From the NCBI GenBank assembly GCA_016933115.1, contig JAFGBL010000133.1, positions 1 through 33,880 on the forward strand: DNA of 33,880 bases. Direction: 5' to 3'. Positions 1 through 33,880 of this stretch are shown here, piece by piece. The first letter of the stretch is position 1. The number at the start of each line of letters is the position of its first letter. The stretch comes from Bacteroidales bacterium (lineage in GTDB: Bacteria; Bacteroidota; Bacteroidia; Bacteroidales; JAADJA01). The notes under the pieces are model-generated. The model was not told the origin of the DNA and made no database searches. It worked only from the letters and a program-made list of their open reading frames with translations. Position numbers and translations under genes: made by a program.

Positions 1-426
1 ATCGGGGAATAAGATGATTCCTGCCAAGTCAACAGTAGAATCAGGATGTGGAAACCAGTGTTTTTCTCTATTTATTTCTAAGATTAATTCAGTTCCTAAA
101 TAATCCAAAATTGAAGTATTCTCAAACCAAGAAAACCTTACCATAAGAGTGTTAGGTTTCCAATTTTCTCTTGAATTATAAAAAACATGTTTGGCTGTAA
201 TTAAACATGGGAGTATTATTGAATCGTATTTAACATAGAAGCAAACACCGGTTCCTATTAAATTAAAAGCATCTTTTACAACAACCGTATCGTTTTCTTT
301 TATCTCAGCTTTTACAATTTCTCCTATTGCAACAACTGTCTCTTGATAATATGTCAGCCAATCAGCTTGAGAATGGCCATCGAGTACAAAATAAATTAAA
401 ACAATAGCTATGAATAGATTTTTCAT
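1..426 (-). CDS. Secreted trypsin-like serine protease, N-terminal part (runs off the window)
   Basis: The reading frame starts at an ATG at 426 and stays open for 142 codons to the window edge, so only the N-terminal part is visible. Residues 1-20 (MKNLFIAIVLIYF...) look like a signal peptide ending near GHSQA. The segment FNLIGTGVCF followed by CLITAKHVF matches the core of chymotrypsin/HtrA-like proteases, where the His of TAKHV would be the catalytic histidine. STVDLAGI about 65 residues later fits the catalytic aspartate region (DxA). The serine region would lie outside the window. The likely role is a periplasmic or exported protease or a protease-like protein; the substrate is unknown. 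The ATG is preceded by an AT-rich leader without a Shine-Dalgarno sequence, as usual in Bacteroidota. Family call is fairly safe, activity is not shown. Confidence 0.6.
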   Translation of the reverse strand, partial: MKNLFIAIVLIYFVLDGHSQADWLTYYQETVVAIGEIVKAEIKENDTVVVKDAFNLIGTGVCFYVKYDSIILPCLITAKHVFYNSRENWKPNTLMVRFSWFENTSILDYLGTELILEINREKHWFPHPDSTVDLAGIILFPD

Positions 427-441
427 TAAAATATTATTTTA

Positions 442-600
442 TTAGGTTAATCTATTTGGCTTCGGGTCTCCTCCACAGGTTCTTACATATGCAATGATAG
501 GGAATATTTTTGGGATTTCAATGGGAGTAGAAAAAAAGTTTAAAAGATTAGTTACAGATTCTGTGTTTTGTGCCAGACTGTCGGCATACAGGTTCTTAGT
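442..600 (-). pseudogene. Possible 3' gene remnant without a start codon
   Basis: Reading leftwards from 600, a frame of 53 codons is open and ends with TAA at 442-444. It lies 15 bp before the ATG of the protease gene and in the same direction. The conceptual peptide has protein-like composition (NLYADSLAQNTES..., ending IAYVRTCGGDPKPNRLT) but contains no Met. Its upstream end runs into the GTTCNNN heptad tract. It may be the surviving 3' end of a gene cut by that tract, or a chance open frame. I recognise no family. Confidence 0.22.
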
Positions 601-674
601 TCAACATTCTGTGTTCTTGGTTTAAGTTCATTGTTCTTAGTTGATTGTTCTTTGTTCTTTGTACTTTTTACTTT
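592..674. repeat. Degenerate heptad tract GTTCNNN
   Basis: Units of the form GTTCNNN or GTTNNNN start at 592, 599, 606, 613, 620, 626, 633, 640, 647, 654 and 661. The period is exactly seven except for one 6-base step at 620. The tract fills part of the 508-bp gap between the protease and the radical SAM gene. Similar tracts occur at 2264, 3425, 11971 and 21953. Function unknown. Confidence 0.7.
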
Positions 675-718
675 TTTCTTGTTTCTTCTTCCTTCTTCCC
701 CAGGGATAGTCTGAGAAC

Positions 719-750
719 TTTGTCATAGTGCCTATATTTTTATATCTTTG
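719..750 (+). promoter_or_regulatory. Bacteroidota-type promoter for the radical SAM gene
   Basis: TTTG at 719-722 and TATCTTTG at 743-750 are separated by 20 bp. This matches the Bacteroidota -33 TTTG / -7 TAnnTTTG consensus. Transcription would begin near 756, leaving a leader of about 180 nt before the ATG at 935. Confidence 0.6.
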
Positions 751-934
751 CCCGAGATATAACGGACTTAGTCCTTGCGATAAAAAATTCAATTCCAGAG
801 ACGTGGTTTTTATATCCTGAATGGATTATCCTGAAAAGTAGCCTGGCCACTTTAAGATTGTAAAGGTTTTATTCAGCTTTATAAATTGGGGAATATTTCC
901 ATCCTTACGATTACATTTTAGATAACAATTCAAT
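751..934 (+). other. Long untranslated leader, no recognised element
   Basis: About 180 nt lie between the predicted promoter and the radical SAM start codon. I see no open frame of note, no riboswitch consensus that I recognise, and no strong hairpin with a T-tract. Because the downstream protein carries a B12-binding domain, a cobalamin riboswitch was considered, but I could not identify a B12-box sequence. Confidence 0.3.
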
Positions 935-2236
935 ATGAAAATTCTATTGATTTCTCCGGCTACCGATACTGAGAAAAGAACCAACAAAGGGTTGATGATG
1001 CCCCAGCTTTCACTCTACATCCTCGAAGGGTTAACTCCGCCGGAACATGAAGTAAAAATTATCGAAGAAGAGATCACCGATATTGATTTGGACGAACCCT
1101 GCGACCTGATCGGAATCAGTTGTATGACGGCCAATGCTCCCCATGCCTATGAATTGTGCAGTGAATTCAGGAAAAGGGGAAAGACGGTTGTCCTGGGCGG
1201 CGTCCATCCGACCATCCTGCCCGATGAAGCATTGGAACATGCCGATAGCGTTGTAATAGGTGAAGCCGAGGGGGTGTGGGAAAATTTACTCCTCGATTTT
1301 CAAAACGGAGGACTGCAAAAAAAATATCACAATCCTTTACCCGACCTTGGAAAATATGTCCCTAAGGACTTTAAAAAGATACTAAAAAAGAGATTGTTCA
1401 ACCTGATACCCATTATGACTTCGCGGGGATGCCCCTACAATTGCGATTTTTGTTGTGTGACCAACCTGTTTGGCAAGAAGATTAGACATGTGCCGGTGGA
1501 AAATGTAGTGCGCGACATACAGGAATCGGGGGCAAGGAATTTTATGTTTTTGGATGATAATATCATCGGCCATCCGAAATATGCCAAAGCCTTATTCAGG
1601 GCGCTAAAACCCCTGAACATAAGATGGGTGGGCCAGGCTTCAATTTCATTACTGGTGAATGACGATGAATTGATTCAGTTGGCTGCCGACAGCGGGTGTA
1701 AAGCGCTTTTTATGGGCATTGAGAGTGTGTCGGAGGAGCAGATGAAAACCATGCGTAAGGCTATCAAGGAAATCGATCACCTGGAAAGCGCTATCAGAAA
1801 GATCAAAAAAATGGGTATCCTGATCCATGCCTCCATGGTTTTTGGATTCGATAATGACCGGCAGGAAACGTTTAAGGAAGCGGTGCGGTTCCTGATTAAA
1901 AACAAAGTGAGTACGGTATCTTTCAATGTATTGACACCATACCCGGGAACCAAAGTCTACGATGAGATGAAAGCCTGTAACAGGCTCACAACAGACAACT
2001 GGCGCTACTACGATCACAATACGGTTGTATTCAGGCCACAGCATATGTCTCCATTAGAACTTCAGATTTGCAAGGTAAAGGCCCGGAAAGAATTCTATAA
2101 ATTAAGGTCGGTTCTGAAAAGGCTGACAGGTAACCTTTACAGCCCGCTGATCTATATTGCAACGAACTTTGGCCACATGAAGCAAGTGCGGGTAGAGGCG
2201 CGAAGGATTGAAAAGCTCAAAACCGAGTTGTTTTAG
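935..2236 (+). CDS. B12-binding-domain radical SAM protein
   Basis: 433 residues. Residues 1-130 form a cobalamin-binding-like Rossmann domain (MKILLISPAT..., DLIGISCMTANA, VVLGGVHPTILPDEAL). Residues 155-340 form the radical SAM barrel with the cluster motif C166-x3-C170-x2-C173 in TSRGCPYNCDFC. This is the organisation of class B radical SAM enzymes, which use methylcobalamin or are structurally related to such enzymes and typically methylate or rearrange unreactive carbons. The C-terminal 90 residues are basic and helical. The substrate cannot be inferred: neighbours on either side are on the other strand and unrelated. The start is the first ATG after the predicted promoter, without a Shine-Dalgarno sequence. 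Family confidence is high, function is open. Confidence 0.88.
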   Translation: MKILLISPATDTEKRTNKGLMMPQLSLYILEGLTPPEHEVKIIEEEITDIDLDEPCDLIGISCMTANAPHAYELCSEFRKRGKTVVLGGVHPTILPDEALEHADSVVIGEAEGVWENLLLDFQNGGLQKKYHNPLPDLGKYVPKDFKKILKKRLFNLIPIMTSRGCPYNCDFCCVTNLFGKKIRHVPVENVVRDIQESGARNFMFLDDNIIGHPKYAKALFRALKPLNIRWVGQASISLLVNDDELIQLAADSGCKALFMGIESVSEEQMKTMRKAIKEIDHLESAIRKIKKMGILIHASMVFGFDNDRQETFKEAVRFLIKNKVSTVSFNVLTPYPGTKVYDEMKACNRLTTDNWRYYDHNTVVFRPQHMSPLELQICKVKARKEFYKLRSVLKRLTGNLYSPLIYIATNFGHMKQVRVEARRIEKLKTELF

Positions 2237-2263
2237 TATACCATTAAAATTTTGTAACTCGAA

Positions 2264-2326
2264 GTTTTTCTTTGAAAGTTCTGGGTTTTGAGTTCTGATT
2301 CCCAGGTTGTTGGTTCCTGGTAACTT
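2264..2326. repeat. Degenerate heptad tract GTTCNNN
   Basis: Nine consecutive heptads in strict register: GTTTTTC, TTTGAAA, GTTCTGG, GTTTTGA, GTTCTGA, TTCCCAG, GTTGTTG, GTTCCTG, GTAACTT. The tract lies between two convergent genes (radical SAM and methyltransferase). Same family as the tract at 592. Confidence 0.65.
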
Positions 2327-2337
2327 TTTACTTTTTT

Positions 2338-2351
2338 CCGATAGCAATCGG
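2338..2351. repeat. Short hairpin CCGAT-AGCA-ATCGG
   Basis: A 5-bp stem with a 4-nt loop directly after the heptad tract, in the convergent gap. The T-run lies on the 5' side of the hairpin on the plus strand, so it is not a standard terminator for either flanking gene. Confidence 0.4.
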
Positions 2352-2363
2352 GATTGATTCTTC

Positions 2364-2897
2364 CTATTCCGGTTTTTTCCCTGTCAGCCTCGGGATCAAC
2401 ATGGGAACCTCGTTTTTATACCTGAGATATTCTTCACCGAAATAATCGGTCAGAATTTTTTCTTCATACCTTGAAATAAAATAGTAAAAAACAACGATGA
2501 CCAGCCAAAAAGCTGCCGAAGCCAACGACAGGGTATAAAGGATCAGTCCCAGGTAAAGCAGGATGGATCCCACGTAAACGGGATGCCGCACCATAGAAAA
2601 TACGCCTTTCCGGATGACCTCCGGCTTTTCTCTTTTTTGGCCGAAAACGATCCTCAGCCCTGACCTGGCAAGTTGCCAGGAGAAAAAGAGTACGAGGGTT
2701 CCAGCCAATAATAATATAAATGTGGGAATATACTCCGCCAGAAAGGTGGTGTAATGCAAGATAAAGGAGTCTGTGATCCAGATGGTCAGGAAAATAAAAA
2801 ATAAAAAAATCTGGCCGGCATCGCCCCATTTGTACTCACCGATGAGATCGGTGCGGCCGGCGTGCCTCTTTACATCGGTTGCCGTGATTGTTTTCAT
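2364..2897 (-). CDS. Integral membrane methyltransferase, ICMT/PEMT-like family
   Basis: 177 residues with about four hydrophobic segments (residues 28-50, 55-78, 108-128 and 128-145). The C-terminal half carries the family signature of isoprenylcysteine carboxyl methyltransferase-like and phospholipid methyltransferase-like proteins: MVRHPVYVGSILLYLGL followed by RYEEKILTDYFGEEYLRY, where the RHPxY and EExxLxxxFGxxYxxY elements bind S-adenosylmethionine in related enzymes. The natural acceptor in bacteria is generally unknown. It follows the NifX-like gene by 54 bp on the same strand and probably shares its transcript. It could also be a methyltransferase acting on lipids or thiols. The family call is firm, the substrate is not. 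Confidence 0.75.
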   Translation of the reverse strand: MKTITATDVKRHAGRTDLIGEYKWGDAGQIFLFFIFLTIWITDSFILHYTTFLAEYIPTFILLLAGTLVLFFSWQLARSGLRIVFGQKREKPEVIRKGVFSMVRHPVYVGSILLYLGLILYTLSLASAAFWLVIVVFYYFISRYEEKILTDYFGEEYLRYKNEVPMLIPRLTGKKPE

Positions 2898-2951
2898 AAT
2901 TAAAATTTATTCGTAATAATTTACTGACGAAAACCATCACCAATTATTTCA

Positions 2952-3341
2952 TCAATGGAGGCAACTTTTTTCCGGATCGTGCTGCAGGTTGCCTTCAATG
3001 AACTGTTTTACCGCATTTTCTGCGTTTTCGGTCCAGGTAACAAACACCTGTTTGCCTGCCGATTCGAAATCGTCCAGCAAGCGTCGGCCCATGCCGCGGG
3101 AGATCACCACTTCGCATTCCTGCAAAGCGTCCAGGATGTTACTGTGTGAGTGTTGGTGCTGGTGGCCATGGCCATGATCGTGGTCATGATGATGGCCCTG
3201 TGCATGTCCGGTAAAGTTGTTTTCAATGTAGGATCTGTCAGAGATCTCGTTATTGGTTACCGTAAAAATCAGAAGGCCTCTTGTGCGGCCGAAATGCTGG
3301 GCAATGTTCACCCCGTCGTCCGATGCAACTGCTATTTTCAT
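2952..3341 (-). CDS. NifX/NifB-like iron-molybdenum cofactor-binding protein with His-rich insert
   Basis: 129 residues from the ATG at 3341. A longer frame begins at 3371, but MKIAVASDDG is the usual start of this family, so 3341 was chosen. The fold is the dinitrogenase iron-molybdenum-cofactor domain: MKIAVASDDGVNIAQHFGR at the start, and a C-terminal ALQECEVVISRGMGRRLLDDF segment. Between them (about residues 45-65) sits a run of alternating His, Asp and Gly, an insert that suggests metal binding. Nitrogenase genes are absent here. Stand-alone members are common in anaerobes and may bind Fe-S or other metal clusters. It is the first gene of a likely two-gene unit with the membrane methyltransferase. 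Confidence 0.8.
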   Translation of the reverse strand: MKIAVASDDGVNIAQHFGRTRGLLIFTVTNNEISDRSYIENNFTGHAQGHHHDHDHGHGHQHQHSHSNILDALQECEVVISRGMGRRLLDDFESAGKQVFVTWTENAENAVKQFIEGNLQHDPEKSCLH

Positions 3342-3424
3342 ATCTTGTTTTATTGTTTTTCTGAAACGCAATATTAAATAAAATCTGAAATATGGATTAC
3401 AATTAATTGGGTTGGATGTAAAAT

Positions 3425-3522
3425 GTTCGATGTTCGAAGTTCGAAGTTCGAAGTTCGAAGTTTGAAGTTTGAAGTTTGAAGTTTGAAGCCCGCCTGCAGG
3501 ACGGGCAGGTTCGAAGTTTGTC
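3425..3522. repeat. GTTCGAA/GTTTGAA heptad array with an in-register 21-nt hairpin
   Basis: One GTTCGAT (3425), four perfect GTTCGAA (3432-3459) and four perfect GTTTGAA (3460-3487) are followed by a 21-nt insert (3488-3508) containing GCCCG...CGGGC. After it the heptads resume with GTTCGAA and GTTTGTC (3509-3522). The insert is exactly three heptads long, so the register is kept. The array lies in the 309-bp gap before the glycosyltransferase gene; the rest of that gap shows nothing else. Confidence 0.85.
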
Positions 3523-3650
3523 CTTTTATGATTTGGTTATGTGGGATAGAAAATTGAAAATTCAAAAAAAATTAAAGTAATCATAACATTTCCTTCATTT
3601 TCAGTTCCGATTTAAATTGTTATATCACCGGCTGAATCAAAGGCTTTTGT

Positions 3651-6335
3651 ATGGTTAAAAATCCAAAAAGGAAATACGGAACTTTTCAACAGGAATTGCT
3701 TGATGAATTAAATACTTTTATAAAATTACAGGAGCAAAAATTTCCTCAAAATGAGTTGTTAAAAACCGATCTTCACTGTCATGATCATAACAGTGATGTT
3801 CCTGATGAGTTGCTGGGCCGGATACTGAACGTTCCCGAAACATGGCTGGAAACTAAAAAACTGGTAAAGACCCTCCAGGACAATGGATGTGACGTGATCA
3901 CCGTCACCAACCACAACAATGCCCGTTCGTGTTATGAATTGCAACAAAAAGGCATGGATGTGCTGACAGGTGCCGAGTTCAGTTGTACCGTCCCTGATTT
4001 TGATATTGGAATTCATGTTTTGACTTATGGCTTCAATGAAGAACAAGAAAAGACATTGAACAAAACGAGGAAAAATCTTTATGCTTTCATGGAGTACGCG
4101 AGGGATCAAAACATTCCAACCATATGGGCCCATCCGCTTTATTATTATAGCCGCAACGGCACTCCGCCCATCGATTTTTTCAATAAAATGGCTTTGGTTT
4201 TCGAACGTTTCGAAGTGCTGAACGGGCAGCGTGATACCTGGCAGAGCCTGCTGGTAAGAACCTGGATCGAAAAATTGAATCCTAACACCATCGACCAACA
4301 TGCAGAATTTTTCGGAGTTGATCCGGCAAACTATTGCAAAGATCCTTACTTAAAGTATTTTTCCGGCGGTTCTGACAGCCATATGGGAATATTTGCAGGA
4401 CTCACCGGTACCTGGCTTCATATTCCTGAACTGGAAAAAAGGAGTAAAAGCGAAAAGCTCTCGGAACTGGCACTGGAAGCGATCAGGAATGGGAAAATGG
4501 CACCTTTCGGATCGCACCAGAACAGTGAAAAGCTGACCATTGCCTTCCTGGATTATGTATTCCAGATTGCCCTGTACCGGAAAGACCCCGGATTGATCAG
4601 GATTTTACTGCACAAAGGGACTGTGCGGGATAAGCTTGCGGCTCTTGGGATATCCAACGCTTTTGCTGAATTGCGACGCCATAAGGTTACCATGGATTTT
4701 ATCGAACTTTTCCACAACTGTTTCATGGGGAAAACACCGTCCATTACCCGCAGGTGGTTTGTTCCCAAAGTCTACAAGCCGATTTTTGATGATGCGCTCA
4801 AAATTGCCCAAAAGAGTAACCAACGTGCTGAAAATTTAGTGGAAATATACAACCATTACGTATCGTCCATGAGCCGGAAATTGAATTCGATTCTTTATTC
4901 AAGGTTGACGGCAAAAATTGAAAACCTGAGCCTGGAAGGCAGATTCAGGGATCTGACCCTCAATAATCTGATCGAAAGGTTTGAACTGCCAAGCGAAATA
5001 AGAACCTACCTGGATAAAGGTCAAAACGGTGTGACCGGAGTTTCGGGTGGCGGGTACCAGGCTCCCGATGTCCGTGGTTTTCTTGATGGGCTGTCGTTTC
5101 CCCTGCTAGCCTCATCACTGATACTGGCAGCCAATTTCACCAGTGCACGGGTGCTTTACAACAACCGTCCGCTGTTGAAGGAGTTTTCCGAAAAGCTTAA
5201 TAAATACAGGCATCCCAACAGGATGCTGTGGCTTACTGATACCTTTGAGGATAACAACGGAGTTTCCATGGTGCTGAAATTGATGCTTGGAGAAATTAAA
5301 AAACAAAATCTACCAATTGATCTGCTGGTTTGCAGTAATTCCATCGAACCCGACGACCACCTGATCGTGATGAAACCCCTGGCCGAATATTACCTGCCTT
5401 TTTACCAGCAGCAACCCTTCCGCATACCCGATTTCCTGGAAATTCACAAGTTGTTCCTGGAGGGCGAGTATGACCGCCTCATTTGCTCTACGGAAGGGCC
5501 GATGGGATTGGCAGCGATTTACCTTAAAAACGCCTATTCGGTTGATGCTTATTTTTATGTACACACTGACTGGATCATGTTTGCTAAAAAAGTGCTGGCG
5601 ATGGATCCGGATAATATCAGCCGGTTCAGGAGGTTGTTGAGGTCGTATTACCACAATTTCGACGGACTTTTCGTTTTGAACACCGACCATCAAAAATGGC
5701 TGACCGGTAAACATATGGGGTTCGAAAAAGAGCGCGTGTTTTTGACTTCGCACTGGGCAGAGGATATTTTTTACCGGCGGCGGACTACCAAAACCGAGGC
5801 ATTCGACCTGGATGTCCAAAGTAAAGTCTTGCTCTTCGCCGGCAGGATCAGCCGCGAAAAGGGTGTGATGGAATTGCCAGAAATATATAAAAAGGTCAAA
5901 GAAACATTACCTGAAGTTCGAATGGTAATTGCGGGTACCGGTCCAGCTGAAAAAGAGCTCAAAAAGGCCCTGCCTGATGCTCTATTCCTGGGATGGGTGA
6001 ACCATGAGGAACTTCCCAATATTTATTCTGCCGCCGATTTATTGATTTTACCTTCAAAATTCGATACATTCAGCTGTGTGGTACTTGAATCGTTCAGTTG
6101 CGGATTGCCGGTCGTCGCCTATAAGTCAAAAGGCCCGAAAGATATTATTCAGAACGGAATAAACGGTTATGTGGTTACCAGCAGGGAAGAAATGATCAAA
6201 TCGACCATTGCCTATTTCAGGTATGGCGAATTGCAGAAATCCTTCAAGGAGGCTGCCGAAAAGAGGTCGAAATTTTACACCAAAAAAAGTATTGTCGACC
6301 AGTTCTTGTATGATACTGGAATGCACAATTGTTAA
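3651..6335 (+). CDS. PHP-domain / GT4 glycosyltransferase fusion
   Basis: 894 residues with two catalytic modules. Residues about 38-270 are a PHP metallo-phosphoesterase domain with the expected metal ligands: DLHCHDHNSD, TNHNN, GAEFS, WAHPLYY and GGSDSHMG. Residues about 280-490 are a helical linker. Residues about 500-890 are a GT-B glycosyltransferase of family GT4, with LLFAGRISREKG, MVIAGTGPAEKEL and DTFSCVVLESFSCGLPVV. In the last motif the first acid of the E-x7-E pair is Asp. A plausible reading is a synthase-phosphatase that makes a sugar phosphate and dephosphorylates it, comparable to sucrose-phosphate synthase plus phosphatase, but the product is unknown. The GH13 gene follows after 8 bp and is surely co-transcribed. 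The start ATG was taken as the first in frame. Domain calls are strong, the joint function is inference. Confidence 0.85.
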   Translation: MVKNPKRKYGTFQQELLDELNTFIKLQEQKFPQNELLKTDLHCHDHNSDVPDELLGRILNVPETWLETKKLVKTLQDNGCDVITVTNHNNARSCYELQQKGMDVLTGAEFSCTVPDFDIGIHVLTYGFNEEQEKTLNKTRKNLYAFMEYARDQNIPTIWAHPLYYYSRNGTPPIDFFNKMALVFERFEVLNGQRDTWQSLLVRTWIEKLNPNTIDQHAEFFGVDPANYCKDPYLKYFSGGSDSHMGIFAGLTGTWLHIPELEKRSKSEKLSELALEAIRNGKMAPFGSHQNSEKLTIAFLDYVFQIALYRKDPGLIRILLHKGTVRDKLAALGISNAFAELRRHKVTMDFIELFHNCFMGKTPSITRRWFVPKVYKPIFDDALKIAQKSNQRAENLVEIYNHYVSSMSRKLNSILYSRLTAKIENLSLEGRFRDLTLNNLIERFELPSEIRTYLDKGQNGVTGVSGGGYQAPDVRGFLDGLSFPLLASSLILAANFTSARVLYNNRPLLKEFSEKLNKYRHPNRMLWLTDTFEDNNGVSMVLKLMLGEIKKQNLPIDLLVCSNSIEPDDHLIVMKPLAEYYLPFYQQQPFRIPDFLEIHKLFLEGEYDRLICSTEGPMGLAAIYLKNAYSVDAYFYVHTDWIMFAKKVLAMDPDNISRFRRLLRSYYHNFDGLFVLNTDHQKWLTGKHMGFEKERVFLTSHWAEDIFYRRRTTKTEAFDLDVQSKVLLFAGRISREKGVMELPEIYKKVKETLPEVRMVIAGTGPAEKELKKALPDALFLGWVNHEELPNIYSAADLLILPSKFDTFSCVVLESFSCGLPVVAYKSKGPKDIIQNGINGYVVTSREEMIKSTIAYFRYGELQKSFKEAAEKRSKFYTKKSIVDQFLYDTGMHNC

Positions 6336-6343
6336 GACAATCA

Positions 6344-7972
6344 ATGGGAAACAAGGAAACAAAGGATTGGCTGTGGTGGAAACACGGGGTGATCTATCAT
6401 ATTTTTCCGCTCAGTTTTTACGATTCGGATGGTGATGGCTTTGGGGATCTTCAAGGGATCGTTCAAAAACTGGATTATTTAAGTGAGTTGGGGATCGATG
6501 CCATTTGGTTATCACCGGTTTATCAATCCCCAATGATCGATTTCGGTTACGATGTTTCCGATTACCGCAAAATAGATCCTGTTTTCGGCAACATGGACGA
6601 TTTCAGGCATTTGCTTCAGGAATGCCATAACCGTGGAATCCGGTTGATCATGGACATGGTGATGAACCACACTTCTGACCAACATCCCTGGTTTGTCGAT
6701 TCAAAATCCTCAAAGGACAATCCTAAACGGGAGTGGTACATTTGGAAAGAGCCCCGCAAGGGGAGGAGGCCGAATAACTGGAAATCGGCTTATGGAGGAA
6801 GTGCCTGGGAATTGGAAAAAACAACCGGACAATACTATTTGCACACATTTTTTAAAGAACAACCCGACCTGAACTGGAGAAATAAGGAATTGCGCAAAGC
6901 ATTCATGGAGGAGTTCAAATTCTGGCTAGACATGGGTGTGGACGGATTCCGGCTGGACGTGATCAACATGATCGTGAAGGATAAAAAGTTCAGGAATAAT
7001 CCGGGATTACTGATGGGTTTGCTGGGCCGTTGGAAATGGCATACCCGTAACCAGCCCAAATCCTACAAAATCGTAAGGCAGCTCCGAAAAATGATGGATC
7101 AGTATGAAGAAAGAATGATGGTGGGCGAAGTCTATACTTTACCTCCTGGTGATTCGGAATTGGCCGGAAGTTATTTGGAAGATGGGACCAGTGCCATTCA
7201 TCTGGCCTTTGATTTTTCTTTGATGTTTAAACCCTGGAGTGCCCACAAGTATTACCGGGCAATTGAAAAATGGTATGCAAGCATCCCGATGAAGGGCTGG
7301 CCATGCCATGTATTTTCCAATCATGACCTGAGGCGACTGATCAGCAGGCTGGGCTCAGGAGAGAACAGATATCATAGGGCCCGGGTGGCAGCCATGCTTT
7401 TGCTCACCTTGAAGGGAACGCCATTTATTTATTATGGTGAAGAAATCGGTATGCAAAATACACCCATTAAATACCAACAAATTAAAGACCGCCTGGGGAA
7501 AAAATTCTGGCCGGTTTACAAAGGACGCGACAAAGCCCGGACACCGATGCAATGGGATGCCGGTGAATTTGCCGGATTTAGCCGGGTCGTGCCCTGGCTG
7601 CCTGTAAATCCTGATCGAGGTAAAATCAATGTAGCGGATCAAAAAAATAATCGCGACTCCTTGTACAAATTCTATCAGACTTTATTGCAACTTAGAAAGC
7701 GATACGAAGCCCTGCATTCAGGTAATTGGGTGCCTTTGGTCAGGGGCGAAAAGGGGGCCATTGTATACTTAAGAATTGCCCATAATCAAAAGCTTATTGT
7801 CTTGCTCAATTTTTTATCCCGTAAAAACTATGTTTCAATTGAAGGCGGGTTTATTTCCAAAGTTTTATTATCGACCCACCGCTTTAATAATGAACACATC
7901 GAAGCGACCGACCTGCAATTAAAACCTTTTGAAGCTACCTTACTTGAAGATATGCATGATCAGAAAGTGTAA
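6344..7972 (+). CDS. GH13 alpha-glucosidase (oligo-1,6-glucosidase-like)
   Basis: 542 residues from ATG 6344; an upstream in-frame TTG at 6329 would overlap the previous gene and is less likely. GH13 barrel motifs are all present: DMVMNHTSDQHPWF (region I, residues 104-117), GFRLDVINMI with nucleophile D205 (region II), GEVYT with acid/base E262 (region III), FSNHD with D328 (region IV), and QPDLNW (region V), which marks the oligo-1,6-glucosidase subfamily. The Val after D205 is the residue associated with alpha-1,6 preference in this subfamily. There is no signal peptide, so it acts in the cytoplasm on a small alpha-glucoside, perhaps the product of the preceding glycosyltransferase. Isomaltase, trehalose-processing or transglucosylating activity remain possible. 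Confidence 0.87.
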   Translation: MGNKETKDWLWWKHGVIYHIFPLSFYDSDGDGFGDLQGIVQKLDYLSELGIDAIWLSPVYQSPMIDFGYDVSDYRKIDPVFGNMDDFRHLLQECHNRGIRLIMDMVMNHTSDQHPWFVDSKSSKDNPKREWYIWKEPRKGRRPNNWKSAYGGSAWELEKTTGQYYLHTFFKEQPDLNWRNKELRKAFMEEFKFWLDMGVDGFRLDVINMIVKDKKFRNNPGLLMGLLGRWKWHTRNQPKSYKIVRQLRKMMDQYEERMMVGEVYTLPPGDSELAGSYLEDGTSAIHLAFDFSLMFKPWSAHKYYRAIEKWYASIPMKGWPCHVFSNHDLRRLISRLGSGENRYHRARVAAMLLLTLKGTPFIYYGEEIGMQNTPIKYQQIKDRLGKKFWPVYKGRDKARTPMQWDAGEFAGFSRVVPWLPVNPDRGKINVADQKNNRDSLYKFYQTLLQLRKRYEALHSGNWVPLVRGEKGAIVYLRIAHNQKLIVLLNFLSRKNYVSIEGGFISKVLLSTHRFNNEHIEATDLQLKPFEATLLEDMHDQKV

Positions 7973-8007
7973 ATTTAAGAAAGAACAAGCTTATTTTATC
8001 TTGTTTG

Positions 8008-8184
8008 TTAATTATCGCAAACCAGGATCAATTTGAGTTTGCTATCGATCTGATCAACGATATTAAAAAAATAAACACTCGTTCCGTGAAGGTAAACCGA
8101 AATCTTTGTGTCATTCGTTTTGAATTCGGTAAAACCTGCATTTACTATTTGATCACGTGAGTAAATATTACCTTGTACAAGCAT
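8008..8184 (-). CDS. Small hypothetical protein (58 residues)
   Basis: ATG at 8184, stop at 8008. The peptide begins MLVQGNIYSRDQIVNAGF and ends LKLILVCDN. The composition is protein-like, with alternating hydrophobic residues in the second half, and the frame remains open 14 further codons upstream, so an unrecognised alternative start or a truncated gene is possible. No family is recognised. It is in the same direction as the DedA gene, 141 bp downstream of it. It occupies most of the 353-bp gap between the GH13 gene and DedA; the remainder holds one inverted repeat (8289-8309). Confidence 0.4.
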   Translation of the reverse strand: MLVQGNIYSRDQIVNAGFTEFKTNDTKISVYLHGTSVYFFNIVDQIDSKLKLILVCDN

Positions 8185-8288
8185 GTTACCAATGAATGTA
8201 GTAAATTTTTCAGGAACAAAATTATGTTATGGGAACCGGGATGAGGTTATATTAAATTTAAGTTTTTTTTAAATTTGAACTTGGTGTA

Positions 8289-8309
8289 TTGTTCTTTTAC
8301 AAAGAACAA
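8289..8309. repeat. Perfect 9-bp inverted repeat, 3-nt loop
   Basis: TTGTTCTTT (8289-8297) - TAC - AAAGAACAA (8301-8309). No T-tract follows in the minus direction, so it is a poor terminator for DedA. It may be an operator or an RNA-stabilising hairpin. Confidence 0.5.
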
Positions 8310-8325
8310 ATCAGGACAAAATAGG

Positions 8326-8877
8326 TCATTCAGTTTTCAGTGCTTTCCGAACCAAACTCCTTACAAGATAAAGAAGAATAATAGCTGACAACAATCCGGT
8401 TACAATATAGATTCCCAGATTTTGATATCTGTGCAACATTTGGTTAATGATTTCACCCAGGTAATAGCCTAGAAAACTGAAGATGGTTGTCCAAACAATA
8501 ATAGCAAAAAAGCTGTAGAACATGAATTTTTTGATCGAAACATGGCTCATTCCCAGCAACAGCAGGGTCAGGATGCGGAAGCCATATAGAAACCGGTAAA
8601 AGGCCAAAATCAGAACAGGGTTCTTTCTCATCCACAATCTCGGTTTATCGGTATGACCTTGCAGTTTGGGAAACCATTTGAATACTTTGCTTCCCAGCAA
8701 CCTTCCCATGAAGAAAAATGACCAGTCGGTTGTCAATGTGCCAATAAAAGCAGTGAGGGCCACCAGTCTTATGTCGAGCAATCCCCTGTACGCACCCAGG
8801 GAAGCGGCCAGTAAGGCCAGCTCGCCTTCGAGAAGGATTCCGAAATAGACCAGGAAATAGGCATAAGCAAATTGCAT
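8326..8877 (-). CDS. DedA/VTT-family membrane protein
   Basis: 183 residues. Residues 1-30 contain the acidic membrane-dipping segment (GILLEGELALLAASLGAY) and residues 80-105 the basic motif FYRFLYGFRILTLLLLGMS, which corresponds to the conserved DedA motif with essential arginines. Two strong transmembrane helices follow, at about 119-143 and 155-176. DedA proteins are inner-membrane transporters or scramblases, implicated in recycling of undecaprenyl phosphate or phosphatidylethanolamine and in membrane potential homeostasis. Length is close to, or slightly below, the usual 190-220 residues. It appears monocistronic or followed by the small ORF at 8184. Confidence 0.82.
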   Translation of the reverse strand: MQFAYAYFLVYFGILLEGELALLAASLGAYRGLLDIRLVALTAFIGTLTTDWSFFFMGRLLGSKVFKWFPKLQGHTDKPRLWMRKNPVLILAFYRFLYGFRILTLLLLGMSHVSIKKFMFYSFFAIIVWTTIFSFLGYYLGEIINQMLHRYQNLGIYIVTGLLSAIILLYLVRSLVRKALKTE

Positions 8878-8928
8878 CGATAAATTTTTGTAAAATTATT
8901 CTCTGAAAATCAACTGAAGGTTAAATAA

Positions 8929-8948
8929 AGTTTAAATTGCTTTAAACT
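8929..8948. repeat. Perfect inverted repeat AGTTTAAA-N4-TTTAAACT
   Basis: An 8-bp palindromic pair with a TTGC spacer between the SIR2 stop and the DedA start, both minus-strand genes. It lies about 50 bp upstream of the DedA ATG, so an operator is as likely as a weak AT-rich terminator for the SIR2 gene. Confidence 0.45.
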
Positions 8949-9017
8949 ATTACATGTTATGGTTTGAAACGGAATAAGGAATAAAAAGTTTTGACTGTTG
9001 TAAATTTTTAACATTTT

Positions 9018-10025
9018 TTATTTACGAGAAATATATTTAGATTCGATGTATTCGAAAGCATCCATATTGATGATTTTGGATTCAGGGAACAATTGCATTA
9101 GCCTCAGTATTTTATCGGTACTTTCATCTTCCCTGATCACAATTTCTGAAACTTTGTTCTTTAGCTTAAGGAAATAATACAGATTATCCAGGTCGCTGGG
9201 CGGGAAACCATAGCCGATAAATACGATTTCTTCGCAGGCTTCCAGGTAGCGGTGGGCAATGTTCCAGAGCACATTATACAATGAACCTTCAAAAAATTGT
9301 GTTTTTGAGAACGCCATGGGTATATAAACCGGTATGTCCTTATAATGGATGAGGTTTTTGGACGGATCGCGGTCATCCACCTGGTAGACATGGCTCAGGT
9401 CCACCCGTTTGGTGCCGGGTGCTGTAAACCAGTTGAGCGAACCATGGAGCTTGATGTAACCGATATTGCGGTGGTCCCTTCTGTCCGGTTCAGGTTCATA
9501 GTCGCTCAGATAACGGTTCAGCCGAATAATATAGTCCACCGAGCAATTGCCGGAATTGGCATCGCCCAAAAGGCGTTCCAGGAGAAGGTCATAGTTGAAG
9601 GTAAGGATAAGCGAAGGCCTTACCGGGAATTTATCATTGGTACTGTAGCTGCAACTTTCGAAAAAGTGAAGGAGTTCCTTCTCCTTTTCACGGTCGATAG
9701 TTGGGGTGTGCGATTCAATGCGGTCGAATATCCATCGTAGCAGCTGGTGCTTCAGGATGTCGTAATAGATTTTTTCCTCGTTGTTGTAATAGAGGCTTTT
9801 TAGCAGGATGATCGAGGAGATATTTTCAATAGTGCAAACCGAATCATGAATTCCTGAAACTTGTTTGATCTCCTCCACAAAGCTGGCCAGCTCATCATAA
9901 TTTTTTGAATTTTTAATATTTAAAAGGGATTCGGATAAATCTTTCATAGTCGGCATGGTGGAAGAAACCGATTTGGAAAATCCCGATCCGAGGATAAACA
10001 CTTTACGATAGGAGATCTGATTCAT
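9018..10025 (-). CDS. Stand-alone SIR2-like (SIR2_2) domain protein
   Basis: 335 residues, almost entirely one SIR2-like domain. Visible NAD-binding and catalytic-type elements are ILGSGFSKS (residues 11-19), TFNYDLLLERL (142-152, where the N-D pair sits in the cofactor pocket of the family), KLHGSLNW with H194, and IVFIGYGFPPSDLDN (267-281). No transmembrane segment or other effector domain is present. In defence systems (for example Thoeris, DSR and pAgo-associated SIR2), related domains deplete NAD+ on phage infection, but here there is no recognisable partner next to it. The upstream neighbour, an AlkD-like glycosylase, is divergent. Function as an NADase is inference; a housekeeping or orphan role is possible. 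Confidence 0.75.
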   Translation of the reverse strand: MNQISYRKVFILGSGFSKSVSSTMPTMKDLSESLLNIKNSKNYDELASFVEEIKQVSGIHDSVCTIENISSIILLKSLYYNNEEKIYYDILKHQLLRWIFDRIESHTPTIDREKEKELLHFFESCSYSTNDKFPVRPSLILTFNYDLLLERLLGDANSGNCSVDYIIRLNRYLSDYEPEPDRRDHRNIGYIKLHGSLNWFTAPGTKRVDLSHVYQVDDRDPSKNLIHYKDIPVYIPMAFSKTQFFEGSLYNVLWNIAHRYLEACEEIVFIGYGFPPSDLDNLYYFLKLKNKVSEIVIREDESTDKILRLMQLFPESKIINMDAFEYIESKYISRK

Positions 10026-10183
10026 GATCCTACTGAAATTAAATTTCCCTAAAATTAAGAAACCTGTTTTGAAAAATAACCTGTTTTGTAATAATTATTA
10101 TTTAAACAAACGGTATTCTTCAATCATTGTTTTGTAATTTTATACACAAATTCAGAAATTCCAGGATTTACCAGGTCGGGTTC

Positions 10184-10930
10184 ATGTATTCGGAAAAGGA
10201 CATTATTGAGTTCCAGAAAATACTTCAAAAAAATTCCAGCATCCAAACAAAGGAATGGTGGGAAAAATATTTGAAACATATAATTTCTTTTCGCGGCATC
10301 GGCATCCCGGAGATCAGGAAATTACTTAAAACATGGTACACCAAGCACAAGTTTCAGGAAGAAGATACGGAGGATCAAATCAACCTGGCCAAGGAATTTT
10401 TCGCCAGCCCAATTGCTGAAGATAAGTTGACCGGTATCCTGATATTGCAGGAATTTTTACTGGATAAAATCACTTGTGAAAAAATGGTTTGCAGCGTAGA
10501 AGACATATTCAACCGCAATTACATCAATGATTGGAATACTTGCGACTGGCTGAGCGTAAAGGTACTGACCCCGGTGATTGAATACGGTCGGCTTGTTTGC
10601 GTGCAGCAAATATCCAACTGGAAAAGCAGTCGTCGATTGTGGAAAGCAAGGGCTTCTGCTGTTGCTTTTGCACAAGCAAAAAACAAACTGCAATACATTG
10701 ATTTCATTGATGAAATTTGCAGCACATTAATCATACGCGAAGAACGTTTTGCCAAAACGGCCGTAGCCTGGGTTTTAAGGGAAACTGCCATTTCAAATCC
10801 TGAATACACCCTTCATTTTGTTGGCCGGTACAATATATTTTTTACCAAAGAGACGATTTACAATGCATTGAAATATTTTGGCCCCGAAATCAGACAGGAA
10901 TATTTGAAACGGTTAAAAATTGCCCTGTAA
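10184..10930 (+). CDS. DNA alkylation repair protein, AlkD-like HEAT-repeat family
   Basis: 248 residues from ATG 10184; a longer frame uses a TTG at 10127 and is less convincing. The protein is all-helical, with the AlkD signatures KEWWEKYLKHIISFRGIGIPEIRKLL near the N-terminus, NDWNTCDWLSVKVL in the middle and SSRRLWKARASAVAF after it. The WNTCDW element aligns with the region bearing the catalytic aspartate of AlkD-type glycosylases, which remove positively charged 3- and 7-alkylpurines. It is divergent from the SIR2-like gene with 158 bp between the two start codons, and no operon partner is evident. Confidence 0.78.
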   Translation: MYSEKDIIEFQKILQKNSSIQTKEWWEKYLKHIISFRGIGIPEIRKLLKTWYTKHKFQEEDTEDQINLAKEFFASPIAEDKLTGILILQEFLLDKITCEKMVCSVEDIFNRNYINDWNTCDWLSVKVLTPVIEYGRLVCVQQISNWKSSRRLWKARASAVAFAQAKNKLQYIDFIDEICSTLIIREERFAKTAVAWVLRETAISNPEYTLHFVGRYNIFFTKETIYNALKYFGPEIRQEYLKRLKIAL

Positions 10931-11078
10931 AATTATTGCGGTAGCCGCCAAAAATTTTAAGTTTTTTGATAGGTACATTCGGTTAAATTCAACAACTTGC
11001 CTTCAGGATTGTTTAATGAAACGGTTGAAGACAAAAGCCAATTTTAATAAATTAAAATCACAATCAAAAAAAATTTCT

Positions 11079-11086
11079 TAAATTTG
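11079..11086 (+). promoter_or_regulatory. -7-like element TAAATTTG just before the VOC start codon
   Basis: TAAATTTG matches TAnnTTTG and ends 5 bases before the ATG at 11092. If functional, transcription would begin at or within a few bases of the start codon. No clear -33 TTG is found 20 bp upstream, so confidence is low. Confidence 0.3.
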
Positions 11087-11091
11087 ATACC

Positions 11092-11571
11092 ATGAACCTA
11101 AAATTCAAAAACATCGTTTTGTTTGTCAAGGATATCGATATGTCAAGGAAATTTTACACCGATATTCTGGAGCAGAAGATTGAAAACCAGTTTGGAAGGA
11201 TCATTTATTTTAAAAGCGGAATTTCGATATGGGAGCTTTCGGAAAACCTGCCGATTGTGCAGGAACTGGGCGGACGACTTAAGAAGACTGTGACGAACCA
11301 GGTTGAATTGTATTTCGAATCGGACAATCTGGATAAGGTTCTATTCAGGATGAGGGAGCACGTTGTCAGATTGTTGCATGAGGTTCGTGAAGAACCCTGG
11401 GGCCAGCGGACCATCAGGTTTTATGACCCGGACGATCACCTGATCGAAGTGGGAGAAACTCTAAAAACTTTTATTACTCGTTATCACAAACAAGGCTATA
11501 TCCCGGAACAGATCGCTGAAAAAACTTCAGTCGACATCGAACTGATCAAGAAGATTATCAGGATAAAATAA
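11092..11571 (+). CDS. VOC-superfamily (glyoxalase-like) protein with HTH-like tail
   Basis: 159 residues. Residues 1-122 form a vicinal-oxygen-chelate fold: FKNIVLFVKDIDMSRKFYTDIL at the start and the closing motif FYDPDDHLIEVGE, whose Glu is a typical metal ligand. Residues 123-159 form a short helical tail (YHKQGYIPEQIAEKTSVDIELIKKII) that resembles a helix-turn-helix. VOC members include lyases, dioxygenases and antibiotic-binding proteins; nothing here decides among them. The zinc-ribbon gene follows after 6 bp and is almost certainly co-transcribed. Confidence 0.78.
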   Translation: MNLKFKNIVLFVKDIDMSRKFYTDILEQKIENQFGRIIYFKSGISIWELSENLPIVQELGGRLKKTVTNQVELYFESDNLDKVLFRMREHVVRLLHEVREEPWGQRTIRFYDPDDHLIEVGETLKTFITRYHKQGYIPEQIAEKTSVDIELIKKIIRIK

Positions 11572-11577
11572 AATAAA

Positions 11578-11952
11578 ATGTCTTCAACCCAAAAAAGAGT
11601 TTGCCCCGAATGTGGTTATGAGATCATTGGGCGCATCGATAAAAGGTTTTGTTCCGACCAATGCCGCAATACTTTCAACAACCGCTTAAAGCAGGATGTG
11701 AATAATTATATGCGCAATGTGAACAATATCCTACGTAAAAACAGGCGCATCCTGGCGGAACTGAATCCGAAGGGAAAGTCAAAAGCACACCGCAATAAAA
11801 TGCAGGACAAAGGTTTCAACTTCGATTACTACACAAATACCTACACCACCAAAACCGGAAATATTTATTATTTCTGTTACGAGTACGGGTATCTGCCAAT
11901 TGAGGAAGAATTTTTTGCCCTGGTTATCAAACAGGATTATGTGGATAATTAG
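11578..11952 (+). CDS. Zinc-ribbon hypothetical protein
   Basis: 124 residues. The N-terminus has a C-x2-C (CPECG) and a C-x3-C (CSDQC) knuckle separated by about 15 residues, a typical zinc ribbon like that of DUF2116-type proteins. The middle is basic and helical (NNRLKQDVNNYMRNVNNILRKNRRILAEL), suited to nucleic acid or protein contact. The C-terminal 40 residues are aromatic-rich (FDYYTNTYTTKTGNIYYFCYEYGYLP). No catalytic motif is seen. It is co-transcribed with the VOC gene (6-bp gap). Function unknown. Confidence 0.7.
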   Translation: MSSTQKRVCPECGYEIIGRIDKRFCSDQCRNTFNNRLKQDVNNYMRNVNNILRKNRRILAELNPKGKSKAHRNKMQDKGFNFDYYTNTYTTKTGNIYYFCYEYGYLPIEEEFFALVIKQDYVDN

Positions 11953-11970
11953 CTGGGATTAAACCTGGAA

Positions 11971-11998
11971 GTTCAGTATTCCGAGTTCAGCGTTCAGA
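11971..11998. repeat. Short heptad tract GTTCAGN
   Basis: GTTCAGT, ATTCCGA, GTTCAGC, GTTCAGA in register. The tract overlaps the last 12 bases of pabA, so the C-terminal SSER of PabA is encoded by it. Same family as the tract at 592. Confidence 0.6.
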
Positions 11999-12619
11999 GG
12001 ACAGGTTGCTTTTGCCTGCATCTTGATAGTATTTTATACCCTGTCCGTGCAGCCAGTTTCTGATCATTTTTCTGCCTTCAGCTGTCATGATCGATTCGGG
12101 GTGGAATTGAAATCCTTTAAGGTCATATTTTTTATGCGAAAGGGCCATGATCACACCATCTTTTGCCACAGCCGTCACCTGAAGCTCAGAGGGGAAAGTT
12201 TTGGGATTAAGCGCCCATGAATGGTACAGACCGGCATCAAAATCATTCGATACACCTTGAAATATATAATCTTGTTGAATGATTTGGGTTTGCTTGGCGA
12301 TCCCATGAAACACCCTTCCCAAATGATGCAATGTTCCGCCGAAAGCAAGGGCAATAGCCTCATGTCCCATACAAATGCCAAGAATTGATTTCTCCGCACC
12401 AAACTTTTGAACCCAGGTCATTAAATTCGGAAAATCCCCAGGCAGCCCTGGCCCGGGAGAGATCATGATCTTATGGTAGCCGGTAAAAGTTTCATCAGAA
12501 ACCTCACCGTAGGGAATTACTTCAACCGGAGCCGATCCTTCTTCCTCAATTAGTTGCACCAGGTTGTAGGTGAAGGAATCGTTGTTATCAATCATTATTA
12601 TGGGTTGTTTATGATCCAT
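11987..12619 (-). CDS. pabA: Aminodeoxychorismate synthase glutaminase subunit
   Basis: 210 residues, class I glutamine amidotransferase. Visible elements: IIMIDNNDSFTYNLVQ (strand 1 region, supports the start at 12619), ISPGPGLPGD, nucleophile C83 in LGICMGHE (Glu instead of the usual Gln after GH), and H173/E175 in FHPESIMT. It would supply ammonia from glutamine to PabB for 4-amino-4-deoxychorismate in folate synthesis. TrpG is closely related, but the divergent neighbour is a PabB-type synthase rather than TrpE, and no tryptophan genes are nearby. Only 24 bp separate its start codon from that of pabB. The C-terminal few residues derive from the heptad tract at 11971. Confidence 0.85.
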   Translation of the reverse strand: MDHKQPIIMIDNNDSFTYNLVQLIEEEGSAPVEVIPYGEVSDETFTGYHKIMISPGPGLPGDFPNLMTWVQKFGAEKSILGICMGHEAIALAFGGTLHHLGRVFHGIAKQTQIIQQDYIFQGVSNDFDAGLYHSWALNPKTFPSELQVTAVAKDGVIMALSHKKYDLKGFQFHPESIMTAEGRKMIRNWLHGQGIKYYQDAGKSNLSSER

Positions 12620-12636
12620 ATCTTTATATAAATTTG
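12605..12636 (+). promoter_or_regulatory. Promoter for pabB, overlapping the start of pabA
   Basis: TTG at 12605-12607 and TAAATTTG at 12629-12636 are 21 bp apart, near the Bacteroidota consensus. The element ends 7 bases before the pabB ATG, so the transcript would have almost no leader. The -33 part lies inside the first codons of pabA on the other strand. Confidence 0.5.
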
Positions 12637-12643
12637 CCGGATA

Positions 12644-13621
12644 ATGAACGCCTCCAAAGATATAATAAACCGGATGAACGAGCTGGGCAAAAATAGCAGT
12701 CCTTTCCTCTTTATCATTGACTTTAACGTGGATAAGCCACTTTTATTCGCCCCGGAAGAGTTGGAGAATAATAATATCTGGGTTCAAATGCCGGATTTTT
12801 CATCAGTCCCAGAATTTAAAACCGAAACAGGTAGTCAGGTGCATTTCGATATTTTTCCTGAAGAGTTTAAAAAATATCAACAAGCTTTTCACCTGGTTAT
12901 GGATCACATCAACCGTGGCGATACTTATTTGGTGAACCTTACAGCCCAAACGCCGGTTGAATGTAATCTTACCTTACGTGAAATATTTACCCGGTCGAAA
13001 GCACCTTATAAATTGATTTTCGGGGATGAATTTTTGGTATTTTCACCGGAGCGGTTTGTAAAAATTCAGGGAAACACCATCTCTTCCTATCCGATGAAAG
13101 GAACCATCAGGGCACACAACCCCGGAGCCGGTAAAGAGTTGTTAAATGATGAAAAGGAGCTGGCCGAACACAACACCATAGTCGATTTGATCCGAAGCGA
13201 CTTGAACAGGGTTTCAAAAAAAGTGAGAGTGAAACGATTCAGGTATCTGGAACAAATTGAAACGATCAAAGGCCCTATATTGCAAACGAGTTCTGAAATA
13301 ACCGGTGAACTTGACCACAACTGGAGAAACAACATCGGTAGTATACTGTTTGAATTGTTGCCTGCCGGATCTATCAGTGGGGCGCCAAAACAAAAAACGG
13401 TCGAGATCATCCAAAATGTGGAAGGATTTAATCGGGGTTGGTTTACAGGGGTTTTCGGGTATTTCGATGGTATTAACCTGGACAGCGCCGTGATGATCAG
13501 GTTTATCGAAAACAATGACGGCCGGCTATGCTTTAAAAGCGGAGGTGGCATTACCAGCTTTAGTGAATGTGAAAAGGAGTACCGGGAATTGATTGATAAA
13601 GTATATGTGCCGATTGTTTGA
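12644..13621 (+). CDS. pabB: Aminodeoxychorismate synthase component I
   Basis: 325 residues, shorter than the roughly 450 of Escherichia coli PabB because the N-terminal region is reduced. It has the chorismate-utilising enzyme core: HINRGDTYLVNLT, VFSPERFVKI, LPAGSISGAPKQKT and FKSGGGITSFSECEKEYRE. The motif PMKGTIRA has Lys152 at the place where PabB enzymes carry the lysine nucleophile (anthranilate synthases have Ala, PIAGT), which is the best evidence for PabB over TrpE. It converts chorismate and PabA-derived ammonia to aminodeoxychorismate. Its stop codon lies within pabC (17-nt overlap). Confidence 0.87.
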   Translation: MNASKDIINRMNELGKNSSPFLFIIDFNVDKPLLFAPEELENNNIWVQMPDFSSVPEFKTETGSQVHFDIFPEEFKKYQQAFHLVMDHINRGDTYLVNLTAQTPVECNLTLREIFTRSKAPYKLIFGDEFLVFSPERFVKIQGNTISSYPMKGTIRAHNPGAGKELLNDEKELAEHNTIVDLIRSDLNRVSKKVRVKRFRYLEQIETIKGPILQTSSEITGELDHNWRNNIGSILFELLPAGSISGAPKQKTVEIIQNVEGFNRGWFTGVFGYFDGINLDSAVMIRFIENNDGRLCFKSGGGITSFSECEKEYRELIDKVYVPIV

Positions 13622-14204
13622 AACCATAAAAGTTCAGGATAGAAAACTGCATAATATCGGTTATCACAATGAACGGTTCAACCGGTCACGGTTTGAAATA
13701 TTCGGTTTAATGGACAATATAACACTTGAGGAGGCTATTGAAATTCCGGGAACGCTTGCTGAAGGGATTTATAAATGCCGCGTGATCTATTCTGATCAAA
13801 TCGAGAAAATCGAATTTGAACCATATAGGCAACGAAAAATAAAATCCCTGAAGCTGGTTCAGGCAGATGCCATTGATTACACATACAAATACCTCGATCG
13901 ATCCGAAATCAGCCGGCTGTTTGAAATGCGCAATGGGTGCGATGACATCCTGATCGTAAAAAACGGACTTATAACCGATACCTCTTTTGCCAACATTGTA
14001 TTTTGGGATGGCCATCAATGGAAAACACCAACGAAACCATTGTTGAATGGGACAAAGAGGCAAAAACTGCTGCTGGAAGGTAAAATGACTGAAGCAGTGA
14101 TCGGGCCTCAGGATATTTTCCGTTTTAAAAAAGCAGGGATCATCAACGCCATGCTTGATTTCACTGATGATTTCCCTGAAATTGAGATAAAAAATATTTA
14201 TTAG
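13605..14204 (+). CDS. pabC: Aminodeoxychorismate lyase (class IV aminotransferase fold)
   Basis: 199 residues from ATG 13605, overlapping the end of pabB by 17 nt; a TTG at 13593 is a less likely start. It belongs to the fold-type IV PLP enzymes: CRLFETIKVQDRKLHNIGYHNERF at the N-terminus, YKYLDRSEI (probable PLP lysine in YKY) and LITDTSFANIVFW. The last motif usually has Glu (ExSxxN); here it is Asp-Thr, as I recall for Bacteroidota members. It is compact (E. coli PabC has about 270 residues). It would cleave aminodeoxychorismate to 4-aminobenzoate and pyruvate, completing the pabA/B/C set. A branched-chain or D-amino-acid aminotransferase role is unlikely given the context. Confidence 0.82.
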   Translation: MCRLFETIKVQDRKLHNIGYHNERFNRSRFEIFGLMDNITLEEAIEIPGTLAEGIYKCRVIYSDQIEKIEFEPYRQRKIKSLKLVQADAIDYTYKYLDRSEISRLFEMRNGCDDILIVKNGLITDTSFANIVFWDGHQWKTPTKPLLNGTKRQKLLLEGKMTEAVIGPQDIFRFKKAGIINAMLDFTDDFPEIEIKNIY

Positions 14205-14265
14205 ATAAACTGCACCTTCCATAATTTTTTTCAGTAAAAGGAATAAATATGATCCAAAGAAAAAT

Positions 14266-17200
14266 ATGCTGAGGTTTTTTCTGTTAGCGGGATTGATCAT
14301 TCTGATTTCAGGTATTCGGGCTCAAAACTTGAACGAATCTATCAACCTGAAAACCTATTCGGTAGAAGAAGGCCTCAGCCAATCAAGTGTTCAGGATATT
14401 GCTCAGGATGTTTTCGGGTATTTATGGATTTCCACAGGAGACGGATTGAATAGTTTTGATGGAAGGGCCTTTACCCGTTATTATTTTCATTCTTTAAAAC
14501 CCGGATCAGAACAAAGCAATAGTTTTCGCAATGTGATCAGCGATAGTATAGGGAATTTATGGGTAGGAACCGATCGCGGATTACTTTACATCGAAAGAAG
14601 CATCGACACACTGGTGCAACCCTTCCTGGAAATTCCGGATTTACTCAACCGGTCGTGCCTGCCTTTATTCTTGTTTGAAGATTCGGTTGCTGTTTTGGTT
14701 TCAGGACTTGGGATTATTAACGTTAATTTATCCAATCACAAATTCAGAAGAATTCCGATGAAAGGTTTCATGACCGGACTTAGGCTAGCGGGTAAAACGA
14801 AAAAGGAAATCTGGTACGGATATTATCCCGCAACTCTTGTAAGAGTGAGGATTGGTGAAAATCAAAACCTGCAGGTCCAAAAGTATGAATTGGGCATTCA
14901 TGATTTTGGGATTTACATTTCTGTGATTAAGCTTTCGGAAGATCGTTACCTGTTGACAACATCCAACGACCTTTTTTTATTTTCACCGCAGTCGCAGAAA
15001 TTGGAACGGTTGAAAAATCAACTTGCAGATTTCCTGCCGGAAAATGTAAGGTTCAGATCGGCCATCAAGGATATGGAAGGGAAAATATGGCTTACCTCTC
15101 AGGATAAAGGTATCTTTATTATCAACAAGGATTTTTCTCTCAATCGCCGCATCCACGAAATATTTCATAAAAACAAGGCAGATGAGCTGTATGAAAATAT
15201 AACATTGCTTTTTAAGGATATGGAAGGTAATATCTGGTTAGGTTCCGACGGTTCGGGACTTGCCTTATATGTATTGAAAAAGGAGGGATTCGGATTGGTA
15301 AGTGAGATTGAATTGGAACAAGGGGATAAAGTGACACCTTTTGTTCGATGTTTTTACCAGGATAAGGAGGATAATATATGGATCGGTACGTTTAACAATG
15401 GTCTGATCTGCTGGAACAGGGAATCGGATACCTTTCGGCAGATATTTCTGGGAAGGACCAATAATTACCCATCCTCCAATGACGTTTTTTGTATGGCCCC
15501 TATGAAAGATGACAGAATTCTGGTAGGATCCTTTACCGGTTTATGGCTTTTAAATCCCCAAAATTACCAGGTTGAAAAACTTCAGAAACTCCTTCCGGGC
15601 AGGTCCATTGTTAAAATAACAGATATCCTGGCTCACGGAAACGATCTGTTTACGATTCTTTTAAACAATAATATTTATCAAATCGTTTTTCAAAATGCGT
15701 CCTGGCAATTATCCGCTATGGATTTACCTGATAGTGTAATTTGTGATAAAATTGCCATTGGTCAATCGGGTTACATTTTTGCTTTTACAAGAAATGGTTT
15801 TTATAAATTAAAAAATGGATCCGGGATTTTTTTAAGCTATTCATACCAGGGCCAACAAGTTCGTTTTAAAGTAAATGCTGCTTATGAGTACAAGGATGGA
15901 ACCCTTTGGCTGGCAACCGATTTTGGATTGGTCAATATGGATAAGGCCGGGGCCGTGATTTCCTTTTACGACGAAGAGGGGGGCCTCCCGAACCATTACC
16001 TGTATGGATTGATGCCGGACGAAAGTGGCCATTTTTGGTTGAGTAGTAACCGCGGATTATCCAGGTTTGAGTTGTCATCTAAACAGTTTACAAACTTCAG
16101 GTTGGAGGACGGATTGCAGTCCCTGGAGTTCAATTCGGGTGCGTTTTATAAAACTCAAAAGGGGGAAATATTTTTCGGGGGGATTAAAGGATTTAATTTT
16201 TTCTATCCCGATTCGGTAAATCAAAAAAAAGTAAACAACAGGGTGATGATCCGGTCGGTGAGGATAAATGATCAGCCCGCGATATTTGATACCTGTGCCA
16301 TGGCCAAGCGTTTTCTCGATCTCGAATATGACCAGAATACACTGACGTTCGATTACACTTCACTTGGCTACCGGGAAATCGGCGAAACAGGCTATGAATA
16401 CCTCCTTGAGGGGCATGATAAATCCTGGATCAAGGCAGGACCCAATGAACTGGTAAGATATTCAGGTCTGTCACCGGGTAGTTATACCTTCAAGGTTAGG
16501 GTTGCAAATAGAGTGGAGGACTCAAATCATCCGCCGGCAAATATGAATATCACAATCCGAAAAGCCTTTTGGATGACAAACTCCTTTATAACAGGGGTTA
16601 TTGTGGTATTGATTTCATTGATCATATTCATAGTAAGGCACTTTGCTACAGTCAGGATGAAGAAAAAAATTGCACAACTGGAAAGGTTGGGGGAAATCAG
16701 TTTGATCAGAAGGCGAATCGCTGCCGATCTGCACGATGATGTGGGTTCGGGATTGAGTAAGCTGGCTATGATGAGCGATAAGGCCAGGTTTAAAGGAGAT
16801 GATGGAAATGAAATCAACATATATCTTAAAAAAATTTCGGCAGAAGCCCGACAAATGATCGACCAGTTGAGGGTGATCGTTTGGGCCCTCAACCCGCAGG
16901 AGGACAAGCTGGAAAGTTTGATTTCCTACGTGCGTCATCGCATTAACGAATTTGTGGAGGAGTATCCTGTGCGTTACAGCATCACGATTCCTGATGAAAT
17001 TCCTGACAAAAACATTACCCCTGAATTTAAAAGGAACGTATATTATGCAATCCGTGAGGCTGTTCATAATGCCGTTAAACATTCGGGAAGTGGGGAACTT
17101 ATCGTTACAATTGATATAGAGGCAGGAACGATGACAATGTTCATAAGCGACATGGGTACCGGGTTTGACAGGGAAAAAACAGATAAATTCGGAAATGGGA

Positions 17201-17301
17201 TCAAATTTATGGAAAAAAGGATCAATGAACTCGGTGGAAAATTTGAAATTGAAAGCAGTCGGGGGAGGGGAACGACGATAAAAATGGAAATTCCCGTTTG
17301 A
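14266..17301 (+). CDS. Beta-propeller sensor histidine kinase (Reg_prop, Y_Y_Y, HisKA_3)
   Basis: 1011 residues. Signal peptide 1-19 (MLRFFLLAGLIILISGIRAQ). Residues about 30-680 hold many two-component-propeller repeats of the type G-(N/K)-(L/I)-W-(V/I/L)-(G/S)-(T/S) (for example YLWISTGDGL, NLWVGTDRGL, NIWLGSDGSG, NIWIGTFNNG), which form a periplasmic seven-bladed sensor. Residues about 686-745 form the Y_Y_Y domain (LEYDQNTLTFDY...PGSYTFKVRV). One transmembrane helix at about 773-793. HisKA_3 dimerisation region with phospho-acceptor His823 in AADLHDDVGSGL, then a HATPase with N box REAVHNAVKHSG and G boxes DMGTGFD and FGNGIKFMEKR. It signals to the response regulator 57 bp downstream. The ligand is unknown; in Bacteroidota such propellers often sense glycans. 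Confidence 0.92.
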   Translation: MLRFFLLAGLIILISGIRAQNLNESINLKTYSVEEGLSQSSVQDIAQDVFGYLWISTGDGLNSFDGRAFTRYYFHSLKPGSEQSNSFRNVISDSIGNLWVGTDRGLLYIERSIDTLVQPFLEIPDLLNRSCLPLFLFEDSVAVLVSGLGIINVNLSNHKFRRIPMKGFMTGLRLAGKTKKEIWYGYYPATLVRVRIGENQNLQVQKYELGIHDFGIYISVIKLSEDRYLLTTSNDLFLFSPQSQKLERLKNQLADFLPENVRFRSAIKDMEGKIWLTSQDKGIFIINKDFSLNRRIHEIFHKNKADELYENITLLFKDMEGNIWLGSDGSGLALYVLKKEGFGLVSEIELEQGDKVTPFVRCFYQDKEDNIWIGTFNNGLICWNRESDTFRQIFLGRTNNYPSSNDVFCMAPMKDDRILVGSFTGLWLLNPQNYQVEKLQKLLPGRSIVKITDILAHGNDLFTILLNNNIYQIVFQNASWQLSAMDLPDSVICDKIAIGQSGYIFAFTRNGFYKLKNGSGIFLSYSYQGQQVRFKVNAAYEYKDGTLWLATDFGLVNMDKAGAVISFYDEEGGLPNHYLYGLMPDESGHFWLSSNRGLSRFELSSKQFTNFRLEDGLQSLEFNSGAFYKTQKGEIFFGGIKGFNFFYPDSVNQKKVNNRVMIRSVRINDQPAIFDTCAMAKRFLDLEYDQNTLTFDYTSLGYREIGETGYEYLLEGHDKSWIKAGPNELVRYSGLSPGSYTFKVRVANRVEDSNHPPANMNITIRKAFWMTNSFITGVIVVLISLIIFIVRHFATVRMKKKIAQLERLGEISLIRRRIAADLHDDVGSGLSKLAMMSDKARFKGDDGNEINIYLKKISAEARQMIDQLRVIVWALNPQEDKLESLISYVRHRINEFVEEYPVRYSITIPDEIPDKNITPEFKRNVYYAIREAVHNAVKHSGSGELIVTIDIEAGTMTMFISDMGTGFDREKTDKFGNGIKFMEKRINELGGKFEIESSRGRGTTIKMEIPV

Positions 17302-17344
17302 AATTACTACTAAAGGCGTATAGACAAATACCAGGTATTGTGAT

Positions 17345-17352
17345 TATTTTTG
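17345..17352 (+). promoter_or_regulatory. -7-like element TATTTTTG before the response regulator
   Basis: Matches TAnnTTTG and ends 6 bases before the ATG at 17359. No convincing -33 element is present 20 bp upstream. It could provide a separate nearly leaderless transcript for the regulator in addition to read-through from the kinase gene. Confidence 0.25.
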
Positions 17353-17358
17353 TATCCA

Positions 17359-17988
17359 ATGGAAATTCAAGTTTTAATAGTGGAAGATGACCATGAGATC
17401 AGAGAATGGATGATCGGAGTTATTGCTGCTGCCCCGGGAATTGCATGTATCGGAGCCTATGCCTGCGCTGAATCCTGCATTAAAAATTATGATACCCTTG
17501 AACCTGACGTTGTGATCATGGATATCCACATGCCCGGCATGAATGGCATTGAATGTATTAAAAAGATAAAACCCATAAAACCGGCTGTACAATTCATCAT
17601 GTTCACTGTTTTTGAGGACGATGATAAGGTCTTCGAATCACTATGTGCCGGAGCCAGCGGTTATATCCTGAAAAACACCACACCTGAGAAACTCGTTGAA
17701 TCGATAAAAGACCTGCACAATGGCGGATCGCCCATGACATCCACCATTGCCCGAAAAGTGATACATTCGTTCCGACAACCTGCCAGCAGTTTATCGGAAT
17801 ACAACAAATTGTCCGTCCGTGAAAAGGAATTGCTGGAATTATTGGCAAAAGGTTATCGTTATAAAGAAATTGCGGAAAAACTGTTTATCAGCGTTGAAAC
17901 CGTACGAACCCACATCCGGAATATTTATGAAAAACTACAGGTTCAATCACGTACCGAAGCATTGAATAAAATTTATCCCAGAGGATAA
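17359..17988 (+). CDS. NarL/LuxR-type response regulator
   Basis: 209 residues from ATG 17359; a TTG at 17350 is in frame but not needed. Receiver domain 1-125 with acidic pocket E9/D10/D11 (LIVEDDHE), phospho-acceptor D55 in VVIMDIHMPGMNG, T/S switch in IMFTVFEDD and K in YILKNTTPEKL. C-terminal LuxR/GerE HTH about 145-206: LSVREKELLELLAKGYRYKEIAEKLFISVETVRTHIRNIYEKL. It is the partner of the propeller kinase immediately upstream. The secreted-protein gene 93 bp downstream on the same strand is a candidate target. Confidence 0.93.
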   Translation: MEIQVLIVEDDHEIREWMIGVIAAAPGIACIGAYACAESCIKNYDTLEPDVVIMDIHMPGMNGIECIKKIKPIKPAVQFIMFTVFEDDDKVFESLCAGASGYILKNTTPEKLVESIKDLHNGGSPMTSTIARKVIHSFRQPASSLSEYNKLSVREKELLELLAKGYRYKEIAEKLFISVETVRTHIRNIYEKLQVQSRTEALNKIYPRG

Positions 17989-18028
17989 CCTATCGTCCGA
18001 AATATATGAATTTACTACTTTTATGCGA

Positions 18029-18059
18029 TTGCCCCTCAATTGTTCAGACTGTAATTTTG
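18029..18059 (+). promoter_or_regulatory. Promoter of the tandem-domain secreted protein
   Basis: TTG at 18029-18031, 20-bp spacer, TAATTTTG at 18052-18059. This is a full match to the Bacteroidota pattern. Transcription would start near 18065, giving a leader of about 17 nt. Confidence 0.6.
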
Positions 18060-18081
18060 ATCAATTTTAAAATCCCGAACA

Positions 18082-18891
18082 ATGAAGACTTTTTTTTCTC
18101 TTTCAATTTTAGTCCTTTTTGGGACAATAGCAGGTTTCGGCCAGCGCATCTATTTTTGTGATAACTATACATCCTCAGGCGAGCCGATCGGCGCCAACAC
18201 CAAGGTTTCCTGTCCGGCGGAAGGAGGATATATTTATTTTCTTTATCAAAATGGAGTGAATAACCTTACGAACGGTAACTATTATATCAATGTAGATAAA
18301 CTCACAGGTGACAACTATGTGCCATTTGACGTAAAAACAGTTGTGTCCGATCCGTTGAAAAACTGGTTTGTTCATGATTATAAATTCATGACTGCGGGCG
18401 ATTACCGGATTACTGTAAAAAATTCTGCACTTCAGGAGATGGCTAAGGATTATCTTTCCCTTGTGCCATCCGAATCTCAAAGTTCTTCATCAACATCATC
18501 ATATAATTTTGACGACCCGGCAAGTACATTTTACTACACCTATTCCAAAGTGGAAGCTTCCACTTCTGTGAATTCCATCACGGGAGAAATACCAGCAGCA
18601 TATACTACTTTTAACATTGATGCAAGTCTGGGAGGACGCATTTATTTCAAGGTTTCAAATGAAGGAAAAGCTATTGGAACGGATAAATTTATTGTTTACA
18701 TTGATAAAATGGATGAAGCGGGAGAATACAAGACTCATGATACGAAAACATACGATCTGACGAATAAAAATGCGACCTGGGCGCAGTTTTACTACGATTT
18801 TTATTCCAGCGGAGAATACAGTATTACGGTGTATTCTACCTCCATGGTTTTCATCAATACGGTGAAGATTACGCTCAATTACAAGCAATAA
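18082..18891 (+). CDS. Secreted protein of two tandem related domains, function unknown
   Basis: 269 residues. Signal peptide 1-20 (MKTFFSLSILVLFGTIAGFGQ). Residues about 21-132 and 148-269 are two divergent copies of one beta-rich domain: the first has GGYIYFLYQNG, NYYINVDKL, YDFKxMTAGDYRITV-like elements and the second GGRIYFKVSNEG, KFIVYIDKM and YDFYSSGEYSITVYS in the same order and spacing. A Ser/Thr-rich linker (SSSSTSSYN, near 133-145) joins them. The domains resemble Ig-like or C2-like sandwiches in pattern, but I recognise no named family. There is its own promoter and a strong terminator, so it is monocistronic. It lies directly after the two-component system and may be regulated by it. 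Confidence 0.75.
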   Translation: MKTFFSLSILVLFGTIAGFGQRIYFCDNYTSSGEPIGANTKVSCPAEGGYIYFLYQNGVNNLTNGNYYINVDKLTGDNYVPFDVKTVVSDPLKNWFVHDYKFMTAGDYRITVKNSALQEMAKDYLSLVPSESQSSSSTSSYNFDDPASTFYYTYSKVEASTSVNSITGEIPAAYTTFNIDASLGGRIYFKVSNEGKAIGTDKFIVYIDKMDEAGEYKTHDTKTYDLTNKNATWAQFYYDFYSSGEYSITVYSTSMVFINTVKITLNYKQ

Positions 18892-18927
18892 AGAACTAGG
18901 AAAGGAAAAAACAAGTAATAAACTGGG

Positions 18928-18960
18928 AAAGGAGTTGGATTCAACTCCTTTTATATTTTT
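18928..18960 (+). terminator. Rho-independent terminator
   Basis: Perfect 10-bp stem AAAGGAGTTG (18928-18937) / CAACTCCTTT (18942-18951), loop GATT, followed by TATATTTTT. It ends the transcript of the tandem-domain secreted protein. Confidence 0.8.
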
Positions 18961-19028
18961 GAATCCCAGCGTTACACCCACGTCATATTCAAGCCGGTTT
19001 AGCAACCAGAATTGTAGGCTGAAATATG

Positions 19029-19045
19029 TTGCACCTGCGGCGCAA
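19029..19045. repeat. REP-like hairpin TTGCACC-TGC-GGCGCAA
   Basis: A 7-bp stem with one wobble pair and a 3-nt loop, at the left edge of the hairpin-rich gap. It has the same design as the hairpins in the two direct repeats that follow (short GC-rich stem, 3-nt loop). Confidence 0.5.
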
Positions 19046-19087
19046 AGGCCTAAAAACAATTTCAACATTTCTACCGGCATCCGGCCC

Positions 19088-19219
19088 CTCCGGGGCCAGG
19101 ATACAGTATATTATGCGGACTCAAAATATTCTTTGAATGGAACCACTTAAGGCTCCGTAGGAGCCACATTTTGGTAGAATTATTTATTTCCTTGTATTCA
19201 CGTGCCGTAGGTACGCCAT
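19088..19219. repeat. 132-bp hairpin-bearing repeat, copy 1
   Basis: Copy 2 lies at exactly +233 bp with no net indel. The copy holds GGCTCC-GTA-GGAGCC and CGTGCC-GTA-GGTACG hairpins. A further hairpin, GGCCCC-TCC-GGGGCC (19083-19097), sits at its left edge. The 836-bp gap 18892-19727 shows no convincing gene. Confidence 0.75.
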
Positions 19220-19320
19220 TTTATCAAAAAATAAAATATTTTCTGCCCTACTTTTCCTTCTTGAAACATAGCAGGGCGAGACCGCACGATCAACAACATC
19301 ATTTCCTTCGAAAACCGGCA

Positions 19321-19452
19321 CTCCGGGGCCAGGATACAGTATATTGTGCGGAATCGAAATAGCCAATGAAGGGAACCACTTAAGGCTCCGTAGGAGCCAC
19401 ATGTTGGTAGAATTATTTATTTCCATGTATTCATGTGCCGTAGGTACGCCAT
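19321..19452. repeat. 132-bp hairpin-bearing repeat, copy 2
   Basis: Matches copy 1 over CTCCGGGGCCAGGATACAG, AACCACTTAAGGCTCC, GTTGGTAGAATTATTT-type and TGCCGTAGGTACGCCAT segments. Differences are scattered single bases, mostly in the A/T-rich part between the first two hairpins. The two GTA-loop hairpins are conserved, including a wobble-compatible change (CGTGCC to TGTGCC). Confidence 0.75.
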
Positions 19453-19671
19453 AATATTATTAAATAAAAAATGTTGAATCCGGTGGGGAAATCCCTTCAA
19501 TATCCTCAATTCTTTTCCATGGATTTCAATATGATGTGTAAATCCTGATTACAGAGGTATTGATTATTTTGTCTGAAACGCATCTTTTACGATAAGTGAA
19601 TTTCAACTATATACTCAATTTCAATAATATATTGGCAAAACATAAAGCGATAAAAAATTTCGCCTTAAAAT

Positions 19672-19699
19672 AAAAAAAGGCTGCCCGAGAAGGCAGCCT
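19672..19699 (-). terminator. Rho-independent terminator of the 547-residue secreted protein gene
   Basis: On the minus strand: AGGCTGCC - 6-nt loop - GGCAGCCT followed by a run of seven T. It lies 29 bp beyond the stop codon of the minus-strand gene ending at 19728. Confidence 0.85.
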
Positions 19700-19727
19700 C
19701 AATGCATCTATAATTTTTAAATATCCA

Positions 19728-21371
19728 CTATTCGAAAACGTATTTGGTTAATCCGAGTGAATTGTTTTTCCGGTCACGGCCGAGGAATATCGTCTCGTTC
19801 GAATCGGCTTTCTGAATTAACGGATAACTGCTGTAGCTCAGGTATTCTTTACCGAGTGGGAGTTCGGGATCGCTGATTTTGGCAGTAGTCAGGTCGATCT
19901 TCAGCACTTCCGGCTGATAACTGGCATAATAGGTAGCCCGATCGTTGAAAGCATCAAAAAAGCTATCATATCCCCTTTTGCCCTCAGGCTCGTAAAGAAC
20001 CCAGTAAACCTTCTTTTTATCTCCGGAAGTGACGAAAATATGTTGCATCTGGAATATCTTGTCATCTTTCTGTGTAGCCAGTTGCGGTTCGATGCAATAT
20101 TCAGCTTTTACATTACCCTGGTTGTCGAAATGGAAACAGGTGACGTCCTCATATGCTTTTCGTGCCGTACCTTCAATCATCACCACCCTGGTCCTTTGTC
20201 CTGCTACGATAATATCACCATTATCGAATACTTCAAAAGCCTGGATAGTAAACTTACCGAAATCTTTTTTCGGAACCTTCTTAACGGAGGGAGGAACTAC
20301 CCTGCGGCTTTCAATATCATTGGTGGAAGTAGCCTTGACATATTCCACATTTTGGCCTGATAATTTTACCATCACCAGGTTGTCCGGTTCCAGTTTCGTG
20401 ATCTTCTCCTCGCGCTGGTTATCACGATAATTGAAAAAATCAGGATAACAGGGATTGGAGATATTGGAGAAATCCATAAATTCATCGGCATAATAACTGG
20501 CTTTGTCCGGACTTGTCATACCAAAGAAATACAGATCGTTTCCATCCTGTTCCATTTGTGTAATAACCGTTGCCGGATCAGGCATCGACAAAGTAGTCTG
20601 CGAAACCTTATTTCCATCCCCATCGACCACATATGCCACATATTCCCTGGCATTGCCACCGCTGTTTTTCGAAGGCGCAAAAACGTACAGGGCATTGTAT
20701 TCGGCAAGGTTCCTGTTTTCATATTCGTCCTCTTCATCCGGATTTATTTTTACCAGGTCGGAATATACCAGCGTGTATTTATTCAGATTACCGATGGAAA
20801 CTTCCTTCACTTGCTGATCCAACGTAATGATAAGCAAAATGTATTGTTTACCTTCGTCCTTGCTTTTTTCTTTTACCAATACCAGGTTCGAACCGGTTTT
20901 TGCATCGAAATAGCCTACATAACCTTTATAATTAAAATCTTTCAGACTTTTACTGATGTCGGTTTTCTCCATATCACTGTCGTAACGCTGTTTTTTATTG
21001 TTCCAGGTTTCGGTAAGCGTGATCCTGTAAGCATTCAGATCCATGCTCAAAATGTCAAATGAGGAACAACCACCTACTGAAGTATAAATATAATCATAAG
21101 TCCGTGAAGGTTGATCACTCTTTTTAGCCTTCGGTTCTGATGATTCTTCCTCTTTCAGAAGTTTCAGGTCTTTATCAAAGGAATAATTTACAAATACGGT
21201 TTCTTTCTTCTTTAAGTAACCATAGGATATAGCCAAAGTTTCCTCATCTCCAAAACTGATATCAAAAAGGCCTCCGGCTTGTGCAGCTTTCGACAGAGGT
21301 TGTATACTTTGCTGGGAAAATACCATGTTTGCTGCTAATAACAGGGTAAATAAAAAAATCGTGATTTTCAT
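19728..21371 (-). CDS. Large secreted protein of unknown function
   Basis: 547 residues from ATG 21371; a longer frame to 21434 would run across the predicted promoter, and the signal peptide MKITIFLFTLLLAANMVFSQ begins at 21371. The mature protein is beta-rich with recurring strands of the type YVAYVVDGDGNKV, GKFTIQAFEVFDNGDIIVAGQ and VTCFHFDNQGNVKAEY, a pattern seen in Bacteroidota proteins that may fold as beta-propellers. Acidic linkers (EEESSEPKAKKSD, KINPDEEDEYEN) occur. No catalytic motif is recognised, and there is no C-terminal sorting domain. It has its own promoter (21398-21428) and terminator, so it is monocistronic. Location is periplasm or outer surface. Confidence 0.7.
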   Translation of the reverse strand: MKITIFLFTLLLAANMVFSQQSIQPLSKAAQAGGLFDISFGDEETLAISYGYLKKKETVFVNYSFDKDLKLLKEEESSEPKAKKSDQPSRTYDYIYTSVGGCSSFDILSMDLNAYRITLTETWNNKKQRYDSDMEKTDISKSLKDFNYKGYVGYFDAKTGSNLVLVKEKSKDEGKQYILLIITLDQQVKEVSIGNLNKYTLVYSDLVKINPDEEDEYENRNLAEYNALYVFAPSKNSGGNAREYVAYVVDGDGNKVSQTTLSMPDPATVITQMEQDGNDLYFFGMTSPDKASYYADEFMDFSNISNPCYPDFFNYRDNQREEKITKLEPDNLVMVKLSGQNVEYVKATSTNDIESRRVVPPSVKKVPKKDFGKFTIQAFEVFDNGDIIVAGQRTRVVMIEGTARKAYEDVTCFHFDNQGNVKAEYCIEPQLATQKDDKIFQMQHIFVTSGDKKKVYWVLYEPEGKRGYDSFFDAFNDRATYYASYQPEVLKIDLTTAKISDPELPLGKEYLSYSSYPLIQKADSNETIFLGRDRKNNSLGLTKYVFE

Positions 21372-21397
21372 ATTTAATATTTTATGGATTAGAGGAT

Positions 21398-21428
21398 CAA
21401 AAGTAGGAGGCCGGGTTGGACTGTACAA
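21398..21428 (-). promoter_or_regulatory. Promoter of the 547-residue secreted protein gene
   Basis: On the minus strand TTG (21428-21426), 20-bp spacer, TACTTTTG (21405-21398). Full match to the Bacteroidota consensus. It also decides the start codon, because the longer frame would begin upstream of this promoter. Confidence 0.62.
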
Positions 21429-21573
21429 TAACATATAAGTAGTAATTAACTAACCACTGGTAATTAAAATTTGCGGTATTGTGTATTTATTTAAATTTCG
21501 TCTTATGACAATAATCTGAACCATTTTTCTCGTGTATTATCAAAATATTTTTCCATGAAATTATATTATTTGA

Positions 21574-21603
21574 AAATTATGTCGTATGTTTGCGACATAA
21601 TTT
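21574..21603 (+). promoter_or_regulatory. ArsR operator containing the -7 promoter element
   Basis: A perfect 11-bp inverted repeat, AAATTATGTCG (21574-21584) and CGACATAATTT (21593-21603), encloses an 8-bp spacer TATGTTTG. The spacer is itself a match to the -7 element TAnnTTTG. A bound ArsR dimer would therefore cover the core promoter. TTTG at 21569-21572 is too close for the usual 20-bp spacing. Confidence 0.7.
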
Positions 21604-21610
21604 AATAAAA

Positions 21611-21946
21611 ATGACTTACACAAAATCCATTGTTTTCGATACCCACTTACAGGATGTTGCCAGGTTTGCCAAAGTACTTTCCCATCCGGCCAGATTGGCC
21701 ATTTTACAACACCTTTCCAAGTGCTGTACTTGTAAATCAGGTGATATTGCCAGCGAATTGCCATTGAGCCGGACCACTGTTTCACAGCATTTACAGGAGT
21801 TGAAGAATATGGGATTGGTGAAATACCATGTGGATGGAGTAAAAATTTGTTATGAAGTGGATGTAGATACGTTGATGCAATATAAAGGAACACTGGACAA
21901 TTTCTTTGAAGTTGGATTGCATGAATTGACTTGTGGATGCAAATGA
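21611..21946 (+). CDS. arsR: ArsR-family metalloregulatory repressor
   Basis: 111 residues from ATG 21611; a TTG at 21590 lies inside the operator and is rejected. Winged-helix HTH about 12-90: FAKVLSHPARLAILQHL, then SGDIASELPLSRTTVSQHLQELKNMGLV as the recognition region. A cysteine cluster KCCTCKSGD sits just before the recognition helices, near the position of the ELCVCDL arsenite site of classical ArsR, and two further cysteines occur in the C-terminal LTCGCK. It probably releases its own operator on binding As(III) or a related thiophilic metal. The arsM gene 132 bp downstream on the same strand supports arsenic as the signal. Confidence 0.88.
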   Translation: MTYTKSIVFDTHLQDVARFAKVLSHPARLAILQHLSKCCTCKSGDIASELPLSRTTVSQHLQELKNMGLVKYHVDGVKICYEVDVDTLMQYKGTLDNFFEVGLHELTCGCK

Positions 21947-21952
21947 AAATTA

Positions 21953-22032
21953 GTTTGGGGTTCTGAGTTCTGAATTCAGTATTAAAAGTTTAGGAGTAAT
22001 CAAATCAGAACGCAAAACAGTGAACACCGAAA
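21953..22032. repeat. Heptad tract in opposed orientations between arsR and arsM
   Basis: Plus-strand heptads GTTTGGG, GTTCTGA, GTTCTGA, ATTCAGT, ATTAAAA, GTTTAGG (21953-21994) are followed by minus-orientation heptads TCAGAAC, GCAAAAC, AGTGAAC, ACCGAAA (22005-22032). GTTCTGA at 21967 and TCAGAAC at 22005 are perfectly complementary and can pair. Confidence 0.6.
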
Positions 22033-22078
22033 AAGCAATAAAATATTAACTTATCAACGATAATAACTCAAATAATAT

Positions 22079-22873
22079 ATGGAAGAAACTGTAAAAACAA
22101 TAGAACAAAAAGAACAGGTTGAAAACAGCGCCTGTGGTTGTGGCTCTGGAGGTTGTGGTTGTCACTCGCACGATCACAGCCATCACCATGCTCACGGACA
22201 AGTGGAATTACCCATTCGTTTCCAGATTTTACGTGAAGGCGACCGGGTGGTTGAATTTGGTTCCGGGACAGGCAACGATGTGCTCGCTGCTGCTCAAATG
22301 ATAGGCCCGACCGGAAAAGTTGTCGGAATCGATATTTCGGAAAAAAACATTCAAACAGCCCGGGACTATTCGGATCAATTGCATATAAATAATGTGGAAT
22401 TCCGTCAGGGCGATATTCATGACGTGCCATTACCCAAGGAATATGCTGACATCGTTTTGTCTAACTGCGTTTTTAATCTTCAGGATGATAAGCAAAAGGT
22501 AGCTGATGAAATGTACCGTATTTGTCATCACAACGGGCTTGTTTGTGTTTCCGATTTCGTGATCATGCATGAAATACCTCAGGGTTTGAGGGAAGATGGC
22601 GCGAAACTGGCCGGCTGTATTGGTGATGCCGAACACATCGAAACTTTCATGAATTATTTCCGGAAAACCGGGTTTGAACATGTCGAAATTGTAGAAATTA
22701 AAAAGGTGCACCTGCCCCAGGATATTTTTGAAAAACATTTATCCCAGGAAGATATTGAACAGTATAAAGATATCAGGTCGGAAAAGGGCATCTTCAACGT
22801 AACATTGATCGGGGAAAAGCCCGGAACATGCTCACCTGAAACTTGTTGTTGCAATCCAGATAAGCATAAATAA
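22079..22873 (+). CDS. arsM: Arsenite S-adenosylmethionine methyltransferase with Cys/His-rich N-terminus
   Basis: 264 residues. The methyltransferase fold has the SAM motif VVEFGSGTGNDV (57-68), VVGIDIS (81-87), SNCVFNL with C130, and LAGCIGDAEH with C180. These two cysteines match two of the three arsenic-binding cysteines of characterised ArsM enzymes. The N-terminal region that normally carries the third cysteine is shortened and replaced by a Cys/His cluster (C19, C21, C26, C28, then seven His up to residue 39). The C-terminus has a further cluster (C251, C256-C258). It methylates As(III) to volatile or less retained species in the cytoplasm. It lies after arsR and ends at a terminator. 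Confidence 0.85.
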   Translation: MEETVKTIEQKEQVENSACGCGSGGCGCHSHDHSHHHAHGQVELPIRFQILREGDRVVEFGSGTGNDVLAAAQMIGPTGKVVGIDISEKNIQTARDYSDQLHINNVEFRQGDIHDVPLPKEYADIVLSNCVFNLQDDKQKVADEMYRICHHNGLVCVSDFVIMHEIPQGLREDGAKLAGCIGDAEHIETFMNYFRKTGFEHVEIVEIKKVHLPQDIFEKHLSQEDIEQYKDIRSEKGIFNVTLIGEKPGTCSPETCCCNPDKHK

Positions 22874-22881
22874 TAAAATTG

Positions 22882-22914
22882 ATGGCCGGACATAAATCGT
22901 TCGGCCATTTTTTT
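22882..22914 (+). terminator. Rho-independent terminator of the ars unit
   Basis: ATGGCCG (22882-22888), 13-nt loop, CGGCCAT (22902-22908), followed by seven T. It separates arsR-arsM from the hydrogenase operon. Confidence 0.78.
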
Positions 22915-23030
22915 ATTTAAAATCTGTATAAATTAATCCCTCCCTCTAATTTAAATTTAGTTTAAATAAGCCTATATTAAACTTGAAAATCAAAATTTTA
23001 TAGAAATCAATTTCGGTTATTAATTACTTG

Positions 23031-23058
23031 AATAACAATTTGTTATTTAAATAACAAA
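23031..23058 (+). promoter_or_regulatory. Triple half-site operator upstream of the hydrogenase operon
   Basis: AATAACA (23031-23037), TGTTATT (23041-23047) and ATAACAA (23051-23057) alternate in orientation. The last two form a perfect 20-bp palindrome at 23039-23058 of the type TTGTTA-N6-TAACAA, which resembles CRP/FNR-family sites. Its centre lies about 60 bp before the predicted transcription start, a standard activator distance. Confidence 0.6.
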
Positions 23059-23071
23059 CAAGGATGTGTTT

Positions 23072-23103
23072 TTTGCATTAATTTTACTATTGATATATGT
23101 TAT
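23072..23103 (+). promoter_or_regulatory. Probable promoter of the hydrogenase operon
   Basis: TTTG at 23072-23075, 20-bp spacer, TATGTTAT at 23096-23103 (two departures from TAnnTTTG at the 3' end). The imperfect -7 element would fit a promoter that depends on the activator site just upstream. Confidence 0.45.
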
Positions 23104-23133
23104 TATTATCATATGTATTAATGTTAATCAATT

Positions 23134-23400
23134 ATGTGTCTGGCAGTTCCTGGTAAAATATTATCATTTGATTCTTTGGGCGAACTTAAGATGGCGTCGG
23201 TAGATTTTGGTGGTGTTGTAAGGGATATCTGTGTTGAATGGCTTCCAGAGGTTAAGAAAGGAGATTATATCCTGGCACACGTTGGTACGGCATTGAGCAT
23301 TATTGATGAAGAAAGCGCGAAAGCATCCCTTGAAGCCTTTGACGAGATAGAAAAATTATTGGAGCAGGAAGCATCTGAAAATCCGGTTGATCAAAGCTAA
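23134..23400 (+). CDS. hypC: [NiFe]-hydrogenase maturation chaperone HypC/HupF
   Basis: 88 residues, the usual size. It starts MCLAVPGKI, the HypC signature with the essential Cys2. The middle has GGVVRDICVEWLPEVKKGDYILAHVGTALSIID, typical of the OB-like fold. A Glu-rich helix ends the protein. HypC/HupF carries the Fe(CN)2CO unit with HypD and delivers it to the hydrogenase large subunit, or protects the active site of O2-exposed hydrogenases (HupF). It is the first gene of the operon and 172 bp ahead of the small subunit. HypA, B, D, E and F are not in the window. Confidence 0.93.
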   Translation: MCLAVPGKILSFDSLGELKMASVDFGGVVRDICVEWLPEVKKGDYILAHVGTALSIIDEESAKASLEAFDEIEKLLEQEASENPVDQS

Positions 23401-23512
23401 GGCTTTGCGTCTGTTTGAATTGCCTGTCGGAAATTGCTCCATCAATTGGCTTTCGTAATTCCGGTTGATTTTTAAAAGGAATTTTTAATCATTCATAATA
23501 AAATTAAGGAAG

Positions 23513-23537
23513 AGGTGTGCTAACGACTATCACACCT
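23513..23537 (+). other. Hairpin in the hypC-small subunit intergenic region
   Basis: AGGTGTG (23513-23519), 11-nt loop, CACACCT (23531-23537). No T-tract follows, so it is not a terminator. It may stabilise or mark a processed 5' end of the structural-gene message. Confidence 0.4.
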
Positions 23538-23572
23538 GCTGAAATGATGATTGTTCACCAATAATTATTAAT

Positions 23573-24676
23573 ATGAAAAAACAGCCTACCATTTATGAAG
23601 AAATCCGGGAAAAAGGCTATTCACGGCGGGATTTTATCAAATTCTGCAGTATGATGGCTGCCATGCTCGGATTGGAATCAAGTGCAATCAGCCAGGTGGC
23701 CAGGGCGCTTGAATCGAAACCCCGGTTGCCATTGATCTGGTTGCACGGGCAGGAATGTACCTGTTGCAGCGAGTCGTTTATCCGGTCATCGCACCCCATT
23801 GTTTCCGATATTTTGCTCGACAAGGTTTCGCTCGATTATACCGAAACCTTAATGGCTGCTGCCGGTCATCAGGCTGAAGCTGCCATGCACAAAACCATGC
23901 AGGATTATGCCGGTAAATATATTTTGCTTTGTGAGGGTTCGATCCCAACAAACGCAGGAGGTGTATATTGCTGCATCGGAGGAAGAACTTATGAAGATAT
24001 AATCCAGGAGGCGGCTGAAAATGCCATGGCAGTGGTTGCATGGGGCAATTGCGCATGCTCTGGTTGTGTTCAGGCTGCGGCTCCAAATCCAACCGGTGCC
24101 AAACCCATCAGCAAGATCATTACCGGAAAGCCGATTATCAATGTTCAGGGTTGCCCTCCCATTGCAGAGGTAATGGCAGGAGTTGTGGTTCATCTCCTCA
24201 CTTTTGACAGGATTCCGCAACTCGATGGTCTGGGAAGGCCTAAGGCCTTTTATTCAAGAAGGGTCCATGATACCTGCTACCGGAGGCCCAATTATGACGC
24301 AGGATTGTTTGTCGAATCCTTCGACGATGAAAATGCCAAACGTGGATATTGTCTATACAAAGTGGGCTGTAAAGGTCCGAATACCTATAACTCATGTGGT
24401 GTGATCCGCTGGAATAATGGAGTAAGTTTCCCCATTCAATCGGGTCATCCTTGTATAGGATGCAGTGAAGCCAACTTTTGGGATAACGGTCCGTTCTATC
24501 GTAAACTACCGGAATTCCCTGGCTTCGGCATTGAATCCACTGCCGATAAAGTTGGAGTGGGCCTGGGTATAGCCACTGCAGTGGGTATTACGGCGCATGC
24601 CGTTACAACTAATATCAGGAAGAAAAAACTCATTGAAAAAGGTTTTTGCGATCCTGAAGAAGAAAATAAAGAATAA
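23573..24676 (+). CDS. hyaA: Membrane-bound uptake [NiFe]-hydrogenase small subunit, six-cysteine O2-tolerant type
   Basis: 367 residues. Tat signal with R18-R19 in YSRRDFIK. Proximal cluster ligands are C62, C65, C160 and C194, and the extra cysteines C64 (in ECTCC) and C165 (in NCACSGC) are those that create the [4Fe-3S] cluster of O2-tolerant group 1d enzymes. An additional C162 is present. The distal cluster uses H232, C235, C260 and C266, and the medial cluster C275, C294 and C297. A C-terminal transmembrane anchor spans about 326-346. The sequence follows Ralstonia HoxK and E. coli HyaA closely in motif order. It passes electrons from the active site to cytochrome b on the periplasmic face. 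The stop is 17 bp before the large subunit. Confidence 0.95.
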   Translation: MKKQPTIYEEIREKGYSRRDFIKFCSMMAAMLGLESSAISQVARALESKPRLPLIWLHGQECTCCSESFIRSSHPIVSDILLDKVSLDYTETLMAAAGHQAEAAMHKTMQDYAGKYILLCEGSIPTNAGGVYCCIGGRTYEDIIQEAAENAMAVVAWGNCACSGCVQAAAPNPTGAKPISKIITGKPIINVQGCPPIAEVMAGVVVHLLTFDRIPQLDGLGRPKAFYSRRVHDTCYRRPNYDAGLFVESFDDENAKRGYCLYKVGCKGPNTYNSCGVIRWNNGVSFPIQSGHPCIGCSEANFWDNGPFYRKLPEFPGFGIESTADKVGVGLGIATAVGITAHAVTTNIRKKKLIEKGFCDPEEENKE

Positions 24677-24680
24677 AATC

Positions 24681-24685
24681 GGAGG
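24681..24685 (+). promoter_or_regulatory. Strong Shine-Dalgarno GGAGG before the large subunit
   Basis: GGAGG ends 8 bases before ATG 24694. Shine-Dalgarno sequences are rare in this window, so this is an exception and supports the chosen start. Confidence 0.65.
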
Positions 24686-24693
24686 AAAATAAC

Positions 24694-26415
24694 ATGGAAA
24701 AACGTATAGTAGTAGATCCCATTACCAGAATAGAAGGCCATCTCCGGGTTGAGGTGGAAGTTAAGGACGGTAAGATCATAGATGCATACAGTTCGGGAAC
24801 AATGGTTCGCGGATTGGAGCTCATTCTGAAGGGCCGTGATCCGCGCGATGCCTGGGCATTTACCGAAAGGGTTTGTGGTGTTTGCACCACCGTACATGCA
24901 CTGGCATCGGTACGCACCGTTGAAGACGCCCTCGGTGTTGCTGTTCCGCCCAATGCCGAAATGGTCAGAAATCTCATGTTCTGTGCTCAATATATGCAGG
25001 ATCACGTGATTCACTTTTACCATTTGCATGCACTGGATTGGGTGGATGTAGTTTCCGCTTTGAGTGCCGATCCTGCGGCAACTTCACAGTTGGCACAAAG
25101 CATCTCCAACTGGCCCAAAAGTTCGCCAGGATATTTCTCCGACTTGCAAAAGCGATTGACAAAATTTGTCGAGAGTGGCCAACTGGGCATTTTTGCAAAC
25201 GGTTATTGGGGTCATCCGGCCTATAAATTGCCACCGGAAGTAAATTTGATTGGTGTAGCACACTACCTTGAGGCCCTCGAATGGCAAAAAGAGATCATTA
25301 AAGTCCATACTATTTTTGGTGGTAAGAATCCCCATCCCAACTACCTTGTGGGTGGTGCTCCCTGCGCCATCAATCTCGATGAAAACAATGCACTCAATGC
25401 CGAGCGGTTGGCATTTGTGGGCAAGCTTCTGGAAGATGCGCACACTTTTATCAACCAGGTTTATATTCCTGATTTGCTTGCGGTGGCATCATTCTATAAA
25501 AACGATTGGGGCGCTATCGGAGGCGGACTCTCCAATTATTTGTGCTATGGTGATTTGCCGACAAACGGTTATTCGGATGTCGAGCGTTTTAAGTTTCCTC
25601 GTGGTATTATCATGAACCGAAACCTGAATGAAGTGCTGGAAGTTGACGGAAAGGATCCCGATCAAATCAAGGAGTTCATTTCTCACAGTTATTACGACTA
25701 TTCAGGTGGAAACGGAGAAGGCCGTCATCCCTGGGATGGCGAAACAAAACTTAACTACACAGGCCCGAAACCACCATATGAATATTTGAATGTTGAGGAT
25801 AAATACAGTTGGCTCAAAACCCCAAGATGGAAAGGTAATCCGATGGAGGTTGGCCCTTTATCAAGGATGCTGGTAGGTTATGCATCGGGCCGGGAAGAGT
25901 ATAAAAATGTGGTTCATTATGCTTTGAACAAGCTGGATGTTCCTGTAACTGCCTTGTTCTCTACATTAGGCAGGACCGCTGCCCGTGGTTTGGAATCCAT
26001 CCTCGTCGCTGACTGGGCAAAAGAATTCTACCAGCAATTGTTATCTAATATTAAAAATGGCGATACCCGGATGGTGAATAACGACAAGTGGGAACCTTCT
26101 ACTTGGCCGGCAGAGGCCAAAGGCGTTGGAATGACCGAAGCACCACGGGGTGCACTTGCCCACTGGATCGTGATAAAGGATAAGAAAATTGATAACTACC
26201 AATTGGTTGTACCGAGTACCTGGAATGCATCACCCAGGGATGGGAACGGTAAAAGATCGGCCTATGAAGAGTCGTTGATCGGGACACCCATTGCCAATCC
26301 TGAACAACCGCTCGAAATTTTGAGAACGATCCACTCGTTTGATCCCTGCCTGGCTTGCGCAGTTCATGTTTATGATGAAAAGGGCAAATATGTTCACCAG
26401 ATTCAAACCTTTTAA
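24694..26415 (+). CDS. hyaB: [NiFe]-hydrogenase large subunit
   Basis: 573 residues. The N-terminal motif RVCGVCTTVHAL supplies active-site ligands C61 and C64, and the C-terminal motif DPCLACAVH supplies C552 and C555. H558 is the last residue of the mature form; the 15 residues after it (VYDEKGKYVHQIQTF) are the extension removed by the HyaD-type protease encoded downstream. The body has the usual group 1 features such as DPITRIEGHLRVE at the start and GRTAARGLES in the C-terminal third. It oxidises H2 in the periplasm after co-export with the small subunit by Tat. Preceded by a clear Shine-Dalgarno. Confidence 0.96.
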   Translation: MEKRIVVDPITRIEGHLRVEVEVKDGKIIDAYSSGTMVRGLELILKGRDPRDAWAFTERVCGVCTTVHALASVRTVEDALGVAVPPNAEMVRNLMFCAQYMQDHVIHFYHLHALDWVDVVSALSADPAATSQLAQSISNWPKSSPGYFSDLQKRLTKFVESGQLGIFANGYWGHPAYKLPPEVNLIGVAHYLEALEWQKEIIKVHTIFGGKNPHPNYLVGGAPCAINLDENNALNAERLAFVGKLLEDAHTFINQVYIPDLLAVASFYKNDWGAIGGGLSNYLCYGDLPTNGYSDVERFKFPRGIIMNRNLNEVLEVDGKDPDQIKEFISHSYYDYSGGNGEGRHPWDGETKLNYTGPKPPYEYLNVEDKYSWLKTPRWKGNPMEVGPLSRMLVGYASGREEYKNVVHYALNKLDVPVTALFSTLGRTAARGLESILVADWAKEFYQQLLSNIKNGDTRMVNNDKWEPSTWPAEAKGVGMTEAPRGALAHWIVIKDKKIDNYQLVVPSTWNASPRDGNGKRSAYEESLIGTPIANPEQPLEILRTIHSFDPCLACAVHVYDEKGKYVHQIQTF

Positions 26416-26426
26416 AAACTGACGCT

Positions 26427-27113
26427 ATGGCAATTACTGGAAATAATAAGTTTAGTATGCGGCAGGAATATGTCTGGCAACTGCCGGTCCGGTTCTATCA
26501 CTGGATCAATGCGCTGTGCATTGTGATCCTGGTAATTACCGGATATATCATCGGAAACCCGCCCGCTTTGCAAAGTGGTTCCGAGGCTTCGTACAGTTAC
26601 TGGTTCGGAACGGTGCGATTCATTCATTTTATCACCGCTTTTGTTTTCTTCTTTAACTTCATATTCCGGATTTACTGGGGTTTTGCAGGAAATAAATATG
26701 CCAAATGGACAAATTTTATTCCTTTTACCAAAAAACACTGGACGGACATTTGGGAAGTATTGAAAGTTGATATTTTTCAGGTCAAATGTAAACCTGCACA
26801 TAACATGGGACACAATTCACTGGCTGCTTTCACCTATTTCCTGACTTTCATTGCTTTTCTACTTCAGTGCCTGACAGGGTTCGGATTGTACGCAGCCATG
26901 AGTACTTCATGGTTCCCTCAACTTTTTGCGTGGGTTGTTCCATTGTTGGGAGGCGATTTGGCGGCCAGGATGGTTCACCACATATTGATGTGGTTCTTCA
27001 TCGTGTTTGCCATGATTCATGTGTACCTGGTATTTTACCATGATTACATCGAGCGGAACGGTGTTACCTCATCTATGATCGGCGGCTGGAAATTTATAGA
27101 AGAAGAAAAATAG
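26427..27113 (+). CDS. hyaC: Ni/Fe-hydrogenase b-type cytochrome subunit
   Basis: 228 residues with four hydrophobic segments (about 26-46, 65-90, 130-155 and 185-208). Histidines in the first (RFYHWINAL), second (VRFIHFITAF) and last helices (VHHILMWFFIVFAMIHVY) fit the two-haem arrangement of the HyaC/HupC family. It receives electrons from the small subunit and reduces the quinone pool. It lies 11 bp after the large subunit, so co-translation is likely. The C-terminus (YHDYIERNGVTSSMIGGWKFIEEEK) is the standard family ending. Confidence 0.92.
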   Translation: MAITGNNKFSMRQEYVWQLPVRFYHWINALCIVILVITGYIIGNPPALQSGSEASYSYWFGTVRFIHFITAFVFFFNFIFRIYWGFAGNKYAKWTNFIPFTKKHWTDIWEVLKVDIFQVKCKPAHNMGHNSLAAFTYFLTFIAFLLQCLTGFGLYAAMSTSWFPQLFAWVVPLLGGDLAARMVHHILMWFFIVFAMIHVYLVFYHDYIERNGVTSSMIGGWKFIEEEK

Positions 27114-27127
27114 AACCCATTTAACTT

Positions 27128-27176
27128 TATTTTTGCGGCTTTGTGCATTTTCGGAAGTTTTTTTAAAGAAAATGCA
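27128..27176 (+). promoter_or_regulatory. Possible internal promoter and hairpin before the maturation protease
   Basis: TATTTTTG at 27128-27135 matches TAnnTTTG, without a clear -33 element. TGCATTTTC (27144-27152) and GAAAATGCA (27168-27176) form a perfect 9-bp inverted repeat with a 15-nt loop. It may be a weak internal promoter plus RNA hairpin in the 102-bp gap. Confidence 0.3.
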
Positions 27177-27215
27177 TGAGGACGTTAAATCTTTTGTTTC
27201 TTGAGCTAAAACAGA

Positions 27216-27692
27216 ATGACTAATCAGTCTGAAATTAAAACAAAGAGAATCCTGATCCTGGGAATGGGAAATATATTACTTGGTGATGAAGGTGTTGGAG
27301 TTAGAGCCGTTGAATATCTTGAAAAACAGAAACTACCCGATTACGTTGATTTATTGGATGGCGGCACTGGAGGATTTACTTTATTGCCTGAATTACTCAA
27401 ATACGAGGAAGTGATATTGATCGATGCTACGTTGGATGACAATCCACCCGGGAGCATTCGCGTGATCAAACCAAAATTTGCATCCGACTTTCCGAAAGCT
27501 ATGAGTACACATGATATCGGGCTGAAAGATCTTATCGAATCTGCATCAATCCTGGAAAAACTACCTGAATTGCATTTGATCGTAGTTACCATCAAGGATA
27601 TTCAACCTATGGATTTACATCTTTCAACTGAAATTGAAAAGAAACTACCTGGGGTTTATCAAACGGTATTAAAAATATTGAATGAAATCTGA
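27216..27692 (+). CDS. hyaD: Hydrogenase maturation endopeptidase (HyaD/HupD type)
   Basis: 158 residues. Family motifs: ILGMGNILLGDEGVG with the Glu that binds nickel, a second ligand Asp in VILIDATLDD, and the His in MSTHDIGLKDL. This protease recognises nickel in the nearly finished large subunit and removes the tail after the conserved His; the matching 15-residue tail is present in the large subunit here. It is the last gene of the operon. An AGGAGG sequence follows its stop codon without a gene after it. Confidence 0.92.
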   Translation: MTNQSEIKTKRILILGMGNILLGDEGVGVRAVEYLEKQKLPDYVDLLDGGTGGFTLLPELLKYEEVILIDATLDDNPPGSIRVIKPKFASDFPKAMSTHDIGLKDLIESASILEKLPELHLIVVTIKDIQPMDLHLSTEIEKKLPGVYQTVLKILNEI

Positions 27693-27719
27693 TCTCCAGG
27701 AGGAATTAAATTTACAATT

Positions 27720-28169
27720 TTAAAGAATTTCAGTTTTCAGGATTTCATTGTCCTCGCTGATCAATATTAATTTCCTTGTGAAATCCGTCTGTTTAACAAT
27801 GATTTCGTAACTGTTTTGCGATCCTTTCTGAATATAAATAACATTCATTATTTCACCTTGCCGTGAAGCTGTATCATTTATTGGTTCCGGCAGTTCTGAC
27901 ACGGTTTGATTGGTGCGAATTTCGGTCATTTGCCCCAGTGCATTAAAAAAAGCCAATTTCTCAATATTTTCATGATGAAAAAGAGCTTCGTAGTGATCGC
28001 CCACTTTGTGCCACTCGGTGTTAACCGGATTATTAAAGTTTTTAGCAAAACCCTCTGTTACCTGCCTTGGCGGTAGATGAAAATCTTTTTTCAGAAGTTT
28101 TTGATAAAAACTTTTCAAGTCGAAGAATTTTATGACGTTATGAAGACGTGATTCCATAATGCTAGTCAC
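27720..28169 (-). CDS. Small PepSY-like protein downstream of the ECF sigma factor
   Basis: 149 residues, or 145 from the second ATG. There is no signal peptide. The segment VTEGFAKNFNNPVNTEWHKVGDHYEALFHHENIEKLAFFNALGQMTEIRT resembles one PepSY-like (DUF2874-type) unit: VxxxFxxxFPxAxxxxWxxxxxxYxAxFxxxGxxxxxxFdxxGxWxet. The rest is a beta-rich C-terminal half (MNVIYIQKGSQNSYEIIVKQTDF). Its start is 8 bp after the sigma factor stop, so the two genes form an operon. A regulatory partner of the sigma factor is possible; I do not recognise an established anti-sigma domain. Confidence 0.55.
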   Translation of the reverse strand: MTSIMESRLHNVIKFFDLKSFYQKLLKKDFHLPPRQVTEGFAKNFNNPVNTEWHKVGDHYEALFHHENIEKLAFFNALGQMTEIRTNQTVSELPEPINDTASRQGEIMNVIYIQKGSQNSYEIIVKQTDFTRKLILISEDNEILKTEIL

Positions 28170-28177
28170 AAATTGAG

Positions 28178-28744
28178 TTAATCCTTATATATTTCCTTAT
28201 AAATAAAAAGCACCCTGGCTTTGGCCCTTTTAATCCTCATTTTGGTTGCGCTTTCACTGATCCTGAGTGCCTGCCCGATTTGCTGGATGCTCAAATTATC
28301 GCTGTATTTCATTAATAGCAGAGCTTTCTCCTCAGGGTGAATCATTTCCAGGATTTTTACCAGCCGTTCATAATTGATTTCTTCCTGGTCGTCCTGGGAT
28401 TCTTCAATTATTTCAGGTATCTCATGATTGCTGTTCCATTCTGGATAGTGTAATTTATTTTTGTTCCGGAGGTAGTCAATACAATAATTGTAGGTAATTG
28501 AATATAACCAGGATAAAAATGAGGCTGTGCCTTTAAATGTATTCAATTTCTCATAGGTTTTTTCAAAAATATTTTGACGTGATTCTTCCGCCAGTTCCCT
28601 GTGCTTCAGCAAGGTGTAACACTTGTCAAGAACTTTCCTGCTATATCTCTGGTAAAGGATTTCGAACAATTCGGTTTTATGCTCTTGCAGGATGATCGAA
28701 ATGATCTCCTCATCCTTCAATGATTTGTAATTATCCAGATGCAT
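28178..28744 (-). CDS. ECF-type RNA polymerase sigma factor
   Basis: 188 residues. Region 2 at about 25-95 (LFEILYQRYSRKVLDKCYTLL, AEESRQNIFEKTYEKLNTFKGTASFLSWLYSITYNYCIDYLRN) and region 4 at about 128-180 (LEMIHPEEKALLLMKYSDNLSIQQIGQALRISESATKMRIKRAKARV). An acidic linker (EIPEIIEESQDDQEEINYE) lies between. There is no region 1 or 3, as in group 4 sigma factors. Such factors usually answer envelope signals. It is divergent from the lipoprotein/transpeptidase genes across 235 bp, which makes that cluster a candidate regulon. No FecR-type anti-sigma gene is adjacent; the PepSY-like gene takes that position. Confidence 0.9.
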   Translation of the reverse strand: MHLDNYKSLKDEEIISIILQEHKTELFEILYQRYSRKVLDKCYTLLKHRELAEESRQNIFEKTYEKLNTFKGTASFLSWLYSITYNYCIDYLRNKNKLHYPEWNSNHEIPEIIEESQDDQEEINYERLVKILEMIHPEEKALLLMKYSDNLSIQQIGQALRISESATKMRIKRAKARVLFIYKEIYKD

Positions 28745-28979
28745 TCTGTTGTTACGGATTTATAAATGCGAAATTAATAATTGTTGTGATTTGATGCTTT
28801 TTTTTACAATCATACAATTTTTTTTATCAGAAACTGTTACTTGATATTTTCTTTCCGTCTAAATAGGGCAAAAGTATTAATGAACTGAAATTGAGAGGTA
28901 TCGTCAAATAGCCTTACGGGCAAAAAATCCTTCCAAATATCAGGTAAACAAATAAACAAAACAATTAAATTTTTTAGAA

Positions 28980-29582
28980 ATGAAAAGAAATCTTGTATTA
29001 ATGGTAATGTCGGTTATCACGGTGATACTGATGTCGGGTTGTAATAAAATACCTCAAACCGAAATTGATGCAGCTAACCAGGCACTGAACGAGGCAAAAT
29101 CATCAGGTGCTGAGTTGTATCTTCCCGATTATTATAATCAAACGATGGATTCGTTAAATGCAGTTGTAGTTAAACTCGAATCCAAAAAATCGAAATGGTT
29201 TGCCAGTTATAGCGATGAAAAGTCAAAACTGGAAGACGTCAGGTTAATGGCTACACAGCTAAAAGAAAATACTGAAGTAAGGAAAAATGAAATTAAGAAT
29301 GAAATTCAGAATACCCTTACCGAAATGAAGCAGACCCTCGAAGAAAACAAACAATTGTTGACCCAGGCACCACAGGGTAAAGAAGGGAAGGCAGCTCTGG
29401 AAGCTATAAAAGAGGAAATGGGTATGTTGGAGGCTTCTATTGATGAAGTGATGAACCTTATTGCATCCGAACAATACCTGGAAGCTCAAAACAAAGTTAA
29501 TGTTTCCAACGAAAAAGTTCTTGCCATTAATATGGAATTAAAGAATGCAATAGCTAAAAGTTCCAGAAAAGGACACAAATAA
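28980..29582 (+). CDS. Helical lipoprotein with DUF4398-like module and C-terminal lysine
   Basis: 200 residues. Lipoprotein signal with lipobox LMSGC, lipidated Cys21. The mature part is almost entirely charged helix: EAKSSGAELYLPDYYNQTMDSL, KKSKWFASYSDEK, then a long coiled coil (KNEIQNTLTEMKQTLEENKQLL). It ends in SSRKGHK, with a free C-terminal lysine, a feature shared with the murein lipoprotein Lpp of E. coli. The N-terminal domain of the next gene product aligns with it over its whole length. A terminator lies directly after it, so it is probably expressed much more than the enzymes that follow. Structural or tethering role is inference. Confidence 0.72.
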   Translation: MKRNLVLMVMSVITVILMSGCNKIPQTEIDAANQALNEAKSSGAELYLPDYYNQTMDSLNAVVVKLESKKSKWFASYSDEKSKLEDVRLMATQLKENTEVRKNEIKNEIQNTLTEMKQTLEENKQLLTQAPQGKEGKAALEAIKEEMGMLEASIDEVMNLIASEQYLEAQNKVNVSNEKVLAINMELKNAIAKSSRKGHK

Positions 29583-29603
29583 AATAAAAGTCATTGCCCG
29601 ATA

Positions 29604-29633
29604 ATCCCCGGAATAAAATTTCCGGGGATTTTT
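29604..29633 (+). terminator. Rho-independent terminator between lipoprotein and transpeptidase genes
   Basis: Perfect 10-bp stem ATCCCCGGAA (29604-29613) / TTCCGGGGAT (29620-29629), 6-nt loop, then TTTT to 29633. The first ATG of the next gene begins at the base after it. Partial termination would set a high lipoprotein to enzyme ratio. Confidence 0.8.
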
Positions 29634-30767
29634 ATGTTTATTAACCAGATGTCAGCCATCATTCGAAGCAAGATTCCGCTTATTACAATAACAGTAATTT
29701 TATTACTCATTGGAGGGATCTATTTGGTTTTCCTGTTAACACCTTCTCCTCCTGAAACTAGGTTTGAAGAGGCCAGAATGTCCATTTCAGATGCAAAAAA
29801 AACCGGGGCAGACATTTATTCATCCCAATATTTCCTGAAAGCTGAGAACCTTTATGATTCGGCGCTTATCCTTTGGAAAAATGAAAACAGGAAATTTATC
29901 TTATTCCGGAGTTATGCCCAGATCGATACATGTATAAATCACATTATTAAGTATGCTGAAAAAGCTAAAGTTGAGTCTTTGCACAATGTCCGAAACATTC
30001 AGGCCATTGTTGCCAATGAGATCGAACATCAGCAACGTTCAATCTTAAAACATGAGAACCTGATCAAAAGCCTCCCGAAGAATAAAACAGCCAACCTAAG
30101 TTTTGAAAAAGGAAAATTGATGCTGGCCGAAGCAAGGTTCGATTTTGAGCGGAAAAATTATCAAAATGCCAGGCAAAAATTACAGCAATCAGCACAAAAT
30201 CTTAACCATTCAATTTCACAGTTAAAAGAAGTATTAATTGATTATTTCAAGAGTCATTCAGACTGGACCGAATGGAACCGGCAGACGATTGAATTATCAA
30301 AAAAAACAGGTAAAACTGCTATTGTTGTTGATAAAATGGCAAGGAAATGCTACCTGTATAAAAAGGGAAAACTTAAAGAAAGTTTTTCTGCAGAGTTGGG
30401 TTTGAACTGGATTGGGGATAAGCAAATGAAAGGTGATAAATCAACACCCGAAGGGATGTATCTGGTTACAAAAAAATTAGATTCAAAAAAAACCAAATAT
30501 TATAAAGCTTTAATGATCAATTATCCCAATGAGGATGATCAAACCCGTTTCAAGGAAAACCTGAAAAATGGGAATATTCCAAAAGGGTCTCAAATTGGTG
30601 GATTAATTGAAATCCACGGCGAAGGCGGTAAAGGTGTGGATTGGACCGATGGTTGTGTGGCATTGATTAATTCGGATATGGATGTTGTTTTCAGGATGGC
30701 GGAAATTGGCACCCCGGTTACTATTGTAGGTTCCCTTGCGGGATTATCTGAAATACTGAAAAACTGA
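29634..30767 (+). CDS. L,D-transpeptidase-family (YkuD, short-spacing/YafK-like) enzyme with lipoprotein-like N-terminal domain
   Basis: 377 residues; an alternative start at ATG 29649 frees it from the terminator. Membrane anchor about 14-35. Residues about 42-205 form a helical module that aligns with the preceding lipoprotein (DAKKTGADIYSSQYF vs EAKSSGAELYLPDYY). Residues about 228-370 form a YkuD domain: AIVVDKMARKCYLYKKGKL, STPEGMYLVTKKL, then IEIHGEGG (H328) and TDGCVAL with nucleophile C341. The His-Cys spacing is short and the usual SHGC His is Asp, a pattern closer to the YafK group than to the ErfK group. It acts in the periplasm on mDAP peptides of peptidoglycan, as a transpeptidase or as an amidase like E. 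coli YafK (DpaA). Role here is inference. Confidence 0.82.
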   Translation: MFINQMSAIIRSKIPLITITVILLLIGGIYLVFLLTPSPPETRFEEARMSISDAKKTGADIYSSQYFLKAENLYDSALILWKNENRKFILFRSYAQIDTCINHIIKYAEKAKVESLHNVRNIQAIVANEIEHQQRSILKHENLIKSLPKNKTANLSFEKGKLMLAEARFDFERKNYQNARQKLQQSAQNLNHSISQLKEVLIDYFKSHSDWTEWNRQTIELSKKTGKTAIVVDKMARKCYLYKKGKLKESFSAELGLNWIGDKQMKGDKSTPEGMYLVTKKLDSKKTKYYKALMINYPNEDDQTRFKENLKNGNIPKGSQIGGLIEIHGEGGKGVDWTDGCVALINSDMDVVFRMAEIGTPVTIVGSLAGLSEILKN

Positions 30768-30773
30768 GCCGAC

Positions 30774-31562
30774 ATGAATAAACAATTTACTGAAATTGAT
30801 TTGCTCAAGCCAATACTCCAATTAAAGAATGGACTTATCATTTGGGTGACTAAAAAAATTACCTTTTTAAAAAACCTTGACCACATTTATCCCAGGTATT
30901 TCAGAATATTTTTACCCCTTTTATGCGCTGTTACTCCCGTTGCGGTTTTATTGGTATATATTGCTTTTCTACCGGCAATACAGGAAGGTGGAAATATTTT
31001 TTTAACGTCTCATCATCCGGTCATTATAAAGGATTCGGCGGACAATGAAAATGTTGACGCGATGGTGGCCCGGCAAAAAAACATCGGGAAATTACAACGG
31101 GCATTAAATAAACTCACCCCCTCTTCATCCTATTTATTGATAAACACCTCCGAAAATAAATTCCAACTTTATTCGGGAAAAAAACTGATCCGTGAAGGGA
31201 TTTGCTCAACAGGAAGCTATACCATGCTGGTTTCGGGGGAAAACAAAAAATGGATATTCAAAACACCGAAAGGGATTTTTAGAATCAGGGATAAAAAAAC
31301 CTCTCCGGTTTGGAAAAAGCCTGACTGGGCGTTTGTTGAGGAAGGATTACCCATTCCACCCCCCAATCATGATTCAAGGTTTGAATACGGTACGTTGGGA
31401 GATTATGCTTTGAGCCTGGGCGATGGATATATGATCCACGGAACATTATATCAACGATTCCTGGGATTGCCCGTAACACACGGTTGTGTGAGACTTGGTG
31501 ATGACGATCTTGAAAAAGTTTATCATACACTTTCAATTGGATCAAAAGTTTACATATTCTAG
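30774..31562 (+). CDS. L,D-transpeptidase (YkuD domain, canonical motif)
   Basis: 262 residues. Membrane anchor about 43-68 (RIFLPLLCAVTPVAVLLVYIAFLPAI). YkuD domain about 120-262: SSSYLLINTSENKFQLYSGKKL, FKTPKGIFRI, MIHGT with H222, and THGCVRL with H236 and nucleophile C238, a good match to the L,D-transpeptidase signature. Such enzymes form 3-3 crosslinks or attach proteins to mDAP of peptidoglycan. It starts 6 bp after the previous gene and ends 11 bp before the next, a tight operon. Together with the previous enzyme it forms a pair with different active-site types. Confidence 0.87.
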   Translation: MNKQFTEIDLLKPILQLKNGLIIWVTKKITFLKNLDHIYPRYFRIFLPLLCAVTPVAVLLVYIAFLPAIQEGGNIFLTSHHPVIIKDSADNENVDAMVARQKNIGKLQRALNKLTPSSSYLLINTSENKFQLYSGKKLIREGICSTGSYTMLVSGENKKWIFKTPKGIFRIRDKKTSPVWKKPDWAFVEEGLPIPPPNHDSRFEYGTLGDYALSLGDGYMIHGTLYQRFLGLPVTHGCVRLGDDDLEKVYHTLSIGSKVYIF

Positions 31563-31573
31563 ATTCATCAAAA

Positions 31574-32374
31574 ATGAATAAAAAAGACAAAAATTCAGGA
31601 AAAATCATACAATGGTTCGACCGTGTCAGCAGAAAACCTGTTTTGACTGTATTGCTGGCTATTCTAGTGCTTATTTTCATGACGACCGGGATATTGACTT
31701 CCTTATCTCCATATCAGTATCTGGGGGAACTGAATAAGCAGTTTCGATCCGATTCATTAATGATTCAGGTTAGCTCAAATGCATTGGATTCTTTGAAATT
31801 TGAAGAAGCATTTTTAAAGTCCCGATTGACTCTTTCGTCACTGGATTCCATTTCACTGGTTATTAACCTGAAGGACAGCCTGGCAACCCTTGAGATAAAA
31901 GGCGTTGTCATCTATTCTGTTAAAATCGAAAAAATAAATCAGAGTCTTATTTTTAATAAAATGGATCCCCGTTTAAGGTTGTTGGAATTTACTGATCCTA
32001 TGCAGGTTTCCGGTGTTTTTTCAACCATCCCGAAAGAGCAATATATGGTCAAGAATGCCCCTGCTGATACTTCTGATCTGCAATCTGCCCTTCCGGTAAT
32101 TGACACGGTTATTACCGATGCCGTCTGCTATATATTTTATTTTGAAAATGGATTACAGTTTGAGATTCGACAATTGGAAGCCCCATCAGGAAAAGTTTTA
32201 CGACAGTATGACCGGCATAACAAAAGGAAAGAAATATTCAAAATTGCAGGTGACCTTTTGCGTTTCAAAATACCCGATTATCGGCCCCAAATCAGCATTG
32301 AAATCAGAGGTGTAAATGCCCGAACCATCTTCCGGGCATTACCCGTCAAACCTGCGGTAGTTTTGAAATTCTAA
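31574..32374 (+). CDS. Membrane-anchored periplasmic protein of unknown function
   Basis: 266 residues. Basic N-terminus, then a single transmembrane helix about 23-45 (PVLTVLLAILVLIFMTTGILTSL), and a periplasmic domain. The latter has a long helix (LNKQFRSDSLMIQVSSNALDSLKFEEAFLKSRLTLSSLDS), a beta segment (LATLEIKGVVIYSVKI) and a basic C-terminal region. No catalytic motif is recognised. It is the last gene of the lipoprotein-transpeptidase cluster, 11 bp after the second enzyme, so it likely works with them, perhaps as an assembly or positioning factor. The downstream M28 gene is convergent, 16 bp away. Confidence 0.6.
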   Translation: MNKKDKNSGKIIQWFDRVSRKPVLTVLLAILVLIFMTTGILTSLSPYQYLGELNKQFRSDSLMIQVSSNALDSLKFEEAFLKSRLTLSSLDSISLVINLKDSLATLEIKGVVIYSVKIEKINQSLIFNKMDPRLRLLEFTDPMQVSGVFSTIPKEQYMVKNAPADTSDLQSALPVIDTVITDAVCYIFYFENGLQFEIRQLEAPSGKVLRQYDRHNKRKEIFKIAGDLLRFKIPDYRPQISIEIRGVNARTIFRALPVKPAVVLKF

Positions 32375-32390
32375 GGGAAAATTCAACCTG

Positions 32391-33880
32391 CTATTGTTTG
32401 GCTTCGGGAATTATTTTCAGGGAAATCCTTTCCCCTTTCCTTTTCACCTCAATGTCGGTTTCCACATCCGGCTTCAGTTGGCCCATGATATTCATAAAAT
32501 CGTAGATGTTATTGGTTTCTTTCCCATCAAGCCCGATAATGATATCGTCTGCCTGCAATCCTGCTTTTTCGGCGGGGCCACCCGGCCTTACGCCCTGTAT
32601 CTGAACTCCCGGTTCATCGCTGCCGGCATAAGCCGGAATGGTTCCCAGTGAAACCGTCGCAGCTCCCCGGCTGCCTTTTTTCGATTTTACTTGCACTTCA
32701 TGAAACGAGAGTGCCTGTTCGGGTTTCATGAGTTCGTTGATGACCAGCGAAGCCAGTTTTGTTACGCGATGCATACCTTCGAAGTTGATGAACTCAACAT
32801 CATCCGTGGGTGTATGATAATCATTGTGCACGCCGGTAAAAAAGCTGACCACTGGAATGCCTTTTAAATAAAATGAAGTTGCATCCGTCGGCAGATATGG
32901 ATCGCTGCTAAAAGTGAGATCAAAACCAGCCACCACATTTTTCTTTTCGAAAAAGGATTTCCATTCATCGGCAGAACCGATTCCCTGAATATCGAGTTTG
33001 TTGTTATTCACCCGGCCAACCATATCGAAATTGAAATAAGCCTTGATTTTTTCAGAAGGAACCGGCAAATGATTTGTGAAAGCCCCTGAACCCAATAGAC
33101 CCAATTCTTCACCCGACCAACTACAGAAAACCAGGTTATGTGTAATTTTTTCCGGATTGTCTTTCCTTTGACCCGCATAATATTCGGCCAGTTCGATCAC
33201 TGCCACGGTTCCGGATCCGTTATCGTCAGCACCATTGTGGATTTCATGCTTGTGTTCCAGTGTGGCCCGGGAGTTGGTTTCACCATGGCCCAGGTGGTCA
33301 TAGTGTGCACCGATAAAAATGTAATCTGCATCCGGGTTTGAAGAAGGTACCATAGCAACAACATTGTTATCCTGCGATTCGATCCGCTCTACTTTGGTGT
33401 GGATATCCGCGGTTGAAGCGGTTTCAAAAAGATGGTCGTTCCCTTTTGGATCCCCATCTTTAAGTTTTTCCTTAAGTTGTTCTACTGTTTGGTCAGAACC
33501 GGCCAGAATCTGATCAGCTGCATTTTCGGAAATCTGCAGAGAAATAATTCCCGAAGTACCGACGACCTCATGGCTCTCTTCATTTACGATCCTGTTGGTT
33601 ATGATCAGGATGGCCTTTGCCCCGTTTTGCCTTGCGATCATTTGCTTGTAACCGCTGGCAATATTCCGTTCAAAAAGTTTTTCTTTTTCTTTGTCTAACC
33701 CGGAAGGAATGCCATCGAGAACCATCACAATTTTATCTTTCACATCCAGCGAAGAATATGAATCATAATTATAGTCGGATCCGTTATTGATCTTCAGTCC
33801 GTAACCTGCAAAGACAATATTCCCGTTTGCTTCACCGCTTTCGGTTGATGCCATGGGTTTATAGTCTTCGTTTAGCTTAA
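32391..33880 (-). CDS. M28 aminopeptidase with PA and PDZ domains (5' end outside window)
   Basis: The frame is open to the window edge without a stop; an internal ATG at 33854 is probably not the start. N-terminal visible part is a PA-like domain (IVFAGYGLKINNG, VKDKIVMVLDG). The M28 zinc peptidase follows: GAHYDHLGHG, NGADDNGSGT, CSWSGEELGLLGS, FDMVGR and GVHNDYHTPTDD supply the ligands of the two-zinc centre. A C-terminal PDZ domain (GVRPGGPAEKAGLQADDIIIGLDGKE) ends the protein. It most likely acts in the periplasm or on the cell surface, cleaving N-terminal residues from peptides. Substrate unknown. Confidence 0.9.
   Translation of the reverse strand, partial: KLNEDYKPMASTESGEANGNIVFAGYGLKINNGSDYNYDSYSSLDVKDKIVMVLDGIPSGLDKEKEKLFERNIASGYKQMIARQNGAKAILIITNRIVNEESHEVVGTSGIISLQISENAADQILAGSDQTVEQLKEKLKDGDPKGNDHLFETASTADIHTKVERIESQDNNVVAMVPSSNPDADYIFIGAHYDHLGHGETNSRATLEHKHEIHNGADDNGSGTVAVIELAEYYAGQRKDNPEKITHNLVFCSWSGEELGLLGSGAFTNHLPVPSEKIKAYFNFDMVGRVNNNKLDIQGIGSADEWKSFFEKKNVVAGFDLTFSSDPYLPTDATSFYLKGIPVVSFFTGVHNDYHTPTDDVEFINFEGMHRVTKLASLVINELMKPEQALSFHEVQVKSKKGSRGAATVSLGTIPAYAGSDEPGVQIQGVRPGGPAEKAGLQADDIIIGLDGKETNNIYDFMNIMGQLKPDVETDIEVKRKGERISLKIIPEAKQ

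Follow-up and report, generated by a model that had tools for sequence, protein, structure and literature searches.

A four-gene Bacteroidota operon encoding a lipoprotein, two YkuD enzymes, and a probable YkuD pseudo-enzyme: a candidate outer membrane-peptidoglycan linkage module

We analyzed a 33,880-nucleotide stretch of DNA from a Bacteroidales bacterium (GenBank assembly GCA_016933115.1, contig JAFGBL010000133.1), called the window here. Near its 3' end lie genes for a lipoprotein, two YkuD proteins (enzymes 1 and 2), and a fourth protein (Table 1), which share one strand with intergenic gaps of 51, 6, and 11 bases in gene order, confirming the tight arrangement described in an earlier note on this DNA. 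The start called for enzyme 1 (position 29634) sits in the T tract of a terminator-like hairpin, directly 3' of the hairpin, and the ATG at 29649 may be the true start. The divergent ECF sigma factor gene and the gene of the adjoining 149-aa protein are frequent neighbors of the operon in Bacteroidia.

Table 1. Coordinates of the operon features and flanking genes in the window
Feature	Position	Strand	Basis
Lipoprotein gene	28980..29582	+	ORF of 200 aa; lipobox MSGC; family profile
Codon of lipidation Cys21, invariant (98/98)	29040..29042	+	Family alignment
APQGKEG loop with K134, the family's most conserved Lys (97/98)	29367..29387	+	Alignment
Basic C-terminal tail KSSRKGHK (K193 in 90/98; last-residue Lys not conserved)	29556..29579	+	Alignment
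Intrinsic terminator-like hairpin, lipoprotein/enzyme 1 junction	29603..29630	+	Fold, -19.1 kcal/mol
Enzyme 1, membrane-anchored DpaA/YafK-like YkuD protein, 377 aa	29634..30767	+	Pfam YkuD, 60.3 bits
Enzyme 1 helical module, homologous to lipoprotein	29745..30272	+	BLASTP, profiles; helices in model
Enzyme 1 YkuD catalytic domain (H328, C341, Ala343)	30315..30725	+	Pfam, alignment
Enzyme 2, membrane-anchored ErfK-type YkuD protein (THGCVRL), 262 aa	30774..31562	+	Pfam, 70.9 bits
Fourth protein, 266 aa, membrane-anchored YkuD fold without catalytic His/Cys, probable pseudo-enzyme	31574..32374	+	
Divergent ECF sigma factor, possible regulator	28178..28744	-	Sigma70_r2, 2.1e-11
149-aa protein adjoining sigma factor	27720..28169	-	

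The comparative-genomics check proposed in the earlier note, co-occurrence of the lipoprotein with both enzymes, was run with the enzyme 1 module and the fourth protein and gave an all-or-none pattern: among 149 relatives searched whole, the lipoprotein, the enzyme 1 module, and the fourth protein were found in the same 19 genomes and were absent from the other 130. The full gene order was present in 73/82 loci, including one of another class (L152); seven of the nine incomplete loci were cut by a contig end, one (L051) had inserted genes, and one (L151) had the lipoprotein and enzyme 1 genes but neither enzyme 2 nor the fourth gene beside them, in a genome with six other YkuD genes. Seven further genomes (L128 to L134), six of them from another class, had the full order, which recurs in a second class of Bacteroidota. 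Within one genus, carriers had four YkuD genes and two noncarrying congeners only two; at the YkuD loci of noncarriers (L135 to L143), no relative of the lipoprotein or the fourth protein was found.

The lipoprotein precursor has the lipobox MSG|C21, and the mature helical part is 180 residues long and ends in RKGHK, much as first read. DUF4398 (PF14346), a helical domain without assigned function, weakly matched the N-terminal part in 7/19 members (best, 3.5e-6; window protein, 16.6 bits, under the curated cutoff of 27.9). A profile search of solved structures found no credible relative. Lpp (PF04728) was not among the Pfam matches of the window lipoprotein, and it had no match in 10 carrier genomes (E. 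coli control positive).

Enzyme 1 carries the helical module of the lipoprotein, a point on which the earlier note was right: the two window proteins match in BLASTP (E = 1e-7), and the two families align with an hhalign probability of 98.4%. Run against the 149 genomes, the enzyme-module profile had the lipoprotein as its sole other match in 19/19 carriers and zero matches in the 130 noncarriers (genome-wide control). Chance coiled-coil similarity was rejected, as the profiles match reciprocally in genome-wide searches; the only other hits were three near E = 1e-4, all short and weak.

Pfam YkuD (PF03734; cutoff, 23.4 bits) is matched by both enzymes with a wide margin. The NCBIfam model LdtF_DpaA_YafK (NF040599) matched 19/19 enzyme 1 members, well under its equivalog cutoff (window protein, 31.1 bits; cutoff, 365), and by sequence enzyme 1 is a DpaA relative and no equivalog. 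In the YkuD domain of DpaA-type amidases, the second residue after the catalytic Cys is Ala or Asn (PMC8263019); Lys83 of DpaA binds mDAP and its Tyr109 packs lysine (PMC10653827). In enzyme 1, Cys143 and Ala145 of DpaA are kept in 26/26 sequences (GC-V/I-A), as is K83; Y109 is Tyr in 25/26 and Phe in 1/26, the R108 position holds Lys or Arg in 20/26, and the L1-L2 stretch of DpaA aligns without gaps. Other cleft residues are mostly lost (Q86 kept in 3/26, K130 and Y131 in 0/26). Where carboxypeptidases have the Trp of their D-Ala pocket, at the second position ahead of the catalytic His, enzyme 1 has Glu in 25/26 sequences and Gln in 1/26, which makes a D-Ala carboxypeptidase less likely. Judged from these alignments, the active site of enzyme 1 agrees with DpaA at the features separating DpaA from D-Ala L,D-carboxypeptidases. 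The short, YafK-like His-Cys spacing remarked on earlier holds against enzyme 2 (13 residues, H328-C341, versus 16, H222-C238) but not against E. coli DpaA itself (8 residues, H135-C143).

In enzyme 2, THGC and the transpeptidase Arg of the active-site motif (PMC8263019) are conserved among relatives, and the canonical THGCVRL reported for it (an HG(C)xR active site) stands. Its matches to PRK10260, PRK10190, and TransPepLdtE were local (at most 34.2 bits, with cutoffs of at least 480), and the LdtA-E equivalog level (NCBIfam) was not reached; its nearest solved structure is 4lzh.

Predicted structure models were used for enzyme 1 and the fourth protein. With the fourth-protein model, all of the best 50 Foldseek matches listed were L,D-transpeptidase/YkuD entries (best listed match, E = 3.6e-3, prob 0.96), as were all 50 matches listed by VIA, where a match of Z 7.0 (rmsd, 3.1; 95 residues) is modest, since Z below 8 can mean a common arrangement. 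The family alignment (89 sequences) has no column with His or Cys at 60% or more. The protein most likely has the YkuD fold while missing the catalytic His and Cys, which would make it a pseudo-enzyme; the label of membrane protein given to it before was correct as to the anchor but missed the probable fold. A Pfam scan of the family gave nothing useful, and viral fold models yielded no match. Matches of the family profile to two solved glycosyltransferases (E about 0.002) were discarded, as they cover the N-terminal membrane-anchor region only.

A terminator lies directly 3' of the lipoprotein gene in 68/88 operons versus 1/85 and 2/79 at the other two junctions, a pattern that predicts more lipoprotein than enzyme, as expected of a structural substrate. 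Neither this terminator nor the pseudo-enzyme figured in the earlier note. The lipoprotein gene is richer in C-ending codons (0.446 versus about 0.36; 77 loci); codon bias was dropped as a sign of high expression after the measure failed to mark the ribosomal genes of the window's genome.

The conserved C-terminal Lys that the earlier note had proposed as attachment residue, with orthologue tails as the check, was not found. The last residue is Lys in 48/90 Bacteroidia orthologues, Arg in 28/90, and Y, S, I, N, F, or H in 14/90; in the other class it is Lys in 0/8, and the last ten residues are Lys-free in 4/8. Among cultured carriers, the tail reads ...ARSSKKR in Alkaliflexus imshenetskii DSM 15055 (L095), ...KNKRK in Labilibaculum manganireducens (L066), and ...KYMKKS in Mariniphaga sediminis (L093). 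Because Lys also ends 20% of neighboring genes and, in E. coli, over 20% of the periplasmic proteins and of the lipoproteins taken together (PMC12274547), a terminal Lys is weak evidence by itself. A strict Braun-type mechanism using that residue family-wide, to which the window protein and the 48 Lys-ended orthologues point, was accordingly rejected as a general rule on the orthologue tails, and we consider it very improbable. Tethering as such is not refuted by these tails, because tethers through internal Lys are known (Lpg1810; PMC11841132), and another Lys could serve. All 90 Bacteroidia orthologues have at least one Lys among the final ten residues. K134 of the AP(R/K)GK(E/D)G loop is near-invariant (97/98) and, unlike the C-terminus, conserved across two classes, a count in which the loop motif had served as search pattern for L043 to L122 and the profile-found genomes are independent of the pattern; L151, which was profile-found, has no GK(E/D)G loop.

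In our judgment, the case is about evenly balanced for the operon being a dedicated, self-contained, and probably reversible module that links the outer membrane to peptidoglycan. In its favor are the all-or-none inheritance, the kept gene order, the higher YkuD gene number of carriers within one genus, the absence of Lpp matches in 10 carrier genomes, the active-site residues of both enzymes, and the terminator. Covalent bond formation, the Lys used, which way each enzyme works, and what the fourth protein does are inferred as follows. The presumably abundant, periplasm-facing lipoprotein would be the linked partner, and ErfK-type enzyme 2 would join one of its lysines (K134 or, in Bacteroidia, a tail Lys) to mDAP of a stem peptide. 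Enzyme 1, held in the inner membrane, would cleave the lipoprotein-mDAP bond, with its lipoprotein-like module acting as a docking or mimic domain, and the fourth protein would regulate or scaffold the enzymes. What survives of the attach-and-detach set first suggested is the co-inheritance of the lipoprotein with ErfK-type and DpaA-like enzymes and a putative docking module, but not its C-terminal Lys route. A more specific version, an operon-encoded reversible Bacteroidota tether unrelated to Lpp in which enzyme 2 couples K134 to mDAP, the DpaA-like enzyme fused to a substrate copy releases it, and a dead YkuD paralogue switches the balance, is speculative and rather doubtful. Points against linkage are the lack of a conserved terminal Lys, the four Lys-free tails of the other class, the L151 locus, the loss of DpaA Q86, K130, and Y131, and the about equal nearness of enzyme 1 to the L,D-carboxypeptidases Bd1075, Pgp2, and Csd6; for none of the members did we find biochemical evidence.

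The lipoprotein may instead be no substrate at all but an outer-membrane regulator or scaffold, whose helical module and loop reach and control the inner-membrane YkuD enzymes, in the way that LpoA and LpoB control PBP1A and PBP1B of E. coli. Conservation of the loop rather than the C-terminus across two classes would fit this role, as would orthologues without any tail Lys, although each of the Bacteroidia tails keeps one. The module in enzyme 1 could likewise reflect pairing, and the fourth protein resembles a noncatalytic partner; however, the conserved terminator predicts an excess of lipoprotein that a stoichiometric activator does not need, and we rate this account as possible but somewhat unlikely. 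A role in peptidoglycan remodeling, with enzyme 1 as a tetrapeptide-trimming L,D-carboxypeptidase, enzyme 2 as a 3-3 cross-linker, and the lipoprotein as positioning factor, would resemble that of the cell-shape enzymes Csd6, Pgp2, and Bd1075. These are the nearest folds and sequences to enzyme 1 besides DpaA and about equally close, with the mDAP-binding Lys in common (PMC10653827), and DpaA-like proteins are widespread in Lpp-free bacteria, some perhaps being carboxypeptidases (PMC8263019). Unlike all three, enzyme 1 has Glu for the pocket Trp, a different loop L2 (gapless against DpaA), and no domain after the catalytic domain, where the NTF2-type accessory domain described for Pgp2 (PMC8038945) is without counterpart; we find remodeling quite improbable.

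For the linkage module, the comparison system is E. coli Lpp with LdtA/B/C (ErfK, YbiS, YcfS) and DpaA (YafK). Both have a helix-rich outer-membrane lipoprotein, presumably in excess over the enzymes, a YkuD transpeptidase (HGC-x-R), and a YkuD amidase (GC-x-A). Unlike Lpp, the present lipoprotein does not match PF04728, has 180 residues versus 58, and lacks a conserved terminal Lys; unlike that system, the genes form one operon, enzyme 1 is membrane-anchored and has a lipoprotein-like module, and there is an additional YkuD protein that is apparently catalytically dead. The envelope proteins that L,D-transpeptidases attach are varied, and the bond can use internal lysines (PMC11841132) and tails other than that of Lpp (PMC12274547). 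The other tethers, OutB (Dickeya), Lpg1810 (Legionella), LimB (Coxiella), and beta-barrels (Brucella, Agrobacterium, Coxiella), are all from Proteobacteria, unlike this Bacteroidota operon. To our knowledge, no such tether occurs in an operon with matching attaching and releasing enzymes plus a pseudo-enzyme.

New here are the probable pseudo-enzyme nature of the fourth protein, the DpaA-type active-site residues of enzyme 1, and the conserved terminator. The DpaA paper poses the role of DpaA-like enzymes in Lpp-free bacteria as a question (PMC8263019), and a recent L,D-transpeptidase review does not mention Bacteroidota (PMC12729407); in the present operon, a DpaA-like enzyme is inherited as one set with its candidate partner, a candidate for the opposing activity, and what is probably a pseudo-enzyme. 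Should the linkage reading hold, Bacteroidota would have acquired covalent anchoring of the outer membrane, and the means to undo it, with a lipoprotein unrelated to Lpp. In 11/19 carriers from the window's taxonomic order, its own genome included, all YkuD genes found lie in the operon, so that in about half of them single mutants would be informative.

The four-gene operon has the layout described in the earlier note, a lipoprotein, two YkuD enzymes, and a membrane protein on one strand, tightly spaced (gaps of 51, 6, and 11 bases between open reading frames in the window). Our preferred reading, to which we give about an even chance, is that it would form a dedicated, probably reversible linkage of the outer membrane to peptidoglycan. 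L,D-transpeptidase tethering is the known kind of system that it most likely works like; the lipoprotein itself fell outside Lpp. Enzyme 1, enzyme 2, and the fourth protein each have a single strong hydrophobic segment, at the N terminus. The acidic surface-export motif of Bacteroidota (K-(D/E)2 or Q-A-(D/E)2; PMC5080379) is missing behind the lipoprotein Cys (C-N-K-I-P-Q), so the lipoprotein likely lies in the outer membrane, facing the periplasm. The literature searched, a scope with subscription journals mostly outside it, held no experiments on any operon member.

Features of the operon and its surroundings in the window
Feature	Position	Strand	Description
269-residue protein	18082-18891		no Pfam match at 1e-5
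568-residue protein	19728-21434		no Pfam match at 1e-5
NiFe hydrogenase genes	23573-27692		small subunit, large subunit, cytochrome b, HycI-type maturation protease
ECF sigma factor and 149-aa protein	27720-28744		divergent from lipoprotein gene; same place in most Bacteroidia loci
Lipoprotein	28980-29582	+	200 residues; lipobox MSG|C21; mature part 180 residues
Strong terminator-like intrinsic hairpin, then T	29603-29630		between lipoprotein and enzyme 1 genes; -19.1 kcal/mol
Enzyme 1	29634-30767	+	377-residue YkuD protein; Pfam YkuD score far over cut-off
Enzyme 2	30774-31562	+	262-residue YkuD protein; Pfam YkuD score far over cut-off
Fourth protein	31574-32374	+	266-residue membrane protein
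Putative M28-type peptidase	32391-33878		PDZ-like C terminus; convergent with operon

Whole-genome searches covered 149 relatives, of which 19 carry the lipoprotein (its profile matched 22, three of these weakly and partially, at about E=1e-4). The fourth protein and the enzyme 1 helical module occur in exactly those 19 genomes and are absent from the remaining 130. Scanning the genomes of 84,980 species yielded 233 relatives, and 80 were retained. The co-occurrence of the lipoprotein with both enzymes was borne out, the full order of four genes being present in 73 of 82 ordered loci; seven others are interrupted by a contig end, and locus L051 has four extra genes inserted ahead of enzyme 1. 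The exception is L151 (G584:C34), where a lipoprotein without the basic tail or GK(E/D)G loop accompanies a DpaA-like enzyme with neither enzyme 2 nor the fourth protein nearby, in a genome with six further YkuD genes. The gene order recurs at L129-L134 and L152, loci from a second Bacteroidota class; in one genus of that class, carriers have four YkuD genes versus two in two noncarrying congeners. Within the taxonomic order to which the window belongs, 11 of 19 carriers, its own genome among them, have all the YkuD genes found inside the operon. Three consecutive YkuD genes at L135 (G136:C12:34676-36888), in a genome lacking the lipoprotein, were unrelated to the operon families at the level tested.

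The copy of the lipoprotein module claimed for enzyme 1 was recovered by BLASTP (E=1e-7) and by hhalign of the two families (98.4%). The enzyme-module profile, run on the 149 genomes, matched the lipoprotein in 19/19 carriers and no other protein; the lipoprotein profile matched enzyme 1 in 11 carriers. The module was modeled (enzyme 1 mean pLDDT, 92.8) as a helical bundle including one helix of ~52 residues, whose end lies at a turn that would correspond to the lipoprotein APQGKEG loop. The fourth protein matched no Pfam family, and its model (mean pLDDT, 82) resembles a YkuD domain; among the Foldseek and VIA matches listed, all were L,D-transpeptidase/YkuD entries, with modest scores (Foldseek E, 3.6e-3; VIA Z, 7.0 over 95 residues). 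It shares two short collinear sequence remnants with enzyme 2, the second spanning the catalytic segment with varying residues in place of Cys, and no column of its family alignment (89 sequences) reaches 60% His or Cys. It is probably a YkuD-like pseudo-enzyme.

By one fixed criterion applied at all junctions, the terminator feature was found at 68/88 lipoprotein-enzyme 1 junctions versus 1/85 and 2/79 at the subsequent ones, counts that are not independent since many loci are related, although the stem sequences differ; one mononucleotide shuffle per lipoprotein junction gave none. The lipoprotein should therefore be produced in excess of the enzymes, as a structural substrate would be. The main rival reading, that the lipoprotein controls the enzymes and is itself unbound, we consider rather unlikely. 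Another, a peptidoglycan-remodeling enzyme pair including a carboxypeptidase, is improbable. The closest solved folds of enzyme 1 (Foldseek) are Bd1075 and DpaA, and its closest solved relatives by sequence are DpaA, Pgp2, Bd1075, and Csd6; VIA left the candidates unseparated, placing several transpeptidases, Csd6, and Pgp2 above DpaA. Discriminating residues (PMC10653827, PMC8263019) were scored by alignment to Escherichia coli DpaA (L144; n=26). The mDAP-binding K83 (26/26), the lysine-packing Y109 (25/26), and C143 and Ala at Cys+2 (both 26/26) match, loops L1-L2 align gap-free, and the D-Ala pocket Trp of carboxypeptidases is Glu in 25/26 (Met in DpaA); enzyme 1 therefore appears DpaA-like more than a typical D-Ala carboxypeptidase, yet it is no equivalog (31 bits; cut-off, 365). 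The R108 position is K or R in 20/26, and Q86, K130, and Y131 are not conserved in this alignment. Enzyme 2 has the canonical THGCVRL noted earlier, including the transpeptidase Arg, and its closest solved structure is 4lzh, a Klebsiella ErfK-type enzyme.

The earlier note's attachment through a C-terminal Lys, as in Braun lipoprotein, did not survive as a family rule, because terminal Lys is neither conserved nor rare. Across 98 distinct aligned orthologues, the last residue is Lys in 48/90 from Bacteroidia (Arg in 28/90) and in 0/8 from the other class; 20% of 240 neighborhood genes encode Lys-ended proteins, and E. coli envelope proteins, too, often end in Lys (PMC12274547). A strict C-terminal Lys system is thus very improbable. 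Lys does occur among the final ten residues in 90/90 and 4/8, respectively. Tethering by another Lys is, by analogy, not contradicted, because Legionella Lpg1810 is bound via a Lys eleven residues before its end (PMC11841132). The most conserved lipoprotein Lys is K134 in the AP(R/K)GK(E/D)G loop (97/98), a count to be read with caution, since 80 of these loci were retrieved with that very motif as the query; genomes found independently, by profile, all retain the two GK residues apart from L151.

The neighboring ECF sigma factor may place the operon under envelope-stress control. A putative M28-type peptidase gene directly adjoins the operon at locus L026 too.
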